Below are positions 1-64,000 of a stretch of 64,000 nucleotides of DNA, in pieces. The DNA comes from Actinospineispora spinosispora DSM 44797 (GTDB taxonomy: Bacteria; Actinomycetota; Actinomycetes; Mycobacteriales; Pseudonocardiaceae). Every line of letters starts with the position of its first letter. Position 1 is the stretch's first letter. The notes beneath the pieces were generated by a model. It was not told where the DNA came from and searched no databases. It saw only the letters and a program-made list of their open reading frames with translations. Where the stretch lies: the NCBI RefSeq assembly GCF_000429025.1, contig NZ_KE386836.1, forward strand, positions 1 through 64,000, given 5' to 3'. The position numbers and the translations under genes were made by a program.

Positions 1-406
1 GGGGGGTCTGACAGTTTTGCAGCAAAATCCGGGGTTCGAGCGAAGAAAGTTTTAGAGAAGTTGAAGCCCCGGAGGTTGCGTCGCCGACGTACCCGACGAC
101 GGTCCCCGACCCGTGAGCCAAAAGGCCCGGCCAGAGAGCCTGCTAGCTGACTGTTGTTGCTGTTTAAAGATTGTTACTGCAAACAAATTTTTTCGCGAGC
201 AGCCGCAGGTACTGGTCCACGTCGTTTCCCGCACACTCCACCCTTCCCCCGCGATCCTGGCCTGCTTCTTGGTGTGGCCTGTCGTTGTCAATCCTTTACT
301 TCGACCCTGCTGCATGTGCACCAGGAGACCGCGTCGAAGCGCGAAGCGGGATTGACAACGACCGGCCACACCAAGAACGATCGATGGCCAGCGGGGAACA
401 AAACCC
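1..406. other. Intergenic left edge without a supported gene
   Basis: No reading frame here has convincing codon bias or a recognisable product. The stretch is less GC-rich than its neighbours (AT-rich patches near 150-200) and contains a large imperfect inverted repeat (separate entry). It lies downstream of the CGNR gene, which reads leftwards. It may hold a terminator or the remains of a small mobile element. Confidence 0.5.
266..377. repeat. 29-bp inverted repeat with 54-bp loop
   Basis: Positions 266-294 and 349-377 are reverse complements with a single mismatch. The left arm begins TTCTTGGTGTGGCC and the right arm ends GGCCACACCAAGAA. The 54-bp loop carries a further short complementarity (CTTCGAC with GTCGAAG). 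It could be the terminator of the leftward CGNR gene or a relic of a MITE-like element; its long arms and loop are unlike the compact palindromes found elsewhere in the window. Confidence 0.7.
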
Positions 407-973
407 TCAAGAACTGAGCTTGCTCCGATTGGCATTGAAACGGGCCTTCTTCTCGCGGTTCCCGCACGTGTTCATGTCACACCATCTGCGGGTCCGGCTC
501 TGGCTGGTGTCGAAGAAGGCGGCCTGGCAGGTCGGTGACCCGCACAGGGCCAGCCTTCCGTCGCGTTCGCCCGCGATGATGCTGATCGCGTCGGCGGCGA
601 TCACGCCGAGGGCGTCTTCCACGGGGGACGCAGCGCCTAGCCGCCAGTGCCGTTCGCCATCGGGCGTCAGGATCGCTGAGGCTTGCCCCTGAGCGCTGCG
701 GTCGTTGATGACCTGGACAGCGGCCGGGGGGAGGGCGTCCTGGATCGCGGCCGCTGTCGCCGCGGCGTGGATCGACTCCCTCAGCTCCCGGGCTAGGTCT
801 AGCTGGGCGGGGGTGCAGGTGTCCACGGTGAGGCCGTACAGGGCCAGCCAGTCGACGAGCCGTCGTGGCGTGGGAATGCGCTCCACGGCGTTGCCGTGAC
901 GCTCCGACAGGGTCCCCGTGAAGCTCGTCGCTAGGACGGTATCCAGTCGGAAGTCGGGGAATTCAGCACGCAT
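407..973 (-). CDS. CGNR zinc-finger (ABATE-domain) transcription factor
   Basis: A 188-residue protein with the two-part layout of the stress-induced ABATE/CGNR family: an N-terminal all-alpha ABATE-like region (about residues 1-130) and a C-terminal CGNR zinc finger (about 140-185). Two CxxxxC pairs are visible, CGSPTC and CDMNTC, and the second runs straight into the signature CGNR. The family is regarded as DNA-binding regulators. The ATG at 973 faces the epoxide hydrolase gene, and the 82-bp gap between them carries two copies of a 17-bp dyad, so autoregulation and control of the hydrolase are the natural inference. The substrate or inducer is unknown. Confidence 0.85.
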   Translation of the reverse strand: MRAEFPDFRLDTVLATSFTGTLSERHGNAVERIPTPRRLVDWLALYGLTVDTCTPAQLDLARELRESIHAAATAAAIQDALPPAAVQVINDRSAQGQASAILTPDGERHWRLGAASPVEDALGVIAADAISIIAGERDGRLALCGSPTCQAAFFDTSQSRTRRWCDMNTCGNREKKARFNANRSKLSS

Positions 974-975
974 GG

Positions 976-1034
976 AACCACCTTAGCCGGTTGCGGCTCG
1001 CCGTAATGTCATGTTAGAACCGTCTTAGCCGGTT
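976..1034. promoter_or_regulatory. Paired 17-bp operator candidates between CGNR regulator and epoxide hydrolase
   Basis: AACCACCTTAGCCGGTT lies at 976-992 and AACCGTCTTAGCCGGTT at 1018-1034: two direct copies, 42 bp apart, differing at two positions. Each has AACC/GGTT ends complementary to each other, as a dimer-binding site would. They fill the divergent promoter region, so they are likely targets of the CGNR protein (inference). Confidence 0.6.
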
Positions 1035-1055
1035 CCACGATGACCAGGAGGTCCC

Positions 1056-2228
1056 ATGCCCCGCCCGAGCAGCGACGTGCACGTATTCGAAGCGCACGCG
1101 ACCGATGCCGAACTGGACGATCTGCGTGCGCGACTGGCCGCCGCGCGGCTACCGGAGGCCGAGACCGTCGATCACGCCGCGCCGGACTCTCACCGGTGGG
1201 ATCAGGGCGTCCCGCTCGCCGACCTCGTCGATCTCGTGGACTACTGGCGTACCGGGTACGACTGGCGGTCGTTCGAGAAGCGCCTCGACCGCATCGGCCA
1301 GTTCCGCACGGTCATCGACGGCCTGGGGATCCACTTCCTGCACCGCCGGTCCACACGCGCGGACGCCACTCCGCTGATCGTGACGCACGGCTGGCCTGGC
1401 AGCGTCGCCGAGTTCGTCGACGTGGTGGATGAGCTGGCGGAGCCGACGGACGCGGACGCGCCGGCGTTCCACGTCGTGGTCCCGTCGCTGCCCGGCTTCG
1501 GGTACAGCGACCGGCCGGCCGCCAGCGGGTGGGGGATCGAGAAGATCGCGGCCGCGTGGGTGGAGCTGATGGGCAGGCTCGGTTACCGCAGGTTCGTTGC
1601 CCACGGCGGCGACTGGGGAGGTGTGATCACCACGGTCCTCGGCGGCAGGTTCCCGGAGCACCTTCTCGGCATCCACACAACGGTCGCGGAGGCGCCGCCG
1701 GGGCTGTCGACCGACGGGCTGACGTCGGTCGAGCGCAGGTGGGCCGAGGAGACCCAGGACTTCTGGCTTCGGCGCGCGGCGTACGCGAAGCAGCAGGCGA
1801 CCCGGCCGCAGACCATCGGCTACTCGCTCGTCGACTCACCGGTCGGGCTGCTCGCCTGGATCCTGGACAAGTTCGCCGAGTGGTCGGACACCGACGACAG
1901 CCCGTTCGAGAGGATCTCCAGGGACCGCGTTCTCGACGACGTCACGCTGTACTGGCTGACCCGGACCGGCGCATCGGCGGCCCGCATCTACCGCGAGAGC
2001 CACCGGGCGCTCGATCCCGAGCTCCGGGTCGACGTGCCGTCGGCGATCAGCATGTATCCGCGCGACATCGACAGGTGCCCGCGCCCCTGGGCGCAGCAAC
2101 GGTTCCGGCAGATCGTCCGCTGGTCCTCGCCCGAGACCGGGGGACATTTCCCCTCGCTGGAGGTTCCCGGGTACTTCGTCAATGACGTCCAGGCGGGCCT
2201 CGCGGCGGTGCTGGCCGCACACCGGTGA
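1056..2228 (+). CDS. Epoxide hydrolase (EHN / alpha-beta hydrolase)
   Basis: A 390-residue microsomal-type epoxide hydrolase. Residues about 8-110 form the EHN N-terminal region, followed by an alpha/beta-hydrolase core. HGWP at 112-115 is the oxyanion-hole motif. The nucleophile is Asp187 in GGDWGG, and the distal His near residue 364 lies in GGHFP. It should add water to an epoxide to give a vicinal diol through a covalent ester on Asp187. The ATG is well placed behind AGGAGG (CCAGGAGGTCCC). It is transcribed away from the CGNR regulator, which probably controls it. The physiological substrate cannot be read from the sequence. Confidence 0.92.
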   Translation: MPRPSSDVHVFEAHATDAELDDLRARLAAARLPEAETVDHAAPDSHRWDQGVPLADLVDLVDYWRTGYDWRSFEKRLDRIGQFRTVIDGLGIHFLHRRSTRADATPLIVTHGWPGSVAEFVDVVDELAEPTDADAPAFHVVVPSLPGFGYSDRPAASGWGIEKIAAAWVELMGRLGYRRFVAHGGDWGGVITTVLGGRFPEHLLGIHTTVAEAPPGLSTDGLTSVERRWAEETQDFWLRRAAYAKQQATRPQTIGYSLVDSPVGLLAWILDKFAEWSDTDDSPFERISRDRVLDDVTLYWLTRTGASAARIYRESHRALDPELRVDVPSAISMYPRDIDRCPRPWAQQRFRQIVRWSSPETGGHFPSLEVPGYFVNDVQAGLAAVLAAHR

Positions 2229-2230
2229 GC

Positions 2231-3217
2231 TCAGACGGTGAGCAACAGTTTGCCGATCACGCCGCCGGCCTCCAGCAGACGATGAGCCTCGGCCGCGGAC
2301 GACATGGGCAGGGCCGTATGGGTGATGGGCTTGACCTTGCCCTCGGAGATCAGTTGCCACAGTCCGGTGCGGACGGCGGCCACGATCGCCGCCTTCCCGT
2401 CGGAACCCTCGGTGGGACGTCCCCGCAGGTTCGTCGCGGCGACGCTGGCCCGCTTACGCAACAGGGTGTTCAGGTTCAGCTCGGCCTTCACCCCGCCCTG
2501 CAGCCCGATGACGACTAGCCGTCCACCGGGAGCGAGCCGGTCGATGTTGTCGGCGAGCGCGGCGGCGCCCATGTTGTCCAGGATGACGTCGGCGCCCCGG
2601 CCATCGCTCGCGGCGCGCAGCTGGTCGGCGATGTCGGTGTCGTGGTAGTCGATGGCCAGCTCGGCGCCGAGCTCGCGGCAGCGGCGCAGACGCTCGGGAT
2701 TGCCCGCCGTCGCGGCGACCCGGGCGCCGAGCGCGGCGGCGACCTGGATCGCGTGCGTCCCGATGCCGCCGGTACCGCCCTGGATCAGGACCAGCTCACC
2801 GGCTCGCAGCCCGGCCTGACCGACCAGGTTCGACCACACCGTGCACGCGACCTCGGGTAGCCCGCCCGCCTCGACCAGGGACACCCCGTCGGGCAGGGGA
2901 AGCAGGTGGGAGGCCGGCACCGCGACCTTCTCCGCGTAGCCGCCGCCGGACAGCAGCGCGCACACCTGGTCGCCGACCTGCCAGTCGGTCACGCCGTCAC
3001 CGAGCGCGGCGATCCGCCCGGAACATTCCATGCCGATGATCTCGGATGCGCCGGGCGGCGGTGGGTAGAAGCCCTGGCGCTGCAACAGGTCGGCGCGGTT
3101 CACCGCACCCGCCACCACGTCGATCACGACCTCGCCGGGACCGGCTTCCGGGTCGGGGACCTCGGTCCACTCCAGTGCCTCGGGGCCGCCTGGTTCGCGC
3201 ACGGTGATCGCCTGCAT
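2231..3217 (-). CDS. NAD(P)H quinone oxidoreductase (MDR superfamily, PIG3-like)
   Basis: A 328-residue zinc-free medium-chain dehydrogenase/reductase. The start is placed at the ATG at 3217 because the homologous N-terminus MQAITVREPGGPEALEW begins there; the frame stays open far upstream but without sense. The NADPH-binding Rossmann segment GGTGGIGTHA is clear, and there are no structural-zinc cysteines. The PIG3/QorB group reduces quinones by one or two electrons or acts on reactive enones. Its stop lies only 2 bp from the stop of the convergent epoxide hydrolase, and no terminator palindrome separates them. Confidence 0.9.
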   Translation of the reverse strand: MQAITVREPGGPEALEWTEVPDPEAGPGEVVIDVVAGAVNRADLLQRQGFYPPPPGASEIIGMECSGRIAALGDGVTDWQVGDQVCALLSGGGYAEKVAVPASHLLPLPDGVSLVEAGGLPEVACTVWSNLVGQAGLRAGELVLIQGGTGGIGTHAIQVAAALGARVAATAGNPERLRRCRELGAELAIDYHDTDIADQLRAASDGRGADVILDNMGAAALADNIDRLAPGGRLVVIGLQGGVKAELNLNTLLRKRASVAATNLRGRPTEGSDGKAAIVAAVRTGLWQLISEGKVKPITHTALPMSSAAEAHRLLEAGGVIGKLLLTV

Positions 3218-3271
3218 GGTTCGGACCGTATCTCGGTCGCGGGTACCCCGCCGGTTCGGGACACTGTAGGA

Positions 3272-3913
3272 ATGTTCGATCTTGATCAGTGGCCGCTGCA
3301 CCAGCTCGTGCTGCGTACACCCCGGCTGGAGCTGCGCCCCGACGACGATGCCGGTCTCGCCGAGCTCGCCTCGGTCGCGCGCAAGGGCGTCCACCCGCCG
3401 GAGCAGATGCCGTTCGCGTTCCCGTGGACCGACGCCGATCCGGACGAGCTGGGCCGCAACCTGGTGCAATATCACTGGTCGATGCGTGCCGCGCTGAACC
3501 CACGAGACTGGACGGTTCAGTTCCTGATCCGGGTGGACGGGCAGGTGATCGGCTGCCAGGGCCTGACCGCGACGAACTTCGCGCTCAGCCGTGAGGTGTC
3601 CAGCGGGTCCTGGCTCGGCATGGACTGGCAGGGGCAGGGCTACGGGACCGAGATGCGCGCCGCCGTCCTGATGTTCGCGTTCGACCATCTGGGTGCCAGG
3701 ACCGCACGCTCGGGAGCGTTCCTCGACAACGCGTCGTCGCGTCGGGTCTCGGAGAAGGTCGGGTACCGCGCGGACGGCACCGAGACGTGGATCCGGCGTG
3801 GCGCGGTCGCCACCCAGACCCGGCTGCTGCTCGACGCCGGGGACCTGCGGCGTCCTGACTGGTCGCTGTCGGTGTCCGGACTGGACGCCTGCCGCTCGCT
3901 GCTCGGCGCATGA
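3272..3913 (+). CDS. GNAT family N-acetyltransferase (RimJ/RimL type)
   Basis: 213 residues of the RimJ/RimL-like acetyltransferase fold. The N-terminal LRTPRLELRP is the usual first strand, and the acetyl-CoA pyrophosphate loop is visible in WQGQGYGTEMRAA. The ATG at 3272 is chosen because the recognisable N-terminus starts there; an open frame continues upstream antisense to the quinone oxidoreductase. It ends in an ATGA overlap with the next acetyltransferase, so the two are probably co-translated. The acceptor is unknown. Confidence 0.85.
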   Translation: MFDLDQWPLHQLVLRTPRLELRPDDDAGLAELASVARKGVHPPEQMPFAFPWTDADPDELGRNLVQYHWSMRAALNPRDWTVQFLIRVDGQVIGCQGLTATNFALSREVSSGSWLGMDWQGQGYGTEMRAAVLMFAFDHLGARTARSGAFLDNASSRRVSEKVGYRADGTETWIRRGAVATQTRLLLDAGDLRRPDWSLSVSGLDACRSLLGA

Positions 3914-4386
3914 GCGCGGTGATCCGGCCCGCTGAGGTCGCGGACCTACCGAGGCTCGCCCGGTTGCGAGCGCAGTGGACCGACGAGGTGGCCGACGAGG
4001 CCTTCGAGGAACGGCTCACCGAGTGGTTCCTCGCCGAGGAGGACAGCCGGACCGTGTTCGTCGCGGAGCAGCCGGACGGTGAGCTGGTCGGGATGATGAG
4101 CCTGGTGCTGTTCGAACGGATGCCCACCCCGAGCCGTGCCCACTCGTGCTGGGGGTACCTGAGCAACGCACTCGTCGTCGCCGAATGCCGCGACCAGGGG
4201 CTCGGCGCCGCACTGCTCGACACGGTCATGGCGCACGCGCGCGCCGCCGGGTGTGTGCGGGTGGTGCTGTCACCGACCGAACGGGCCGTGCCGTTCTACG
4301 AACGCGGCGGTTTCGGGCCGGCCACGATGCTCATGGCGCAGGTCCTGTCCGACCGCGGCACCGGCGGCGGATCGGGTCACCCGTAG
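3910..4386 (+). CDS. GNAT family N-acetyltransferase
   Basis: A 158-residue single-domain GNAT protein. The acetyl-CoA signature appears as CRDQGLGAALLDTV, followed by the beta-strand RVVLSPTERAVPFYERGGF typical of motif B. It starts inside the stop of the preceding acetyltransferase (ATGA) and ends 11 bp before the M50 protease gene, so the three genes form a likely operon. Substrate not predictable. Confidence 0.85.
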   Translation: MSAVIRPAEVADLPRLARLRAQWTDEVADEAFEERLTEWFLAEEDSRTVFVAEQPDGELVGMMSLVLFERMPTPSRAHSCWGYLSNALVVAECRDQGLGAALLDTVMAHARAAGCVRVVLSPTERAVPFYERGGFGPATMLMAQVLSDRGTGGGSGHP

Positions 4387-4397
4387 GCTCGGGGGTC

Positions 4398-5678
4398 ATG
4401 CTGTACGTCCTGGGAATCGTGCTGTTCGCACTGGGCATCGCGTTCGCCATCGCCTGGCATGAGCTCGGCCATTATTCGACGGCGAAGTACTTCGGCATCC
4501 GGGTGCCCGAGTTCATGGTCGGCTGGGGCCGGACGCTGTTCTCCCGGCAGATCGGTGAGACCGAGTTCGGGTTCAAGGTCATCCCGGTCGGCGGCTACAT
4601 CCGCATGGTCGGCATGCTCCCGCCGCGCGCCGGTGAGACGCACGGGCGCAGCCGCAAGAGCGGCCCGTTCCAAGGGCTCGTGGAGAGTGTCCGCGCCGAG
4701 TCCGACCTGCTGTGGCGCCCCGGCGACGAAACCCGCGAGTTCTGGACCCGGTCGCCGTGGAAGCGGATCGTCGTGATGGCCGCCGGTCCGGTGATGAACC
4801 TGATCCTGGCCGTGGTCCTGATCGCGATCGCGCTGATGGCGATCGGCACCCCCGGCACGATGACCGTCGGCTACGTCGCCAAGTGCACACTGCGCGCCGA
4901 CCAGGCCGCGATGACCGAGTGCCCGGCCGACGCGCCGCCGACGCCCGCGGCGGCAGCCGGGCTGAAACCCGGCGACACGATCGTGAGCCTGGCCGGCGTC
5001 CGCTACGACGACTGGGAGACGTTCCGCCGCGCCGTCCGGACGGTCACCGGCACGGTGCCGCTGGTCGTGATGCGTGACGGCCACGAGCAGACCCTCACGA
5101 TCACACCGGTGCAGAACACCGTCGGCAAGCTGGACGGCACCGTCGGGTACGAGCAGGCCGCGTTCCTCGGCTACAGCCCGGTCATGGACTACCAGACCCG
5201 AGGGCCCGGCTTCGTGGCGCAGCAGCTCGGCCAGTACGTCACGGTCACCGGAAGTGCGCTCGCCGCGCTGCCCAGCCGGGTGCCGGAGCTGTTCCGGCAG
5301 GCTTTCCTCGGCGAGAAACGCGAGATCGACACCCCGATGAGTGTCGTCGGGGTGTCCCGGATCGGCGGTGAGGTGCTCGGACAGGACAGCCCGATCAAGT
5401 CGAAGCTGGCGTTCCTGCTGAACCTGCTGGCCGGGGTCAACCTGTCCATGTTCCTGATCAACCTGCTGCCGCTGCCGCCGTTCGACGGCGGGCAGATCAT
5501 GGCCGCCGCGTGGGAGTCGGTCCGTCGGCGCATCGCGACGCTGCGCGGTCGGGCTGACCCGGGACCGGTGGACATCGCCAAGATGATGCCGGTCGCCTAT
5601 GCCGTCGGCCTGCTGTTCATCTGCTACAGCCTGCTCGTCGTCGCCGCCGACGTCTTCAACCCGCTCAGACTCTCGTGA
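4398..5678 (+). CDS. Rip1/RseP-type site-2 protease (M50 family)
   Basis: A 426-residue intramembrane zinc metalloprotease. The zinc motif HELGH is at residues 21-25 in the first membrane helix. A second-shell motif PLPPFDGG sits near residue 365 in a later helix. Between them lie a PDZ-like segment (about 165-250) and an extra hydrophilic insert (about 80-120) not found in short Rip1 proteins. The family cleaves single-pass anti-sigma factors and divisome proteins within the membrane. In many actinobacteria the main Rip1 gene lies between dxr and ispG; here the neighbours are two acetyltransferases, so this may be a paralogue. The stop codon lies inside the terminator palindrome. Confidence 0.88.
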   Translation: MLYVLGIVLFALGIAFAIAWHELGHYSTAKYFGIRVPEFMVGWGRTLFSRQIGETEFGFKVIPVGGYIRMVGMLPPRAGETHGRSRKSGPFQGLVESVRAESDLLWRPGDETREFWTRSPWKRIVVMAAGPVMNLILAVVLIAIALMAIGTPGTMTVGYVAKCTLRADQAAMTECPADAPPTPAAAAGLKPGDTIVSLAGVRYDDWETFRRAVRTVTGTVPLVVMRDGHEQTLTITPVQNTVGKLDGTVGYEQAAFLGYSPVMDYQTRGPGFVAQQLGQYVTVTGSALAALPSRVPELFRQAFLGEKREIDTPMSVVGVSRIGGEVLGQDSPIKSKLAFLLNLLAGVNLSMFLINLLPLPPFDGGQIMAAAWESVRRRIATLRGRADPGPVDIAKMMPVAYAVGLLFICYSLLVVAADVFNPLRLS

Positions 5679-5717
5679 GTGTTGAGTATGGCCATGGCCA
5701 TACTCAACACTCACGAG
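5672..5717. terminator. 46-bp perfect palindrome, GTGAGTG family
   Basis: A perfect 23+23 bp palindrome. It begins CTCGTGAGTGTTGAG, its centre is GGCCATGGCC, and it ends CTCAACACTCACGAG. It overlaps the stop codon of the M50 protease gene and ends 4 bp before the stop of the convergent aldo/keto reductase gene, so it can act as a bidirectional terminator. It is the simplest member of a dispersed family also present near 25.7, 32.3, 41.9 and 47.9 kb. Confidence 0.8.
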
Positions 5718-5721
5718 GTCG

Positions 5722-6708
5722 TCAGGCGCTCTCGCCCTTGACCCAGTTCATGTCGGGGTACCGGTCGCCGGCCGGGGTCAGCTTCGACAGGGTGCGCAGC
5801 TGGTCGGGGCTCAGGGTCAGTGCGGCCGAGCGGAGGTTCTCGCTCAGGTAGCCGCGCCGCTTCGTGCCGGGGATCGGCACCACGTCGAGGCCCTGGCCGA
5901 GCAGCCAGGCCAGCGCGACCTGGCCCGGCGTCGCCTCCAGCTGGTCGGCGATCACCCGCACCCGGCGGACCAGCTCGAGGTTGGCCTCCAGGTTCTCCGC
6001 CTGCCAGCGCGGAAGGGTCCGGCGGAAGTCGTTGTCGGCCAGGTCGTGGGTGGCGGCGACGGAACCGGTGAGCAGGCCCCGGCCGAGCGGGCTGTAGGGC
6101 ACGATGCCGATCCCCAGCTCGCGGGCGGTCGGCAGGACGTCGGCCTCGATGTCCCTGCTGAAGATCGACCATTCGCTCTGCACCGCCGTGATCGGATGCA
6201 CCGCCTGGGCCCGACGCAGCGTGTCGGCAGACGCCTCGGACAGACCGAGGTGGCGGACCTTGCCCTGCTCGACCATGCGCGCCATCGCGCCGACGGTCTC
6301 CTCGATCGGCACCGAGGGGTCGACGCGGTGCAGGTAGTACAGGTCGATCGTGTCCACGCCGAGCCTGCGCAGCGACGCGTCGACGGCCCGCGCCGCGTAC
6401 TCGGGTGATCCGTCGAGCCCGGTGACCTCGTTGCCCGGACCGGCCACGATGCCGAACTTGGTGGCGACCACGACCTCGTCGCGCCGGGTGCGCAGGACCT
6501 GGGCCAGCAGCTCCTCGTTGCGCCCGACGCCGTACATGTCGGCGGTGTCCAACAGCGTGACACCGTCGTCGATCGCCTGGTTCAGGGTGGCGAGCGACTC
6601 GTCCTGGTCGCCGGGGCCGTAGCCGAAGCTCATCCCCATGCAGCCGAGGCCGAGCGCGGACACCTCCAGATGGCGCAGTTTCCGGGTGGCGAGGGTGTTT
6701 TTGAGCAT
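5722..6708 (-). CDS. Aldo/keto reductase
   Basis: A 328-residue TIM-barrel oxidoreductase of the YajO/auxin-induced-protein-like AKR group. The catalytic tetrad is readable: Asp and Tyr in DTADMYGVG, Lys in VVATKFG and His in YYLHRVD. The C-terminal [11 protein letters not shown] region is the NADP(H)-binding part. The start at 6708 is supported by AAGGACGG upstream. It lies 55 bp downstream of the MerR gene in the same direction and may be part of its regulon. Likely reduces small aldehydes or ketones. Confidence 0.9.
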
Positions 6709-6763
6709 GACAAATCCGTCCTTCGTGCTCGGGGGGTGGAAGAAGAAGGTGGAACGGGCCGGG

Positions 6764-7234
6764 TCAGCCGGCCATGGTGCCGCCGTACGTGGCGATCTTG
6801 TAGTCGATGACGGCGAGCGCATAGCGCAGCTCTTCGAGCTGGGCCTTGACCTTCGCGCGGTGCCGGTACATCAGGTCCAGCCGCTTGGCGACGGTGGAGT
6901 CGCCCTGTTCGACCAGCCCGATGTACTCGCTGATGTCGCTGATCGACATGCCGGAGGACCGCAGGCGGGTGATGAAGATGATGCGGCCGAGCGACTTGCG
7001 GTCGTAGCGCCGCTGCCCGGACCCGGAGCGGTCGACGTCGACCAGTCCGATCCGCTCGTAGTAGCGCAGCGTGTGCCCGGTCAGGCCGAGCAGGTCCGCG
7101 GTCTGGCTGACCGTGAGCGGCTCGTCCGGTGCGTCCTCGGCCCTGACCGAGCAGGCCAGCAGCTCACTGAGCTCCGGCAGCCCGTCGGTGGGCGCGCGGT
7201 CGACCAGGTTGTTCAACACCTCGACTGTGGTCAC
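6764..7234 (-). CDS. MerR family transcriptional regulator
   Basis: About 156 residues from a GTG start at 7234; the frame is open further upstream but would then cover the operator region. The winged-helix MerR signature [18 protein letters not shown] lies near residue 45-62 after an unusually long N-terminal leader. The C-terminal coiled coil follows (residues about 105-150). There are no metal-binding cysteines of the MerR/ZntR kind, which suggests an organic effector. It is divergent from an MFS exporter and upstream of an aldo/keto reductase, which suggests a drug- or aldehyde-response module. Confidence 0.88.
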
Positions 7235-7254
7235 GCGCCCCACGTTAAAGGTTG

Positions 7255-7288
7255 GAGTGCACTCACAGTCAAACCCTGGAGCGTGCTC
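7255..7288. promoter_or_regulatory. MerR-type dyads in divergent promoter
   Basis: GAGTGCACTC at 7255-7264 is a perfect 10-bp palindrome. GAGCGTGCTC at 7279-7288 is a near-perfect second copy, 24 bp centre to centre. Both lie between the MerR gene (start 7234) and the MFS gene (start 7303), where the shared regulator would bind. The second dyad is so close to the MFS start that the transcript would have almost no leader. Confidence 0.6.
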
Positions 7289-7302
7289 TAGCCTGAGGTT
7301 CG

Positions 7303-8502
7303 ATGCGCCGGAACTGGGTCGTGCTGCTGATCGCCCTGGGAGTGGACAATCTCGGCTCGGGGCTGTTCCTGCCGTTGACCATGGTCTACGTGACGCGGGT
7401 CGTCGGGCTGCCGCTCGGCGTGGCCGGTGCGGCGGTGACGGCCGGTACGGTCGCGGGCCTGCTGGTTCCGGCACTGGTCGGTCCGCTGGTGGACCGGGTC
7501 GGGCCCCGGCCGGTCGTGGTCGTGTCGCAGGTGCTGCAGGCGGTGGCCGCGCTGGTCTATCTGACGGCGTCCGGCGTGGCGTCGGTGGTGGTCGGCGCGC
7601 TGCTGCTGGCGATGGGGCAGCAGATGTTCTACAGCGCCCTGTTCGCGCTCATCGCCGATGTGGCGGGGACCGGACCGAAGGATCGGGCTTTCGCCGTCGT
7701 GGGCATGGTGCGCTCGGCGGCCTTCGGGTTCGGTGCGCTCGCCGCCGGGGTGCTGCTCGCCGGTGGGGACACGGTGCTGCGCTGGGCGATCGGTGTGGAC
7801 GGGCTGACGTTCGTGGTGGCGGCGGGGCTCGCGGTGCTGCTGCGGGTGTCTCACCAACGTCCCGCCAGGGACGAACCGAACGGTGTCGGGGTGCTGCGCA
7901 ACCGCCCCTACCTGTTGCTGATCGGCACCACGATGCTGTTCTCGCTGGCCGTGGACTTCTTCCTGATCGGCGTGCCGGTGTTCGTGCTGGACGTCCTGCA
8001 CGGCCCGAACTGGCTGCCCGGGGTGCTGTTGGCGCTGTTGACCGCGATGAGCGCCCTGTTCGGCACGGCGATGCTGCGCCTGACCCGACGGTGGTCGCGC
8101 CTCGGTGCGATGTCTCTCGGCGCGGTTCTGTTCGCCACGTGGTGTCTGATCTCGGTGGCGGCCCGGTGGCTGCCGTCCGCTGTCCAGCCCGGTTATCTGG
8201 TGGGGGCCGTGGTGGTCTTCGGGACAGGGAACCTGATCTTCGGTCCTCGGGCGAACGCGCTGGCCGAGGCCGCCGCTCCGGTCGCGTCCCGAGGACGGCA
8301 CCTCGCGGCGTTCCAGTACGCGTTCACACTGGCCGGGGTGCTGGCGCCGGCGGTGGTCGGCTTGTTCTCGGTGTCCTACTGGCTGCCCTGGCTGGTGGTG
8401 GCACTCGCCTGCCTGACAGCCAGCGTCCTGCTGCGCCCCCTGGCAACGAAACTGCCCGCAAGCGCCGTCGCGGTTGACCAGCCACCTTTCCGAGTGCGGT
8501 AG
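7303..8502 (+). CDS. MFS transporter (drug efflux type)
   Basis: A 399-residue membrane protein with about 12 predicted transmembrane helices in two halves. The first intracellular loop carries the MFS motif-A-like GPLVDRVGPRPVVV. Its length and pattern fit 12-TM proton-coupled exporters. It is transcribed divergently from a MerR regulator with paired dyads between them, the usual arrangement for inducible efflux. The cargo is not predictable. The stop codon is followed after 4 bp by the 211-bp structured repeat. Confidence 0.85.
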   Translation: MRRNWVVLLIALGVDNLGSGLFLPLTMVYVTRVVGLPLGVAGAAVTAGTVAGLLVPALVGPLVDRVGPRPVVVVSQVLQAVAALVYLTASGVASVVVGALLLAMGQQMFYSALFALIADVAGTGPKDRAFAVVGMVRSAAFGFGALAAGVLLAGGDTVLRWAIGVDGLTFVVAAGLAVLLRVSHQRPARDEPNGVGVLRNRPYLLLIGTTMLFSLAVDFFLIGVPVFVLDVLHGPNWLPGVLLALLTAMSALFGTAMLRLTRRWSRLGAMSLGAVLFATWCLISVAARWLPSAVQPGYLVGAVVVFGTGNLIFGPRANALAEAAAPVASRGRHLAAFQYAFTLAGVLAPAVVGLFSVSYWLPWLVVALACLTASVLLRPLATKLPASAVAVDQPPFRVR

Positions 8503-8506
8503 AAGT

Positions 8507-8717
8507 CGGCTCCGCAAGTCTCCGAAGGAGTTCCGGCGAAGGCCGGCGTACTGAATGTCCGCAACCAGGCTCCCAAGCCGGACGGCGGCTCTCACGGTGA
8601 CAACAAGCGCGCGCTCAACCGAGGAACGAGGTTTGTTTTTCTGGGAGTACCCCAGCGAGCGCTTGCGCGAGCCGGGGTGGTCACAGAAAAACTCCGCGCG
8701 GAACAGGCCCAAGAAGA
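8507..8717 (+). repeat. Structured dispersed element, copy 1
   Basis: About 211 bp that recur, clearly related, at 40294-40499 in the same orientation. Hairpins are visible: CTCC-GAA-GGAG at 8520-8530, CCGGC-GAAG-GCCGG at 8533-8546, and a long stem pairing GTTTTTCTG (8635-8643) with CAGAAAAAC (8684-8692). The long stem encloses ACCCC/GGGGT (8649-8653, 8674-8678). It ends 29 nt before the start codon of the next gene. It is either a 5'-leader RNA element or a hairpin-rich mobile repeat. Confidence 0.75.
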
Positions 8718-8746
8718 CTGTCGGTGCCCGCGGGTAGGAACGGGGC

Positions 8747-9130
8747 ATGACAACCGATCTGTTCAGCACGCTGGAGATCACCGACCAGGACGTCGCGCGG
8801 CAGCCGGAAGATCTGCCGGGGCTGTTCGTGCGGCTGGCCAACGCGGGGGACGTCGACGGCCTCGTCGGGCTGTACGAGGGCGACGCGGTGCTCACCACCC
8901 CGGAGGGTGTCGAGATTCGGGGCGCCGCCTCGATCGGCCGGTACTTCAGCGAGTTGCTGGCGTCGGCCCCGGTGTTCACTCTCGGTGAGCAGCGTCCTGT
9001 GCTGCGGCTGCGCGATGTCGCGCTCACCTCGACCCGGCTCGGCCCGGACCAGGCGACCGCCGAGGTCGCTCGCCGGCAGCTCGACGGCACCTGGCGGTGG
9101 GTGTCGGACCGGCCGGACACCCGGCGGTGA
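8747..9130 (+). CDS. NTF2-like / SgcJ-type small protein
   Basis: A 127-residue protein fitting the SnoaL/DUF4440 cone-shaped fold: an N-terminal helix, the segment DGLVGLYEGDAVLTTPEG that typifies YybH/SgcJ relatives, and C-terminal strands. Such proteins are ligand-binding or isomerase-like with very diverse roles; no catalytic residues can be assigned. It stands alone, directly downstream of copy 1 of the structured element, which may form its 5' leader. Confidence 0.7.
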   Translation: MTTDLFSTLEITDQDVARQPEDLPGLFVRLANAGDVDGLVGLYEGDAVLTTPEGVEIRGAASIGRYFSELLASAPVFTLGEQRPVLRLRDVALTSTRLGPDQATAEVARRQLDGTWRWVSDRPDTRR

Positions 9131-9348
9131 GACACGCCGGGCCGGCCGAGAGCCGGGTTTGAGGCGCTGTACTCCCTATCGTCTTGTGCTGTGGAGCTGA
9201 CCGACAGTGCATCCCGGCGGCGGGTATCCGGGTTCGCCGCTCGCCTGAACGAGGGTTTTCGCATGGGTGGCGGTGAGTCCCTTGCCACAGGTGTATCGGG
9301 TAAATCAGAGCGCCGAATTCGGCTCGCTGGGCGAACAGGAGCCACAGG
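9131..9348. other. Intergenic region before MT-A70 gene
   Basis: A 218-bp gap that presumably holds the promoter of the methyltransferase. An AGGAG-type ribosome binding site lies just before the ATG at 9349. I see no hairpin or repeat related to other elements in the window. Confidence 0.4.
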
Positions 9349-10047
9349 ATGAATGCTGTTCCGGTCACTGACGTGGCTACGGGTCCGATCGTGTCCGACA
9401 CCTCGGTCCCACTCGGCCCGCGCCCATTGCGGGTCGATGACCAGCCTATTGCGGTCGCGCCGATTCCTCGGCCCGCCGAGGGGTATTCGACCATTTACGC
9501 CGATCCGCCGTGGCGTTTCACCAATCGCACCGGGAAGGTCGCGCCGGAACACCGCAGGCTCGACCGGTACGACACGATGACGCTGGCCGACATCCGCGCA
9601 CTGCCCATTGCCGGTGCCGCCGCCGAGAACGCGCATCTGTACCTGTGGGTGCCGAACGCGCTGCTCCCCGAAGGTCTGCAGGTACTCGAGGCGTGGGGCT
9701 TCCGGTACGTGTCGAACCTGGTGTGGGCCAAGCGTCGCAAGGACGGTGGGCCGGACGGGCGTGGCGTCGGGTTCTACTTCCGCAACGTCACTGAGCTGGT
9801 TCTGTTCGGGGTACGTGGGTCGATGCGCACGTTGGCGCCGGGCCGCAGCCAGGTCAACATGATCGAGACACGTAAGCGCGAGCATTCCCGTAAACCGGAT
9901 GAAATGTACGACCTGATCGAGTCGTGTTCACCTGGTCCATATCTCGAATTGTTTGCACGGTACCCCCGTGACGGCTGGAGCGCCTGGGGAGCCGAGGCGG
10001 CGGAAGACGTCGTGCCCCGCGGAAAACAGTATCCTGCTTACACTTAG
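9349..10047 (+). CDS. MT-A70 family adenine N6-methyltransferase
   Basis: 232 residues of the MT-A70 (Ime4/M.MunI-like) SAM-dependent methyltransferase fold. The catalytic tetrad DPPW is at residues 52-55, and the SAM-interacting strand LFARYPRDGWSAWG is near the C-terminus. KREHSRKPDEMYDLIE is the conserved segment next to the target-binding site. It should methylate N6 of adenine in DNA or RNA. No restriction endonuclease, phage or plasmid gene adjoins it, so it is an orphan enzyme with a possible epigenetic role. The first 45 residues are a non-conserved Pro-rich leader. A small HTH gene follows 76 bp downstream. Confidence 0.88.
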   Translation: MNAVPVTDVATGPIVSDTSVPLGPRPLRVDDQPIAVAPIPRPAEGYSTIYADPPWRFTNRTGKVAPEHRRLDRYDTMTLADIRALPIAGAAAENAHLYLWVPNALLPEGLQVLEAWGFRYVSNLVWAKRRKDGGPDGRGVGFYFRNVTELVLFGVRGSMRTLAPGRSQVNMIETRKREHSRKPDEMYDLIESCSPGPYLELFARYPRDGWSAWGAEAAEDVVPRGKQYPAYT

Positions 10048-10123
10048 ATTCGACTGAGCCAATTCAGGTCACTGTAATTCTCGTGCTGGATCTTCCGCGC
10101 TATCACCCGGCAAGATCTGCTTC

Positions 10124-10336
10124 ATGGCGAAGACCCCTACGCTGCGCCGAGGGCAGCGGCTCCCCGGAAATCAGCGAGACAAGATCGGGACCGAGTTGCT
10201 CCGGCGATATGAGCAAGGCCGCAGTGTGCGTGAAATCTGTTCCGAAACCGGATACAGCATCGGTCGTGTCCGTCGCTTGCTGCAGGAGGCCGGGGTGACG
10301 TTCCGTGCTCGGGGCGGCGCCCGTTCGCTCTCCTGA
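10124..10336 (+). CDS. Small helix-turn-helix protein
   Basis: A 70-residue basic protein whose middle forms a clear HTH: an ELLRRYEQGRSVREICSETG helix pair, then a YSIGRVRRLLQEAG recognition helix, ending in FRARGGARS. It resembles the small actinobacterial HTH proteins that end in RGRGGA. Function is not established; a nucleoid-associated or regulatory role is inferred. It may be co-transcribed with the methyltransferase. Confidence 0.75.
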   Translation: MAKTPTLRRGQRLPGNQRDKIGTELLRRYEQGRSVREICSETGYSIGRVRRLLQEAGVTFRARGGARSLS

Positions 10337-10343
10337 CAGCACG

Positions 10344-10413
10344 CTCGCACAGACCGTCCACACGCCGCGCAGAGCCTCCAGCCTCTGTGCGGCGTGTACT
10401 CGTTCTGTGCGAG
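10344..10413. terminator. Nested hairpin between convergent genes
   Basis: The inner stem pairs 10360-10374 (ACACGCCGCGCAGAG) with 10383-10397, with one G-T wobble and an 8-nt loop. The outer stem pairs CTCGCACAGA at 10344-10353 with TCTGTGCGAG at 10404-10413. It separates the HTH gene from the convergent HD-domain gene and ends 3 bp before the latter's stop, so a bidirectional terminator is likely. Confidence 0.75.
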
Positions 10414-10416
10414 ACG

Positions 10417-11319
10417 TCAGGAACTGAACGGGGCTGCTCGGACCAGTAGGGGCAGGCCCGCTGACCTGGTGAGCCAGTTGGCCCTGCCGGCCGGGACCGC
10501 GGCGCTCTCCGCTGCCCAGTAGGTGCGCAGGCGTTGTTTGAAGTCGGGGCGCGGGTGGCGGGACAGTAGGTCGGCGACCCAGTGCGGACGCATCTCGTCC
10601 AGGCGCGCGCCGGAGACGTCCACGAACGCACCCGCTGAAACGAAGCCGCCGGGGTCGGACAGGTCATCCGCGGCGCCGGGGGTGATGTGCGCGGCGATCG
10701 CCGCACCGATGGCGGCCGCCCGCTCCGGTGGGGTGCCGTGGTCCAACGCGAACCGTTCGGTCTGCTCACCGCCGACCACCGCGAAACAGCGGCCGGGAGT
10801 GGGCGTGGCGATCTTCAGGTCGTGCAGCAGGCACGCGACGTAGCACAGCTCCTCGTCGACCGGAGCGTGGTCGAGGTCGGCGAGGACGAGCCCGAACAGG
10901 TATGTCCGGTACGAGTGCGCGAGCAGGTCGGGAGAGAGCGACTCGCGGGCCTCCTCCTCGGCCGCCTTGGCGAGCGCCGAGTCCGGCCAGTTCAGCGTGT
11001 CGATGTCCAACGCGCCGCTGCCTCGCAGTCCGAGCGCCAGCTTGAGCCGGGTCCGTGAGTAGCCGACGACGGTTCGCAGCAGCGGCGTCAGCAGCTGGCG
11101 ACGTTGTTCCTTGGTCAGGTTGCCGCCGGTGGTCGTCGCCCAGTGCCAGTCGATGCCGTGGGGTGCGCTCATGCGCATGATTGTGGACCACTCGAGCAGC
11201 ACCGCGGTGGGAGAGCTCGGCCGGGGGAGTGCCTCCCCCTCCCACCACGGTTCCTTGGCCGGCGCCTCGAGAGGAGACGACCGACCGTGGAGTAGCGCCC
11301 CCCTGTGATACATGCGCAC
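10417..11319 (-). CDS. HD-domain protein
   Basis: Up to 300 residues. HD phosphohydrolase features appear as a first His in AHSYRTYLFG and the paired His-Asp in CLLHDLKIATP, followed by a conserved acidic stretch; the arrangement resembles cyanamide-hydratase-like HD proteins. The substrate is unknown. The GTG at 11319 has GCAGGGA upstream. Alternative starts are the ATG at 11313 or an internal Met about 50 residues in (MRMSAPHGIDWHW). Monocistronic, convergent with the HTH gene. Confidence 0.78.
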   Translation of the reverse strand: MRMYHRGALLHGRSSPLEAPAKEPWWEGEALPRPSSPTAVLLEWSTIMRMSAPHGIDWHWATTTGGNLTKEQRRQLLTPLLRTVVGYSRTRLKLALGLRGSGALDIDTLNWPDSALAKAAEEEARESLSPDLLAHSYRTYLFGLVLADLDHAPVDEELCYVACLLHDLKIATPTPGRCFAVVGGEQTERFALDHGTPPERAAAIGAAIAAHITPGAADDLSDPGGFVSAGAFVDVSGARLDEMRPHWVADLLSRHPRPDFKQRLRTYWAAESAAVPAGRANWLTRSAGLPLLVRAAPFSS

Positions 11320-11472
11320 CCGCGTTCCCTGCTATAACGGCGCGCTCGAAATCCGCCGGCCGGGTGTTATCACGCGGTGAATGGCATCTCGGCGGCATTG
11401 ATCGCCGGTGAGCTCTTTCCTTCGAGAGTGGCGGGTGTCACCATGTTCGAGGTTCTCATATATGGCTAGCCG

Positions 11473-11484
11473 TCACATATGTGA
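11473..11484. promoter_or_regulatory. 12-bp palindrome upstream of lactate permease
   Basis: TCACATATGTGA is a perfect palindrome, 40 bp before the ATG of the permease and next to another AT-rich run (TCATATATGG). In this GC-rich background it stands out as a probable operator or -10 region for the permease gene. The regulator is unknown. Confidence 0.5.
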
Positions 11485-11524
11485 ATGCGACCGACACAGC
11501 GCTGTGCTCGCCCGGAGGTAGTCG

Positions 11525-13159
11525 ATGTACACCCAGAACCTCAACCCGACCGGTTCACTGGCCCTGTCCGCGTTGTTCGCGGCCCTGCCGCTGGTGGCGC
11601 TGCTCGTGGCGCTCGGGGTGTTCCGATGGCGGGCGCACTGGGCGGGTGCACTCTCGCTGGTGATCGCCGTGGCGATCGCGCTCGGGATCTATCGGATGCC
11701 GCTGGGGCAGACACTCAACGCCGGCGTGTTCGGCGCGGCGCTGAGCGTGCTCGCCGTTCTGTGGATCACCTTCAACGCCATCTGGATCTACAACCTGACC
11801 GTCCGGTCCGGGCATTTCGCCGTGCTGCGCAGGGCGTTCACCGCGATCAGTGACGACCGGCGGATTCAGTCGATCGTCATCGCCTTCTCCTTCGGCGCGC
11901 TGCTGGAGTCGCTGGCCGGTGGCGGCTCGCCGATCGCGATCTGCGCGGTCATGCTGATCGCGATCGGCTTCAGTCCGCTGAAGGCCGCGACCGTCGCGCT
12001 GGTGGCCAACACCGCGCCGGTCGCGTTCGGCGGACTGGGCAACCCGATCACCATCATGGGCCAGGTCACCGAGCTGCCCGCTGCCGAGTTCGGTGCCATG
12101 GCCGGGCGGCAGGTGTCGCTGCTCGCCGTGTTCGTGCCGTTCGTGCTGGTCGGGATCGTGGACGGCAGGCGTGGCATTCGCGAGGTCTGGCCGGCCGCGC
12201 TGACCTGTGGGCTGTCGTTCGGGATCGCCCAGTTCGCGTTCTCGAACTTCGTCAACTACAAGCTGTGCGACATCTTCGCCGCGCTCGTCTCCGCGGTCGC
12301 CGTGGTCGCGCTGAACAAGGTGTGGAAGCCCAGCGCGGTGCAGGTCGGCGCGCCGTCGGTGTCGGTCGGCGGCGGTTCAGCACCGAGCCCGGACCAGGAG
12401 CCCCCGGTGAACGACTCGCGGCGGGACAAGCTGATCGCGTTCGCCCCGTACGCGGTCGTGGTCGTCGCGTTCACCCTCGCCCAGCTGCCCGGAATCAGCA
12501 CCGCGCTGGACGCGCCCACCGTGACGTTCCAGTGGCCGGGGCTGCACATCCTGTCGGAGGCGGGCAAGCCGGTGTCGGTGGCGTTCAAGCTCAACTGGCT
12601 CGCGGCCACCGGGACGCTGCTGTTCCTGTCCGGGGTGATCAGCTCGGTGATCCTGCGCGTGTCACCGATGGCCGCGCTGCGGACCTACGGTGAGACGCTG
12701 CGCCAGTTCGGCTGGGCGATCGTGACGATCCTGTTGGTCTTCGCGCTGTCCTACGTCATGAACCTGTCCGGCGAGATCTCCACGCTCGGGCTGTGGCTGG
12801 CTCAGGCGGGGCTGTTCTTCGCGTTCCTGTCGCCGGTCGTCGGCTGGTTCGGTGTGGCGGTGACCGGCACCGACGCGGGCGCGAACGCGCTGTTCGGCAA
12901 GCTCCAGGTGACCGCGGCGGCCCAGCTGCACGCTGACCCGATCCTGTTCGGCGCCGCGAACACTTCCGGCGGGGTCATGGCGAAGATGATCTCACCGCAG
13001 AACCTGGCGATCGGCACGGCGGCCGTGGGTGAGGTCGGGGCGGAGGGGATCCTGTTCCGTCGGGTCATCGGCTGGAGTGCGCTGTTCCTGTTGGCGATGT
13101 GTCTGCTGGTCTTCCTGCAGTCCACTCCGGTCCTCGGCTGGATGCGGGTCGGAGGCTGA
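11525..13159 (+). CDS. lctP: L-lactate permease (LctP family)
   Basis: A 544-residue polytopic membrane protein of the LctP/LldP/GlcA lactate:proton symporter family, with 12-14 predicted helices. Family landmarks are ALLESLAGGGSPIAICA near residue 120, FGGLGNPI near 170 and the C-terminal GTDAGANALFGKLQ segment. It imports L- or D-lactate or glycolate. The ATG follows GGAGGTAG. It is not adjacent to a lactate dehydrogenase gene and stands alone with its own promoter region of about 200 bp. Confidence 0.93.
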   Translation: MYTQNLNPTGSLALSALFAALPLVALLVALGVFRWRAHWAGALSLVIAVAIALGIYRMPLGQTLNAGVFGAALSVLAVLWITFNAIWIYNLTVRSGHFAVLRRAFTAISDDRRIQSIVIAFSFGALLESLAGGGSPIAICAVMLIAIGFSPLKAATVALVANTAPVAFGGLGNPITIMGQVTELPAAEFGAMAGRQVSLLAVFVPFVLVGIVDGRRGIREVWPAALTCGLSFGIAQFAFSNFVNYKLCDIFAALVSAVAVVALNKVWKPSAVQVGAPSVSVGGGSAPSPDQEPPVNDSRRDKLIAFAPYAVVVVAFTLAQLPGISTALDAPTVTFQWPGLHILSEAGKPVSVAFKLNWLAATGTLLFLSGVISSVILRVSPMAALRTYGETLRQFGWAIVTILLVFALSYVMNLSGEISTLGLWLAQAGLFFAFLSPVVGWFGVAVTGTDAGANALFGKLQVTAAAQLHADPILFGAANTSGGVMAKMISPQNLAIGTAAVGEVGAEGILFRRVIGWSALFLLAMCLLVFLQSTPVLGWMRVGG

Positions 13160-13246
13160 AGTTCCACTTCAGGGTTACATTCAGTAGCCAATCTTGTAAT
13201 CGGCCACCTTAATGATCTATCGTCCCGTGTGACTGATGTGGTGAAC

Positions 13247-13263
13247 GTGACAAATGGTGTCAC
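13247..13263. promoter_or_regulatory. 17-bp inverted repeat upstream of repeat-protein gene
   Basis: GTGACAAATGGTGTCAC pairs GTGACA with TGTCAC across 5 bp, 75 bp before the start codon at 13338. Further GTGAC half-sites lie on both sides (13228 and 13265 areas). It could be an operator for a cell-envelope regulator; no regulator gene is nearby. Confidence 0.45.
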
Positions 13264-13337
13264 AGTGACGTGATGCTGACGGCTGGATGAACAGCAGCGT
13301 TTCACCATTGGGCTAACGGCACGGAGGTGGGCAGACC

Positions 13338-14159
13338 ATGAACAAACGAACCGGTAGCCCTCCGAGCCCGGCGCTACATGCCGTAGCGGCCGCGGCGGTG
13401 GCGGCTGTGCTGCTGCTGTCGATGATCGGTCTGTGGTCCGCGGCCGGGCAGTCCGCGGCACCTCGGGACGCGACGCCGGTGCTCAGGGCGATGGCGAAGC
13501 AGGCTCCGGAGGTGCCCACACCGTCCGGTCTGCCGACTCCCTCGGGCTTGCCGACTCCGTCCGGCCTGCCCTCGCCGTCCGGTCTACCGGTTCCCTCCGG
13601 CCTGCCGAGTCCGTCGGGTCTGCCGGTCCCGTCCGGGGTTCCCTCCGGTCTGCCCTCGGGCCTGCCGTCCGCGCCGAGCCTCCCGTCGGGGTTGCCCTCC
13701 GGTCTGCCTTCCGGGCTTCCGTCGGCGCCGAGCCCTCCGTCCGGTCTGCCCGCGGGTGTGCCCCCGGTTCCGGGTGGACTGCCCGCCGGTCTTCCGGCCG
13801 CGCCGAGTCTTCCGGCCGGTGTGCCCGCGGGTCTGCCGGCCGGCGTCCCGCCGCTTCCGGGCGGTCTGCCCGCCGCACCTCAGCTCCCGGCTGGTCTCCC
13901 GCCCGTTCCGGCTGCCGTTCCGCCGGTCCCGGCGGGGCTTCCCGCCGGCCTCCCGGCCGCACCCGCCGCTCTACCCGCCGCGCCGGCCGGACTGCCGGCT
14001 GCGCCCGCCGGCCTGCCGCCGGTTCCGGCCGACCTCCCGGCGGCGCCCGCCGCGTCGGTGTCCGATGGCTATCCGGCGGCCGCCGCGCCCGACGGGACCA
14101 CCCTCGACTCGTCGAACACGGTCCCGAGCGCCACGTCGAACACGATGCCGAACGACTGA
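13338..14159 (+). CDS. Secreted or membrane-anchored PSGLP-repeat protein
   Basis: A 273-residue low-complexity protein. A hydrophobic segment at about residues 14-36 is a signal peptide or signal anchor. Residues about 60-235 are built from degenerate 6- to 9-residue repeats of Pro-Ser/Ala-Gly-Leu/Val-Pro. Serine-containing units (PTPSGLP) dominate the first half, and alanine-containing units (PAAPAGLP) the second. The tail turns acidic and threonine/serine-rich. It is likely an extended, exported surface or wall-spanning stalk; no catalytic domain is present. A GGAGGTGGG ribosome binding site precedes the ATG. Confidence 0.75.
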   Translation: MNKRTGSPPSPALHAVAAAAVAAVLLLSMIGLWSAAGQSAAPRDATPVLRAMAKQAPEVPTPSGLPTPSGLPTPSGLPSPSGLPVPSGLPSPSGLPVPSGVPSGLPSGLPSAPSLPSGLPSGLPSGLPSAPSPPSGLPAGVPPVPGGLPAGLPAAPSLPAGVPAGLPAGVPPLPGGLPAAPQLPAGLPPVPAAVPPVPAGLPAGLPAAPAALPAAPAGLPAAPAGLPPVPADLPAAPAASVSDGYPAAAAPDGTTLDSSNTVPSATSNTMPND

Positions 14160-14255
14160 GGTCTTTGTCGCGCCGGGCGGGGGCTCCCGGCGGGCACTTC
14201 GGAAGCCCCGGAGTCCCCGCGCCCTGGATAACGGCGGCGCGACATCGGAGGGGGG

Positions 14256-14283
14256 CGGCGGCCAGTGCCCGAGCTGGCCGCCG
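14256..14283. terminator. Intrinsic-type hairpin between convergent genes
   Basis: CGGCGGCCAG (14256-14265) pairs perfectly with CTGGCCGCCG (14274-14283) around an 8-nt loop. It ends 9 bp before the stop of the convergent MFS gene and downstream of the repeat-protein gene. No T-tract, as is usual in actinobacteria. Confidence 0.7.
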
Positions 14284-14292
14284 CGCTAACCC

Positions 14293-15516
14293 TCAGGACC
14301 GACGTTCGAGCCGGAGCACGATCGCCAGCGCGGTGAGTGCGAGCGCGGCGGTGGCGATCGTGAAGGCGATGCCCGCGGTGCGCAGGCCGAACAGCTGGGC
14401 CGCGCACCCGACCAGGATCACCGGCACGGAGATGCCCAGGTAGGCGACGACGAAGAAGCTCGAGACGGTCTCCGCGCGCCGGTCGGCGGGGCTGTGCTCG
14501 GTGATCGCCAGCATGCCCGCGCGGAAGCTGATGCCCTGGCCGATGCCGACCACCACGGTTCCGATGACCAGCGCGACGAGCGATGCGGTGCCCAGCGCGG
14601 CGGCGATCGCGGCCAGGCCGGTCACGAGCACCAGGCAGCCGGCCGGTAGCGCGGCGCGGGTGGACAGCCGGACGTGGGCCGCCTGACCGAGCAGCGAACC
14701 GGCGAACATGCTGAACACAACCGCGCCGGCCAACGCCCGGCTCGGCAGGTGCAGCAACGTGCTCAGGAAGCCGGGCTCGATCGCGGTCAGCAGACCGAAC
14801 ACCGCGAACGCGGCGAACACCGCGACGGCGGCGGGCAGGAACACGGCGCGAGCCTGCTCCGGCACGCCGAGCCGCTGCGCCCTCGGCCATCCCGTCCTGG
14901 TCGCGGTGACGGTCTCCGGTGCGAACCACACCCCGATGGCGGCCGGGACGAGCAGCATGAGGTTCACCAGGAACGGCAGGCGCAGCGGCGCGGGGGCGTA
15001 CTCGGCGAGCAGCCCGGCCAGCAACGGACCGCAGCCGAGACCGAGCATGTTGACCGCCGTGGCGATCATGGTCGCGCGGTGATGGTGGCGAGGCCCGAAC
15101 AGCTCGACCAGCGCGACCGTCGCGGTCCCGGTGCACAGGCCCGCCGACAGGCCGGAGAGGACTCGGCCGACGAACAGTGCGGTGAGTCCGCTGTCGGTCA
15201 GGAAGACCAGCGCGGACAGCGCCGAGACGGCCAGCGCGGCCAGCAGCACCCGGCGTCTGCCGAGCAGGTCCGACGCGCGCCCGAACAGCAGCAGCGCGGC
15301 GAGGACCCCGGCCGCGTACACCGCGTAGATGACCGTGGTCAGCAGGTTGGAGAAGTCGAACTGTCGCTGGTAGAGCGGGTACAGCGGGGTCGGCAGTGTC
15401 GTACCGAGCATCGTCGCGGCGAACGCGTAGGCCACCAGCGCGCCCGCCACCGGCCCGGACGGGCGACGTCGAGTGGCCGGCCTCGGATCGAGTGTCAGAT
15501 CGTCGTGCAGGGTCAT
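14293..15516 (-). CDS. MFS transporter
   Basis: A 407-residue protein with about 12 predicted membrane helices. Motif A in the loop between helices 2 and 3 reads GRASDLLGRRRVLL, as in sugar and drug MFS proteins. A cytoplasmic N-terminus of about 20 residues is rich in Arg and Pro. It is divergent from a LysR regulator with 74 bp between starts, so it is probably induced through that regulator. Cargo unknown. Confidence 0.87.
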   Translation of the reverse strand: MTLHDDLTLDPRPATRRRPSGPVAGALVAYAFAATMLGTTLPTPLYPLYQRQFDFSNLLTTVIYAVYAAGVLAALLLFGRASDLLGRRRVLLAALAVSALSALVFLTDSGLTALFVGRVLSGLSAGLCTGTATVALVELFGPRHHHRATMIATAVNMLGLGCGPLLAGLLAEYAPAPLRLPFLVNLMLLVPAAIGVWFAPETVTATRTGWPRAQRLGVPEQARAVFLPAAVAVFAAFAVFGLLTAIEPGFLSTLLHLPSRALAGAVVFSMFAGSLLGQAAHVRLSTRAALPAGCLVLVTGLAAIAAALGTASLVALVIGTVVVGIGQGISFRAGMLAITEHSPADRRAETVSSFFVVAYLGISVPVILVGCAAQLFGLRTAGIAFTIATAALALTALAIVLRLERRS

Positions 15517-15590
15517 GACTCCAGGGTGACTCGCGGTTCGCCATTGATCTAACAGATTGTTCCGATGTCTGTGATCGGTACAGTCGATGC

Positions 15591-16463
15591 ATGGAGTTGC
15601 GGCAGCTCGAACACTTCGTGGCGGTCGTCGAGGAGAGGCACTTCACTCGTGCCGCGGCGCGCGTGCACATCGTCCAGTCGAGCCTGTCCAGCTCCATCCG
15701 GGCGCTGGAGCGTGAGCTGGGCGGTGCACTGCTGACCAGGGGGAGCCGGAGCGTCGAGCTGACCGAGGCCGGGCGGGCGCTGCTGCCCGCCGCGTACCGG
15801 GCGCTCGCCGCGGCCAGGGAAGGCCGCGAGGCGGTCGACGCGGTGCGCGGCCTGCTGCGCGGCGAGCTGCGGATCGGGATGATCCAGTCGTTCGGCATCG
15901 TCGAGGTCCCCGCGCTGCTCGCCGACTTCCACCGGCGCCATCCCGCCGTGGTGTTGCGGCTGCGCAACAACAACGTCGGCTCGCTGGTCCACGCCACGGC
16001 GGAGGGTGAGCTGGACATCGCGTTCGTCGACCACCCGTTCGACCTCGGCAGGGTGCGGGCGTTCCCGCTGGGCGCCGAGCCGCTCGTGCTCGTGGCGGCC
16101 CCGGACCACCCGCTGGTCGGTGCCCCTCTGGTACGGCTCGACGCACTCGCGGACGAGGACTTCGTCGAGTTCCGCGCCGACTCGGCGTTGCGGGCGCGCA
16201 TCGACGCCGGGTGCGCCGAGGCCGGGCTGTCCCGCCGGAGCTGCTGCGAGGTGGACACGTTCGCCGACCTGGTCGAGCTGGTCCGGCACGGGCTCGGGGT
16301 GTCGCTGCTTCCCCGGTCGACGGCACGTCACGCCGACCGGGTCGCGGCGATACCGATCGAACCGGCGATCGTGCGCGAGCTCGCCGTGGTCGTAGCCGCC
16401 GACCGGTCTCCGGTACCCGCCGCGGCCGCGTTGCTCACCGAACTGGGCTTGACCTCAACTTAA
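15591..16463 (+). CDS. LysR family transcriptional regulator
   Basis: 290 residues. An N-terminal winged HTH (residues 1-60, MELRQLEHFVAVVEERHFTR) is followed by the two-lobed effector domain. It is divergent from the MFS transporter at 14293-15516, which is its probable target. The short intergenic region contains AT-rich half-sites suited to LysR binding. Its 3' end overlaps the -35 and dyad region of the next gene, so the two are probably expressed separately. Confidence 0.9.
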   Translation: MELRQLEHFVAVVEERHFTRAAARVHIVQSSLSSSIRALERELGGALLTRGSRSVELTEAGRALLPAAYRALAAAREGREAVDAVRGLLRGELRIGMIQSFGIVEVPALLADFHRRHPAVVLRLRNNNVGSLVHATAEGELDIAFVDHPFDLGRVRAFPLGAEPLVLVAAPDHPLVGAPLVRLDALADEDFVEFRADSALRARIDAGCAEAGLSRRSCCEVDTFADLVELVRHGLGVSLLPRSTARHADRVAAIPIEPAIVRELAVVVAADRSPVPAAAALLTELGLTST

Positions 16464-16485
16464 GTTGATGGTTCACGCTCGGGTC
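16449..16485 (+). promoter_or_regulatory. MerR/SoxR-like promoter with 14-bp dyad, probably leaderless
   Basis: TTGACC (16449-16454) is followed at once by the perfect palindrome TCAACTTAAGTTGA (16455-16468), and a weak -10 (CACGCT, 16474-16479) follows at 19-bp spacing. A dyad inside a 19-bp spacer is the hallmark of MerR-family activated promoters. Transcription would start at or very near the ATG at 16486, giving a leaderless mRNA. Confidence 0.6.
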
Positions 16486-17436
16486 ATGAGGATGATGCAG
16501 GTCGACGAGTTCGGCGGGCCCGAGGTGTTCCGAATGGTGACGGCGCCGGACTTGGTCGCCGGGCCGGGCCACGTGGTGATCGACGTCGTGGTGGCCGGTG
16601 TGCTGTCGGTCGACGCGATGATCCGGCGCGGTGAGGGCGGCGACTACTTCACGGTCCGTCCGCCGTACGTACCCGGCGCGGGCGTGGCCGGGCAGGTGCG
16701 TTCGGTCGGCGACGGTGTCGCCGGGGAGTGGGTCGGGCGGCGGGTGCTGGCCGCCCTCGGCGGGGGCGGCTACGCGAGCCAGGTGACCGCCACCGAATCG
16801 GCGCTGATCCCGGTGCCGGACGGCCTGGGCCTGGACACCGCGGTGGCGCTGCTGCACGATGGTGCGACCGCGCTCGGAGTGCTCGAACGGACCCCCGTGC
16901 GCCGAGGTGACACCGTATTGATCCAACCAGCGGCGGGTGGGCTCGGCACGCTGCTCGTCCAGCTGGCGCACCGTGCTGGGGCGTACGTGATCGGTGCTGC
17001 TCGGGGTGCTCACAAGCTGGAGCTGATCACCGAGCTGGGCGCCGATCTCGCCGTCGACTACAGCGAGCCCGGCTGGCTCGACCGGCTGCCCGAGCTGGAC
17101 GTCGTGTTCGACGGCGTCGGGGCGCAGCTGGGCCGGGCGGCGTTCTCCCGGGTGGTGGTGGGCGGCCGATACTCGAACTACGGGCGCGCCGGTGGTTCGC
17201 CGATCGCGATTCCCCCTGCGGAGGCCCGTGCGCGGGGCGTGTCGACGATCGGAATGGAGCAGCTGGCCGACCTGGCCGCCGAGCTCCACCCCCGCGCCGC
17301 GGGGCTGCTGCACGAGGCGGCGGCCGGACGCCTGCGGCCGATCATCAGCCGCACCTACCCGCTGGAGCAGGCGGCGCGGGCGCACGCGGCGATCGAGGCG
17401 CGGGAGGTGCTCGGCAAGTCGCTGCTGGTGCCGTGA
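16486..17436 (+). CDS. Zinc-free quinone oxidoreductase / alcohol dehydrogenase-like (MDR)
   Basis: About 316 residues of the medium-chain dehydrogenase/reductase superfamily without catalytic zinc ligands. The Rossmann motif appears as AAGGLGTLLVQLAHRAG. The N-terminus MRMMQVDEFGGPEVFR sets the start at 16486; TTG and ATG codons at 16465 and 16468 are in frame but lie inside the promoter dyad. Likely an NADPH-dependent reductase of quinones or enals. It ends in a GTGA overlap with the CsaA-like gene. Confidence 0.85.
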   Translation: MRMMQVDEFGGPEVFRMVTAPDLVAGPGHVVIDVVVAGVLSVDAMIRRGEGGDYFTVRPPYVPGAGVAGQVRSVGDGVAGEWVGRRVLAALGGGGYASQVTATESALIPVPDGLGLDTAVALLHDGATALGVLERTPVRRGDTVLIQPAAGGLGTLLVQLAHRAGAYVIGAARGAHKLELITELGADLAVDYSEPGWLDRLPELDVVFDGVGAQLGRAAFSRVVVGGRYSNYGRAGGSPIAIPPAEARARGVSTIGMEQLADLAAELHPRAAGLLHEAAAGRLRPIISRTYPLEQAARAHAAIEAREVLGKSLLVP

Positions 17437-17795
17437 GGATAATTCGCCAGGTGAGTACGGCAGCGAAGGAACAGACGACGCCGGAGGCGTTCTTCTCGGT
17501 CGACATGCGTGTCGGCCGGGTGACCGACGTGCGGGAGTTCCCCGAGGCGCGCCGGCCGGCGTGGAAGGTGACGGTCGACTTCGGCGACATCGGTGAGCTG
17601 CAGACCAGTGCACAGATCACCAACTACACCCGCGAACAGCTCATCGGGCGTCTGGTGGTCGGCGCGGTCAACCTGGGCGCGAAGCGTATAGCCGGCTTCC
17701 GCAGCGAGTTCCTGCTCCTGGGCGGCTGCACCGCCGACGGCACGGTCCACCTGCTCGCTCCCGACGCCGGAACCCCCGGCGACCCGGTGGCCTGA
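17433..17795 (+). CDS. tRNA-binding domain protein, CsaA-like
   Basis: A 120-residue OB-fold protein. The EMAP/CsaA tRNA-binding domain fills residues about 20-108, with VDMRVGRVTDVREFPEARRP at its start and VNLGAKRIAGFRSEFLLLGG near its end. CsaA proteins bind tRNA as dimers and have been linked to chaperone or secretion functions. Start GTG at 17433 overlaps the upstream stop; the GTG at 17451 is an alternative that loses a non-conserved hexapeptide. Confidence 0.88.
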   Translation: MRIIRQVSTAAKEQTTPEAFFSVDMRVGRVTDVREFPEARRPAWKVTVDFGDIGELQTSAQITNYTREQLIGRLVVGAVNLGAKRIAGFRSEFLLLGGCTADGTVHLLAPDAGTPGDPVA

Positions 17796-17842
17796 CACCA
17801 GCCGCGAAGGCCCGGGCCCGCGCGGGCGCGGCCGGCGCACCG

Positions 17843-17904
17843 TGCACACCTTCGTGCTGCGTCGCACACGTCCGGACATGTGCGACGCAACAAGAGGATG
17901 TGCA
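17843..17904. terminator. 62-bp palindromic terminator, TGCGTCGCACA family
   Basis: The core pairs TGCGTCGCACA (17858-17868) with its complement (17879-17889) around CGTCCGGACA. Outer TGCACA/TGTGCA ends (17843-17848, 17899-17904) close a larger stem. The same core and ends occur at 50955-51016. It lies between the convergent CsaA and aldehyde dehydrogenase genes. Confidence 0.8.
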
Positions 17905-17922
17905 AAGAACACCCCGAGGCCC

Positions 17923-19407
17923 TTAAACCGGAACAGCGATGTACTTGATCTCGAGGAACTCGTCGATCCCGACGCGGCCACCCTCGCGGCCGAGGCCGGA
18001 CTGCTTGATCCCGCCGAAGGGCGCGGCAGGGTCCGACACGATGCCGGTGTTCAGCCCGACCATGCCGACCTCGAGTGCTTCGCTGACCCGCATGGAGCGC
18101 TGGAAGTCGCGGGTGAACAGGTAGCCGACCAGGCCGAACTCGGTGTCGTTCGCCAGCGCGACGACCTCGTCCTCGTCGTCGAACGGGATCAGTGGCGCGA
18201 CCGGGCCGAACACCTCGGTGGTCAGCATCTGGCTGTCGGTGGACACGCCGGACAGCACTGTCGGCGGGTAGAAGTAGCCGTCGCCGGAGGGCGCCTTGCC
18301 GCCGGCGAGGACTTCGGCGCCCCTGCCGACCGCGTCGTCGACGAGCGTCTGGACCTTGGAGCGTCCCGCCTCGTCGATCAGCGGCCCGACGTCGACACCC
18401 TGCGCGGTGCCCGGGCCGACCTTGAGTGCCGTCATGCGTTCGGTGAACCGCCGCGCGAACTCGTCGTACACCGAGCGGTGCACGAACATCCGGTTCGCCG
18501 CGGTGCACGCCTCGCCCATGTTGCGCATCTTCGCGGCCATCGCGCCGTCGACCGCGACGTCCAGGTCGGCGTCGTCGAAGACGATGAGCGGTGCGTTGCC
18601 GCCCAGCTCCATCGAGGTGCGCAGCACCGTGTCGGCGCTCTGGTTGAGCAGCAGGCGCCCGACCTGGGTGGACCCGGTGAACGACATCTTCCGGATGACC
18701 CCGCCGCGCAGCAGCGGCTCGGTCAGCCCGCCCGCGTCGGTCGTCGTCACGATGTTGACCACACCCGGCGGCAGCCCGGCTTCGGTCAGCACGGTCGCCA
18801 GCGCGAGGCTCGACAACGGGGTCTGCGGCGCGGGCTTGAGGACCATCGTGCAGCCGGCCGCGATCGCCGGGGCGATCTTGCGGGCGCCCATGGCGAGCGG
18901 AAAGTTCCACGGCGTGATCAGCAGGCACGGCCCGACCGGCTGGCGGATCACCATCTGGCGGGTCTTGCCGTTCGGCAGCACCGACAGGTCACCCTCGATG
19001 CGCACCGCCTCCTCGGAGAACCACCGGAAGAACTCGGCGGCGTAGGCGACCTCGCCGCGCGCGTCCGGCAGCGGCTTGCCCATCTCCAGGGTCATCAGCA
19101 GCGCCAGCTCGTCGACCCGTTCCAGCAGCAGCTCGTGGGTGCGGCGCAGGATCAGGCTGCGCTCGCGGGGCGCGACGCGCGCCCAGTCGCGCTGCGCGGC
19201 CGCCGCGGCGTCGGCGGCCGCTTGGCCGTCGGCGGGTGTCGCGTCGGCGATGCTGCACAGCGTCTCGCCGGTCGCCGGGTTGCTCACCGTCATCTGGCCG
19301 CCGCCCGTCGCGTCGCGCCACTCGCCGCCGATGAACAGCTGCTTCGGCACGGCGCCGACCGGGTCGATGCTCGCGGAGTTCCTGTCAGTCGTCGTTGCCG
19401 CACTCAT
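17923..19407 (-). CDS. NAD(P)-dependent succinate-semialdehyde-type dehydrogenase
   Basis: A 494-residue aldehyde dehydrogenase closest in style to GabD/SSADH. The catalytic Glu lies in MELGGNAPL and the nucleophilic Cys in NMGEACTAANR; the cofactor-loop segment ITPWNFPLAMGARKIAP is intact. It oxidises an aldehyde, probably succinate semialdehyde in GABA or related catabolism, to the acid. The start at 19407 (MSAATTTDRN) is preferred over an upstream in-frame Met that would add unconserved residues. No GABA transaminase is adjacent, so the exact substrate is open. Confidence 0.88.
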   Translation of the reverse strand: MSAATTTDRNSASIDPVGAVPKQLFIGGEWRDATGGGQMTVSNPATGETLCSIADATPADGQAAADAAAAAQRDWARVAPRERSLILRRTHELLLERVDELALLMTLEMGKPLPDARGEVAYAAEFFRWFSEEAVRIEGDLSVLPNGKTRQMVIRQPVGPCLLITPWNFPLAMGARKIAPAIAAGCTMVLKPAPQTPLSSLALATVLTEAGLPPGVVNIVTTTDAGGLTEPLLRGGVIRKMSFTGSTQVGRLLLNQSADTVLRTSMELGGNAPLIVFDDADLDVAVDGAMAAKMRNMGEACTAANRMFVHRSVYDEFARRFTERMTALKVGPGTAQGVDVGPLIDEAGRSKVQTLVDDAVGRGAEVLAGGKAPSGDGYFYPPTVLSGVSTDSQMLTTEVFGPVAPLIPFDDEDEVVALANDTEFGLVGYLFTRDFQRSMRVSEALEVGMVGLNTGIVSDPAAPFGGIKQSGLGREGGRVGIDEFLEIKYIAVPV

Positions 19408-19474
19408 GCCAGCCACCGTAACGCCGCACCCCCACATCCCGCCGTCCCTGACGCTCACTCCCGGCCCCGTCCGA

Positions 19475-19523
19475 CACGAATGTGGCTTTAGGGACGTTCA
19501 ACGTCCCTAAAGCCACATTCGTG
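19475..19523. terminator. 49-bp perfect inverted repeat
   Basis: Two perfect 24-bp arms around one central base. The left arm begins CACGAATGTGGCTTTAGGG; the inner ends are ACGTT and AACGT. It lies between two leftward genes, 45 bp upstream of the aldo/keto reductase stop site side and 67 bp before the aldehyde dehydrogenase start. It probably terminates readthrough between the two units. Sequence unrelated to the GTGAGTG and TGCGTCGCACA families. Confidence 0.75.
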
Positions 19524-19567
19524 CCAGTGGGAGAGTGCGGTAGGGGCGGGTCGGGGGTGGGGTGGGG

Positions 19568-20527
19568 TCAGGACCAGGTGCGGTGGGAGCGGGTTGACCA
19601 GTAGGCCTCGGGGGGTTCCGCGAGGTCGGCTACGGCTGCCAGGGTGTCGGTCGACAGGGCGAGCGGCTCGGCTCCGATGTTGCTGTCGAGCTGTGCCGAG
19701 GTGACCGCGCCGGACAGGACGCGCCAGGCCCAGGGCTGGGCCAGCGCGGCAGCGATGGCCAGCTGGTCGACGCCGATACCCAGGTCCTCCGCCAGCTCGG
19801 CCGCGCGACGGGAGCCGGGCGAGTCGTCGACGCCACCGGGCGCGAGCCGCCCGTTGGCCACCGGCTCCTTGACGATCACCAGCGCGCCCGCGTCGGCGGC
19901 CTCGGCCAGCGCGGCGCCGACCGAGGTCTCCAGGACGTTCCAGGTGGACTGGACCGAGGTGAACAGCGGCTGCCCGCCGACCTCGACGTCGAGTGCCCTG
20001 CGCACGGTGTCGGACTGGCGTGGGCCGGACGTGGACAGCCCGATCCGCACTCCGCTGTCGCGCAGCTGCGCCAGAGCGCGGTGCAGCGCGGCGTCGTCGA
20101 GCACGCCGGTCTCCAGCGTCGCCGAATGCACGTGGTAGATGTCCAGCCGCTCGCCGAGCAGCTTCCTGGTCAGTGGGTACTGCTCGGTGAACGCGGCGAG
20201 CGAATGGTCCTTCACCTCGTGCACGGACGCGTCCATGCGCCATTCGCCGACGTAGCGGTAGCCCCACTTCGAGCCGATCGTGACGTCGTCGATCTCCGGG
20301 CGCCTGGCCAGCCAGTCGGCGAGGAACTCCTCGGCCCTGCCGTAGGAACGGGCCACGTCCAGATAGCGGACGCCGGCCGCGTACGCCTCGTCCAGCACGG
20401 TGATGCTGCGCATCCGCAGCTGCTCGACGTCGCGCTGCTCGCCGAGGTCGTGCTCGCGGCCGGAGTTGATGTATGCGGGACGGGCCAGCGCGGCGAGCCC
20501 GAGGCCCACCCTCGACTCGGCCGCCAT
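19568..20527 (-). CDS. Aldo/keto reductase coupled to IclR regulator
   Basis: A 319-residue AKR of the pyridoxal-reductase/L-fucose-dehydrogenase-like branch. Tetrad residues: Asp and Tyr in YLDVARSYGRAEE, Lys in IGSKWGY and His in DIYHVHSATL. Its ATG at 20527 overlaps the stop of the IclR gene by one base (TGATG), so translation is coupled. Next to the dihydroxyacetone kinase operon, it may interconvert a C3 or larger carbonyl with its alcohol, but this is inferred from position. Confidence 0.85.
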   Translation of the reverse strand: MAAESRVGLGLAALARPAYINSGREHDLGEQRDVEQLRMRSITVLDEAYAAGVRYLDVARSYGRAEEFLADWLARRPEIDDVTIGSKWGYRYVGEWRMDASVHEVKDHSLAAFTEQYPLTRKLLGERLDIYHVHSATLETGVLDDAALHRALAQLRDSGVRIGLSTSGPRQSDTVRRALDVEVGGQPLFTSVQSTWNVLETSVGAALAEAADAGALVIVKEPVANGRLAPGGVDDSPGSRRAAELAEDLGIGVDQLAIAAALAQPWAWRVLSGAVTSAQLDSNIGAEPLALSTDTLAAVADLAEPPEAYWSTRSHRTWS

Positions 20528-21297
20528 CAGGCGCTCGCCGCCGAGTCGGCCGAGTAGATCGGGGGCCAGCTCGGTGCGCCGAGCTCGTGGGAGATGGACC
20601 GGGCGGCGTCGCGCAGCGCCTCGATGTCCGAGTCGGCGAGCGGCCAGCGGCTGGTCGGGACGACGAGGCTCAGCGCGCCGGGCACCATGCCGCTCGCGTC
20701 TACGAGCGGGGCGGCGACACCGCACTCGCCGATCACCGCCTCCTCGACCTCGGTGGCCAGCCCGGTGCGCTTGACCTCGTCGATCTCGGCGAGCAGCGCG
20801 GCGGGCTGGGTGATCGTGTCGCCGGTCATGCTGCGTAACCCGGCGGCCAGGGTCTCCTCCACGTGCGCGTACGCGACGAGTGCCTTGCCCAGCGCGCAGG
20901 CGTGCGCCGGGATGACGATGCCGACCTCGGGCATCTGCCGCGTGCCGTCCGGCCGGGGCTCGTGGTGCACGACGACGACCTCGCCCAGCAGCAGCACGCC
21001 GGCGCGGACCGCGCAGCCGGTGCGTTTGGCCAGGTCCTCGCTCCAGCTGATCACCCGGGACCGCAGCTCCAGGGTGTGCAGGTACACGTTGCCCAGCCGC
21101 AGCGTCGCCGGGCCGAGCCGGTACCGCCCGGAATCGCGCTCCTGGGCGACCATGCCGTGCTGCAGCAGCGTGCGGATGATGCCGTGCACGGTCGACGGGG
21201 CCAGGTCCAGCTCGGTGGCGATCTCACCGAGACTCATCCGCCGTGCGCCCTGCAGGGCCGTCAGGATACGCACCGCGCGGTCCACTGCCTGGATCAC
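20527..21297 (-). CDS. IclR family transcriptional regulator
   Basis: 256 residues: a winged HTH (about 1-65, with EIATELDLAPSTVHGIIRTL) followed by the IclR GAF-like effector domain (about 80-245). It faces the dhaKLM operon across 202 bp containing an inverted repeat, and is co-translated with an aldo/keto reductase. Likely repressor or activator of dihydroxyacetone use, with dihydroxyacetone or a related triose as the presumed effector. Confidence 0.9.
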   Translation of the reverse strand: MIQAVDRAVRILTALQGARRMSLGEIATELDLAPSTVHGIIRTLLQHGMVAQERDSGRYRLGPATLRLGNVYLHTLELRSRVISWSEDLAKRTGCAVRAGVLLLGEVVVVHHEPRPDGTRQMPEVGIVIPAHACALGKALVAYAHVEETLAAGLRSMTGDTITQPAALLAEIDEVKRTGLATEVEEAVIGECGVAAPLVDASGMVPGALSLVVPTSRWPLADSDIEALRDAARSISHELGAPSWPPIYSADSAASA

Positions 21298-21357
21298 TGC
21301 TTGCCCTTCGTCGGTTCGCTTGTGCCTCGGATCATAGCGCTGTATCGTCCTGACTCG

Positions 21358-21392
21358 TTCGACAATGTCGAATGACTTTCCGAAAAATTCGG
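21358..21392. promoter_or_regulatory. Inverted repeats in the IclR/dhaK divergent region
   Basis: TTCGAC-AAT-GTCGAA at 21358-21372 is a perfect 6-3-6 dyad of the size IclR proteins bind. CCGAA-AAA-TTCGG at 21380-21392 is a second dyad 8 bp further on. Both lie between the IclR start (21297) and dhaK start (21500). The first is the better operator candidate. Confidence 0.55.
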
Positions 21393-21499
21393 CGTAGCTT
21401 CTGGATACCTAGCAGCCAGCCCAACCCTCAGTCAGTCTGAACACCGGGAGCAACTGTGGACCAACTGTGGAGCAGTGACGCTCCTGACCGGAGACCAGC

Positions 21500-22501
21500 A
21501 TGAAGAAGCTCATCAACGACCCGGCCGATGTCGTCGCCGACGCGCTGCGCGGAATGGCGGCGGCACACCCCGAGCTGGCGGTCGACCACCAGAACAAGAT
21601 CGTTCATCGGGCCGATGCACCGGTGCGCGGGAAGGTCGGGCTGCTCTCCGGCGGCGGGTCCGGTCACGAGCCACTGCACGGCGGGTTCGTCGGCGCCGGC
21701 ATGCTGGACGCGGCCTGCGCGGGTGAGGTGTTCACCTCCCCGGTCCCGGACCAGATCGTCGAGGCGACCAAGAAGGTCGACGGCGGCGCGGGCGTGCTGC
21801 ACATCGTCAAGAACTACACCGGCGACGTGATGAACTTCGAGCTGGCAGCCGAGCTGGCCGCCGCCGAGACCGACGTCGAGGTCGCCGTGGTGATCACCAA
21901 CGACGACGTCGCGGTGCAGGACAGCACCTACACGGCGGGCAGGCGAGGTGTCGGCGGCACCGTGCTGGTCGAGAAGATCGCCGGTGCCGCTGCCGCCGAG
22001 GGCCGCTCACTGGTCGAGGTCGTCGCGGTCGCGAACCGGGTCAACGCGCACAGCAGGAGCATGGGTGTCGCGCTGACCTCGTGTGTCGTGCCCGCCGCCG
22101 GCCGGCCGACGTTCGAGCTGTCGGACGACGAGATGGAGATGGGCGTCGGTATCCACGGTGAGCCCGGCAGGCGCCGGGTGCCGTTGGCGCCCGCGAAGGA
22201 GGTCGCCGAGCAGCTGCTCGAGCCGATCCTCGCCGACCTCGACTTCACCGGCGACGGCGGCGTGCTGGCCTTCGTCAACGGGCTCGGTGGCACGTCGATG
22301 CTCGAGCTGTACCTGATGTACGCGGAGGTCCAGGCCATCCTGGACAAGGCCGGTGTACGGATCGCCAGGTCGCTGGTGGGCCCGTACATCACGAGCCTGG
22401 AGATGGCCGGATGCTCGGTCACCCTGCTGAAGATGGACGACGAGATGGTCCGGTTGTGGGATGCGCCGGTGCACACACCGGCGCTGCGCTGGGGGGTGTG
22501 A
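21500..22501 (+). CDS. dhaK: Dihydroxyacetone kinase subunit DhaK
   Basis: 333 residues of the PTS-dependent DhaK subunit. The substrate pocket includes GSGHEPLHGGFVGAG near residue 53-67. The His that forms a hemiaminal with dihydroxyacetone lies in MGVGIHGEPGR near 220. DhaK presents dihydroxyacetone to ADP-bound DhaL for phosphorylation to dihydroxyacetone phosphate. Its TGA stop shares its A with the ATG of dhaL, so expression is coupled. First gene of dhaKLM. Confidence 0.96.
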   Translation: MKKLINDPADVVADALRGMAAAHPELAVDHQNKIVHRADAPVRGKVGLLSGGGSGHEPLHGGFVGAGMLDAACAGEVFTSPVPDQIVEATKKVDGGAGVLHIVKNYTGDVMNFELAAELAAAETDVEVAVVITNDDVAVQDSTYTAGRRGVGGTVLVEKIAGAAAAEGRSLVEVVAVANRVNAHSRSMGVALTSCVVPAAGRPTFELSDDEMEMGVGIHGEPGRRRVPLAPAKEVAEQLLEPILADLDFTGDGGVLAFVNGLGGTSMLELYLMYAEVQAILDKAGVRIARSLVGPYITSLEMAGCSVTLLKMDDEMVRLWDAPVHTPALRWGV

Positions 22502-23157
22502 TGACGGAGATGGACGCAGTGGACGTTGCGGCACTGGGCCGCTGGCTGGACGAGTTCGCCAGGCTGGTCGGTGAGCACAAGCAGCACCTGATCCAGCTCG
22601 ACTCGGCGATCGGCGACGCCGACCACGGGACGAACATGGATCGCGGCATGTCGGCGGTGATCGCCGCGCTGGACGGCGCGGAGCTGCCGGATGTCGGCGC
22701 CCTGTTCAAGAAGGTCGCGACGACGATGATCAGTGCGGTCGGCGGCGCCAGCGGCCCGCTGTACGGCACGTTCTTCCTGCGGATGGCCACCGCGGCGGGG
22801 CCGGTCGACTCACTCGACGGGCCCGCCTTCGCCAAGGCGCTGCGTGCCGGGCTGGACGGTGTGGTCGCCAGGGGCAAGGCCGAGGCTGGTGACAAGACGA
22901 TGTACGACGCGTTGGCGCCCGCCGTCGATGCGCTGGACGACGCGCTCGGCGCCGGCAAGCCCCTGACGGAGGCATTGAGCGACGCGGCGGACGCCGCCGC
23001 GCGCGGGCGGGACGCAACGAAGGACCTGGTCGCACGCAAGGGCCGGGCCAGCTACCTCGGCGAACGCAGCGTCGGGCACCAGGATCCGGGTGCGACATCG
23101 GCAGCGCTGCTGATCTCGGCGACCTCGGCTCTGACTTCGACGTCGACGAAAGGTTGA
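22501..23157 (+). CDS. dhaL: Dihydroxyacetone kinase subunit DhaL
   Basis: 218 residues. The Mg-ADP site is readable as IGDADHGTNMDRG, with the three metal-binding aspartates, and the phosphate-covering segment GGASGPLYGTFF follows. In PTS-type kinases ADP stays bound as a cofactor that DhaM rephosphorylates. Start at 22501 overlaps the dhaK stop by one base. The stop lies inside the start region of dhaM. Confidence 0.95.
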   Translation: MTEMDAVDVAALGRWLDEFARLVGEHKQHLIQLDSAIGDADHGTNMDRGMSAVIAALDGAELPDVGALFKKVATTMISAVGGASGPLYGTFFLRMATAAGPVDSLDGPAFAKALRAGLDGVVARGKAEAGDKTMYDALAPAVDALDDALGAGKPLTEALSDAADAAARGRDATKDLVARKGRASYLGERSVGHQDPGATSAALLISATSALTSTSTKG

Positions 23158-23165
23158 GCGAGACA

Positions 23166-25658
23166 GTGGTCGGGATCGTCGTCGTCTCCCACAGCAGAGC
23201 ACTGGCCGATGCCGCGGTGGCGTTGGCCGGTGAGATGCTGCACGGCCAGTCGGTGCCCCTCGAGGTCGCCGCTGGTCTGGACGACACCACGTTCGGCACC
23301 GACGCCGCCGCGATCGCCGAGGCGGTCACGGCAGCGGACACCGCATCGGCCGGTGCCGGCGTCGTCGTGTTGATGGACATGGGCAGCGCGGTGCTGTCCG
23401 CCGAGCTCGCGCTGGAGCTGGTCGAGCCGGACGTCCGGGAACGAGCGGTGCTGTGCCCGGCGCCGCTGGTGGAGGGGCTGGTCGTCGCCTCGGTCAGCGC
23501 CGCGGGCGGTGCCACGCGGGCCGAGGTCGCCGCCGAAGCGGTCAGCGGGCTCGCCGGCAAGATCGCGCAGCTCGGCGCGGAGCAGGCCCAGGCGCCCTCC
23601 GAGGACGAGACGCCGGAGTTCCCCGCGACCGGGTCGTTCACCGTGGCGAACCCGCACGGCCTGCACGCCCGGCCGGCCTCGCGGTTGGCGAGCCAGCTGC
23701 GCGGTGTCGACGCGGAGGTCCAGCTGCGCAACGGGACGACCGGATCGCGCTGGGTGTCGGCGGTGAGCCTGTCGAAGCTGGCAACGCTCGGTGTCCTGTG
23801 CGGCCACGAGCTGCAGGTCAGGGCCAGGGGCCGGCAGGCAGACGCGGCGATCGAGCAGCTGGTCGAGCTGGCCGGACGCAACTTCGACGAGACCCCCGGC
23901 CAGGACGCGATCGGCGGACGCGGGGTGGCCGACTATCCGACCAACGAGCAGTCGGTGTGCGCGGTCGGCGCGCGGCGGCCGATCGGTGCCTCGCCCGGTC
24001 TCGGGATCGGCCCGGCGTGGCTGCCCTCGGCGCACCGGGCGCCGATCGCCGTGCCCGACCAGCCGGCCGAAACGCCGGAGGTCGAATGGCAGCGCGTCGA
24101 GCAGGCCCTCGAAGCGACGCGCGGGGAGATCGAACAGGTGCGGGAACGCACCGCGCGGGAGATCGGCAAGAGCGACGCGGCGATCTTCGACGCGCACCTC
24201 GCGCTGCTGGAGGACCCCGAGCTGGTGCAGGGCGCCCGTCGGCGCATCGACAGCGGCCAGGCCGCGCCGGGCGCCTGGTCGGCCGCCGTCGTCGAGGTGC
24301 ACGACGAGCTGGCCGCGCTCGCCGATCCCTACCTGCGGGCGAGGGCGGCGGACGTCGACGCGGTCGGTGAACAGGTGCTTCGTGCGCTGCTCGGCGAAGA
24401 GGCCACACCGGTGCCGACGATCGATCGGGACGGCGTGCTGGTCGCGGCCGACCTGACCCCGGCCGAGGCGGCCGGGCTGGACCGCAACCGGGTGGCCGCC
24501 GTGGTGCTCGCCTACGGCAGCCCCACCGCGCACAGTGCGATCCTGCTGCGCGCGCTCGGCATCCCCGCGGTCGTCGCCGCCGGGGCCAAGGTCCTCGACA
24601 TCGAGGAGGGCACGCCGCTCGCGGTGGACGGCGCGCGCGGCGAGCTGATCGTCAACCCGGATCCGAAGACCCGCGACGGGTTCCTGGACCGTGCCGCCGC
24701 ACTGGCGAAGCGGGAACGGCAGGCGCGGGTGCGGGCCACCTCGGCAGCCCTGACCAGCGACGGCGTCGAGATTCCGGTCGGCGCCAACATCGGGTCGGTT
24801 CGGGACGCGCGGCTGGCCAGCACGGACGGCGCCGACTTCGCCGGGCTGGTCCGTACCGAGTTCCTGTTCCTCGACCGGGAGCAGGCGCCCGACTCGGAAG
24901 AGCAGGAGGCCACGTACCGGGAGATCGCGGCGGCGCTGAACGGCAGGCGGATCACCCTGCGCACGCTCGACGTCGGTGGCGACAAGCCACTCGGGTACCT
25001 GCCGATGCCCGCCGAGGCCAACCCGTTCCTCGGGCTGCGCGGCCTGCGGTTGTCGCTGGCCCGGCCGGAGCTGCTCACCGAGCAGCTGCTCGCCATCGTC
25101 CGGGTGGCGCACGACGCACCGATCGACCTGATGTTCCCGATGGTCAGCACCCTCGACGAGCTGTTCGGCGCGCGCCGGCTGCTCGACGACGCGATCAAGC
25201 AGGTCGGCCGGGGCGAACCCGCTGAGCTGCGGGTCGGCATCATGGTCGAGGTCCCGGCCACCGCGCTGAAGGCCGCCGCGTTCGTGCCGCACGTCGACTT
25301 CTTCAGCATCGGCACGAACGACCTCACCCAGTACACGCTGGCGTCCGAACGGGGCAACGACGCCGTCGCCGCCCTCGGCGACCCGCTCGACCCCGGTGTG
25401 CTGAAGCTCATCGACCAGGTGTGCCGGGCGTCCGGCCCGGGCACCCCGGTCTCGGTGTGCGGCGAGCTCGCCGCCGACGAGCAGGCCACCGCGCTGCTGC
25501 TGGGTCTCGGGGTGGACAAGCTCTCGGTGACCCCGAGGGCCGTCCCCTCGGTCAAGCAGGCGGTGCGCGGCGTGAACCGCTCCGAGGCCCGCACCCTGGC
25601 GACGTCGGCCCTGGCTGCCACCAGCGCCGACGAGGTCCGCGCCCTCCTCCCCCCGTGA
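23166..25658 (+). CDS. dhaM: DhaM-HPr-enzyme I fusion (multiphosphoryl transfer protein)
   Basis: About 830 residues with three PTS modules in order. The first is an EIIA-Man-like DhaM domain (1-125; active His9 in VVVSHS). Next is an HPr domain (about 155-242; His167 in NPHGLHARPAS). Last is a complete enzyme I (about 268-830), with its phospho-His near residue 456 in GSPTAHSAILLRALG and the PEP-binding MVEVPATAL, GTNDLTQYTLA and SVCGELAAD motifs. The chain can carry phosphate from PEP to the ADP on DhaL in one polypeptide. GTG at 23166 gives the conserved MVGIVVVSHS start; the TTG at 23154 is an alternative but sits directly on its AAAGG. Confidence 0.94.
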   Translation: MVGIVVVSHSRALADAAVALAGEMLHGQSVPLEVAAGLDDTTFGTDAAAIAEAVTAADTASAGAGVVVLMDMGSAVLSAELALELVEPDVRERAVLCPAPLVEGLVVASVSAAGGATRAEVAAEAVSGLAGKIAQLGAEQAQAPSEDETPEFPATGSFTVANPHGLHARPASRLASQLRGVDAEVQLRNGTTGSRWVSAVSLSKLATLGVLCGHELQVRARGRQADAAIEQLVELAGRNFDETPGQDAIGGRGVADYPTNEQSVCAVGARRPIGASPGLGIGPAWLPSAHRAPIAVPDQPAETPEVEWQRVEQALEATRGEIEQVRERTAREIGKSDAAIFDAHLALLEDPELVQGARRRIDSGQAAPGAWSAAVVEVHDELAALADPYLRARAADVDAVGEQVLRALLGEEATPVPTIDRDGVLVAADLTPAEAAGLDRNRVAAVVLAYGSPTAHSAILLRALGIPAVVAAGAKVLDIEEGTPLAVDGARGELIVNPDPKTRDGFLDRAAALAKRERQARVRATSAALTSDGVEIPVGANIGSVRDARLASTDGADFAGLVRTEFLFLDREQAPDSEEQEATYREIAAALNGRRITLRTLDVGGDKPLGYLPMPAEANPFLGLRGLRLSLARPELLTEQLLAIVRVAHDAPIDLMFPMVSTLDELFGARRLLDDAIKQVGRGEPAELRVGIMVEVPATALKAAAFVPHVDFFSIGTNDLTQYTLASERGNDAVAALGDPLDPGVLKLIDQVCRASGPGTPVSVCGELAADEQATALLLGLGVDKLSVTPRAVPSVKQAVRGVNRSEARTLATSALAATSADEVRALLPP

Positions 25659-25772
25659 GTGGCAAGTGGTCCTACCCCGAAGGGGCGCCGAAGGCGTAGC
25701 AACCCTGGGCACTCACGACGAAAAGCGTGTCGTGAGTGCCCAGGGTTGCTATAGGACCACTTGCCACTCACG
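25654..25772. terminator. Composite palindrome A1 (GTGAGTG family, long form)
   Basis: Outer arms 25654-25674 and 25752-25772 pair perfectly over 21 bp. Inner arms 25698-25719 and 25729-25750 pair perfectly over 22 bp. A side hairpin CCCC-GAA-GGGG sits at 25675-25685. Outer and inner arms each carry the GTGAGTG/CACTCAC tag. The left arm overlaps the dhaM stop codon. Acts as a terminator and is one of three homologous 120-bp composites. Confidence 0.75.
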
Positions 25773-25839
25773 AAAGCCGGGTACGAGCGGATCAGCACGT
25801 CAGGGCTGCACGCAGCTCGGAGTGCACAGTCCCGGGGTC

Positions 25840-25960
25840 CTCGTGAGTGCTGAGGCCGCCTATAGCCGGTCTACGCACTCACGACGGAAGAGCTGTCGTG
25901 AGTGCGTAGACCGGCTACGCTTCGCGCCCCTTCGGGGTAGACGGCCTCATCACTCACGAG
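25840..25960. terminator. Composite palindrome A2 (GTGAGTG family, long form)
   Basis: Outer arms 25840-25857 and 25943-25960 pair with one mismatch. Inner arms 25863-25885 and 25895-25917 pair perfectly. A side hairpin CCCC-TTC-GGGG lies at 25927-25937, on the opposite side from A1. Its right arm overlaps the 3' end of the epimerase gene. Together with A1 it occupies the whole 295-bp gap between dhaM and the convergent epimerase gene, which holds no other feature. Confidence 0.75.
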
Positions 25961-26784
25961 GGAGGGAGCCAGGGCAGGGCGGTTCGGGCTCGGGCGCCGG
26001 TTACCTGCTGGTCCAGGTGGAATGCCTCCGCTATCGGGCCCATGAGGGCTACCGCCTCCGGCAGCGACAGGTGGGTGAGGGTCTCGGGCAGGCCGGCCTC
26101 GCGGGCCGCCGCGGTCAGCACCTCGGCCTGGGTCGGGTAGCCCTCGGCCACCCCGGCGTAGACGGAGCCGGCGGGTGCGTGCAGCGCGAGCACGTACAGC
26201 TCGGCGATGTCGTCGACGTGCACCGTGGACCAGTGGTTGCCGCCGTCACCCACACACGGCACCGCGCCCCCGCCGCGTGCCGCCGACAGGTAGAACGTCT
26301 CGAGCAGGCCTCCCGACTTGCCGTAGACCAGGCCGGGCATGACCAGGACCGGGCGGCCGGGGCGCTCCAGCACCAGCTTCTCGTTCGCCGCCCGCCAGGC
26401 CACCAGCGCGGGCGGCGCCTGCGGAGCGTCCTCGTCGACCACGCCGTCGGTGTCGCCGTACACCCAGGTGCCGCCGGTGTGCACGTACGCGCCCCGGTCG
26501 CCGAGCCCGGCCTGCATCGCCTCGGACGCGGTCCGGTCGATGTCCGCGCCGTCGGCCTCGGCGGCCTGACCGAGGTGGATCACCCCGTCCGAGGCGCGCG
26601 CGGCCCCGGTGAGGACCTCGGCGTCGGTGAGCGTGCCGAGGACCGGCGTCGCGCCCAGCCCGGCGACGATCTCGGCGGACCGGTCCGTGCGGACCAGTGC
26701 GCTCGCCGCGATGCCGTGGCGGCGCAGCGCCGCGAGTGTGGCGCGTCCGATGTAGCCGGAGCCGCCGGTCACGAATACCTGCAT
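25954..26784 (-). CDS. NAD(P)-dependent epimerase/dehydratase (extended SDR-like)
   Basis: 276 residues. The Rossmann signature VTGGSGYIGRATL is at residues 4-16, and the substrate domain is short, as in atypical extended SDRs that act as NAD(P)-sensing or reductase proteins. The start at 26784 (MQVFVTGGSGYIG) is supported by GAAAGG upstream. It follows the LysR gene by 72 bp on the same strand. Its 3' end runs into composite palindrome A2. Substrate unknown. Confidence 0.85.
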   Translation of the reverse strand: MQVFVTGGSGYIGRATLAALRRHGIAASALVRTDRSAEIVAGLGATPVLGTLTDAEVLTGAARASDGVIHLGQAAEADGADIDRTASEAMQAGLGDRGAYVHTGGTWVYGDTDGVVDEDAPQAPPALVAWRAANEKLVLERPGRPVLVMPGLVYGKSGGLLETFYLSAARGGGAVPCVGDGGNHWSTVHVDDIAELYVLALHAPAGSVYAGVAEGYPTQAEVLTAAAREAGLPETLTHLSLPEAVALMGPIAEAFHLDQQVTGARARTALPWLPPS

Positions 26785-26856
26785 CACGAGGACCTTTCGT
26801 CGAGGGATCAACACTCTCGACGATCCGCCGGGACCGGGTGCGCCGTCCAAGACCCT

Positions 26857-27732
26857 TTACGGCGTTCCTGATACCTCAGCGGTATCAGCGACGGCGAGCT
26901 CCACGAACTCGTCGATCAGCGCGTCGCGCCGGGACTGCTCCCAGACGATCGCGACCTGGCTCGGCCCGATGTCGGTGATCAGCACGCTGCTCACATCGGG
27001 CCTGCGGTAGAACGCGGCGGTCGACTCGGGCAGCACCACGACACCCTGCCCGGCCGCGACCAGTTCCAGCTTCTCCTCGACGCTGCGCACCGGAACCGGC
27101 GGGCTCGCCGCCGGTGACCGCAGTTCGGTGGCGATGTCCCGCCACTCCGGCACCACGTCCGGCGGCTGGATCAGGTGTTCGTCGGCGAGATCGTTGATGC
27201 TGACCGACTCCTTCCCTGCCAGGCGGTGCTCGGCGGGCACGACGACCGTCCGGGGTTCGCGCAGCAGCGGCCGGATGCCCAATCCTCGCGGCTCGACGGG
27301 CAACCGGACGTAGCTGACGTCGACCCGGCCGTCGCGCAGCACCTCGACCTGTGTGTCCCAGCCGGTGCGCAGCACCTCGACGGTCAGCTCGGGATGCCGG
27401 GCACGCAGCGCGCGCACCGGTCCGGTCACGATCAGCCCCGGCATGAACCCCACGGCGAACGTGCGTGCACCCCGCGCGGCGCGCCGCGCTCTGCGAGCTA
27501 CCGCGTCGGCTTCGGCCAGCAGATGCACCGCGTCGGCCAGCAGCTGCTCGCCGGCCGGGGTGAGCGCGGTGCCCCGCTTGTCCCGCTCGAACAGCCGCAC
27601 CTTCAGCTCGTCCTCGAACGCCCGGATCTGGCGCGACAGCACCGGCTGGGCGATGTGCAACGCGTCGGCGGCCCGCCCGAAGTTCAGGTGCTCGGCGACG
27701 GCGACGAAGTACCTCAGCTTCCGTAGGTCCAC
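26857..27732 (-). CDS. LysR family transcriptional regulator
   Basis: 291 residues from a GTG at 27732, where the conserved N-terminus VDLRKLRYFVAVAEHLNFGR begins. HTH about 1-60, effector domain about 90-290. It is divergent from a pyruvate oxidase-type gene (80 bp between starts) and upstream of the epimerase; either could be its target. No effector is predictable. Confidence 0.88.
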   Translation of the reverse strand: MDLRKLRYFVAVAEHLNFGRAADALHIAQPVLSRQIRAFEDELKVRLFERDKRGTALTPAGEQLLADAVHLLAEADAVARRARRAARGARTFAVGFMPGLIVTGPVRALRARHPELTVEVLRTGWDTQVEVLRDGRVDVSYVRLPVEPRGLGIRPLLREPRTVVVPAEHRLAGKESVSINDLADEHLIQPPDVVPEWRDIATELRSPAASPPVPVRSVEEKLELVAAGQGVVVLPESTAAFYRRPDVSSVLITDIGPSQVAIVWEQSRRDALIDEFVELAVADTAEVSGTP

Positions 27733-27811
27733 CGGGTCACCGTCCCTCCCGCGAGTGGGGGTTCTCAGTTGAGGCGGCCGACCCACCTACTTTCACACTA
27801 GCCTTCGAGGT

Positions 27812-29545
27812 ATGGCTTACACGGTTGCCGATCAGATGATCGAGGTGCTCGTCCAGGCCGGCGTTCGACGGGTGTACGGGCTGGTGGGAGACAGTCTCAA
27901 CCCGCTGGCCGATGCGATCCGACGCAACCCGGACATCACCTGGGTGCACGTCCACAACGAGGAGGCGGCCGCGCTCGCCGCCGCGTCCGAGGCACAGCTC
28001 ACCGGGCAGCTGGCGGTGTGCGCGGGCAGCTGCGGGCCGGGCAACACCCACCTGGTGCAGGGGCTCTTCGACGCGCACCGCAGCGGTGCCCCGGTACTGG
28101 CGATCGCCTCGCACATCCCGTCCACCCAGATCGGCACCAACTACTTCCAGGAGACCCACCCGCAGCAGCTGTTTCTGGAATGCAGCGCCTACTGCGAGCT
28201 GGTCTCACGGCCCGAGCAGCTTCCTCGTATGCAGCGCATCGCGATGCAGACCGCGCTCGCCCGAGGGGGTGTCGGCGTCCTGGTGCTTCCCGGCGACCTC
28301 GGCGGTGAGCCGGCTGCGCACCCGACCGGGCACACCGACCTGGTCGTGGCCCGGTCGGTCGGGCAGCCGCACCCGGACAAGGTGACCGCGCTCGCCGAGA
28401 AGATCAACGCGGCCGGCACGGTCACGCTGTTCGTCGGCGCCGGGATCCGCGATGCCCGCGACGAGGTCCTGGAGCTGGCCGGGAAGGTCCACTCGCCGAT
28501 CGGGCATTCGCTCGGCGGCAAGGAGTGGATCCAGTACGACAACCCGTACGACGTCGGCATGAGCGGCCTGCTCGGCTACGGCGCCTGTTACGAGGCGACG
28601 CACGAGTCCGACCTGCTGATCCTGCTCGGCACCGACTTCCCGTACGACACGTTCCTGCCGCAGGCCCGCACCGTGCAGGTCGATCGCGATGCCTCTCACC
28701 TGGGCAGACGCACGCTGCTCGACCTCGGCGTCGAGGGCGACGTCGGGGCCACGCTGCGTGCCGTGCTGCCGTTGGTGCAGCAGAAGTCGGACCGCGGCTT
28801 CCTCGACCGCATGCTGCGTAAGCACGCCTCGGTGCTAGAGAAGGTCGTGTCGGCCTACACCGAGCGGGTCGAGAAGCTGCGGCCGGTGCACCCGGAGTAC
28901 GTGGCGGCGCTGCTCGACGAGGCGCTCGACGACGACGCGATCATCACGGTCGACACCGGCATGTGCAACGTGTGGGCGGCGCGCTACCTGACCCCGACCG
29001 GGCGGCGCCGGATCATCGGTTCGTTCCGGCACGGCACCATGGCCAACGCACTGCCGCACGCGATCGGGGCGGCGTTCGCCGAGCCGGGTCGCCAGGTCGT
29101 GTCGATGTCCGGCGACGGCGGGCTGACCATGCTGCTCGGCGAGCTGCTCACCGTCGCCGAGCACGACCTGCCGGTCAAGATCGTGGCGTTCAACAACGGT
29201 TCGCTCGGCATGATCCGGCTGGAGATGATGGTCGCCGGATACCCGTCGTTCGAGACCGACCACGGCGTCGCCGACCTGGCCGGCATCGGCAGGGCCGCCG
29301 GCATCCCGTCGGTCGCGGTCGACGACCCGGCCGACCTACCGAAGGCGCTGCGCACCGCCCTGCAGAGCCCCGGCCCGTACCTGGTCGACGTGCGCACCGA
29401 CCCGAACGCCCTGTCCATCCCACCGCACATCACCGCGAGCCAGGTCCGGGGCTTCGCGCTCGCGGCGACCAGGACGGTCCTGGACGGCGGGGTGGGCAAG
29501 ATGATCGAACTCGCCCGCAGCAACCTCCGCAGCATCCCCCGCTAG
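27812..29545 (+). CDS. poxB: Pyruvate oxidase/dehydrogenase (ThDP- and FAD-dependent, PoxB-like)
   Basis: 577 residues with the three-domain layout of ThDP-dependent decarboxylases. The catalytic Glu is in HVHNEEAAALAAAS, the central domain would bind FAD, and the ThDP motif GDGGLTMLLGELLT ends with FNNGSLGM. It decarboxylates pyruvate to acetate and CO2, passing electrons to membrane quinone. It resembles E. coli PoxB and its actinobacterial relatives. Acetolactate synthase-type activity cannot be fully excluded, but no regulatory subunit is adjacent. Confidence 0.87.
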   Translation: MAYTVADQMIEVLVQAGVRRVYGLVGDSLNPLADAIRRNPDITWVHVHNEEAAALAAASEAQLTGQLAVCAGSCGPGNTHLVQGLFDAHRSGAPVLAIASHIPSTQIGTNYFQETHPQQLFLECSAYCELVSRPEQLPRMQRIAMQTALARGGVGVLVLPGDLGGEPAAHPTGHTDLVVARSVGQPHPDKVTALAEKINAAGTVTLFVGAGIRDARDEVLELAGKVHSPIGHSLGGKEWIQYDNPYDVGMSGLLGYGACYEATHESDLLILLGTDFPYDTFLPQARTVQVDRDASHLGRRTLLDLGVEGDVGATLRAVLPLVQQKSDRGFLDRMLRKHASVLEKVVSAYTERVEKLRPVHPEYVAALLDEALDDDAIITVDTGMCNVWAARYLTPTGRRRIIGSFRHGTMANALPHAIGAAFAEPGRQVVSMSGDGGLTMLLGELLTVAEHDLPVKIVAFNNGSLGMIRLEMMVAGYPSFETDHGVADLAGIGRAAGIPSVAVDDPADLPKALRTALQSPGPYLVDVRTDPNALSIPPHITASQVRGFALAATRTVLDGGVGKMIELARSNLRSIPR

Positions 29546-29566
29546 CCACTCAGGGATGATCACCTC

Positions 29567-30658
29567 ATGCCTACTGCTGACGAGTTGCTCGGCGCCTCGG
29601 TGGTGCGGGAGCTGATCGACTGTCTGGCCGTCGCCGCGCCGGGGCAGGAGCCGGTCGAGCTTCGGCGGGTGGCGGACTCGTTGGACGGACAGACGCTGTC
29701 CGAGCGGGCCCGCGCGGTCCGGGACGCACTGCTGACCGATCTGCCGGGTGGGTACCTGCCGTTCGTGGCGATCGTGGATCGGGCGTTGAACCAGGCCGGG
29801 TTCACCGGCTGGATGATCTGGCCGGTCACCGAGGCGCTCGCGGTGCTGTCCGTCGAAGCCGACGAGCTGGAGGGCGGCCTTGAGCTGCTCGCCCGGCTCA
29901 CCCCGAGGCTGACCGGTGAGTTCGCCATCCGCACGTTCCTGGACAGCGACCTCGACCGCACGCTCACCGTCGTCCACACCTGGACGAAGCACCACGACGA
30001 ACACGTACGCAGGCTGGCGAGCGAAGGCACACGGCCCCGGCTGCCCTGGGCGCGGCGGGTACCGGCGATCATGGAACGGCCCGCTCTCGAGGTGCTGGAC
30101 GCGCTGTACCGGGACCCGTCGCCGTACGTGCGGCGCTCGGTGGCGAACCACCTCAACGACATCAGCCGCGCGGACCCCGAGCTGGTCGCCGCGACCGCGC
30201 GGCGGTGGCTGGCCGACCCGGACGACAACACCGCCTCGCTCGTGCGACACGCGCTGCGCACCCTGGTCAAAGCAGGTGACCCGGAGGCGTTGCTGCTGCT
30301 GGGTTTCGGACCGCCGGCCGATGTCGAGGTCGGCGAGCTGCGGCTGGGCGGGACGGCCGTGCCCGAGGGCGGTGAGCTGCGGTTCGACGCCACGGTGCGC
30401 AACCACGGGACGCAGGCCGTCACGCTCGTCATCGACTACGTCGTCCACCACCGCAAGGCCAACGCGACGCTCGCGCCGAAGGTCTTCAAACTCGCCACCC
30501 GCACGCTCGACCCGGGCGCCGAGGTGACGGTCGGCAAGACCCATTCGTTCCGGCCGATCAGCACCCGGCGCTACTACCCCGGCGAGCACGCCATCGAGCT
30601 GCAGGTCAACGGCGTCCGCTACGGCCGATGCACGTTCGAGCTGGACGGAACCCGGTAG
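29567..30658 (+). CDS. AlkD-like DNA alkylation repair protein (HEAT repeats)
   Basis: 363 residues. Residues about 1-250 form HEAT-like helical repeats of the DNA alkylation repair family; YVRRSVANHLNDISRADPEL is typical. Residues about 255-363 form a beta-rich C-terminal domain absent from short AlkD proteins. AlkD excises N3- and N7-alkylpurines without base flipping; the fused domain's role is unknown. It follows poxB by 21 bp and may be co-transcribed. Confidence 0.8.
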   Translation: MPTADELLGASVVRELIDCLAVAAPGQEPVELRRVADSLDGQTLSERARAVRDALLTDLPGGYLPFVAIVDRALNQAGFTGWMIWPVTEALAVLSVEADELEGGLELLARLTPRLTGEFAIRTFLDSDLDRTLTVVHTWTKHHDEHVRRLASEGTRPRLPWARRVPAIMERPALEVLDALYRDPSPYVRRSVANHLNDISRADPELVAATARRWLADPDDNTASLVRHALRTLVKAGDPEALLLLGFGPPADVEVGELRLGGTAVPEGGELRFDATVRNHGTQAVTLVIDYVVHHRKANATLAPKVFKLATRTLDPGAEVTVGKTHSFRPISTRRYYPGEHAIELQVNGVRYGRCTFELDGTR

Positions 30659-30682
30659 CTGCCGACTCGTAAACTGAATCTT

Positions 30683-31405
30683 GTGTTCTCTGGAGTGCCA
30701 GCAGACGTCCACGTCCCATCGAGCGTGCGACGGCTGGCCGGCACGGACGAGACCAGGCCAGTGTGGCTCAACGAGGCGGGCGGTCTGACGTTCGAGCTGG
30801 TCACGAGCACCGGCGGACGGTTCGTCAAATGGATGCCGGCCGGTGACAGCCCGATCGACCTGGCGGGCGAAGCGGACCGGCTGCGGTGGGCGAGCGCCTT
30901 CACGCCGGTACCTCGGGTGCTGGAGCTCGGCTCGGACGACGACGGTACGTGGATGCTCACCGAGGCGCTGACCGGGGAGAACGCGGTCAGCGAACCGTGG
31001 AAGAGTCGGCCGGCGGTGGCCGTCGCGGCGATCGGTGCTGGCCTGCGGGCCTTCCACGACGCGCTCCCGGTCACGGACTGCCCGTTCCGGTGGCAACCGG
31101 AGGAGGGCTGGACACCCGGCACCCCGGCGCCGCCGACGATCGACGAGCCGGTGGTGTGCCACGGTGACAGCTGCGCGCCGAACACGCTGATCGGTGCCGA
31201 CGGGCGCTGCAGCGGTCACGTCGACCTCGGCGCACTGGGTGTCGGCGACCGCTGGGCGGACCTGGCGATCGCCACCTGGAGCACCGTGTGGAACTACGGC
31301 CCCGGCTGGGAGAACCTGCTGCTCGACGCGTACGGCATCGAACCGGACGCCGAACGCACCGCGTACTACCGGACGCTCTGGGGCAGCGAACCCACGTCGG
31401 TCTGA
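30683..31405 (+). CDS. Aminoglycoside 3'-phosphotransferase-like kinase (APH family)
   Basis: 240 residues of the APH kinase fold. The catalytic loop VVCHGDSCAPNTLI has the HGDxCxPN form of APH(3') enzymes, and the Mg-binding VDLGALGVGDRWADLA follows. The C-terminal acidic patch and the length are slightly short of the usual 260-270. It could confer aminoglycoside tolerance or phosphorylate an endogenous metabolite. GTG start at 30683, 24 bp after the AlkD-like gene. Confidence 0.85.
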   Translation: MFSGVPADVHVPSSVRRLAGTDETRPVWLNEAGGLTFELVTSTGGRFVKWMPAGDSPIDLAGEADRLRWASAFTPVPRVLELGSDDDGTWMLTEALTGENAVSEPWKSRPAVAVAAIGAGLRAFHDALPVTDCPFRWQPEEGWTPGTPAPPTIDEPVVCHGDSCAPNTLIGADGRCSGHVDLGALGVGDRWADLAIATWSTVWNYGPGWENLLLDAYGIEPDAERTAYYRTLWGSEPTSV

Positions 31406-31546
31406 TTACTGTGTGTCACGAATCTGGCGATCTTCACGGTCGGTTGATAGTCGACCCCCCAAGGTAACGACAGTGACGCGGTGGGCGACACTGCTCCCGG
31501 GGGTTGCTCTTGCCGTTGAGCGACCGGCGTCAGAGGGTCACCCACA
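31406..31546. other. Intergenic promoter region
   Basis: A 141-bp gap holding the presumed promoter of the membrane protein gene. AGAGGG at about 31532 is a plausible ribosome binding site for the TTG at 31547. No repeat seen. Confidence 0.35.
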
Positions 31547-32302
31547 TTGACTTATCCGGACTCAGTCTTCAACCTACCGCCGAGCGAGGCTCCGGTTCAG
31601 CGACCGAAGCCGATCGTCGGCATCGTGCTGCTGGCACTGGCGGTCGTCGGTGCCGGTGGGTTGTTCGTCGCGCCGGTGCGGCTCATCGCGATGGGGTTCC
31701 TGATCGTGCTGACCGCGGTGGTCGCGCTGGTCTGGTTCCGGGTCCGCGAGCGCACGACGATGGTCCTGACCGTCGTCACCCTCGGTGTGCTGGGTGTCGG
31801 CCTGGGTATCGGCATCGCGGTCCTGCTCGCCGGGCGTTTCGGGGCGGACGAGGCGACTGCGCCGCCGCCCGGTGTGGAGTCGACATCCACGCAGGGTGAC
31901 GGCGGGTTCGTCGGACCGGCCGCCCCGTCGGGTGTCGAGCCGCCGCCTGCCCCGTTGCCGCCGGCCACCAGCAACGCCAAGCCGAAGCCGAGCGTCAAGC
32001 CCACTGCCACCCCGAAGCCCACCACGACCGCGAAGCCCGACGCCGCGAAGCCGGACGCGGCCAAGGACAAGGACGAGAAGGACAGGGCGTCCAGCGAGGC
32101 CGAGCCGAAGAAGGAACGCCCGAAGTGTTCGTTCGGCGACGTCAAACCCAACCCGGACGGTTCCGCCGAGCTGTGCGGCTCGAACGGCAACTGGGAACAC
32201 GCCGAGCAGGACAGCAAGGGCGACTGGCACCGCGCCGACCCCGACTCACCCAGCTCCCGGAACAACTACGGCGAGTACGGCTACTTCGGCGACGACAACT
32301 GA
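31547..32302 (+). CDS. Membrane protein with Lys/Pro-rich linker, function unknown
   Basis: 251 residues. Three predicted membrane helices occupy about residues 23-43, 46-66 and 72-95. An exposed Pro-, Thr-, Lys- and Ala-rich linker follows (about 100-175, repeated KP units such as PKPTTTAKPDAAKPDAA). A small C-terminal domain (about 180-251) has two cysteines (CSFGDVKPNPDGSAELCG) and ends in an acidic, aromatic tail. The linker would hold the C-terminal domain away from the membrane, probably outside. TTG start supported by AGAGGG. Not recognised. Confidence 0.65.
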   Translation: MTYPDSVFNLPPSEAPVQRPKPIVGIVLLALAVVGAGGLFVAPVRLIAMGFLIVLTAVVALVWFRVRERTTMVLTVVTLGVLGVGLGIGIAVLLAGRFGADEATAPPPGVESTSTQGDGGFVGPAAPSGVEPPPAPLPPATSNAKPKPSVKPTATPKPTTTAKPDAAKPDAAKDKDEKDRASSEAEPKKERPKCSFGDVKPNPDGSAELCGSNGNWEHAEQDSKGDWHRADPDSPSSRNNYGEYGYFGDDN

Positions 32303-32304
32303 CC

Positions 32305-32348
32305 TCGTGAGTGTTGAGTGTGGCTATAGCCGCACTCAACACTCACGA
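32305..32348. terminator. 44-bp palindrome, GTGAGTG family
   Basis: Arms of about 20 bp (left arm TCGTGAGTGTTGAGTGTGGC) around a TATA centre, with one wobble mismatch. The left half starts 3 bp after the stop of the membrane protein gene; the right half covers the stop of the convergent 2-hydroxyacid dehydrogenase gene. Nearly the same sequence as the element at 5672-5717. Confidence 0.8.
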
Positions 32349-33383
32349 AGGGCTGAGGGCCTCCGGGTTGGCGCAGTGCAGGGGTGGTTCGCCGCGTAGG
32401 AAGCGGGCCACGTCGGCCGCCAGGATCGTGGCCGCCTTCGCCGCGGTCTGTTTGCTCGCACCGGCCAGGTGCGGGGTCATCACGATGTTCGGCGTGGTCA
32501 GCAGACGGGAGCCGGCCGGGATGGGCTCTTCGGGGAACACGTCGAAGCCGGCGCCGAACAGGTGCCCGGAGTCCAGTGCGTCGCACACCGCGTCGTAGTC
32601 GACCAGTGCTCCGCGCGCGCAGTTGACCAGCACCGCGCCCGGCGGCATCGCGGCGATCTGTTCCCGGCCGATCATGCCCTTGGTCTCCTCGCTGACCCGC
32701 GCGTGCAGTGACACGACGGCGGACCGGCGCAGCAGGTCGTCCAGCTCGACCTGCTCGGCGATCCCGTCCAACGCCCCCGGTTTCAGATACGGGTCGTGGA
32801 CCAGCACCTTCGCGCCGAACCCGGCGACCATCCGCGCGACGCGGCTGCCGATCGCGCCGTAGCCGATCAGGCCGACGTAGGAGTTCTCCAGCTCCGGGCC
32901 GACCTCCTGGTACTGGTACAGGTCGCCGCGCCACACCCCGCCGCGCAGCTCGGCGTGGGTCGCCGGGATGCGGCGCATCGCGGAGAGCATCACCGCCATG
33001 GTGTGCTCCGCGGTGGCGACGGCATTGCGCCCGGGTGCGAACGTCACCGCGACACCGTGCCGGGTCGCGGCCTCGATGTTGGCGTTGACCGGGCCGCCCC
33101 GGCTGATGCCGAACAGCTTCAGCGACGGTGACGCCTGCAGGACCTTCTCGGTGAGCCCGGCCAGCTGCGTCACACAGATCTGGGCACCGTCGAGCGCGGC
33201 GATCAGCTCGTCCTCGGTGCCGGACGCCTCGTCGACCTCGCCGACCCGGCCGAACGGCTCGATCGGCCACGGCAACGTCAGCTCGGCGAACTCGACCTCC
33301 TGATCGACCTCGGCCCGAATCGCTTCGACGAACAGGCGGCTCAGCACGAAATGGTCACCGGCGGCGAGGATGCGGATGGTCAT
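32343..33383 (-). CDS. D-2-hydroxyacid dehydrogenase
   Basis: 346 residues of the D-isomer-specific 2-hydroxyacid dehydrogenase family. The NAD Rossmann motif is GLIGYGAIGSRVAR; the catalytic Arg lies in NCARGALVD and the His in MTPHLAGAS, with the Glu between. The ATG at 33383 overlaps the end of the histidine phosphatase gene by 4 bp. As last gene of the carbohydrate operon it may oxidise or reduce a sugar acid or its phosphate; the exact substrate is not readable. Confidence 0.88.
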   Translation of the reverse strand: MTIRILAAGDHFVLSRLFVEAIRAEVDQEVEFAELTLPWPIEPFGRVGEVDEASGTEDELIAALDGAQICVTQLAGLTEKVLQASPSLKLFGISRGGPVNANIEAATRHGVAVTFAPGRNAVATAEHTMAVMLSAMRRIPATHAELRGGVWRGDLYQYQEVGPELENSYVGLIGYGAIGSRVARMVAGFGAKVLVHDPYLKPGALDGIAEQVELDDLLRRSAVVSLHARVSEETKGMIGREQIAAMPPGAVLVNCARGALVDYDAVCDALDSGHLFGAGFDVFPEEPIPAGSRLLTTPNIVMTPHLAGASKQTAAKAATILAADVARFLRGEPPLHCANPEALSPS

Positions 33384-34003
33384 GTGGGTTCTCCGGAGAT
33401 GATCGGCGTGTTGAACTGCAGGAGAGCGGTCGGGTCGCCCGGTTCGACGCGGATCTCGGTGATCCCGCAGTTGCGGACGAAGGGGAACAGACGGCGGTAC
33501 TCCGACAGGGCCACGCCGATGAGCGAGCACAGCGCCAGCCGGATGGCCGTGGTGTGCGCGACGACCAACACCCGTCCGTCCGGGTGGTGCGCCGCGATGT
33601 CGTCCAGGCAGTCGATGAAGCGTTCGGCCGCCGAGGCAGGGTGCTCGCCGTCGGGCAGGTGGTGGGCGACCGGGTCGTTCTGGAAGGCGGCCAGCTCCAC
33701 CGGGAACCGGCCGCGCATGTCGGCCGTGGTCAGGCCCTCGGCCCGACCGAAGTTCAGCTCGCGTAACCGCTCGTCGACCTGGCAGTCCATGCCGGTCGCC
33801 TCCGCGCAGGCCTCGGCGGTGCGCCGCGCCCGGCTCAGCGGTGAGCACCAGATGGCGGCAAGCCCCGCGCTCTTGGCCCAGTCGGCGAGCTGCCGGGCCT
33901 GTTCGAGGCCGTGCTCGGTGAGCTCGACATCGGTGGTTCCGGCATACCGGTTGTCGGCGTGCCACACCGTCTCGCCGTGCCTCACCAGTACCAGCCTGGT
34001 CAT
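33380..34003 (-). CDS. Histidine phosphatase (phosphoglycerate mutase-like)
   Basis: 207 residues. The phospho-acceptor motif VLVRHGETVWHADNRYAG is at the N-terminus and the second catalytic His is in VVAHTTAIR. This is the broad-specificity phosphatase (PhoE/GpmB-like) type rather than a true mutase. Its place 3 bp after a sugar kinase and overlapping a dehydrogenase suggests it hydrolyses a pathway sugar phosphate. Confidence 0.88.
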   Translation of the reverse strand: MTRLVLVRHGETVWHADNRYAGTTDVELTEHGLEQARQLADWAKSAGLAAIWCSPLSRARRTAEACAEATGMDCQVDERLRELNFGRAEGLTTADMRGRFPVELAAFQNDPVAHHLPDGEHPASAAERFIDCLDDIAAHHPDGRVLVVAHTTAIRLALCSLIGVALSEYRRLFPFVRNCGITEIRVEPGDPTALLQFNTPIISGEPT

Positions 34004-34006
34004 CGA

Positions 34007-35491
34007 TCATCTCCTCGTAGTGGCATGGACCTGCTCCGCGACCTGGCCGGGCAGCCAGCCCCGGCCCGCGAGCTCGTCGACCAGCCGCAGGTAGGGCTCG
34101 GTGAAGCGGCCCGCGACGTCGGTTCGCGGGTCGATGACGTCGCCGATGCGGACCATCTCGGCGGCGACCTCGGCGGGCACCCGGCCCGGGGTCGCGGCCA
34201 GCAGCGCCATGCCGAGCGCGGGCTCCGCACTGGTCGGCAGCTTCACCGGACGCCCGAGCACGTCCGCGCGCAGCTGGCACCAGTACCGGCTGCGGGTGCC
34301 ACCGCCGGTGAGCAGCAGGTCCCCGTCGACCGGCGCACCCAGCGAGGCCAGGTAGTCGAAGCACAGCCGCTCGACGTAGCTGATGCCCTGCAGCATCGCG
34401 GCGTACAGCTCGTGGTCGTCGCGCGGGGTGCCCAGGACGAACGCCTCGGCGTCCGGCGCGACGAACGGGAACCGCTCCCCGCGCGCCGAGGCCAGCGGGT
34501 AGGCGAGCACACCGGCCGGCTCGAAGTCCGACGCGCGCGAGCCCAGCTCATCGAGGTCGCGGTCCGGGAACCGGCGGCTGATCGCACCCGCGCCGGTACC
34601 GGACGCGCCGCCGGGCAGCCAGCGGCCGTCCGGGGACTTGTGCGAGTACACGACGCCGAGCGGGTCGGTCAGCAGCTCGGACGTGACGCCCTTGAGTACG
34701 AGTGTCGTGCCCAGCACCGAGTTCCAGCTGCCCACGGCGAGCGCACCGGCGCCGAGCTGGGCCGCGCAACCGTCGGTGCAGCCGGAGATCACCGGGGTGC
34801 CCTCCGGGAGGCCGGTCACCGAGGCGGCGTCGGCGCACACGGTGCCGATCTGTGTCCCTGGCCGGACGAGCTCGGGCAGCAGCCGCGCCGGGACGCCGAG
34901 CGTGTCCAGGACGTCGGTCGGCCAGCTCTCGTTGATCAGATCGGCGCCGGTCTTCAGTGCGTTGGACAGATCCGTGGCGACCGGCCGTCCGACCAGCGCG
35001 TTGTTGATGAAGTCCGCCTGGTGTGCGAGCCGCGCACGGCCCGGCGCGGCCAGCTCGGGATGTTCACCGAGCAGCCACAGCAGCTTCGGCAGCGCCCAGG
35101 CGGGCTGCATCCTGCGGTAGCCGAGGCTCGCCCAGACCGTCGCGCCGACCTCGTTGACCCGGTCGACGTGACCGGCCGCGCGCGTGTCGTCGTACATCAG
35201 GCCCGGGGTCAGCGGGCGCCCGTCCGCCGGGTCGACCAGTAGCACCGTGCCGGACGTGCCGTCGACCGACACCCCGGCGACGTCGGCACCCGCGAGCGAG
35301 CCCAGCGCGGAGCCGCAGGACGACCGGACTGCCTGCCACCAGGTCGCCGGGTCCTGCGAGTGCCGGGCGCCGTCGCGGTTGCTCGCCAGCTTCGCGGTCC
35401 CCGATCCGAGGATTTCGCCGGTCGCGGACACCGCCAGCGTGCGCACACTCTGGGTGCCCAGGTCGATCCCGACCCAGACCCGCTGCGTCAT
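34007..35491 (-). CDS. FGGY-family carbohydrate kinase, xylulokinase-like
   Basis: 494 residues with two actin-like ATPase domains. The N-terminal phosphate-1 motif is VGIDLGTQSVRTL, and the ATP-site signature LLTGGGTRSRYWCQLRADV is in the C-terminal half. It phosphorylates a pentulose or polyol. Its start overlaps the stop of the second FGGY kinase (ATGA), so the two kinases are translated together. Having two distinct FGGY kinases in one operon suggests either two substrates or a two-subunit kinase. Confidence 0.88.
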   Translation of the reverse strand: MTQRVWVGIDLGTQSVRTLAVSATGEILGSGTAKLASNRDGARHSQDPATWWQAVRSSCGSALGSLAGADVAGVSVDGTSGTVLLVDPADGRPLTPGLMYDDTRAAGHVDRVNEVGATVWASLGYRRMQPAWALPKLLWLLGEHPELAAPGRARLAHQADFINNALVGRPVATDLSNALKTGADLINESWPTDVLDTLGVPARLLPELVRPGTQIGTVCADAASVTGLPEGTPVISGCTDGCAAQLGAGALAVGSWNSVLGTTLVLKGVTSELLTDPLGVVYSHKSPDGRWLPGGASGTGAGAISRRFPDRDLDELGSRASDFEPAGVLAYPLASARGERFPFVAPDAEAFVLGTPRDDHELYAAMLQGISYVERLCFDYLASLGAPVDGDLLLTGGGTRSRYWCQLRADVLGRPVKLPTSAEPALGMALLAATPGRVPAEVAAEMVRIGDVIDPRTDVAGRFTEPYLRLVDELAGRGWLPGQVAEQVHATTRR

Positions 35492-37119
35492 GGTGCTCTC
35501 CGATCCGGTTGCGTCGGGTGGGTGACGGTCTGCTGGTTCGGGCGGACCCGGTAGCCCTCCTCGCGGGCCAGCTCGGCGGGGCGCAGCGCCGGGATGGGGC
35601 CGGCCGAGGTGAGGCTCGGCGCGCGCGTGCGCATCCGGGCCAGCCGGGGCCAGCCTTCGCCCGCGATCTCGCGCAGCGCCAGGAAGTCCCGATAGAGCTC
35701 GGTGTACTCGGCGTGGGCCTCGGCGTCGGGCGCGAACGTGTCGCGCACGGTCACGTACCGGCCGACCGCGCTGGACACATCCGGGCTGGCCCGGGTGTAC
35801 GTCGCGCCGAGGACCATCGCGCCGCGCGCCCCGATTTCGCTGTCCGACGACCGCGACGTCGGGACGCCGGTGATGTCCGCGATCAGCTGGCACCACGTCG
35901 CGCTCGCCGCGCCGCCGCCGCAGACCCGCAGCTCGGTGGGCGCCACGGTGGACGTGGCCAGGCAGTCGGCGATCACCAGGGTCAACCCTTCCAACACCGC
36001 CCGCGCCACGTGCGACCGGGTGTGCTCGAAGGACAGGCCCATGAGCGAGCCGCGCGCGGCATCGTTCAGGAACGGGGCGCGTTCACCGGCGGGCGACAGG
36101 TACGGCAGGAAGGACAGACCGCCGGCACCCGGAGGTACCTCGCGCGCCAGCTCGCCCAGATCGCCGGGGCTGTCCAGCCCCAGCATCCGGCAGGCCCACT
36201 GGATCACCTCGCCGCCCGCGAGAGTCGGCAGCGCCCGCAGCATCCGATCCGGGACGCCGAGCGGAATGGTCAGCCCGGCCGGCGGACCGGCCAGCGCGGC
36301 GTCCAGGGCCGCGGAGTCGATCACCATCTCGGTGCACAGCGTGGTGCCGAGGATGCTGCACGCCTGACCGGGCTCGACGGCACCGCAGCCGACCGACGTC
36401 GACGCGATGTCGTACGAGGACAGCACCACCGCCGTGCCCTCCGGCACGCCCAGCTGCGCGGCGGCCACCGCGCTCAGCTCGGCGACCCGGCGCCGCCCGT
36501 CGAGGATCTCGGGCAGCAGCGACCGGGCCCACGCCATGTCGAACCGCTGCAGCAGCATGGTGGAGTACTCACCGGTCCTCGGATCGACGAACGGCGCCGC
36601 CGCATCCGAGGAGTCGACCCCGACCCGCCCGGTCAGCTTCGAGAACAGCCAGCCGCCGCAGGTCAGCGCCGCCGAACTGCGGCGCAACCGATCGGGGTTG
36701 TAGCGCCGCAGCCAGGTGAGGATCGCGTGCGGCAACCCGGCGAACCCCATCGAGCCGTTGACCCGGAACGCGTCCTCCAACAGCCCGTCCGACCGCCACT
36801 GCTCGACGATCGCCGCGGCTCTGCCGTCGTTCCACAGGATCGCCGGCCCGGTGGGCCTGCCCAGGTTGTCGACCAGCCAGCAGCCGTCACCCTGCGCGGT
36901 CAGCGCAAGGTAGTCCGGCGGTTCGTCCAGCTCGGCGACCACGGTGCGCACGGCGTGCACGACCGCATTCCACACCTCCGCCATGTCCTGCTCGACCCAG
37001 CCTGCCTGGCGTCTGGCCAGGGTCGTCTCCTGCCGGACCACACACGACTCGACCCCGTCGCCGTCGTACCCGACGGCCTTGATCATGGTTGTTCCGGCGT
37101 CGACGCTGATGACGGACAC
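35488..37119 (-). CDS. FGGY-family carbohydrate kinase, erythritol/polyol type
   Basis: 543 residues. The N-terminal motif SVDAGTTMIKAVGYDGDG and the C-terminal ATP motif VCGGGAASATWCQLIADITG are clear. It is about 50 residues longer than usual FGGY kinases because of a C-terminal extension rich in Arg and Pro. It resembles EryA-like tetritol kinases more than xylulokinases (family-level impression only). It follows the permease-HAD gene by 9 bp. Confidence 0.83.
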   Translation of the reverse strand: MSVISVDAGTTMIKAVGYDGDGVESCVVRQETTLARRQAGWVEQDMAEVWNAVVHAVRTVVAELDEPPDYLALTAQGDGCWLVDNLGRPTGPAILWNDGRAAAIVEQWRSDGLLEDAFRVNGSMGFAGLPHAILTWLRRYNPDRLRRSSAALTCGGWLFSKLTGRVGVDSSDAAAPFVDPRTGEYSTMLLQRFDMAWARSLLPEILDGRRRVAELSAVAAAQLGVPEGTAVVLSSYDIASTSVGCGAVEPGQACSILGTTLCTEMVIDSAALDAALAGPPAGLTIPLGVPDRMLRALPTLAGGEVIQWACRMLGLDSPGDLGELAREVPPGAGGLSFLPYLSPAGERAPFLNDAARGSLMGLSFEHTRSHVARAVLEGLTLVIADCLATSTVAPTELRVCGGGAASATWCQLIADITGVPTSRSSDSEIGARGAMVLGATYTRASPDVSSAVGRYVTVRDTFAPDAEAHAEYTELYRDFLALREIAGEGWPRLARMRTRAPSLTSAGPIPALRPAELAREEGYRVRPNQQTVTHPTQPDRRAP

Positions 37120-37128
37120 GGCGTGCTC

Positions 37129-39210
37129 CTAACGAGCTGCCAGCTCGGCCGGAGCGGGCCGGACGCCGGCCAGGCGGTTCAGCACGAGTGGCAGGCCGAT
37201 GAGCGAGGTGATGACCGCGTCGGGCTCGTCGAGCTGGGTGGCGGTCGGCGCCGGAGGTGCTTCGCCGCGCAACATCCACACGGTGCGCATGCCCAACGAT
37301 CGGGCAGGCCGGATGTCGGTGTCGAGCCGATTACCGACGAACACCGCGCGGGACGGCAGGATCCCCGCCTCGGTCAAGGCGTGCTGGAAGATGCGCGGAT
37401 CGGGCTTCTCGAAGCCGACCCTCGGCGCCAGCGCGATCACCGAGATGTACTGGGCGATGCCGTCCCTGGCCATGGCGTCCAGCACGTTCTCCCTGCTGTT
37501 GGCGACCAGCCCGAGCTTGTAGTGGGTGGACAGCGCGGCGAGCGTCGGCGCGACGTCCGGGTAGAGCGCGTCGGTCGGGTAGTCCCAGTGCCGTGCCGCC
37601 GTCTCGCTCAGCAGCGCCCGGTCACCGCCGGCGAACGCGTCGGCGACGGCGGTGCGCAGCGACCCCGAGTTCCGGTCGCGCTGCGCGTCGTAGGTCGCCC
37701 AGAAGTCGTGCTCCTCGGCGGACGGGTTGATCTCGTGCACCGCCGCCCACAGCGCCTTCGCGTAACAGTCGTCGTCGTAGATCGTGCCGCCGAGGTCGAA
37801 CAGCACCAGGTCGACGTCGTCGTCCTCCCGAGGAACCCGCATCGCGGGCGGGTGGCCGAGCAGGCTGCCACCGGCAAGGCCGGCGAGCCGCCCGATCGGG
37901 CTGCCCTGCTCGGCGCGTTCGGCCACCATCCCGGCCTCGACGTCCTTGGGCAGCTTCAGATTCCACGCCAGTACCGCGGCGATCAGATACAACACGGCGT
38001 AGACCCACATGACTGCTGCTAGCCCGAACGGTTTGAGGCAAACAGCGACCACTAGTGGGCCGAGGAACGCCGAGATTCCGGCGCCGAAGTTGAGCGCCGA
38101 CATTGCGGCGCCTTTTGCATCCGGTGCAAGTGACGGCATCAGCGCGGACAACGGCACGAACCCGGCTAGCACAGCGCCGTAGAAGACGCTGACCAGCATG
38201 CAGACCAACATGTTCGGCCCGACTGCAAGGGGCACGTAGTACATGGAGAGCGTCGCTATCGCGCAGCCGATTCCCCCGAACCAGGTGACCGTCTGGCGCC
38301 AGCCGACTCTGTCGCCGATGATGCCGAAGGCAAGGTTGAAGATGATGTTGCTGAGGAACATCACAAACACGATATGGAGCCAGTCCGGGCGTGAAAATCC
38401 GATTGTGTCGGTGAAGAACACCGGTAGGGCGACGAGAAAGCCGTACTGAGATGAGGTGTTGACCGCGCGGACGAATGCTCCAGCGCCGATCTTGGGACGC
38501 TGGTAGAGAATGGTCAGGCTGGCCGCCAGTGTGGCCATCGGCTTTTGCTCCGGTGGCGCCAGTCGAGAGAAGCCGGTGCGTTCGTGCACCGCGAGCAATA
38601 CGAACAACCCGCCGGCCGTGACGATGCCCAGCGCAAGCCACAGCGTCGCCAAGGATCCGACGAGAGGTATCGACACGCTTGCCAACAGTGCGCCGAGGGT
38701 GGGCAGACCACCTGTGAACGCGAACCAGTACCAGCCGACGGCGCTGCCGAGGCGGTTCTGCGGTGTGGATGCCGCGATCCAGACCAGGAAACCGTAGGCG
38801 AACAGTGGGTAGCCGAGCCCCCGGAAACCGTAGGTGACCAGCATCAGCGGGTAGTTGTTGATCGGTAGCGCAATCCCGAGCAGTAGGACTTGGAAGACGA
38901 CCCAGATCGATAGACCGCCCCACATCACTTTGCGCGGGCCGAACAGGTCCGACAGTGCGCCGGAAGCCCACGCCGCCACACCGGCCGCAACCCCATAGAC
39001 AGTGATCATGACCGCGACGTTGGTCGCGTCGATGCCACGGTCCTTCTCCAGGAAGAGCGCCAGGTAACCGGACTCGACGCCGTCGCCGATCATGAAGATC
39101 AGCAGGCCGACGAAGCCCCAGCGCAAGGGCCCCGGCATCCCGAGCCGATCGGCCCAGGTGTGCGTCTCGACGTAGTTGACGGGCTTGTAGCCGTCGGCGA
39201 CGACCGGCAC
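37129..39210 (-). CDS. Polyol permease (RbtT/DalT/CsbX-type MFS) fused to HAD-like domain
   Basis: 693 residues. Residues 1-430 are an MFS transporter with the hallmark start of ribitol/arabitol permeases (LLIFMIGDGVESGYLALFL) and about 12 helices. After a linker (about 430-465) comes a HAD-like domain to residue 680: motif I LVLFDLGGTIYDD, motif II GLVANSR, motif III Lys in FEKPDPRIF, motif IV GNRLDTDIRPA. Motif I reads D-L-G rather than D-x-D, so the general acid/base of phosphatases is missing. The fusion would place a phosphate-binding domain at the cytoplasmic face of the importer. First gene of the operon, divergent from the DeoR regulator. Confidence 0.85.
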   Translation of the reverse strand: MPVVADGYKPVNYVETHTWADRLGMPGPLRWGFVGLLIFMIGDGVESGYLALFLEKDRGIDATNVAVMITVYGVAAGVAAWASGALSDLFGPRKVMWGGLSIWVVFQVLLLGIALPINNYPLMLVTYGFRGLGYPLFAYGFLVWIAASTPQNRLGSAVGWYWFAFTGGLPTLGALLASVSIPLVGSLATLWLALGIVTAGGLFVLLAVHERTGFSRLAPPEQKPMATLAASLTILYQRPKIGAGAFVRAVNTSSQYGFLVALPVFFTDTIGFSRPDWLHIVFVMFLSNIIFNLAFGIIGDRVGWRQTVTWFGGIGCAIATLSMYYVPLAVGPNMLVCMLVSVFYGAVLAGFVPLSALMPSLAPDAKGAAMSALNFGAGISAFLGPLVVAVCLKPFGLAAVMWVYAVLYLIAAVLAWNLKLPKDVEAGMVAERAEQGSPIGRLAGLAGGSLLGHPPAMRVPREDDDVDLVLFDLGGTIYDDDCYAKALWAAVHEINPSAEEHDFWATYDAQRDRNSGSLRTAVADAFAGGDRALLSETAARHWDYPTDALYPDVAPTLAALSTHYKLGLVANSRENVLDAMARDGIAQYISVIALAPRVGFEKPDPRIFQHALTEAGILPSRAVFVGNRLDTDIRPARSLGMRTVWMLRGEAPPAPTATQLDEPDAVITSLIGLPLVLNRLAGVRPAPAELAAR

Positions 39211-39242
39211 GAGATCCTCCTTGATCCGACGGGTGATGTTAA

Positions 39243-39313
39243 GAACCTAAGCATTCTTCACACTGGATCAGCAATACTCCATTGGGATATATCACCTGTG
39301 TGGTGTTAGGTTC
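39243..39313. promoter_or_regulatory. Divergent promoter region with paired AACCTAA half-sites
   Basis: GAACCTAA at 39243-39250 is the reverse complement of TTAGGTTC at 39306-39313. The two flank the AT-rich centre of the 133-bp gap between the permease gene and the DeoR-type regulator. The wide spacing suits the looping or multi-site binding common to DeoR/GlpR repressors. Confidence 0.5.
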
Positions 39314-39343
39314 GCATGGTTCATCACAGCTGACAATGGTGAG

Positions 39344-40201
39344 GTGGCTGTGGACGAGATCGTGGACGACACCGATGAGAGACCGTCCGGCATGGCGTTG
39401 CGCGTGCGGCGGGAGAAGATTCGGGAGCGGGTGACCGACGAGGGTTTCGTCCGCGCGGAAGACCTGGCCGACGACTTCTCGGTCAGCCTGATGACGGTGC
39501 ACCGGGACCTCGATGCACTGCAGGACCAAGGCTGGCTGCGCAAGGTGCGGGGCGGCGCGACGTCCCAGCCGTCCGCGCTCTACCACGGCGACATCCGGTT
39601 CCGGCTGCAGCAGGTACCGGAGTCGAAGAAGGAGCTCGCGGACGCCGCGCTACGACTGGTCAAGCCCGGTCAGGCGGTGATGCTGGACGACAGCACCACG
39701 ATCCTGTCGCTCGCCGAACGGTTGCCCGAGCGCGGTCCGCTGACGGTCATCACGCACTTCCTCGCGGTGGTCAAGCTGCTCGCGGGCGAGCCCGGCATCG
39801 ACCTGTTCACCCTCGGCGGTGCGTACTACCCCGCCTACGACGCGTTCCTGGGGATGCACACCAGGGAAGCCGTCGGAGCGCTGCGGGCGGACCTGCTGAT
39901 CATGTCGGCGACGGCGGTGAGTGGCGCGCACATCTACAACCAGGGCCAGGAGACGGTCGCGGTGGAGCGCGCGCTGTTCGCGGCGTCCGACAAGCGGGTT
40001 CTGCTGCTCGACCACACGAAGTTCCAGAAGCGCGGCATGTACCAGCTGCTCCCGGTGGCCGACTTCGACGTGGTCCTGGTGGACAGCACCACCGCCGAGG
40101 ACGACGTAGCCGCATTGCGCGACGCCGGCGCCACGGTCCACCGGGCACGAGATTTCGCCCAGGACACGGACAACGCCAATCTGGGCTTCCTCGCGGAGTA
40201 G
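39344..40201 (+). CDS. DeoR/GlpR family transcriptional regulator
   Basis: 285 residues. The HTH is at about 20-75 (LADDFSVSLMTVHRDLDALQ), and a DeoR sensor domain of the sugar-isomerase type follows, with MLDDSTTILSLAERL as its phosphosugar-binding start. It is transcribed away from the polyol operon and very probably represses it until a sugar phosphate binds. GTG start at 39344; the first 30 residues are acidic and poorly conserved. Confidence 0.9.
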   Translation: MAVDEIVDDTDERPSGMALRVRREKIRERVTDEGFVRAEDLADDFSVSLMTVHRDLDALQDQGWLRKVRGGATSQPSALYHGDIRFRLQQVPESKKELADAALRLVKPGQAVMLDDSTTILSLAERLPERGPLTVITHFLAVVKLLAGEPGIDLFTLGGAYYPAYDAFLGMHTREAVGALRADLLIMSATAVSGAHIYNQGQETVAVERALFAASDKRVLLLDHTKFQKRGMYQLLPVADFDVVLVDSTTAEDDVAALRDAGATVHRARDFAQDTDNANLGFLAE

Positions 40202-40293
40202 TTCCTGGTTGCGGGTGGTCCCCAAGGTGAACGGACCGCTAAGTTGGCTCCGCAACAGCTAGCCCAGCAACAGCTAGCCAGCAACAGCCAATC
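40202..40293. repeat. Short tandem CAACAGCTAGCC repeats
   Basis: Between the DeoR gene and the structured element, the unit CAACAGCTAGCC occurs twice and then once more in decayed form (about 40254-40292), with a 14-15 bp period. It looks like local slippage. No gene or promoter is obvious in the rest of the stretch. Confidence 0.5.
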
Positions 40294-40499
40294 CGGCTCC
40301 GCGAGTCTCCGAAGGAGTTCCGGCGAAGGCCGGGCAGTGCATGTCCGCAACAACCGCGCCAACGCAAGGAGGCGGCTCCCAGAGTGACGACAAGCGCGCG
40401 CCCAGCGACGAAGGAGCTTGTTTTTCTGGGAGCACCCCAGCGAGCGCCAGCGAGCCGGGGTGGTCACAGAAGAACTCCGCGCGGAACAGGCCGGAAGAG
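40294..40499 (+). repeat. Structured dispersed element, copy 2
   Basis: About 206 bp matching 8507-8717. It keeps CTCC-GAA-GGAG (40307-40317), CCGGC-GAAG-GCCGG (40320-40333), and the long stem GTTTTTCTG (40420-40428) with CAGAAGAAC (40467-40475). In that stem an A-to-G change relative to copy 1 leaves a G-T wobble pair. The apical loop differs in length and sequence. It ends 18 nt before the ATG of the PucR gene. Confidence 0.75.
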
Positions 40500-40517
40500 A
40501 CAGCGCGGGAAAAGCAC

Positions 40518-41750
40518 ATGAATACAGCAGACCTGGTCGCCGCCGTCGCGCATGATCTGGAGCGTCAGCTGGAGCAGCTGACCGCGGACACCTGCATGCT
40601 CCTGATCGACAAGATCCCGCAGCTGGACGTGCCCGAGGAGGACGTCAGGGAGCTGCTGGTGGCCAGCGTCGGCGCGAACATGGCCACGGCGGTGCACATC
40701 CTGGCGCACCACATCCCGGTCAACCAGATCGAGGTGCCGGCCGCGGCGGCCTACTACGCGCGACGGTTGGCGCAGCGCAACATCCCGATGGAGAGCCTGC
40801 TGCGCGCCTACCGTCTCGGCGAGGCCCGGTTCCACCAGTGGTGGATGCGGCTGTTGGACGAGCAGCGGCCCGACTCGCAGCTGATGATCACCGCGTTGCG
40901 TCACACGATGGGTGTGACCAGCGCGTACATCGACCGGGTCTCGGAGAACCTGAGCGAGATCTACAGCGAGGAACGCGAGGCGTGGGCGCACCGGGCGGGT
41001 GCGTCGCGTGCGGTGCAGGTGCGCACGGTGTTGGAGGACGAGAGTCTGGACACCTCGGCGGCCGAGGCGTTGACCGGCTACCGCATGGCCGGTCAGCACC
41101 TGGCGCTCGTGGTGTGGACACCGGCCCGGGACACCGTCCGCCGCGTCGAGCCGGTGGTGCAGGCGATCGTGGAGCTGACCGGCTACCAGCCGCTCGCGGT
41201 TCTCCCCGACGATCACACGCTGTGGGCGTGGGTGTCGGGCGCCGGTATCGGCGGTGTCGACCCGGTGGAGCTGGAGAAGAGGTCGGAGGGTGCGCGCATC
41301 GCGTTGGGCAGCCCGGCGGACGGGCTTGCCGGGTTCCGCGCGTCCCATCGGCAGGCGTTGAACGCTCGACGGGTGGCCGAGATCCACGGTGACGAGGCCG
41401 GTTCGGTGACGTCCTTCGCCGACGTCGCGGTGTCGGCGTTCCTCGCCGCCGATCTGACCGATGCCCGGCGGTGGGTCAGCGACGTGCTGGGTGGGCTGGC
41501 CGCTGATGACGAGGGCGCCGCTGAGCTGCGGCGGACCGTACTGGCCTATCTGCGGGCCGGGTCGAGCCTGATCGACGCGGCGGCCGAGCTGCATCTGCAC
41601 AAGAACACCGTGCGGTATCGGCTGCGCAAGGCCGAGGACATTCGCGGGGGGCGTGCGGTCACCGAGCGGCGGTTGGACTTGGAGGTCGCGCTGTTGGCCT
41701 GTGAGCACCTGGGGCGGGCCGTGCTGGCCAATCCTCGGCCTCGGCTTTGA
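40518..41750 (+). CDS. PucR family transcriptional regulator
   Basis: 410 residues. An N-terminal helical sensor region (about 1-165), a GGDEF-like middle domain (about 170-290) and a C-terminal PucR HTH (about 340-400, SLIDAAAELHLHKNTVRYRL) are in the usual order. Such regulators activate catabolic or stress genes in response to unknown ligands. Its start at 40518 is the first Met after the structured element; no obvious target is adjacent apart from the convergent FAD enzyme. Confidence 0.87.
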   Translation: MNTADLVAAVAHDLERQLEQLTADTCMLLIDKIPQLDVPEEDVRELLVASVGANMATAVHILAHHIPVNQIEVPAAAAYYARRLAQRNIPMESLLRAYRLGEARFHQWWMRLLDEQRPDSQLMITALRHTMGVTSAYIDRVSENLSEIYSEEREAWAHRAGASRAVQVRTVLEDESLDTSAAEALTGYRMAGQHLALVVWTPARDTVRRVEPVVQAIVELTGYQPLAVLPDDHTLWAWVSGAGIGGVDPVELEKRSEGARIALGSPADGLAGFRASHRQALNARRVAEIHGDEAGSVTSFADVAVSAFLAADLTDARRWVSDVLGGLAADDEGAAELRRTVLAYLRAGSSLIDAAAELHLHKNTVRYRLRKAEDIRGGRAVTERRLDLEVALLACEHLGRAVLANPRPRL

Positions 41751-41813
41751 GACTCAGCCCTGTGCCCGGCTTTGCCCGTGCCCGGCTCCAAGGCATCTCG
41801 GCTTCGCCGTCGA

Positions 41814-41957
41814 CTCGTGAGTGGCAAGGGCGCCTATAGGCGCCCGGAGCACTCACGACGGTAAAGCTGTCGTGAGTGCTCCGAGCGCCTACGCTTCGCG
41901 CCGCTCCGCGGTAGACGCCCTTGCCACTCACGAGGGGTAGACGTCCTTGCCACTCAC
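41814..41957. terminator. Composite palindrome A3 with partial duplicate arm
   Basis: Outer arms 41814-41832 and 41916-41934 pair perfectly over 19 bp (CTCGTGAGTGGCAAGGGCG). Inner arms 41838-41859 and 41869-41890 pair with one mismatch. The side hairpin module lies near 41890-41913. A second, partial copy of the right arm follows at once (41935-41957) and runs into the stop of the FAD oxidoreductase gene. It lies between convergent genes. Confidence 0.75.
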
Positions 41958-43375
41958 AGGGAGGACAGGGCTGCTTGTGCTGCGTTGTAGCCGCACATTC
42001 CGTGGACTCCGGCTCCGGGGGGCGCGGACTGGGAGCAGAGGTAGACGCCCTTGATGCCGGTCGAGTACGGGTTCAGGGACAGGCGCGGGCGGGCCACCAG
42101 CTGCAGGGGGTTGTTCAGGCCGCCGACTATGTCGCCCCCGATGTAGTTGGCGTTGTAGGACTCGAACGACGAGGGTGACGTCGACACCGACGCGACGATC
42201 GTGTCCCGGAACCCGGGCGCGAAACGCTCGATCTGCCGGGTCACCAGCTCGGTCGCCTCCGACTCGGAGCCCGACCACCCGTGCGGGACGTGCGCGTAGG
42301 CGTACAACGGGTGCACATCGCCTGCCGAGCGCGCGGGGTCGGCCAGGTACTGCTGCCCGACCAGCACGAACGGCGACGACGGCAGCACACCGCGCGCGCA
42401 CTCGGCCTCCGCCGAGGCGATCTGCGCCAACGTACCGCCCAGGTGCACGGTCCCTGCGTGCCTGCTCGGCTCGTAGGACCACGGCACCCCGCCGCGCACC
42501 GCGTAGTCGACCTTGAACGCGGCCGGGCCCTGCTTGTACCGCAGGTAGCCGCGGCGCACCCGCGCCGGAAGCCGGTCGCCGCACACGGACGCGGCGACGC
42601 GCGGCGCGAGATCCAGCATCACGATGTCGGCGGGCGGGAGCGAGGCCAGCGACGTCACCTCGACGCCGGTCGTGATGGTCCCGCCGAGACTGCGCAGCAA
42701 CGACGCGAGCGCGGAGGTGATCGCCTGGCTGCCGCCCTCCGCGACCGGCCAGCCGAAGCTGTGGCCCATCGCGATGATGCCCATGCCGAGTGACGCGGTC
42801 AGCGGCCGGTTGAACGGGTAGAAGGCGTGCGCGACGTTGCCGGCGAACAACCCGCGTGCCTCGGGGCTGCGGAACAGGCGGCCGCTCAGCGTCGCCGGCG
42901 GTAGGCCGGGCGCGCCGAACCGGGCCAGCCGCAGCGGATGCTTCGGCACCTGCAGCACCGGCGCCATGATCGAGGGCAGCAGCTCGTCGAAGCCCGCCAC
43001 GGTCGGACCGAACAGCCGTTTCCATCGCGCACCGTCCGGCGCGGGCAGCTCCTCGGCGGTCCGGGAGATCGAGCGGTGCAGCGACGCGCCGGTGCCGCCG
43101 TCCTGCGGATGGGTGCAGTCGATCTCCGGCCAGCGCCAGCGCAGGCCGTGGCTCTCCAGGTCGAGGCTGTTGAAGAACGGTGACGCGGCACCGGCGGGGT
43201 GGATGCCGGAACATTCGTCGTGCAGCACCCCGGGCACGGTCAGCTCGCCGCTGCGGGTACCACCGCCGATGCGGTCCCTCGCCTCCAGGACGGTCACCGA
43301 GACACCCTCGCGGGCCAGTGCGACAGCGGCGGACAGCCCGTTCGGGCCGGAGCCGACCACGATGGCGTTGGTCAT
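41954..43375 (-). CDS. FAD/NAD(P)-dependent oxidoreductase, phytoene desaturase-like
   Basis: About 473 residues. The N-terminal dinucleotide-binding motif is AIVVGSGPNGLSAAVALA, extended by the GG-doublet region EARDRIGGG. The overall pattern is that of CrtI-like/NAD(P)-FAD oxidoreductases of unknown substrate. Start at 43375 is preferred because AGGATGGGGG precedes it; an ATG at 43384 is possible. It lies 33 bp downstream of a DUF3556 gene on the same strand, so it could be the last gene of that unit. No carotenoid genes are nearby. Confidence 0.83.
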   Translation of the reverse strand: MTNAIVVGSGPNGLSAAVALAREGVSVTVLEARDRIGGGTRSGELTVPGVLHDECSGIHPAGAASPFFNSLDLESHGLRWRWPEIDCTHPQDGGTGASLHRSISRTAEELPAPDGARWKRLFGPTVAGFDELLPSIMAPVLQVPKHPLRLARFGAPGLPPATLSGRLFRSPEARGLFAGNVAHAFYPFNRPLTASLGMGIIAMGHSFGWPVAEGGSQAITSALASLLRSLGGTITTGVEVTSLASLPPADIVMLDLAPRVAASVCGDRLPARVRRGYLRYKQGPAAFKVDYAVRGGVPWSYEPSRHAGTVHLGGTLAQIASAEAECARGVLPSSPFVLVGQQYLADPARSAGDVHPLYAYAHVPHGWSGSESEATELVTRQIERFAPGFRDTIVASVSTSPSSFESYNANYIGGDIVGGLNNPLQLVARPRLSLNPYSTGIKGVYLCSQSAPPGAGVHGMCGYNAAQAALSSL

Positions 43376-43408
43376 GGCCCCCATCCTGGACCAGTACTGA
43401 TCAGACAG

Positions 43409-45130
43409 CTACGTCCGGGACGTGATCATGACCGGGACGTTGTCGATCTCCCACGGTTGACGGCGTGCCATGTCCTCCAGCAGTACCCGGCCGCACTCGA
43501 AGACCCCGGTCGCGGCGTCGACGAGCTGGTAGGACTGGGCCTGCGAACCGAGCGGCACCGATTCGAGCACGACGATGCGCACCTCGCCGGGTTCGAAGTG
43601 GCAGCGTTCCTGTAACGCGGCGAGAAGCTGCGCGCCGTGCAGGTGGCCCTCGCCGAAGTCCCAGCCGAGCACGGCGCCCGCGACCAGCTCACCCTCCATC
43701 ACGAACGCGCTCTCGTGCTGTGCGCCGGCGGCCCGGGGCAGCAGTCCGAACAGCGCGCGTCCGTGCAGCTGCAGCGCCCGGAAGGTCTGCACCTTGTGCG
43801 TGAACAGCTCCGCGATCTGCTCGCCGTACAGCTTCGTCAGCTGATGTTTGGCGAACGCGGAGGACTTGACGACGTGTTGCTCGATCTTGGGCAGGGCGGT
43901 CGGGTTCAGCGCCCACATCGACGTCGCCCAGTTGCCCGCGTAGTAGCGCATCGAGACCAGGAACGAGACCTGGTCCGGACGCAGGTTGCCCCACGTGACG
44001 ACGCAGACGACCGGCACGGCGAACAGCGCGGGCAGCAACGGATGGGCGGCCGTCGCCAGGGTGAGGGAGGGACGGCCGTGGAACAGGAACAGCAGCGCGA
44101 CGATGATCCAGGCGTTCCATTCCAGTGGGGCCGCGATCGGGACGCTGAGGATGACGGCTGCGTGGAATAGCACCAAAGTCGTCATCGCGAGCAGGATGAG
44201 TGTGCCGTTATCGGCGACCAATAATGTCAAGGGCGCCAGGTACTCGACGATTACCACCAAAACGGAAAGTACAGTGACCAAAATCGAGGGACGCATGTCG
44301 TCCGGCAACGCACGGAACAACCACTTGCGAATCCACTTGAACGTCAGTGGTGTGTGGCTGAGCGATACCGCCAACGAATACGGGAAGAGCCGGCTGAGCT
44401 TCGAGGTCGCGGCGGCCCACCACATGAGCACCAGCAGGATTTTCGCGGTGACGACCAGATCGGTGAACGGCAGGAAGAAAGTCAGCACGAGCACCCAGTA
44501 GTGCTCGGCGCGCGCGGCCAGGAAGATCGTCTTGTCGCGTAGCCCGATCAGCGGGACGAGTACCGCGAGCGGGACGGCCAGCACCGGGTCGAGCATCCTC
44601 ACCGGGCCGGCGAGATCGGTGCCCTGATACTCGGCCGGAGCCAGCAGCAGCCAGCCCGCTGACAGAACAAGTGCCAGGTAGAGCAGTACATCCAGGACGG
44701 TGCGCCGGGTGCCCCCGGTGCCGGGAACCCGGTCCGGCCACGGGGGCAGACGGATGGTCCCGGGGCGCGCCCAGTTCAGGCAGCCACCGAACGGCGGGAG
44801 GAAGTGCATGGTCAACGGGCCGAATCCGCAGCCGAGGCCGAGCACCTCGAACAGCAGTCCCCAGGCCACCATCTTCTGGAACACGACCGGCTCCGTCCAC
44901 CAGTCCCGAATGTCGGCCAGAGTGCCGATCCCCGGTGTCGAGCGGAGAATGAGCAGCCCGATCCCGATGAAAGCCAACAGCTTGATCAAGTAGATGACGT
45001 ACGCGACCCCGGGCATCGCGGAGCCGTAGTTGCCCCAGTCCTGACAGGTGGGACGTAATCGTTCCGCCCGTCGGCCCCAGTGCCAGAAGTGCATGTTGAA
45101 CGGAGGGCGTCGAGGGGTGAGGAAGCCCAC
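43409..45130 (-). CDS. DUF3556 transmembrane protein, copy 3
   Basis: 573 residues, the usual length for this family of unknown function. About nine to ten predicted helices fill residues 45-390, followed by a soluble C-terminal domain (about 440-573). Family landmarks: FGPLTMHFLPPFGG, GLRDKTIFLAARAEHYW, SMRYYAGNWATSMWAL, YGEQIAELFTHKVQTFRAL and GWDFGEGHLHGAQLLAAL. GTG start aligns with MGF of the other copies. A 17-bp operator lies 51 bp upstream. Last intact copy of the array and next to an FAD oxidoreductase gene. Confidence 0.85.
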   Translation of the reverse strand: MGFLTPRRPPFNMHFWHWGRRAERLRPTCQDWGNYGSAMPGVAYVIYLIKLLAFIGIGLLILRSTPGIGTLADIRDWWTEPVVFQKMVAWGLLFEVLGLGCGFGPLTMHFLPPFGGCLNWARPGTIRLPPWPDRVPGTGGTRRTVLDVLLYLALVLSAGWLLLAPAEYQGTDLAGPVRMLDPVLAVPLAVLVPLIGLRDKTIFLAARAEHYWVLVLTFFLPFTDLVVTAKILLVLMWWAAATSKLSRLFPYSLAVSLSHTPLTFKWIRKWLFRALPDDMRPSILVTVLSVLVVIVEYLAPLTLLVADNGTLILLAMTTLVLFHAAVILSVPIAAPLEWNAWIIVALLFLFHGRPSLTLATAAHPLLPALFAVPVVCVVTWGNLRPDQVSFLVSMRYYAGNWATSMWALNPTALPKIEQHVVKSSAFAKHQLTKLYGEQIAELFTHKVQTFRALQLHGRALFGLLPRAAGAQHESAFVMEGELVAGAVLGWDFGEGHLHGAQLLAALQERCHFEPGEVRIVVLESVPLGSQAQSYQLVDAATGVFECGRVLLEDMARRQPWEIDNVPVMITSRT

Positions 45131-45180
45131 GTGTCTTCACCCTTATCGCGATAGACGTAATACGTATGCGGCAAAGGTTA

Positions 45181-45197
45181 TTGTGCCTCACGTATAA
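45181..45197 (-). promoter_or_regulatory. Operator O3 of the DUF3556 array
   Basis: TTGTGCCTCACGTATAA on the plus strand. Read on the coding strand it overlaps a -10-like CACAAT that has a TTGCGT -35 at 16-bp spacing. It matches the sites at 45857, 47821 and 49949, so binding would block the promoter of copy 3. Confidence 0.65.
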
Positions 45198-45217
45198 CGC
45201 GACGCAAAACGCGGGAG

Positions 45218-45826
45218 CTACCAGATTCGGGTTCGGGGTGGATGCCGCTCGGTGCCGGGGGCCGATGGCTGCGGGAAGACCGAAAGCGCCTCCTCGACCG
45301 TGGCCTCGGGTGCGACGGGGAGTGCGAGTGGCTCGTCCGGTGCCGGCCGCCTCGGGAGGACGGCCGCCACCGAGGCCGGCGCCTGCGGGCTGGCCTGGCT
45401 CAGTACGACGGCGGGCATGTCGTCGATGTCCCACGGCTGGCGGTCCATCATGTCGGCGACCGAGATGCACCCGGTCTCGTCGACACCGCCGGCGGCGTCG
45501 ACGAGGCGGTAGTGCTGACGGTCCGAGCCCAGCGAGTGCGACTTGAGCAGCCCGGCGAAGAGCAGTACGTCGAACCAGTTCCAGAAGCTGCCCCGGGTGA
45601 ACGGGACCTTGCCGAGCCACGGCGGCGGCCGGACCGTACCGGGACGCAGCCAGTGCAGGATGCGCCGATCGGCGGGATGAACCGCATGGTCAGCGGGCCG
45701 AAGCCGAGGCTGACGGCCTCGAACAACAGGCTCCAGATCAGGATCTTCTGCAGCACGACCGGCTCGGCCCATCAGCTCTCGATCTCGGAGAGCGTTCCGA
45801 TCCTGGTGAAGCGGGAACGAGGGGTC
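45218..45826 (-). pseudogene. Decayed DUF3556 gene
   Basis: Remains of a fourth family member between copies 2 and 3. The first 60 or so codons are missing. Recognisable sequence begins with IGTLSEIES and at once meets TGA (45774-45772) in place of the first Trp of the conserved WW pair. LQKILIWSLLFEAVSLGFGPLTM follows in the same frame. A frameshift near 45660-45675 moves to LHWLRPGTVRPPPW. About 380 codons are then deleted, joining FDVLLFAGLL to LGSDRQHYRLVDAAGG and the C-terminal MDRQPWDIDDMPAVVL. The operator upstream (45857) is still intact. Confidence 0.85.
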
Positions 45827-45856
45827 CCCTAGGCGCCGAGCCCGTGAGCCGAGTTA

Positions 45857-45873
45857 TTGTGTCGCACATATAA
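45857..45873 (-). promoter_or_regulatory. Operator Op of the decayed DUF3556 gene
   Basis: TTGTGTCGCACATATAA on the plus strand, 31 bp upstream of the pseudogene remnant. On the coding strand TTGAGT and CACAAT form a -35/-10 pair with 18-bp spacing, and the operator covers the spacer and -10. Confidence 0.65.
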
Positions 45874-45924
45874 CGATTGACTCAATCGCCTCACTTGCCC
45901 GCGAGTACTACCGAATACCCTGCG

Positions 45925-47760
45925 TCAGCCCAGCTCGGAGGGCGATGGGTCCGTGCGCAAACCTTCCGTGCTGATCTTCGGCTCGGGTACCCGGACGTCG
46001 GTCTGGAGGGCCGGGAACTCGTCCTCCGGCAGCGGCATCGGGGTCGAGTGCAGCACGCAGGCCGGCAGGTTGTCGATCTCCCACGGCTGCCGGTTGACCA
46101 TGTCGCTCATCAGGACGTACCCGGTCTCGAACACCCCGTTGGCGCCGTCCACGAGCCGGTAGTGCTGGCGGTCCGAGCCGAGCACGGCGGACTCGAGGAA
46201 GACCACCCGCAGCTCACCGGGCTCGAAGTCGCAGCGTTCCTGGAGCGCCGCGACCAGCTGCTCGCCGTGCAGGTGACCCTCGCCGAAGTTCCAGCCGAGC
46301 AGCGTGCCGCACACCAGCTCGCCCTCGATGACCACGGCGCTCTCGTGCTCCTGGCCGGCGGCTCTCGGTAGGAGACCGAACAGCGCGCGACCGTGGTGGT
46401 GCAGTGAGCGGAAGGTCAGCACGGTGTGCGCGAACAGTTCGGCGATCTGCTCGCCGTACATCTTCTTGAGCTGGTCCTTGGGGAACCCGGAGTACTTGAC
46501 GACGTTCTTGTCGATCTTGGCGAGCGCCGACGGCTTGAGTGCCCACATCGAGGTGGGCCAGTTGCCCGCGTAGTAGCGCATCGAGACCAGGTAGGAGATC
46601 TGGTCCGGACGTAGGTTTCCCCAGGTGATGAGCACGACGACCGGCAGCGCGAGCAGCGCGGGGAACAGCGGGTGGGTCGTGCTGCCGAGGTCGACCGTGG
46701 GATACCCGCCGAACAGGTACATCACCGAGAAGATCATGGTCAGGTTCCACTCGTGCGGAACGGCGACCGGCATGGCCATGAGCGTGCCGATGTGGAACAG
46801 CGCCATGCAGAACACGGCGAGCAGGATCGCCGTCCGGTTGGTGGCGACCAGGAGGGCCAGCGGCACGACGTACTCGATGAGTGTCACGAACCAGGCCAGC
46901 GCGGTGACGGACCTGGACGGCAGCATGTTGTCCGGCGGCGCCCGGAACAGTCTGCGGCGGAACCACGGGTGGGTCAGCGGGTTGTGGGTGAGGATGACCG
47001 ACAGGGTGAACGGCCAGATCCTGCCCAGCTTGGACGTCGCCGCGCCCCACCACATGAGCACCAGCAGGATCTTCGCCGCGACGACCATGTCCAGGAACGG
47101 CAGGAAGAACGCCAGCACCAGCACCCAGTAGTGCTCGGGGCGGGAGGCGAGGAACACGGTCTTGTCGCGCAGACCGATCAGCGGCAGCAGGACCGCGAGC
47201 GGGAGCAGCCGCAGCGGATCGAGCGTGGTGACCGGGCCGAGCACGCCGGCGTCGGCGTGGGTGGCAGGCGAGGCCAGTAGCCAGATCGCCGAGGCGAGCA
47301 GTCCGAGGTAGAGCAGTACGTCGACCAGGCCGCGGCGGGTTCCGCCGGTGAGAGGCACGCGACCGGGCCACGGCGGCATGCGGATCGTCCCGGGTCGGAG
47401 CCAGTACAGCAGGCCACCGAGCGGCGGAAGGAACCGCATGGTCAGCGGGCCGAACCCACCGCCGAAGCCGGTGACCTCGACCAGCATCGCCCAGATGATC
47501 GCCTTCTGGAACACGACCGGCTCGGTCCACCAGGCGCCGATCTGTTCGAGCGTGCCGAGGCCGGGGGTCGCCGCGATGATGAAGGCGCCCGCGACCAGGA
47601 ACGCGGCGAACTTGACCACGTAGATGATGTAGATGATGCCGGGGAGCGCGGGACCGTAGTTGCTCCAGTGCTGCGCCATCGGTCGCAGCCGTTCCGATCG
47701 CCGCCCCCAGTACCAGAAGTGCAGGTTGAAGGGGGGCATCTTGGGGGCGAGAAAGCCCAA
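45925..47760 (-). CDS. DUF3556 transmembrane protein, copy 2
   Basis: About 611 residues. Same helix pattern and landmarks as the other copies (FGPLTMRFLPPLGG, GLRDKTVFLASRPEHYW, SMRYYAGNWPTSMWAL, GWNFGEGHLHGEQL, NRQPWEIDNLPA), with a longer acidic/Pro-rich C-terminal tail of about 40 residues. The TTG at 47760 aligns with MGF of the other copies and has a strong GGAGGAAGAGG upstream; a GTG at 47778 would place the start inside that ribosome binding site. Operator 61 bp upstream. Confidence 0.85.
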   Translation of the reverse strand: MGFLAPKMPPFNLHFWYWGRRSERLRPMAQHWSNYGPALPGIIYIIYVVKFAAFLVAGAFIIAATPGLGTLEQIGAWWTEPVVFQKAIIWAMLVEVTGFGGGFGPLTMRFLPPLGGLLYWLRPGTIRMPPWPGRVPLTGGTRRGLVDVLLYLGLLASAIWLLASPATHADAGVLGPVTTLDPLRLLPLAVLLPLIGLRDKTVFLASRPEHYWVLVLAFFLPFLDMVVAAKILLVLMWWGAATSKLGRIWPFTLSVILTHNPLTHPWFRRRLFRAPPDNMLPSRSVTALAWFVTLIEYVVPLALLVATNRTAILLAVFCMALFHIGTLMAMPVAVPHEWNLTMIFSVMYLFGGYPTVDLGSTTHPLFPALLALPVVVLITWGNLRPDQISYLVSMRYYAGNWPTSMWALKPSALAKIDKNVVKYSGFPKDQLKKMYGEQIAELFAHTVLTFRSLHHHGRALFGLLPRAAGQEHESAVVIEGELVCGTLLGWNFGEGHLHGEQLVAALQERCDFEPGELRVVFLESAVLGSDRQHYRLVDGANGVFETGYVLMSDMVNRQPWEIDNLPACVLHSTPMPLPEDEFPALQTDVRVPEPKISTEGLRTDPSPSELG

Positions 47761-47820
47761 CGCGACCTCTTCCTCCACTCACAGGCGGCTGGGCCCCTGG
47801 ACCGAAACTCAGTGTCCTTA

Positions 47821-47837
47821 TTGTGCCCCAAATACAA
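47821..47837 (-). promoter_or_regulatory. Operator O2 of the DUF3556 array
   Basis: TTGTGCCCCAAATACAA on the plus strand, between copy 2 and the palindromic terminator of copy 1. CACAAT on the coding strand is the likely -10 and is covered by the site. Confidence 0.65.
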
Positions 47838-47877
47838 CTTGACTGCGCAACAAAATCGCTGTGTGGCGGTAGACATA

Positions 47878-47923
47878 CCCGTGAGTGGCGCGGCCGCCCA
47901 TGGGCGGCCGCGCCACTCACGGG
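47878..47923. terminator. 46-bp perfect palindrome, GTGAGTG family
   Basis: A perfect 23+23 palindrome, beginning CCCGTGAGTGGCGCGGCC and centred on CCCATGGG. It starts 9 bp after the stop of copy 1 and stops transcription before the promoter of copy 2, so each array gene is its own unit. Same length and ends as the element at 5672-5717 but with a different core. Confidence 0.8.
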
Positions 47924-47932
47924 TGCTTGCTC

Positions 47933-49795
47933 TTACGCGGTGCCGGCGTGCGGCGCGGACCAGCCGGGTTCGTACTGCTCGCCGCTGGCCTTGGGCGCCG
48001 GTAGGTCGGGGCCGTCCTCCTCGTCGGAGTACTCGTCCTGCGACCAGGTGTCGTCCCACTCGTCCGGGCCGGTCAGCACCTGGTAGACGACGTGCGCCGG
48101 CAGGTCCTCGATGTCCCACGGCTGGCGGTTCACCATGTCGTCGACCAGGACGTAGCCACGCTCGAACACACCGGTGGCCGCGTCGACCAGCCGGTACTCC
48201 TGCCGGTCCGAACCGATCGGCGCCGACTCCAGCACCACGACCCGGACCTCGCCGGGCTCGAAGTTGCAGCGTTCCTGCATGGCGCTGATCAGCTGCTCGT
48301 TGTGCAGGTGCCCGTCGCCGAAGTCCCAGCCGAGCACCGCACCGGCGACCAGCTCGCCCTCCATGACGAACGCGTCCTCGTGGTCGGGGCCCACCGCGCG
48401 CGGCAGCAACCCGAACATGCCGCGACCGTGGTGGTGCAACGCGCGGAACGTGTAGACCTTGTGCGCGAACAGCTCGGCGACCTGCTCGCCGTACAGCCTG
48501 GCCAGTTGGTCCTTGGCGAAGCCCGAGTACTTGACGATGTTGTCGTCGACCTTGGCGATCGCGGACCGTTCGAGCGCCCACATCGTCGTCGGCCAGTTGC
48601 CCGCGTAGTAGCGCATCGAGGGCAGGAACGAGACCTGGTCCGGCCGCAGGTTGCCCCAGGTGATCGTGATGACCACCGGGATGGCGATGAGCGCGGGCAG
48701 CAGCGGGTGGGCCGAGTTGCCCAGGTCCAGCGAGGAGTGGCCCCAGAACAGGTAGACCAGCGAGAAGATGATGAACACGTTCCACTCGAGCGGAACGCCG
48801 AACGGCACCGACACAGTGATGTTCAGGTGGAACAACACCATCACGACGATCGCGACGAGCGTCACCGTGCGGTTCGTCGATACCAGCATCACCAGCGGCG
48901 CACCGAACTCGATCATCGTGCCGAGCCACGCACCCGCGCCGGCGAGGCGCGACGGGCGCATGTCGTTGGGGAACGAGCGGAACAGGCGCCTGCGGATGGC
49001 CTTGGGGACCAGCGGGGCGTTGCTGATCATCGTGGCGACGGTGAACGGGAAGAACCGGTTCAGCTTGGACGTCGCCGCGCCCCACCAGATCAGGATCATC
49101 AGGATCTTGGCGCCGACGACCATGTCCACGAAGGGCAGCAGGAACAACAGCAGGGTGATCCAGTAGTGCTCGGCGCGCGCCGCCAGGAAGATCGTCTTGT
49201 CGCGCAGGCCGAGCAGCGGGATCAGCACCGCGAGCGGCACGATGCGCTGCGGATCGAGCATCATGACCGGGCCGGTCAGGTCGGTGTCGAGCCGCGTCGC
49301 CGGCGATAAGAGCAGCCACACTGCCGCGGCGAGGATTCCCAGGTAGAGCAGCGCGTCGAACGCGGTGCGGTTGGTGCCCCTGGTGAGCGGCACCTTGCCC
49401 GGCCAGGGCGGCAGCCGCACGGTGCCGGGGCGCAGGAAGTAGAGGAAACCGCCGAACGGCGGCAGGAACCGCATGGTCAGCGGGCCGAAACCGCAGCCGA
49501 GACCGAGGATCTCGAACAGCAGGCTCCAGATCACGGCCTTCTGGAACACCACCGGTGCGGTCCACCAGGTGCCGATCTCGGCGAGCGTGCCGATTCCCGG
49601 GGTGGCCTTGATGAACGCGAGCCCGCCGGCCACGTAGCCGACGATCTTGAGCAGGTGGACCAGGTAGACGGCGGACGGAACTCCGGCGCCGTGCTCGCCC
49701 CAGTGCTGGCACAGTGGCTTCAGTCGCTCGGAGCGGCGGCCCCAGTGCCAGAAGTGCAGATCGAAGGGGGGCAACTTGGGCCAGATGAACCCCAC
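47933..49795 (-). CDS. DUF3556 transmembrane protein, copy 1
   Basis: 620 residues, the longest copy. Helices over about residues 45-395 and a soluble C-terminal domain carrying GWDFGDGHLHNEQLISAM and NRQPWDIEDLPAHVV; the tail (about 575-620) is acidic and Pro-rich. GTG start with GGGGAGG upstream. Conserved Trp/His/Arg residues near the membrane faces (RAEHYW, RYYAGNW) look functional, but no known catalytic motif is present. Operator O1 lies 154 bp upstream, leaving a longer leader than in the other copies. Confidence 0.85.
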   Translation of the reverse strand: MGFIWPKLPPFDLHFWHWGRRSERLKPLCQHWGEHGAGVPSAVYLVHLLKIVGYVAGGLAFIKATPGIGTLAEIGTWWTAPVVFQKAVIWSLLFEILGLGCGFGPLTMRFLPPFGGFLYFLRPGTVRLPPWPGKVPLTRGTNRTAFDALLYLGILAAAVWLLLSPATRLDTDLTGPVMMLDPQRIVPLAVLIPLLGLRDKTIFLAARAEHYWITLLLFLLPFVDMVVGAKILMILIWWGAATSKLNRFFPFTVATMISNAPLVPKAIRRRLFRSFPNDMRPSRLAGAGAWLGTMIEFGAPLVMLVSTNRTVTLVAIVVMVLFHLNITVSVPFGVPLEWNVFIIFSLVYLFWGHSSLDLGNSAHPLLPALIAIPVVITITWGNLRPDQVSFLPSMRYYAGNWPTTMWALERSAIAKVDDNIVKYSGFAKDQLARLYGEQVAELFAHKVYTFRALHHHGRGMFGLLPRAVGPDHEDAFVMEGELVAGAVLGWDFGDGHLHNEQLISAMQERCNFEPGEVRVVVLESAPIGSDRQEYRLVDAATGVFERGYVLVDDMVNRQPWDIEDLPAHVVYQVLTGPDEWDDTWSQDEYSDEEDGPDLPAPKASGEQYEPGWSAPHAGTA

Positions 49796-49948
49796 ATCGC
49801 CTCCCCATACCTACTACTCGCCGCCGTTGGCGGGCATCGCACAGAACCCGGGACCCGGAAAGTGACGTGGTCCAAGGGCAGGATGGCTACTCTATTGGGC
49901 CGGTCGGCTCAGCGACGAGGGCAATAAGCCCCAAGTTGACTCCGCTGT

Positions 49949-49965
49949 TTGTACGTCGCGTACAA
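49949..49965 (-). promoter_or_regulatory. Operator O1 of the DUF3556 array
   Basis: TTGTACGTCGCGTACAA is a perfect 7-3-7 inverted repeat and defines the motif best. CTGT and ACAG flank it, extending the symmetry. The array sites share the plus-strand pattern TTGTRYSYCRMRTAYAA. It lies between copy 1 and the DUF1508 gene. Confidence 0.7.
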
Positions 49966-50015
49966 CAGCTCGGTTCGCCGCTGTGCCACCGCACCCCAAG
50001 AGCCGCCTAATGCAA

Positions 50016-50198
50016 CTATTCGACGATGTCTTCGATCTTGGCGCCCTCGGCGGCACGTTGCACCGACTCGCATCCCTTGATGGCCGCCGCCTTGGTCTCG
50101 TAGGCTTCGCCCACGGCCACGACCTGGCTGTTTCCCGCTTTGAGCCGGAAACGGAACTTGCCAGCGCGGTCCTTGTACACCTCGAACTTGCCGGACAT
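50016..50198 (-). CDS. DUF1508 (YegP/UPF0339) family small protein
   Basis: 60 residues with the single beta-beta-alpha repeat of this family: KFEVYKDRAGKFRFRLKAGN followed by GEAYETKAAAIKGCESVQR. The Shine-Dalgarno GGAGGG just before the ATG at 50198 fixes the start. Function in bacteria is unknown; the fold suggests a small binding protein. It lies upstream of the DUF3556 array on the same strand, but operator O1 and a gap of over 200 bp separate them. Confidence 0.85.
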   Translation of the reverse strand: MSGKFEVYKDRAGKFRFRLKAGNSQVVAVGEAYETKAAAIKGCESVQRAAEGAKIEDIVE

Positions 50199-50210
50199 CT
50201 TGCCCTCCAA

Positions 50211-50373
50211 ATTGCTTGGTGGATCAAGTACGAGGCGGACACTAACGCCTCCGCTCCGTAGCGGCTAGCGCTGGCAATGCACCGATCAGTGGAATCGAGC
50301 CCCCTGGTTGCGCTGAGACGATCGCGTATGTGGCCGAGGCGCAGAGCTATGGGCCTCCGGCCATCACCGCGGT
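50211..50373. other. Intergenic gap, divergent promoters
   Basis: A 163-bp divergent region between the DUF1508 and DUF1772 genes. I see short GC-rich complementarities but no convincing operator. Confidence 0.35.
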
Positions 50374-50919
50374 GTGCTTGTGCACATGACGGAATCGCTG
50401 GCCGGGAGGCGCAAGATGGGCACGGGGCTGCAGGTACTGACGGTGGTGGCGCTACTCGGGAGCGCACTGAACGCCGGGATCTTCTACACGTTCTCCTCGT
50501 TCGTGATGCCTGGCTTCGCCAGGTTGACGCCCGAGCGTGGCATCGCGGCGATGCAGGCGGTCAACATCACCGCCGTCCGCGCACCCTTCATGTCGGTGCT
50601 GTTCGGAACGGCTCTGCTGTGTGTGGTCCTGGCGATCTGGTCGCTGACCTCGATCGGCTCGCCCTACTGGCTGTTCCTGCTGCTGGGCGCAGTGCTGTAC
50701 CTGGTCGGCACGATCGGCATGACGATCTTCCTGCACGTCCCGCTGAACGATGCGCTGGCCGTGATCGATCCCGCCGCACCGGACAGCGCGGCCCAGTGGG
50801 CCGACTACCAGTCCCGCTGGAACGCCTGGAACCACGTCCGCTGGCTGACCCCCCTGGCGGCCTCGGCCCTGTTCACCGCGGCCGCATTCGCCGGCCGAGT
50901 AGCCCCCACCACGACCTGA
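50374..50919 (+). CDS. DUF1772 (anthrone oxygenase-like) membrane protein
   Basis: Up to 181 residues, four predicted membrane helices, with the family pattern NAGIFYTFSSFVMPGFARL after helix 1 and a C-terminal YQSRWNAWNHVRWLTPLAA segment. Relatives include anthrone oxygenases and many uncharacterised bacterial proteins. GTG at 50374 or ATG at 50386 are both possible starts; the conserved part begins near the ATG at 50416. Monocistronic. Confidence 0.8.
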   Translation: MLVHMTESLAGRRKMGTGLQVLTVVALLGSALNAGIFYTFSSFVMPGFARLTPERGIAAMQAVNITAVRAPFMSVLFGTALLCVVLAIWSLTSIGSPYWLFLLLGAVLYLVGTIGMTIFLHVPLNDALAVIDPAAPDSAAQWADYQSRWNAWNHVRWLTPLAASALFTAAAFAGRVAPTTT

Positions 50920-51148
50920 GCGCCCACGCCCGCGCACATGCCGCTGGAACACCCTGCACACCTACATGCTGCGTCGCACACGTCCGGACATGTGCGACGC
51001 AGCACGTAGATGTGCAAAGTCGCCCTGGGGCGCACGCGCCAAGGCACTGGATGGCCAGCGGGGACACGCCCCGCAACCGCACCCCCCGAGACGCGTCAGC
51101 GGGGATAGGCCCGCAACCCCAGCGCGCTACGAGCCGACGGGACCACAG
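50920..51148. other. Convergent intergenic region
   Basis: A 229-bp gap between the DUF1772 gene and the leftward NTF2-like operon. It contains the 62-bp palindromic terminator (separate entry); the remaining 130 bp show no supported gene. Confidence 0.4.
50955..51016. terminator. 62-bp palindromic terminator, TGCGTCGCACA family
   Basis: Second copy of the element at 17843-17904: the same TGCACA/TGTGCA ends and an identical 32-bp core (50970-51001). Differences are confined to the segments between ends and core. These changes keep pairing here (CTACATGC with GCACGTAG), so this copy is the better-paired one. Lies between convergent genes. Confidence 0.8.
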
Positions 51149-51604
51149 TCACCCCACGAGCCTCCGCCGGAAGACGAACGGCCCCACCCCGGAACGCCAC
51201 CACGGCAACCACGAACGGGGCCGACGGAGAATGAGCGCCGCCACGAGACCGGGATCGAAGAACGAGTCGCGCCTGGTCACCATCCCGTCGGCGTCCAGCC
51301 ACAGCTTGTCCACCAGCGGAAGCCGAAGCCGAGAACCCCGCAGCGTCCCGCTCAGCGTCAGCTCGATGAACAGCAGATCGTCCCGACCGGCCCAGCTGTC
51401 CACGGAGCCACGCAGGTCCGGGACCAGTACGAGTAGCCTGCGCACTTCGTCGGCCCACGCCGCGCGACCGACGCTCGCCGGCACGAGCGGCTGGTTCAGT
51501 ACGACGTCCGAGGTGACCAGATCGTCCCAGGCGTGCGGGCCGGGCTTGTCCCATCCGGCGGCGAACCGATCCACCGCACTCCGATGCAGGTCCGTCGCGG
51601 TCAT
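51149..51604 (-). CDS. NTF2/SnoaL-like protein
   Basis: 151 residues with the NTF2-like fold: an N-terminal helix (HRSAVDRFAAGWDKPGPHAW), a strand-rich core and DGMVTRRDSFFDP as the last conserved strand. The C-terminus is Arg/Trp-rich and unusual. It overlaps the upstream NTF2-like gene (ATGA), so it is the last gene of the TetR-controlled operon. Possibly a polyketide cyclase-like or ligand-binding protein. Confidence 0.72.
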   Translation of the reverse strand: MTATDLHRSAVDRFAAGWDKPGPHAWDDLVTSDVVLNQPLVPASVGRAAWADEVRRLLVLVPDLRGSVDSWAGRDDLLFIELTLSGTLRGSRLRLPLVDKLWLDADGMVTRRDSFFDPGLVAALILRRPRSWLPWWRSGVGPFVFRRRLVG

Positions 51605-52038
51605 CGGTCGAGCAGGCCCAGCTGCTGCTGGGCGGACGCGATGTCCAGGTAGCTCCGCTTGCTCGCGACCTTCCCGTCGCGCAGCGTGAAGAAGTCACAG
51701 CCGGTGATGGTGAGCGGCTTCCCGGTGGGCTGGGCGACCAGGTCGCCGAAGGACAGCGGCACGGCGAGCGTCGCGGTGAGCGTGTACTCGGTGACGTAGC
51801 CGTCGGTGGTGGCGGTCAGCCGCTGGGTGTCGAACCGGATGTCCGGCCACACGGTGAGCAGTCCGACGATCGCCTCGCGTACCGCGTCCTTGCCGTGCAC
51901 GGCGGGCGCGCCGAGAAGGTGCAGGTGGAACGAGGTGTCCTCGGTGTGCAGCGCGAGGATCGCGTCGACGTCGTGGCTGCCCCACGCCTCGTCGTAGCGG
52001 GCGGAGAACTCCTCGACGGTGAGCTCGGTGGTCGTCAT
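51601..52038 (-). CDS. NTF2/SnoaL-like protein
   Basis: 145 residues. The SnoaL-type pattern is clear: FSARYDEAWGSHDVDAILAL at the N-terminus, then a hydrophobic core and GCDFFTLRDGKVASKRSYLD at the end. It could be a ketosteroid isomerase-like enzyme or a binding protein. Start at 52038 overlaps the stop of the membrane-protein gene (ATGA); an upstream extension is unsupported. Middle gene of the TetR operon. Confidence 0.8.
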   Translation of the reverse strand: MTTTELTVEEFSARYDEAWGSHDVDAILALHTEDTSFHLHLLGAPAVHGKDAVREAIVGLLTVWPDIRFDTQRLTATTDGYVTEYTLTATLAVPLSFGDLVAQPTGKPLTITGCDFFTLRDGKVASKRSYLDIASAQQQLGLLDR

Positions 52039-52448
52039 TGACGGACTCCTTGGTGGTCGGTTCGGATGCTGAGCTGGGTGAGCCGGGCGAACAACGCGGT
52101 GATGACGATCAACAGGACGGCTTCGACCGGGCCGACGAACGCCGGGTGCGACTTCCCGATGTCGACCACATGGCCGATCGCGTGCAGCCCGTTCCACAGC
52201 GCGGTGAGCGCGAGTGCCGGGCTGCGCCATGCGGAGAACCGGTCGGCGAGCAGGAGACCGGCGCCGAACGTCGCGGCACATGCGGCGAAGTCCCTGACCA
52301 GGTGATCGGTGCCCGGCTCGACCTCACCGGAGCCGAAGTTCGCCAGCACCACGGTGAACGAGTACGGATGGATCGCGGCCCACGCGGCGAGCAGGATGAA
52401 CGTCGCGCCGAGGCCGCGTAGGGTCAGCCGCCAGTGCCGGTCGGTCAT
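52035..52448 (-). CDS. Small four-helix membrane protein
   Basis: 137 residues with about four predicted membrane helices (roughly 10-32, 52-72, 78-95, 103-122). HxxHP- and His-containing segments (HAIGHVVDIGKSHPAF) lie between helices 3 and 4. The function is not recognised. First gene of a three-gene operon whose promoter is covered by a 25-bp TetR-like operator, divergent from the TetR gene. Confidence 0.7.
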   Translation of the reverse strand: MTDRHWRLTLRGLGATFILLAAWAAIHPYSFTVVLANFGSGEVEPGTDHLVRDFAACAATFGAGLLLADRFSAWRSPALALTALWNGLHAIGHVVDIGKSHPAFVGPVEAVLLIVITALFARLTQLSIRTDHQGVRQ

Positions 52449-52458
52449 CGTGTGCGAC

Positions 52459-52483
52459 CTCTCTTGTAATCGTTACAAGAGAG
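52459..52483. promoter_or_regulatory. 25-bp TetR operator
   Basis: A perfect 11-3-11 inverted repeat, CTCTCTTGTAA TCG and its complement, 10 bp upstream of the membrane-protein start and 42 bp upstream of the TetR gene. The inner TTGTAA/TTACAA resembles, but is not the same as, the DUF3556-array operator. Confidence 0.8.
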
Positions 52484-52525
52484 AGTAGGGCCGCATCGGG
52501 ACTTCGTGCAACCATTGGACGAAAT

Positions 52526-53164
52526 ATGGGGGTCGGGCGGATGGATCCGCGCAAGCGGCGCACCATGGACGCCTTGCTCAGGGCCGCTGAGCTGATCTTC
52601 AGCGAGCAGCCGGAGGACGAGGTCACGGTGGAGCAGATCGCCGAGCGGGCCGGTGTGGCGGTCGGCTCGATCTACAACCACTTCGGTTCGAAGGCGGGAC
52701 TGCGCGCGGCCGTCGTCGAGCAGGCGCTGGCCGCCGACCGGCGGCACATGGACCGCGCGTACGTCCCCGACCGCACGCCGATGCAGCAGATTCGCGCGGC
52801 CGGCGATGAGTACCTGGCGTTCTACCTGCGCAATCCGGAGTACTTCCGGATGCTCGCGTTCCCCGGCGAACCCGGCAGCTACGCGGCGGGCCACGAGCTG
52901 GCCGCGCGGCTGGCGGACGCGGTGGAGGAACAGAACGAGCGCCTGGTCGCCGCGGTGCGGGCGGGTGTCGAGATGGGCGAGCTGCGCACGGTCGATCCGG
53001 AGCAGACCGCGATCGTGCTGTGGGCGGCCTGGAACGGCGTGCTGAGTCTCGGCTGGCGCCCCGACCGTCTCCGCAGGGACGAGGCACAGCTACGGGAGCT
53101 GATCGAGACCGCGACCGACGCGGTGGCCTACGGCCTGCTGGCCCGTCCCATGTCCGAGCGGTAG
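52526..53164 (+). CDS. TetR family transcriptional regulator
   Basis: 212 residues. The HTH occupies about residues 15-65 (VEQIAERAGVAVGSIYNHFG), and a ligand-binding helical domain follows. It is divergent from a membrane protein plus two NTF2-like genes, with a perfect dyad between them. It probably represses both. ATG at 52526, with another at 52541. Confidence 0.9.
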   Translation: MGVGRMDPRKRRTMDALLRAAELIFSEQPEDEVTVEQIAERAGVAVGSIYNHFGSKAGLRAAVVEQALAADRRHMDRAYVPDRTPMQQIRAAGDEYLAFYLRNPEYFRMLAFPGEPGSYAAGHELAARLADAVEEQNERLVAAVRAGVEMGELRTVDPEQTAIVLWAAWNGVLSLGWRPDRLRRDEAQLRELIETATDAVAYGLLARPMSER

Positions 53165-53211
53165 GGCCGTTTTCGCTGTTCAGCGGTCAATATCAGGGAT
53201 AATCTCACTGG

Positions 53212-54537
53212 ATGATGAAGCACGGCGTTGTGCTCGGTGCCAGCATCGGTGGCCTGCTCGCGGCGCGTGTGCTGACCGAGTTCTGCGACCGGGTGACCGT
53301 CGTGGAGCGCGACGTGCTGCCCGGGATCGGGGCGAACCGCAGGGGAGTGCCCCAGGGCCGGCACGGGCACGCGCTGCTGCCGCGCGGCGCGCAGATCCTG
53401 GAGGAGCTGTTCCCCGGCGTCCTGGCCGACCTGGTCGCCGGTGGTGTCCCGGTGGTGACCGATCTGGCGCAGGTCCGGTTCGTGGTGGGCGGCCGTCTGT
53501 TCAGCCAGCGCGGGGAGGTGGCGGGGGATTACGCCTACGTGCCCAGCCGGCCGTATCTCGAAGGTCAGGTGAGGGCGCGCCTGCGAGCGCTGCCGGAGAT
53601 CGAGATCCGCGAGCGCTGCGAGGCCGTCGGACTTGCCGTGTCCGAAGGGCGGGACGCGGTGACCGGCGTGCGGGTCGTGCCCCACGGCGAGGCCGAGACG
53701 ACGCTGCCGGCGGACCTGGTCGTCGATGCGACCGGGCGCAGCGGCCGAGGTGCGGAGGCCTGGCTGCCGTCACTCGGCTACGAGCCGGCGCCCGTGGAAC
53801 GGCTGACGGTGGACCTCAAGTACGTCAGCCAGTGGCTCCGTTTCCCGCCAGGGGTGTCGTGGCCGGAGCTGCTCGTGCTGGTCGGTGCCGTGCCGGACCG
53901 GCCGACCGGCTTCGCCACCTTCGAGCAGGAGGGCGGTCGTAGGCTGCTGAGTGGGTTCGGTTTCGGCGAGCACGCTCCGCCCTCGGACCTGCCGGGTCTG
54001 CTGGAGTTCATCCGGACGCTGGCTCCGCCGGAGTTGTGTGCTGTGATCCGCGCCGCGACGCCGCTCGGTGAGCCCGCGACGCAGCGGTATTCGGGCAGTC
54101 TGCGCCGGCGGTACGAATGGCTGCGCCGGTTTCCCCGGGGTCTGCTCGTGTTCGGCGACGCGATCTGCAGCTTCAATCCGACCTACGGCCAGGGCATGAC
54201 GGTTGCCGCTCTGGAGGCGGTCGCGCTGCGCGACTGTCTCGCCCAGGGCGTCGACGGGCTGGCCCGCCGGTTCTTCCGGGCCGCCGCGAGACCGGTCGGT
54301 CTCGCCTGGACCATTGCTTATGGGCAGGATCTCAAGCTGACCGGGCGAGCGGGCGAGGTACCACTCAGCGCGAGGGCGGTGAACGTGTTCGCCGACCGGA
54401 TGCTCGCCGCCGCCCAGTGGGATCCGGTGGTGGCGGCGCAGTTCATGCGGGTCAACGGCTTTCTCGAGCCGCCTGCGCGGCTATTGCGGCCCGCGATCCT
54501 GGCACGCGCCCTGGCGGCGAATCTGCGCCGGCGTTAG
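53212..54537 (+). CDS. FAD-dependent monooxygenase-like protein
   Basis: 441 residues of the aromatic-hydroxylase/halogenase-like flavoprotein group. The N-terminal dinucleotide motif is VVLGASIGGLLAARVL. The GD motif is LVFGDAICSFNPTYGQGMTVAALEA. The active site is likely a hydroxylase, but no substrate is evident. It lies 47 bp after the TetR gene and upstream of the dnaK operon. It has its own promoter or shares that of tetR. Confidence 0.83.
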   Translation: MMKHGVVLGASIGGLLAARVLTEFCDRVTVVERDVLPGIGANRRGVPQGRHGHALLPRGAQILEELFPGVLADLVAGGVPVVTDLAQVRFVVGGRLFSQRGEVAGDYAYVPSRPYLEGQVRARLRALPEIEIRERCEAVGLAVSEGRDAVTGVRVVPHGEAETTLPADLVVDATGRSGRGAEAWLPSLGYEPAPVERLTVDLKYVSQWLRFPPGVSWPELLVLVGAVPDRPTGFATFEQEGGRRLLSGFGFGEHAPPSDLPGLLEFIRTLAPPELCAVIRAATPLGEPATQRYSGSLRRRYEWLRRFPRGLLVFGDAICSFNPTYGQGMTVAALEAVALRDCLAQGVDGLARRFFRAAARPVGLAWTIAYGQDLKLTGRAGEVPLSARAVNVFADRMLAAAQWDPVVAAQFMRVNGFLEPPARLLRPAILARALAANLRRR

Positions 54538-54584
54538 ACGCGCGGGAACAAGTTCGGAGCCCCCGCCGTTGTCCAGTCAGCAAG

Positions 54585-54650
54585 GTTGAGTGCAGGTGGC
54601 TCAAGGGCCGAGAAATCGGTACGCTTAGACTTGAGCGCAGCTCGCTCAAG
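54585..54650 (+). promoter_or_regulatory. Two HspR HAIR operators upstream of dnaK
   Basis: The downstream HAIR is an exact 7-7-7 inverted repeat: CTTGAGC (54630-54636), 7 bp, GCTCAAG (54644-54650). A second, slightly degenerate HAIR, GTTGAGT-7-GCTCAAG, lies at 54585-54605. Both fall within 95 bp of the dnaK start, so HspR, encoded at the end of this operon, represses its own operon (known for actinobacteria). Confidence 0.9.
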
Positions 54651-54678
54651 GCAACTCATAGTATGGAGGACAACCACC

Positions 54679-56550
54679 ATGGCTCGTGCGGTCGGAATCG
54701 ACCTCGGGACCACCAACTCCGTCGTCTCCGTCCTCGAAGGTGGCGAGCCGACGGTCATCGCGAACTCCGAGGGTTCGCGCACCACCCCCTCCGTCGTCGC
54801 GTTCGCGCGCAACGGTGAGGTGCTCGTCGGGCAGTCGGCGAAGAACCAGGCAGTGACCAACGTCGACCGGACCATCCGGTCCGTGAAGCGACACGTCGGC
54901 ACCGACTGGTCCACCGATGACATCGACGGCAAGAAGTACTCGGCGCAGGAGATCAGCGCCCGCGTGCTGCAGAAGCTCAAGCGCGACGCCGAGGCGTACC
55001 TGGGCGAAGAGGTCACGGACGCGGTCGTCACCGTGCCGGCCTACTTCGAGGACGCCCAGCGTCAGGCCACGAAGGAAGCCGGCCAGATCGCCGGGCTGAA
55101 CGTGCTGCGCATCGTCAACGAGCCGACCGCCGCCGCGCTGGCCTACGGGCTGGACAAGGGCGACAAGGAGCAGACGATCCTGGTGTTCGACCTCGGTGGT
55201 GGCACGTTCGACGTGTCGCTGCTGGAGATCGGCGAGGGCGTCGTCGAGGTCAAGGCCACCAACGGTGACAACCACCTCGGCGGTGACGACTGGGACGAGC
55301 GGATCATCAGCTGGCTGGTCGACAAGTTCAAGAACGCCCAGGGCATCGACCTGACCAAGGACAAGATGGCCCTGCAGCGGCTGCGTGAGGCCGCCGAGAA
55401 GGCGAAGATCGAGCTGTCCAGCAGCTCCAGCGCCACGATCAACCTGCCGTACATCACGGTCGACGCGGACAAGAACCCGCTGTTCCTCGACGAGACGCTG
55501 TCCCGTGCCGAGTTCCAGCGCATCACGTCCGACCTGCTCGACCGCACCCGCGCCCCGTTCAACCAGGTCGTGAAGGACGCCGGCATCTCCGTCGGCTCGA
55601 TCGACCACGTGGTCCTGGTCGGCGGTTCCACCCGCATGCCCGCCGTCACCGAGCTGGTCAAGGAGCTCACCGGCGGCAAGGAGCCCAACAAGGGCGTCAA
55701 CCCGGACGAGGTCGTGGCCGTCGGTGCCGCACTGCAGGCCGGTGTGCTTCGCGGTGAGGTCAAGGACGTCCTGCTGCTCGACGTCACCCCGCTGTCCCTC
55801 GGCATCGAGACCAAGGGCGGCGTGATGACCAAGCTCATCGAGCGCAACACCACGATCCCGACGAAGCGCTCCGAGATCTTCACGACGGCTGACGACAACC
55901 AGCCCTCGGTGCAGATTCAGGTGTTCCAGGGTGAGCGGGAGATCGCGGCCTACAACAAGAAGCTCGGCATGTTCGAGCTGACCGGTCTGCCGCCCGCACC
56001 GCGTGGCGTCCCGCAGATCGAGGTGTCCTTCGACATCGACGCGAACGGCATCGTGCACGTGTCCGCCAAGGACCTGGGCACGGGCAAGGAGCAGTCGATG
56101 CAGATCACCGGTGGTTCCGCCCTGGGCAAGGACGAGATCGACCGGATGATGCGTGAGGCCGAGCAGCACGCCGAGGAGGACAAGAAGCGGCGCGAGGAGG
56201 CCGAGGTTCGCAACCAGGCCGAGACGCTCGTCTACCAGACGGAGAAGTTCGTCAAGGACAACGACGAGAAGCTGCCCGCCGACGTCAAGGAGGGCGTCAA
56301 CTCCGCTCTCGGCGAGGCGCAGGAGGCGCTCAAGGGCACCGACACCGCGGCGATCAAGTCCGCGATGGAGAAGCTCGCCACCGAGTCGCAGAAGCTGGGT
56401 TCGGCGCTGTACCAGCAGCCGGGTGCCGAGGGTGACGCCGCCGCTGCCGGTGGTGCCGCGGGCGCCGACGCCGGTAAGGACGCCGGAGCGGACGACGTGG
56501 TCGACGCCGAGATCGTGGACGAGGACGACAAGGACAAGGACAAGAAGTGA
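54679..56550 (+). CDS. dnaK: Molecular chaperone DnaK (Hsp70)
   Basis: 623 residues, normal for actinobacterial Hsp70. The ATPase domain (1-360) begins [18 protein letters not shown] and contains [17 protein letters not shown]; the substrate-binding domain follows, with [13 protein letters not shown] near 385. The tail is rich in Ala, Gly and Asp, ending in repeated DKDKD. The ATG at 54679 follows GGAGG at 54665-54669. First gene of dnaK-grpE-dnaJ-hspR. Confidence 0.98.
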
Positions 56551-57254
56551 GCGAGCGCTACGAAGGACCGGGCGACCGGTCCGCAACCAGCCCGGGTGAG
56601 CCCGAGCCGGTCGTGGTGCGAGACCGGCGTCGGATCGATCCGTTGACCGGCGAGGTCCGGGAACCGGCGGGTGCTCAGGCGCCAGCCGGGGACCAGCCGT
56701 CGACCGAGCCCTCGGACGAGCCGGTTGTCGAGGCCGAGGTGGTCGCCGATCCGTCGGAGGCCAAGCTCGCGGAGCTGACCGCTCAGCTCGACGAGCGCAC
56801 CGCGGACCTGCAGCGGGTCAGCGCCGAGTACGCCAACTACCGGCGTCGCTCGGACCGCGACCGCGACGCGCTCGTCGTGTCGGCCAAGGCCAAGCTGGCG
56901 GGTGAGCTGCTCACCGTCCTGGACGACGTGGCTCGCGCGGAGCAGCACGGTGATCTCACCGGGCCGTTCAAGGCGGTGGCCGACAAGCTGGTCAGCACGC
57001 TGACCAGCGCCGGTCTCACCCCGTTCGGGGCGCAGGGCGACGAGTTCGACCCGTCCGTGCACGAGGCGGTGCAGCACAGCGCGGCCGACGACCTGGGCTC
57101 CGGTCCGACGGTCACGGTGGTCGACGCGGTGCTGCGCCAGGGGTATCGGCTCGGGGATCGTGTCCTGCGGCCGGCGATGGTGGTCGTCATCGACCGCAAC
57201 GCGCCGGTCCTGGACGCCCCACCTGACACCGGAGCACCTGACGAAGACAACTGA
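56547..57254 (+). CDS. grpE: Nucleotide exchange factor GrpE
   Basis: 235 residues. A long charged N-terminal extension of about 70 residues precedes the coiled-coil and the beta-rich head with [20 protein letters not shown] and [11 protein letters not shown]. It releases ADP from DnaK. GTG start overlaps the dnaK stop by 4 bp (GTGA), so translation is coupled. Confidence 0.96.
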
Positions 57255-57281
57255 TCAACGTGAGCGGAGAGGAGGCGCCCG

Positions 57282-58490
57282 GTGACTGAACGGGAATGGA
57301 TCGAGAAGGATTTCTACAAGGAGCTGGGTGTCTCCTCCGAGGCGACGGCCGACGAGATCAAGAAGGCGTACCGCAAGCTGGCTCGCACGCTGCACCCGGA
57401 CAAGAACCCGGGTGACGCCAAGGCCGAGGCCAGGTTCAAGGCGGTCGGCGAGGCGTACAGCGTCCTGTCCGACACCGAGAAGCGGCGCCAGTACGACGAG
57501 ACACGCAAGCTGTTCGCGTCCGGCGGGGCAGGTGGTTTCCCCGGGGGTTTCGGCAGTGGGTACTCCGGCGGTGGATCCGGTGGCTTCAACAGCAGTGACT
57601 TCGATCTGAACGACCTGCTGAACCGGACCCGCGCCGGCCAGGGAGCTGGTGGCGCCGGTGCCGGCGGGCTCGGCGGTCTGTTCGGTGACCTGTTCGGCAG
57701 TGGAGCCCGGGCCGGCGGTACCCGACCGTCCAGCCAGTCCCGGCGCGGCGCGGACGTGGAGAGCGAGATCAGTCTCGGCTTCGGTGACGCGGTGCGCGGC
57801 GCGACCGTGGCGCTGCGGCTGACCAGCCCGGCCCGCTGCGAGAGCTGCGGTGGCACCGGTGCGAAGGTCGGCAGCACGCCCCGGACCTGCCCGACGTGTT
57901 CCGGCGTCGGTCTGGTCACCCGCAACCAGGGTGCGTTCGCGTTCTCCGAGCCGTGCCGCGACTGCCGTGGCACCGGCCGCATCATCGACGACCCGTGCCC
58001 GGAGTGCGGTGGCGACGGCATCAGCCCGCGCACCCGCACGCTGAACGTGCGCATCCCGGCCGGGGTGACGGACGGCAAGCGCATCCGGATCAAAGGTCAG
58101 GGCGAACCGGGTCGTGGCGGTGCACCCGCCGGTGACCTGTACGTCGTGGTGCACGTGACGGCCGACAAGCTGTTCGGCCGGTCCGAGCGCAACAGCGACG
58201 ACCTGACGCTCAAGGTGCCGGTCACCTACCCGGAGCTGGCGCTCGGCGCGAGCCTCACAGTGCCGACGCTGGACGGGAAGGTCACGCTCAAGGTGCCAGC
58301 CGGCACGTCGAGCGGCCGGACGTTCCGGGTTCGTGGGCGCGGTGTGCAGAAGTCCACCGGCGCGAACGGTGACCTGCTGGTCACGGTCGAGGTCGCGGTC
58401 CCTTCCGAGCTCGACGAGGAGGCAACGGCCGCGCTGAAGAATTACGCTGAGTCGACGAAGTCCTTCGATCCGAGGGCAGGGTTGTTGTGA
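57282..58490 (+). CDS. dnaJ: Co-chaperone DnaJ (Hsp40)
   Basis: 402 residues with all type-I DnaJ parts: J domain with HPD (LHPDKNPGD), a Gly/Phe-rich region (about 85-155), four CxxCxGxG zinc modules (CESCGGTG, CPTCSGVG, CRDCRGTG, CPECGGDG) and the C-terminal substrate domains. It stimulates DnaK ATPase. GTG start 27 bp after grpE with GGAGGCG upstream. Its TGA shares its A with the ATG of hspR. Confidence 0.96.
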   Translation: MTEREWIEKDFYKELGVSSEATADEIKKAYRKLARTLHPDKNPGDAKAEARFKAVGEAYSVLSDTEKRRQYDETRKLFASGGAGGFPGGFGSGYSGGGSGGFNSSDFDLNDLLNRTRAGQGAGGAGAGGLGGLFGDLFGSGARAGGTRPSSQSRRGADVESEISLGFGDAVRGATVALRLTSPARCESCGGTGAKVGSTPRTCPTCSGVGLVTRNQGAFAFSEPCRDCRGTGRIIDDPCPECGGDGISPRTRTLNVRIPAGVTDGKRIRIKGQGEPGRGGAPAGDLYVVVHVTADKLFGRSERNSDDLTLKVPVTYPELALGASLTVPTLDGKVTLKVPAGTSSGRTFRVRGRGVQKSTGANGDLLVTVEVAVPSELDEEATAALKNYAESTKSFDPRAGLL

Positions 58491-58930
58491 TGGATCACGA
58501 CCGCTCGGTGCCGGGCCTCCCGCCCGGAACCGACCTGGACAGTCCGATCTTCGTGATCTCGGTGGCGGCCGAGCTGGCTGGATTGCACGCTCAGACGCTG
58601 CGCGGCTACGACCGGCTGGGGCTCGTCAGCCCCGGCCGGTCCGCCGGCGGCGGCCGTCGATACTCCGCGCGCGACATCGCTCTGCTGCGCGAGGTCCAGC
58701 GCCTGTCCCAGGACGAGGGCGTCAACCTGGCCGGGGTGAAGCGCATCATCGACCTGGAACGCACGGTCGACGGGCTGCGCGAGCAGATCAGCACCCTGAT
58801 GGACCAGCTGGCCGAGGCCCAGGCGGCAGCCGCGCAGACCGCGGCGACGGTCCACGCCTCCTACCGCCGCGACCTGGTCCCGGTACACCGCCAAACCGCG
58901 ATAGCGATCTGGCGCCCCAAACCCAAGTAA
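58490..58930 (+). CDS. hspR: Heat-shock repressor HspR (MerR family)
   Basis: 146 residues. The MerR-like HTH signature is SVAAELAGLHAQTLRGYDRLGL, followed by a GRRYSARDIALLREVQRL wing/helix and a coiled-coil. HspR binds the HAIR operators upstream of dnaK with DnaK as co-repressor (known in Streptomyces and mycobacteria). The ATG at 58490 shares a base with the dnaJ stop. It ends 18 bp before the stop of the convergent CbiX-ferredoxin gene. clpB, sometimes next in this operon, is not here. Confidence 0.95.
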   Translation: MDHDRSVPGLPPGTDLDSPIFVISVAAELAGLHAQTLRGYDRLGLVSPGRSAGGGRRYSARDIALLREVQRLSQDEGVNLAGVKRIIDLERTVDGLREQISTLMDQLAEAQAAAAQTAATVHASYRRDLVPVHRQTAIAIWRPKPK

Positions 58931-58935
58931 CCCCG

Positions 58936-58995
58936 CGAGTCGGTCGTCTCAGCACACCGAGTCGGGGCTTTCAGCACCCGCGAGCCGGGTGGCCT
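58936..58995. repeat. 22-bp repeats at the 3' end of the CbiX-ferredoxin gene
   Basis: CGAGTC occurs at 58936-58941 and 58958-58963, exactly 22 bp apart; a third, slightly altered unit (CGAGCC at 58981-58986) follows. On the minus strand the units read GACTCGCGGGG, GACTCGGTGTGCTGA and GGCTCGCGGGTGCTGAAAG. The last units encode the end of the gene and its stop codon. Confidence 0.8.
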
Positions 58996-59617
58996 CGGCC
59001 GCATCCACCTGTTGGTGCCAGTGGCCGCCGGGATTCTCGACGACCAGCGGCCCGAGGTTGCACGGCCCGACGCAGCCCATCGGTGTCACGAGGGTGCCCG
59101 TCCCCCTAGCAGCCTTCGCCAATGCGCGGTGGGTGTCGCCGGCGCCGTACACGGTGCAGCGGGGGCCCCGGCAGACCAGCAGGTGGCGGTCGTGCTCGGG
59201 CAGCACCGACCAGGCCGGGCTGCGGAACGCCGAGGGACTGGCGGTCACCGGTGCCGTGTCCGCCTTCGCCAGGTTCACCACCAGATCAGCAAGCGCGGGG
59301 GTGTCCAGCGCTGCCTGATCGATCTCCGTGGCAACCGGGCCTCGAGTCTCGCGCCAGTTCGCCACCGCACGGGCGGTCCACTGGGTCAGATAACCGTCGG
59401 GAGGCACCGCGAGCGGGAGAACGGTGACCCGCACAGCGCCCCGGGTCACGGCATCGTCGAGAACCTCATGGATCGACGGCTGCTGCTGGTCGAGATAACC
59501 GACTCGCACGACGTCTGGTACGCGCGCCGCCACCAGGTCGGCCAGCTCGGTGAGCGCCCGCGTGTCCAGCCCCGCGGGGGTCGGGCGTGCCACGAGCAGG
59601 AGCCACCGATCCGACAT
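58949..59617 (-). CDS. CbiX-like chelatase domain fused to [2Fe-2S] ferredoxin
   Basis: 222 residues. The N-terminal part (about 1-130) resembles CbiX/sirohydrochlorin chelatase modules (LLLVARPTPAGLDTRALTEL). The C-terminal part (about 135-222) is a thioredoxin-like [2Fe-2S] ferredoxin, with cysteines in LLVCRGPRCTVYGAG and MGCVGPCNLGPLVV. A metal-insertion role for tetrapyrroles is possible. The start at 59617 (MSDRWLLL) excludes an upstream open frame that is just repeat DNA. The last residues, LAGAESPDSVC, and the stop come from the 22-bp repeat. Confidence 0.8.
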   Translation of the reverse strand: MSDRWLLLVARPTPAGLDTRALTELADLVAARVPDVVRVGYLDQQQPSIHEVLDDAVTRGAVRVTVLPLAVPPDGYLTQWTARAVANWRETRGPVATEIDQAALDTPALADLVVNLAKADTAPVTASPSAFRSPAWSVLPEHDRHLLVCRGPRCTVYGAGDTHRALAKAARGTGTLVTPMGCVGPCNLGPLVVENPGGHWHQQVDAAEATRLAGAESPDSVC

Positions 59618-59654
59618 CCACAGTCCTCCAGTGCACGGGCGGACCGAAATCCGC

Positions 59655-59800
59655 GACTCGCCCTGCCAAATCTCCCGACTCGCCCTGCTGAAAACCCCGA
59701 CTCGCGGTGCTGAAAACCCCGACTCGCGGTGCTGGGGTGCCCGACTCGCGGGGGAGGGGTGACCCTCGACCGCGAGTCGGGCACGTTGGCACACCGAGTC
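59655..59800. repeat. 22-bp tandem GACTCG array, with inverted units
   Basis: GACTCG begins at 59655, 59677, 59699, 59721 and 59743: five units with an exact 22-bp period, the typical unit being GACTCGCGGTGCTGAAAA plus CCCC. Two units in the opposite orientation follow (CGAGTC at 59773 and 59795, again 22 bp apart), so tandem and inverted repeats are combined. The units abut each other with no spacers, so this is not CRISPR. It fills the gap between the CbiX-ferredoxin and pyc genes. Confidence 0.85.
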
Positions 59801-59826
59801 GAGGTTTCAGCACACGGAGGTGGGGA

Positions 59827-62800
59827 TCAGGCCAGTTCTAGCAGTAGGTCTCCGCCCTCCACCTGCTGGACGTTGCCGATGGCGAGGCGGGAGACGGTGC
59901 CCTCCTTCGGGACCGTGATGCCGGCCTCCATCTTCATCGCCTCGATCGTCGCGACCGTCTGACCGGCCGTGACCTTGTCCCCCTCGGCGACCGACAGCGT
60001 CACGACACCGGCGAACGGCGCGGCGACGTGCCGATGGTTGTTCTTGTCCGCCTTCTCCGCTGCCTTGACGTTCGTGGTGACCGAGTGGTCCCGCACCTGT
60101 ACCGGACGTAGCTGCCCGTTGAGCGTCGCCATGACCGTGCGGTACCCGCGCTCGTCCGGCTCGGAGATCGCCTCCAGCCCGATGAGCAGGGTGACGCCGG
60201 GCTCCAGCGACACCTCGTGCTCCACATCGGGTTCGAGGCCGTAGAAGTAGTCCTTCGTCGCCAACACCGACGTGTCACCGAACGATGCGCGGTGCTGCTG
60301 GAACTCCGAGGTCGGCGCGGGGAACAACAGCCGGTTGAGCGTCGCCCGGGGCTGGTCGCGCAGTCCCCGCCGGTCCTCGATGGTCAGCTCGGCAGTGTTC
60401 TTGGCCGGCGAACGACCTTCGAGGGCCTTCGACCGGAACGGCTCCGGCCAGCCGCCGGGCGGGTCACCCAGCTCGCCGCGCAGGAAGCCGATGACCGAGT
60501 CGGGCACGTCGAACCGGCCGGGGTCGGCCTCGAAATCCTTCGGGTCGACGTCGGCGCCGACCAGGTGCAGCGCCAGGTCGCCGACGACCTTCGACGACGG
60601 GGTCACCTTCACCAGGTGGCCGAGCATGCGGTCGGCGGCGGCGTAGCAGTCCTCGATCTTCTCGAACCGGTCGCCGAGGCCCAGCGCGATGGCCTGCTGG
60701 CGCAGGTTGGACAGCTGCCCGCCGGGGATCTCGTGGTGGTACACCCGCCCGGTCGGCGAGGACAGCCCGGACTCGAACGGCGCGTACACCTTGCGCACCG
60801 CCTCCCAGTACGGCTCCAGGTCGCACACCGCCTGCAGGCTCAGACCGGTGTCGCGCTCGGTGTGGTCGGTACCCGCGACCAGCGCGGACAGCGAGGGCTG
60901 CGACGTGGTGCCCGCCATCGATGCCACGGCGGCGTCCACCGCGTCGACACCCGCGTCGATCGCCGCGAGCAGCGTGGCGAGCTGGCCACCGGCGGTGTCG
61001 TGGGTGTGCAGATGCACCGGCAGGTCGAACCGCTCCCGCAGCGCCGTCACCAACGTGCGCGCGGCGGGCGGGCGCAGCAGCCCGGCCATGTCCTTGATCG
61101 CCAGCACGTGCGCACCCGCGTCGACGATCTGCTCGGCGAGGCGCAGGTAGTAGTCCAGCGTGTAGAGCTTCTCCGACGGGTCGGACAGGTCGGCGGTGTA
61201 GCACAGCGCGACCTCGGCGACCGCCGTCCCGGTGCCCCGCACCGCGTCGATCGCGGGGCGCATCTGGGACACGTCGTTGAGCGCGTCGAAGATCCGGAAG
61301 ATGTCCATTCCGGTGGACGCGGCCTCGGCGACGAACGCGTTCGTGACCTCGACCGGGTACGGCGTGTAACCGACGGTGTTGCGGCCGCGCAGCAGCATCT
61401 GCAGACACAGGTTCGGCGCGGCCTCCCGCAGCGCGGCGAGCCGCTGCCACGGGTCCTCGGCAAGGAACCGCAGTGCGACGTCGTACGTCGCGCCGCCCCA
61501 GCATTCCAGCGACAGCAGCTCGGGCGCCATCCGTGCGACGTGCGGCGCGACCGCCAGCAGGTCCCGGGTGCGGACCCGGGTGGCGAGCAGCGACTGGTGT
61601 GCGTCGCGGAACGTGGTGTCGGTGACCGCGACCCGGGTCTGCTCGCGCAGCCGGGCCGCGAATCCCTCCGGTCCCAGCTCGGCCAGCAGCTGCCGGGATC
61701 CGTCCGGCGCGGGTGTGCGCAGGTCGAGGGTCGGCAGCTTCTCCGACGGGTCCACCGCGGTCGGGCGCGGCCCGTGCGGCTGGTTGACCGTCGTCTCCGC
61801 GAGGTAGGTCAGGACGCGGGTGCCCCGGTCGGCGGATTGGCGCGCGGTGAGCAGCTGCGGGCGCTCCTCGATGAACGCCGTGGTGACCCGGCCGGCCTGG
61901 AAGTCGGCATCCGCGAGCACCGCCTGCAGGAACGGGATGTTCGTGGAGACGCCCCGGATACGGAACTCGGCGACCGCGCGGCGCGCCCGGCGCACCGCGG
62001 TCGGGAAGTCCCGGCCCCGGCAGGTGAGCTTCGCCAGCATCGAGTCGAAGTGTGCGCTGACCTCGGCACCGGTGTGCACGGTCCCGCCGTCGAGCCGGAC
62101 GCCGGAGCCGCCGGGGGACCGGTAGGTGGAGATCACCCCGGTGTCCGGGCGGAACCCGTTGGCCGGGTCCTCTGTGGTGATCCGGCACTGCAGCGCGGCG
62201 CCGTGCAACACGATCGACTCCTGCGACAGCCCCAGGTCGGCGAGGGTCTCACCGGACGCGATGCGCAGCTGGGAGCCGACCAGATCGACGTCGGTGACCT
62301 CCTCGGTGACCGTGTGCTCGACCTGGATGCGCGGGTTCATCTCGATGAACACGTGCTTGCCGGACGTGTCGAGGAGGAACTCGACGGTGCCCGCGTTGCG
62401 GTAGCCGATCGACCGGGCGAACGCCACGGCGTCGGCGCAGATGCGTTCCCGCAGCTCGGGGTCGAGGTTCGGGGCGGGAGCGATCTCGATGACCTTCTGG
62501 TGGCGGCGCTGCAGCGAACAGTCCCGCTCGAACAGGTGCACCGTCTCGCCGGTGCCGTCGGCCAGGATCTGCACCTCGATGTGGCGTGGGTCCACGACCG
62601 CCTGCTCGAGGAACATCCGCCCGTCGCCGAACGCCGACTCGGCCTCGCGCATCGCGGCCTCGATGGCCTCGCGCAGTGCCGACGCGGACTCGACCCGGCG
62701 CATGCCCCGGCCGCCACCACCGGCGACGGCTTTGACGAAGATCGGGAACCCGATCTCCTGTGCGCTCGTGACCAGCTCGTCCACGTCGTCGGTCGCCTCG

Positions 62801-63204
62801 GTCGAGGCCAGCACCGGAATGCCCGCCTCGCGTGCCGCCGCGATCGCCCGCGCCTTGTTCCCGGTCAGGTGCAGTACCTCGGCGGGCGGCCCGACGAACG
62901 TGATGCCGGCCTCGGCACAAGCCTCGGCCAGGTCCGGGTTCTCGGACAGGAAGCCGTAGCCCGGGTACACCGCGTCGGCGCCCGCGCGTTGTGCGGCGGA
63001 GACGATCTCGGAGACCGACAGATATGCCCGGACCGGGTGGCCGGGCTCGCCGATCTGGTACGACTCGTCGGCCTTCAGGCGGTGCAGCGAGTTGCGGTCC
63101 TCGTGCGGAAACACCGCAACCGTGCCGATCCCCAGCTCGTACGCGGCACGGAACGCGCGGATCGCGATCTCGCCCCGGTTCGCGACCAACAGTTTCCGGA
63201 ACAT
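59827..63204 (-). CDS. pyc: Pyruvate carboxylase
   Basis: 1125 residues, normal for the single-chain enzyme. Biotin carboxylase/ATP-grasp (about 1-460) begins LLVANRGEIAIRAFRAAYEL; the carboxyltransferase barrel (about 540-830) follows, starting VAVTDTTFRDAHQSLLATR. The biotinyl domain ends the protein with the biotinylated lysine in TIEAMKMEAG. It carboxylates pyruvate to oxaloacetate for anaplerosis. ATG at 63204 is preceded by GAGGAGAAGC. It lies 58 bp downstream of the RamB/ScfR-type regulator gene, and carbon-source control of pyc by that regulator is possible. Confidence 0.97.
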   Translation of the reverse strand: MFRKLLVANRGEIAIRAFRAAYELGIGTVAVFPHEDRNSLHRLKADESYQIGEPGHPVRAYLSVSEIVSAAQRAGADAVYPGYGFLSENPDLAEACAEAGITFVGPPAEVLHLTGNKARAIAAAREAGIPVLASTEATDDVDELVTSAQEIGFPIFVKAVAGGGGRGMRRVESASALREAIEAAMREAESAFGDGRMFLEQAVVDPRHIEVQILADGTGETVHLFERDCSLQRRHQKVIEIAPAPNLDPELRERICADAVAFARSIGYRNAGTVEFLLDTSGKHVFIEMNPRIQVEHTVTEEVTDVDLVGSQLRIASGETLADLGLSQESIVLHGAALQCRITTEDPANGFRPDTGVISTYRSPGGSGVRLDGGTVHTGAEVSAHFDSMLAKLTCRGRDFPTAVRRARRAVAEFRIRGVSTNIPFLQAVLADADFQAGRVTTAFIEERPQLLTARQSADRGTRVLTYLAETTVNQPHGPRPTAVDPSEKLPTLDLRTPAPDGSRQLLAELGPEGFAARLREQTRVAVTDTTFRDAHQSLLATRVRTRDLLAVAPHVARMAPELLSLECWGGATYDVALRFLAEDPWQRLAALREAAPNLCLQMLLRGRNTVGYTPYPVEVTNAFVAEAASTGMDIFRIFDALNDVSQMRPAIDAVRGTGTAVAEVALCYTADLSDPSEKLYTLDYYLRLAEQIVDAGAHVLAIKDMAGLLRPPAARTLVTALRERFDLPVHLHTHDTAGGQLATLLAAIDAGVDAVDAAVASMAGTTSQPSLSALVAGTDHTERDTGLSLQAVCDLEPYWEAVRKVYAPFESGLSSPTGRVYHHEIPGGQLSNLRQQAIALGLGDRFEKIEDCYAAADRMLGHLVKVTPSSKVVGDLALHLVGADVDPKDFEADPGRFDVPDSVIGFLRGELGDPPGGWPEPFRSKALEGRSPAKNTAELTIEDRRGLRDQPRATLNRLLFPAPTSEFQQHRASFGDTSVLATKDYFYGLEPDVEHEVSLEPGVTLLIGLEAISEPDERGYRTVMATLNGQLRPVQVRDHSVTTNVKAAEKADKNNHRHVAAPFAGVVTLSVAEGDKVTAGQTVATIEAMKMEAGITVPKEGTVSRLAIGNVQQVEGGDLLLELA

Positions 63205-63262
63205 GCTTCTCCTCAGGGTGTACACGGGTTCGGGAAGCGGCGGCGATTCCCTGGCGATCAGG

Positions 63263-64000
63263 TCAAGCGGTGGTGGGATAGGGCACGAACGTCCCTCGGT
63301 CTTCGCGAATCGCGAGCTCGCGCCCGATGCGGGGGAAAGCGCGCTGTGCGCAGGAATCGCGTTCGCATACCCGACAGCCTGCACCGATGGGCGTCGCCGC
63401 GCTGGGGTCATCCAGGTTCAGGCCCGCCGAATAGACCAGCCGGCCCGCGTGTCGCAGCTCGCAGCCCAGCGCGATGGCGAACGTCTTGCCCGGCGTGCCC
63501 CACTGGCCACGGCCCCGGGTGACCGAGCGGGCGACCCACAGGTAGCGGGCGCCATCGGGCATCACCGCGACCTGCACGTGCACCGTTCCGGGGGAGGAGA
63601 ACGCCTGGTAGACGTTCCACAGCGGGCACGTGCCGCCGCCCCGGGAGAAGTGGAAGCCGGTCGCGGACTGGCGCTTGGACATGTTGCCGGCGCGGTCCAC
63701 CCGCACGAAGGAGAACGGAACGCCGGGCGCCGAGGGACGCTGCAGCGTGGACAGCCGGTGCGCGATCGTCTCGAACCCCATCGCGAAGTGGTCGGCCAGC
63801 CGTTCGATGTCGTAGCGGAAGTTCTCGGCGGTGCGCTGGAACTCCCCGTACGGCAGCACCAGCGCCGCGGCGAAGTAGTTCGCCAGCCCGATCCGCACGA
63901 GCCGATGCGTTGTCGCGTCGAGCTGACCGGCCGAGTCGGCGACCTCCTCGATCAGCTCGTCGTGCTCGAGGTAGCCGAGCTGGGTGGCCATCCGGAACGC
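63263..64000 (-). CDS. RamB/ScfR-type short-chain fatty acyl regulator (C-terminal part)
   Basis: The C-terminal 245 or so residues of a longer regulator; the frame stays open to the window edge (AFRMATQLG), so the N-terminal HTH lies outside. The visible part has the ImmA/IrrE-like and C-terminal Cys-containing regions of the RamB/ScfR family (IGLANYFAAALVLPYGEF, GCRVCERDSCAQRAFP). Relatives repress acetate and propionate metabolism genes in response to carbon supply. Upstream of pyc on the same strand. Confidence 0.85.
   Translation of the reverse strand, partial: AFRMATQLGYLEHDELIEEVADSAGQLDATTHRLVRIGLANYFAAALVLPYGEFQRTAENFRYDIERLADHFAMGFETIAHRLSTLQRPSAPGVPFSFVRVDRAGNMSKRQSATGFHFSRGGGTCPLWNVYQAFSSPGTVHVQVAVMPDGARYLWVARSVTRGRGQWGTPGKTFAIALGCELRHAGRLVYSAGLNLDDPSAATPIGAGCRVCERDSCAQRAFPRIGRELAIREDRGTFVPYPTTA

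What the first reader, a model, noticed from the sequence alone, without database searches (positions are those of the whole stretch)
8507..8717. Dispersed ~210-bp hairpin-rich element, copy 1: possible leader RNA
It is related to 40294-40499 over its whole length and in the same orientation. In both places it ends 18-30 nt before a start codon of a plus-strand gene. Short GAA/GAAG-capped hairpins are kept, and a long stem (GTTTTTCTG with CAGAAAAAC) encloses an ACCCC/GGGGT stem. Conserved fold, orientation and distance to unrelated genes fit a cis-acting RNA; they also fit a mobile hairpin element that inserted upstream of genes.
Basis: partly seen in the sequence, partly recalled or inferred. 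Interest (0 to 1): 0.75.

Follow-up and report, generated by a model that had tools for sequence, protein, structure and literature searches.

The report
Dispersed hairpin repeat, not leader RNA
The 205-base hairpin sequence is one of roughly a hundred copies of a non-coding, apparently mobile repeat scattered between genes of this one bacterial genome, facing either way relative to the genes, so it looks like a selfish DNA element rather than a gene's regulatory leader.

Summary
In detail: window 8505-8709 and 40292-40492 are homologous over their whole length. But there are not two copies. A 27-base core has 104 sites in this genome (57 +, 47 -; reversed-pattern control 0). A sister type B has 32 long matches; in at least 21 places B lies back to back with an A copy. 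Beyond three single 2-mismatch hits the core is missing from 61 other genomes of the genus. The leader reading fails: the gene beyond the 3' end points the same way in 39 of 85 A copies, the opposite way in 46 (p 0.52). Copies favour convergent gaps and avoid divergent ones. Hairpin arms covary strongly, yet G-T and A-C mismatches are equally rare and triloops on this strand are mostly GNA; both fit folded DNA better than RNA. Twelve of 12 relatives read lack the element at one orthologous site. Y1 transposase, reverse transcriptase and TnpB-type domains were searched and not found; the mobiliser is unknown. Best reading: a lineage-specific, modular, REP/MITE/BOX-like repeat family of unusual size and complexity.

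The parts
8505..8709 (+). type A element, copy 1
8520..8530 (+). hairpin S1, CTCC-GAA-GGAG
   Evidence: sequence; 99.5% mean column identity over S1+S2 in 88 copies
8533..8546 (+). hairpin S2, CCGGC-GAAG-GCCGG
   Evidence: sequence
8607..8701 (+). 3' domain closed by a GCGCGC/GCGCGC stem, holding hairpin 3 and the long stem (limits approximate)
   Evidence: DNA fold
8617..8633 (+). variable hairpin 3 (AACC ... GGTT here); replaced as a block in other copies
8635..8692 (+). long covarying stem S5, GTTTTTCTG/CAGAAAAAC
   Evidence: covariation
8649..8678 (+). inner hairpin 4, ACCCC ... GGGGT, with an exchangeable tip
8700..8709 (+). sharp 3' end GGAACAGGCC
   Evidence: logo over 87 A and 25 B copies
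8710..8721 (+). degenerate A-rich tail after the GGCC end, shared loosely by A copies
40292..40492 (+). type A element, copy 2
40239..40291 (+). short imperfect tandem repeats (about 15 nt) directly 5' of copy 2 (limits by eye)
   Evidence: sequence; a 15-nt period in 9 of 64 copies classed as solo

Best explanation
This is one copy of a non-coding, lineage-specific interspersed DNA repeat that was copied into the space between genes many times and in both orientations. It works as a non-autonomous mobile element: it carries no gene, has fixed ends (an outward 3' end GGAACAGGCC that also closes sister type B) and a nearly invariant two-hairpin core, and probably moves by an enzyme acting in trans on the folded single strand. 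The hairpin arms turn over as blocks that stay self-complementary, most likely by replication template switching plus recombination between copies. Where it lands at a gene's 3' end it often supplies the stop codon and a stable hairpin, so it is tolerated, and perhaps used, as a gene-end hairpin rather than as a leader. Shown: the copies, both orientations, the shared 3' end, composites, covariation, gene-end preference, absence at one orthologous site in the relatives read. Inferred: mobility in trans, the single-strand intermediate, template switching, any effect on gene expression.
For: 104 core sites (57 +, 47 -), reversed-pattern control 0; 136 sites with a looser core (68/68). Copies up to 99.5% identical at different places; for 7 of the 8 most similar pairs no flank similarity was found. 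Orientation to the downstream gene 39 same, 46 opposite. Element-bearing gaps: 35 convergent, 48 tandem, 14 divergent, against 18/55/24 expected from element-free gaps of at least 100 nt (chi-square p 3e-5). Of 60 opposite-facing genes at the 3' side of A or B copies, 18 have their stop codon at position -1 or 0 of the GGCC end. Absent between cca and an MFS gene in 12 of 12 relatives read, where this genome has it. 21 divergent B-A pairs, in 14 of which both outward ends were recognised. Covariation beyond shuffles and slid controls. Equal G-T and A-C: 4 and 4 of 640 S5 cells, 6 and 5 of 568 cells of the aligned stem. 12 distinct GNA triloops against 4 TNC among 17 distinct triloops, no GNRA or TTCG tetraloops on stems of 5 bp or more.
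Against: No mobilising enzyme was found: Y1_Tnp, RVT_1 and Cas12f1-like_TNB have 0 matches; IS110-type proteins are present (5 matches) but no A or B end was seen in the loci held around them; other transposase families were not searched. No target-site duplication: longest shared word of the two flanks of 19 composites is 4.3 against 4.28 permuted, though in some of these one end was not recognised, so the flank starts off register. The 5' side is not uniform: solo, composite, or chimeric with other repeats. The commonest single hairpin, S2, has a GAAG tetraloop (84 occurrences), not a triloop. Movement itself was not seen. The wobble counts are small and have no RNA control.
Confidence: 0.65

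Rival explanations
1. Cis-acting leader RNA (riboswitch or attenuator) of the downstream gene.
For: In the window both copies precede a + strand gene at 25-37 nt; stems covary.
Against: 39 same against 46 opposite over 85 copies; unrelated neighbours; no Rfam match for the window at gathering score or for 8440-8760 at E<=5; 35 of 97 element gaps are convergent, with no gene start on either side.
Confidence: 0.03
2. Standalone trans-acting structured RNA of an RNA-guided mobile system (IscB/TnpB omega RNA, IS110 bridge RNA), with the variable 5' flank as guide.
For: Size about 200 nt, many hairpins, many dispersed copies, variable sequence next to the conserved 5' end.
Against: TnpB-type domain not found; RRXRR not found but its controls were silent too, so inconclusive; IS110 proteins present without A or B ends in the loci held; no Rfam match (that HEARO is in Rfam is recalled); no G-U excess.
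Confidence: 0.08
3. Classical MITE of a DDE insertion sequence: B-A composites are the element with terminal inverted repeats, solo A a one-ended derivative.
For: Composite ends read GGCCTGTT..CGCGCG inward on both sides where recognised (14 of 21); no coding capacity seen; high copy number.
Against: No target-site duplication; most A copies (97 in the loci held) have no recognised B partner (21 pairs), although 8 more lie in repeated blocks over 550 bp; no transposase with these ends was noticed in the loci held; the inverted match is short, the rest of A and B differs.
Confidence: 0.2
4. Host-selected bidirectional gene-end hairpins (terminator or mRNA-end protector) spread by recombination.
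For: Convergent excess and divergent deficit; stop codons at the element edge; other palindromes sit at gene ends in this window and in the same gap of several relatives (by eye).
Against: A stable hairpin alone does not need a 30-column core at 99.5% identity; no T-tract terminator was found inside copy 1; density differs over tenfold between contigs.
Confidence: 0.15

Closest known systems
REP/BIME palindromic repeats (GTAG and CGTC super-families)
   Same: Intergenic, high copy, mainly in convergent and unidirectional gaps; CGTC REPs also lack a dedicated transposase (PMC3733652, passages). Single and back-to-back forms (BIME) are recalled.
   Different: About 205-250 nt with several hairpins instead of 20-40 bp; no GTAG/CGTC tag recognised by eye; no Y1 transposase found in this genome.
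Pneumococcal BOX (and RUP, SPRITE) repeats
   Same: Composite repeats with a tandemly variable module, over-represented between convergent genes; BOX has only weak similarity to the ends of an insertion sequence (PMC3049150, passages).
   Different: No sequence relation tested; here whole hairpins are exchanged and type B pairs back to back.
Prokaryotic MITEs, including one with a minisatellite in Porphyromonas gingivalis (PMC4596501)
   Same: Short, non-coding, inverted ends in the composite, tandem repeats attached (listing and abstract start only).
   Different: No target-site duplication seen, no parent insertion sequence found.
Standalone HEARO / IscB omega RNA copies
   Same: Dispersed structured elements of similar size (recalled).
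   Different: No Rfam match, no partner nuclease shown (inconclusive), no wobble asymmetry.

Membership tests
Leader RNA / riboswitch | fixed orientation upstream of the regulated gene | tested here: not met
   39 same, 46 opposite of 85
Leader RNA / riboswitch | transcribed with the gene | not testable with these tools
   no expression data
REP (RAYT-associated) | Y1 (HUH) RAYT transposase in the genome | tested here: not met
   PF01797: 0 matches; controls rang in 5 of 14
REP (RAYT-associated) | 20-40 bp palindrome with GTAG or CGTC tag | tested here: not met
   element is about 205 nt with several hairpins; definition from PMC3733652 (abstract start, passages); the tag was looked for by eye only
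REP (RAYT-associated) | intergenic, both orientations, convergent and unidirectional gaps | tested here: met
MITE | terminal inverted repeats | tested here: inconclusive
   met by 14 of 21 composites with both ends recognised, not by solo A
MITE | target-site duplication | tested here: not met
   19 composites
MITE | parent insertion sequence with the same ends | tested here: inconclusive
   none noticed; only part of the genome was read
IscB omega RNA / HEARO | match to the HEARO covariance model | tested here: not met
   no Rfam match at gathering score or at E<=5
IscB omega RNA / HEARO | IscB nuclease in the genome | tested here: inconclusive
   PF14239 0 matches, but no control genome rang
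TnpB omega RNA | TnpB in the genome | tested here: not met
   PF07282 0 matches; controls rang in 6 of 14
Retron / group II intron / DGR | reverse transcriptase in the genome | tested here: not met
   PF00078 0 matches; controls rang in 3 of 14
BOX | boxA-boxB-boxC sequences | not tested
   no BOX sequences were compared

The most novel reading that the evidence does not exclude
A new class of mobile DNA defined by a multi-hairpin single-stranded fold: GNA-capped hairpins in one strand are recognised by an unknown, non-Y1 enzyme, fixed 3' ends pair back to back in composites, and the hairpin arms evolve as interchangeable modules renewed by template switching, so that structure is kept while sequence is exchanged. 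The family would be a bacterial parallel of rolling-circle, minisatellite-bearing non-autonomous elements of eukaryotes (that parallel is recalled).
Probability: 0.2. Interest if true: 0.65.

Novelty: new variant of a known kind. Interest (0 to 1): 0.42.

Why it matters
It shows how a dispersed, covarying, hairpin-rich repeat can pass for a riboswitch when the only two copies in view happen to face the same way, and gives two cheap discriminators: orientation over all copies, and G-T against A-C intermediates. If the mobiliser is indeed not a Y1 transposase, the family offers a tractable case of palindromic repeats that spread by an unidentified enzyme, an open question also raised for CGTC REPs (PMC3733652, passages).

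Tried and rejected
Leader RNA: rejected on orientation. Coding sequence inside A: rejected by inspection, since the exchanged hairpins change length by numbers not divisible by three. Rfam at gathering score and at E<=5: nothing. Phage and plasmid collections, blastn: nothing. Exact 20-letter core pattern in genome contigs: 2 MAG loci, taken as chance and not studied; in viral contigs: 0 (the tool warns that the own record may be left out). Shared cargo or neighbour family: none. Y1, RT, TnpB-type: none. RRXRR: uninformative. IS110: present, unlinked within the 1.6-3.2 kb loci held. Target-site duplication: none. T-tract terminator in copy 1: none; the single hit lies in the upstream gene. A scan of the 3' end with one mismatch gave 200 sites but its control gave 103, so only the 100 exact sites listed were used. 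Thirteen of those that I could not assign to a fetched A or B copy were fetched with filler stretches, and their 3'-end contexts read: six A copies or A fragments with altered cores (L242, L244, L245, L247, L249, L252; L249 had already been found), one B-like (L243), three with A's 3' part behind other sequence (L241, L251, L253), one with only the end behind other repeats (L250), one small remnant with a B-like end opposite (L248), and one inside a gene that looks like chance (L246). No autonomous copy was seen among them.

Rows dropped: of 104 core sites 100 were listed; 4 partial cores beside another listed site were left out, so 96 places were used to choose regions; 95 of them lie in regions fetched and the C62 place. 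The 88-copy alignment leaves out incomplete, N-bearing and odd-length copies and the two window copies that duplicate fetched loci. The covariation alignment used 37 distinct stems of 80 parsed, plus one window row whose register I set two bases off. Two of 82 A copies and four of 20 B copies did not parse for the wobble counts. One locus (L089) was counted twice in the orientation and stop-codon counts; the mended counts are. Copies called solo are those without a recognised B in the same locus; 8 of them lie in repeated blocks over 550 bp and may be composites with a degenerate B. Gene counts use my own gene caller, not an annotation. Relatives' regions L233-L240 were fetched but not analysed; the ordering by relatedness of the relatives is unknown.

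Full report
WHAT IS THERE. The two window copies align over their full length. The conserved element is 8505-8709 and 40292-40492: a 5' lead (GYCGGCTCCGCRAG), two small hairpins S1 (CTCC-GAA-GGAG) and S2 (CCGGC-GAAG-GCCGG), the word GTGAATGTC (CTGAATGTC in copy 1), a variable stretch, GGCGGCT, a GCGCGC stem that encloses hairpin 3 and a long stem S5 with hairpin 4 at its tip, and the end CGCGCGGAACAGGCC. In 88 copies the S1+S2 core has 99.5% mean column identity; the two variable parts and hairpins 3 and 4 have 69-81%.

COPY NUMBER AND SPREAD. blastn gave 40 long matches at 84-100% identity in the same genome, with 40 of 171 candidates scored. A 27-base core has 104 sites with up to 3 mismatches (57 +, 47 -; reversed control 0); 100 were listed, 84 of them exact. 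A looser core that also catches type B has 136 sites, 68 on each strand; in the other 61 genomes of the genus there are three single hits, each with 2 mismatches. blastn at E<=0.001, with at most 13 candidates scored per genome, found the element in none of 59 other genomes, 35 of them congeneric. blastn against phages and plasmids gave nothing; exact scans gave two unrelated-looking MAG loci and no viral contig. Density is uneven: 2 of the 96 places used lie on the 1.19-Mb contig C1 (12 expected), 13 on C6 (3.8 expected); unexplained.

TYPE B AND COMPOSITES. A second type of about 247 nt has the same kind of core (CCGAAGGGGTTCCGCCGAAGGCGGG) and the same end but other hairpins; 32 matches cover at least 215 of 263 query bases. 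In 21 pairs B lies divergently 5' of an A copy, with both outward ends recognised in 14; the spacer is 108-189 nt and in 17 of 21 holds a long GTGAGTG...CACTCA palindrome. Eight more A copies without a recognised B lie in repeated blocks over 550 bp, so 21 is a lower bound. Other arrangements share the end: another composite in L187, and chimeras in L241, L250, L251 and L253.

NOT A LEADER. With my own codon-based gene caller, the gene beyond the 3' end points the same way in 39 of 85 A copies and the other way in 46 (p 0.52). Gaps holding an A or B element are 35 convergent, 48 tandem, 14 divergent; element-free gaps of at least 100 nt in the same loci predict 18, 55 and 24 (p 3e-5; other gap cut-offs p 0.0017 to 7e-5). 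Of 60 opposite-facing genes on the 3' side of A or B copies, 18 have the stop codon at positions -1 or 0 of the GGCC end, and 40 within 30 nt or inside the element. The 193 neighbour proteins form no cluster larger than 3. In the window the neighbours are an MFS transporter and a SnoaL-like protein (just under the curated cut-off), and a DeoR-type and a PucR-type regulator.

INSERTION. Between cca (CCA-adding enzyme by its domains) and a convergent MFS gene this genome has the element; 12 of 12 relatives read there do not (their genomes also have no core site). Several of those have other, unrelated palindromic repeats in the same gap (by eye). Copies up to 99.5% identical occur at different places; 7 of the 8 most similar pairs show no flank similarity, the top pair shows some. 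I found no target-site duplication in 19 composites. Directly 5' of copies classed as solo there is often a ~15-nt tandem repeat of locus-specific sequence: 11 of 64 reach 75% self-match (9 at period 15), against 0 of 23 copies in loci with a pair and 1 of 86 stretches beyond the 3' end.

DNA OR RNA. In S5, 6 of 15 pairs show changes on both sides, 15 such cells against 1.8 in shuffles; slid controls reach 3 at most. Hairpins 3 and 4 come in exchangeable sequence blocks, several of which occur in different combinations while others are found in one combination only. Mismatch intermediates are symmetric: 4 G-T and 4 A-C in 640 outer S5 cells, S1 and S2 add 1 and 2; on the aligned whole stem 6 and 5 of 568 cells (overlapping data); B adds 1 and 0 in 112 cells. 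A functional RNA would be expected to show G-U excess on its own strand (general knowledge; no RNA control was run). On stems of 5 bp or more, triloops on this strand are mostly GNA (12 of 17 distinct; complement type TNC 4), with no GNRA or TTCG tetraloops, but the commonest hairpin, S2, has a GAAG tetraloop. That d(GCGAAGC)-type mini-hairpins are exceptionally stable as DNA is recalled. Several loops are flanked by GA/GA mismatches (by eye, listing). I take this as moderate evidence that folded DNA is what counts. Perfect double changes without intermediates are also what template switching at quasi-palindromes would leave; that mechanism is described in papers seen only as search listings with abstract starts.

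WHO MOVES IT. Y1_Tnp, RVT_1 and Cas12f1-like_TNB: 0 matches in this genome, with ringing controls. RRXRR: 0 matches with silent controls, so open. IS110 Transposase_20: 5 matches, four of them at contig ends, with no A or B ends in the 1.6-3.2 kb held around them.

COMPARISON. In biology it is nearest to REP/BIME and BOX repeats. REPs lie mainly in unidirectional and convergent gaps, and CGTC REPs have no dedicated transposase (PMC3733652, passages); BOX repeats are composite and over-represented between convergent genes (PMC3049150, passages). A systematic survey of 40 bacterial genomes lists 92 stem-loop repeat families (PMC2267715, abstract and passages). My literature searches listed no paper that seemed to describe this family; I saw titles and abstract starts only, and the organism's name is not known to me. 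It fails defining tests for REP and for MITE as stated in the membership table, so I file it as a variant of the known kind of small interspersed palindromic repeats, not as a member of a named family.

Noticed in passing
window 5664-5722, 25643-25968, 32299-32357, 41775-41938: Perfect or near-perfect GTGAGTG...CACTCAC palindromes at or near gene ends; blastn matches in up to 14-15 fetched loci per block (sequences). The same palindrome class lies in the middle of 17 of 21 B-A composites.
   Followed up: partly
window 58931-58989 and 59644-59761: CGACTCGCGG-type short repeats, tandem at 59644-59761, resembling sequence in the cca-MFS gap of a relative (L221, by eye).
   Followed up: no
window 17826-17907 and 50951-51036: A dispersed hairpin repeat (TGCGTCGCACA..TGTGCGACGCA), matches in up to 8 fetched loci.
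   Followed up: no
window 19455-19539: Palindrome TGTGGCTTTAGGGACGTTCAACGTCCCTAAAGCCACA, matches in up to 12 fetched loci.
   Followed up: no
L076:3763-4216: Head-to-tail partial copies of the A 5' core with a 75-bp period, followed by a full A copy.
   Followed up: no
L087, 3' flank of its A copy: Tandem repeat of a ~20-nt unit (AGAACAAGCCAGTACAGGCG)n that follows the element's end (locus L058).
   Followed up: no
L085, L087, L097, L127, L133: An A subtype in which S5 is replaced by an unrelated long stem AAAATCCTAAAG...CTTTAGGATTTT.
   Followed up: partly
contigs C1 and C8 against C6 and C16 of this genome: Copy density differs more than tenfold between contigs: 1.7 and 2.9 per Mb against 34.6 and 47.9 per Mb.
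   Followed up: no
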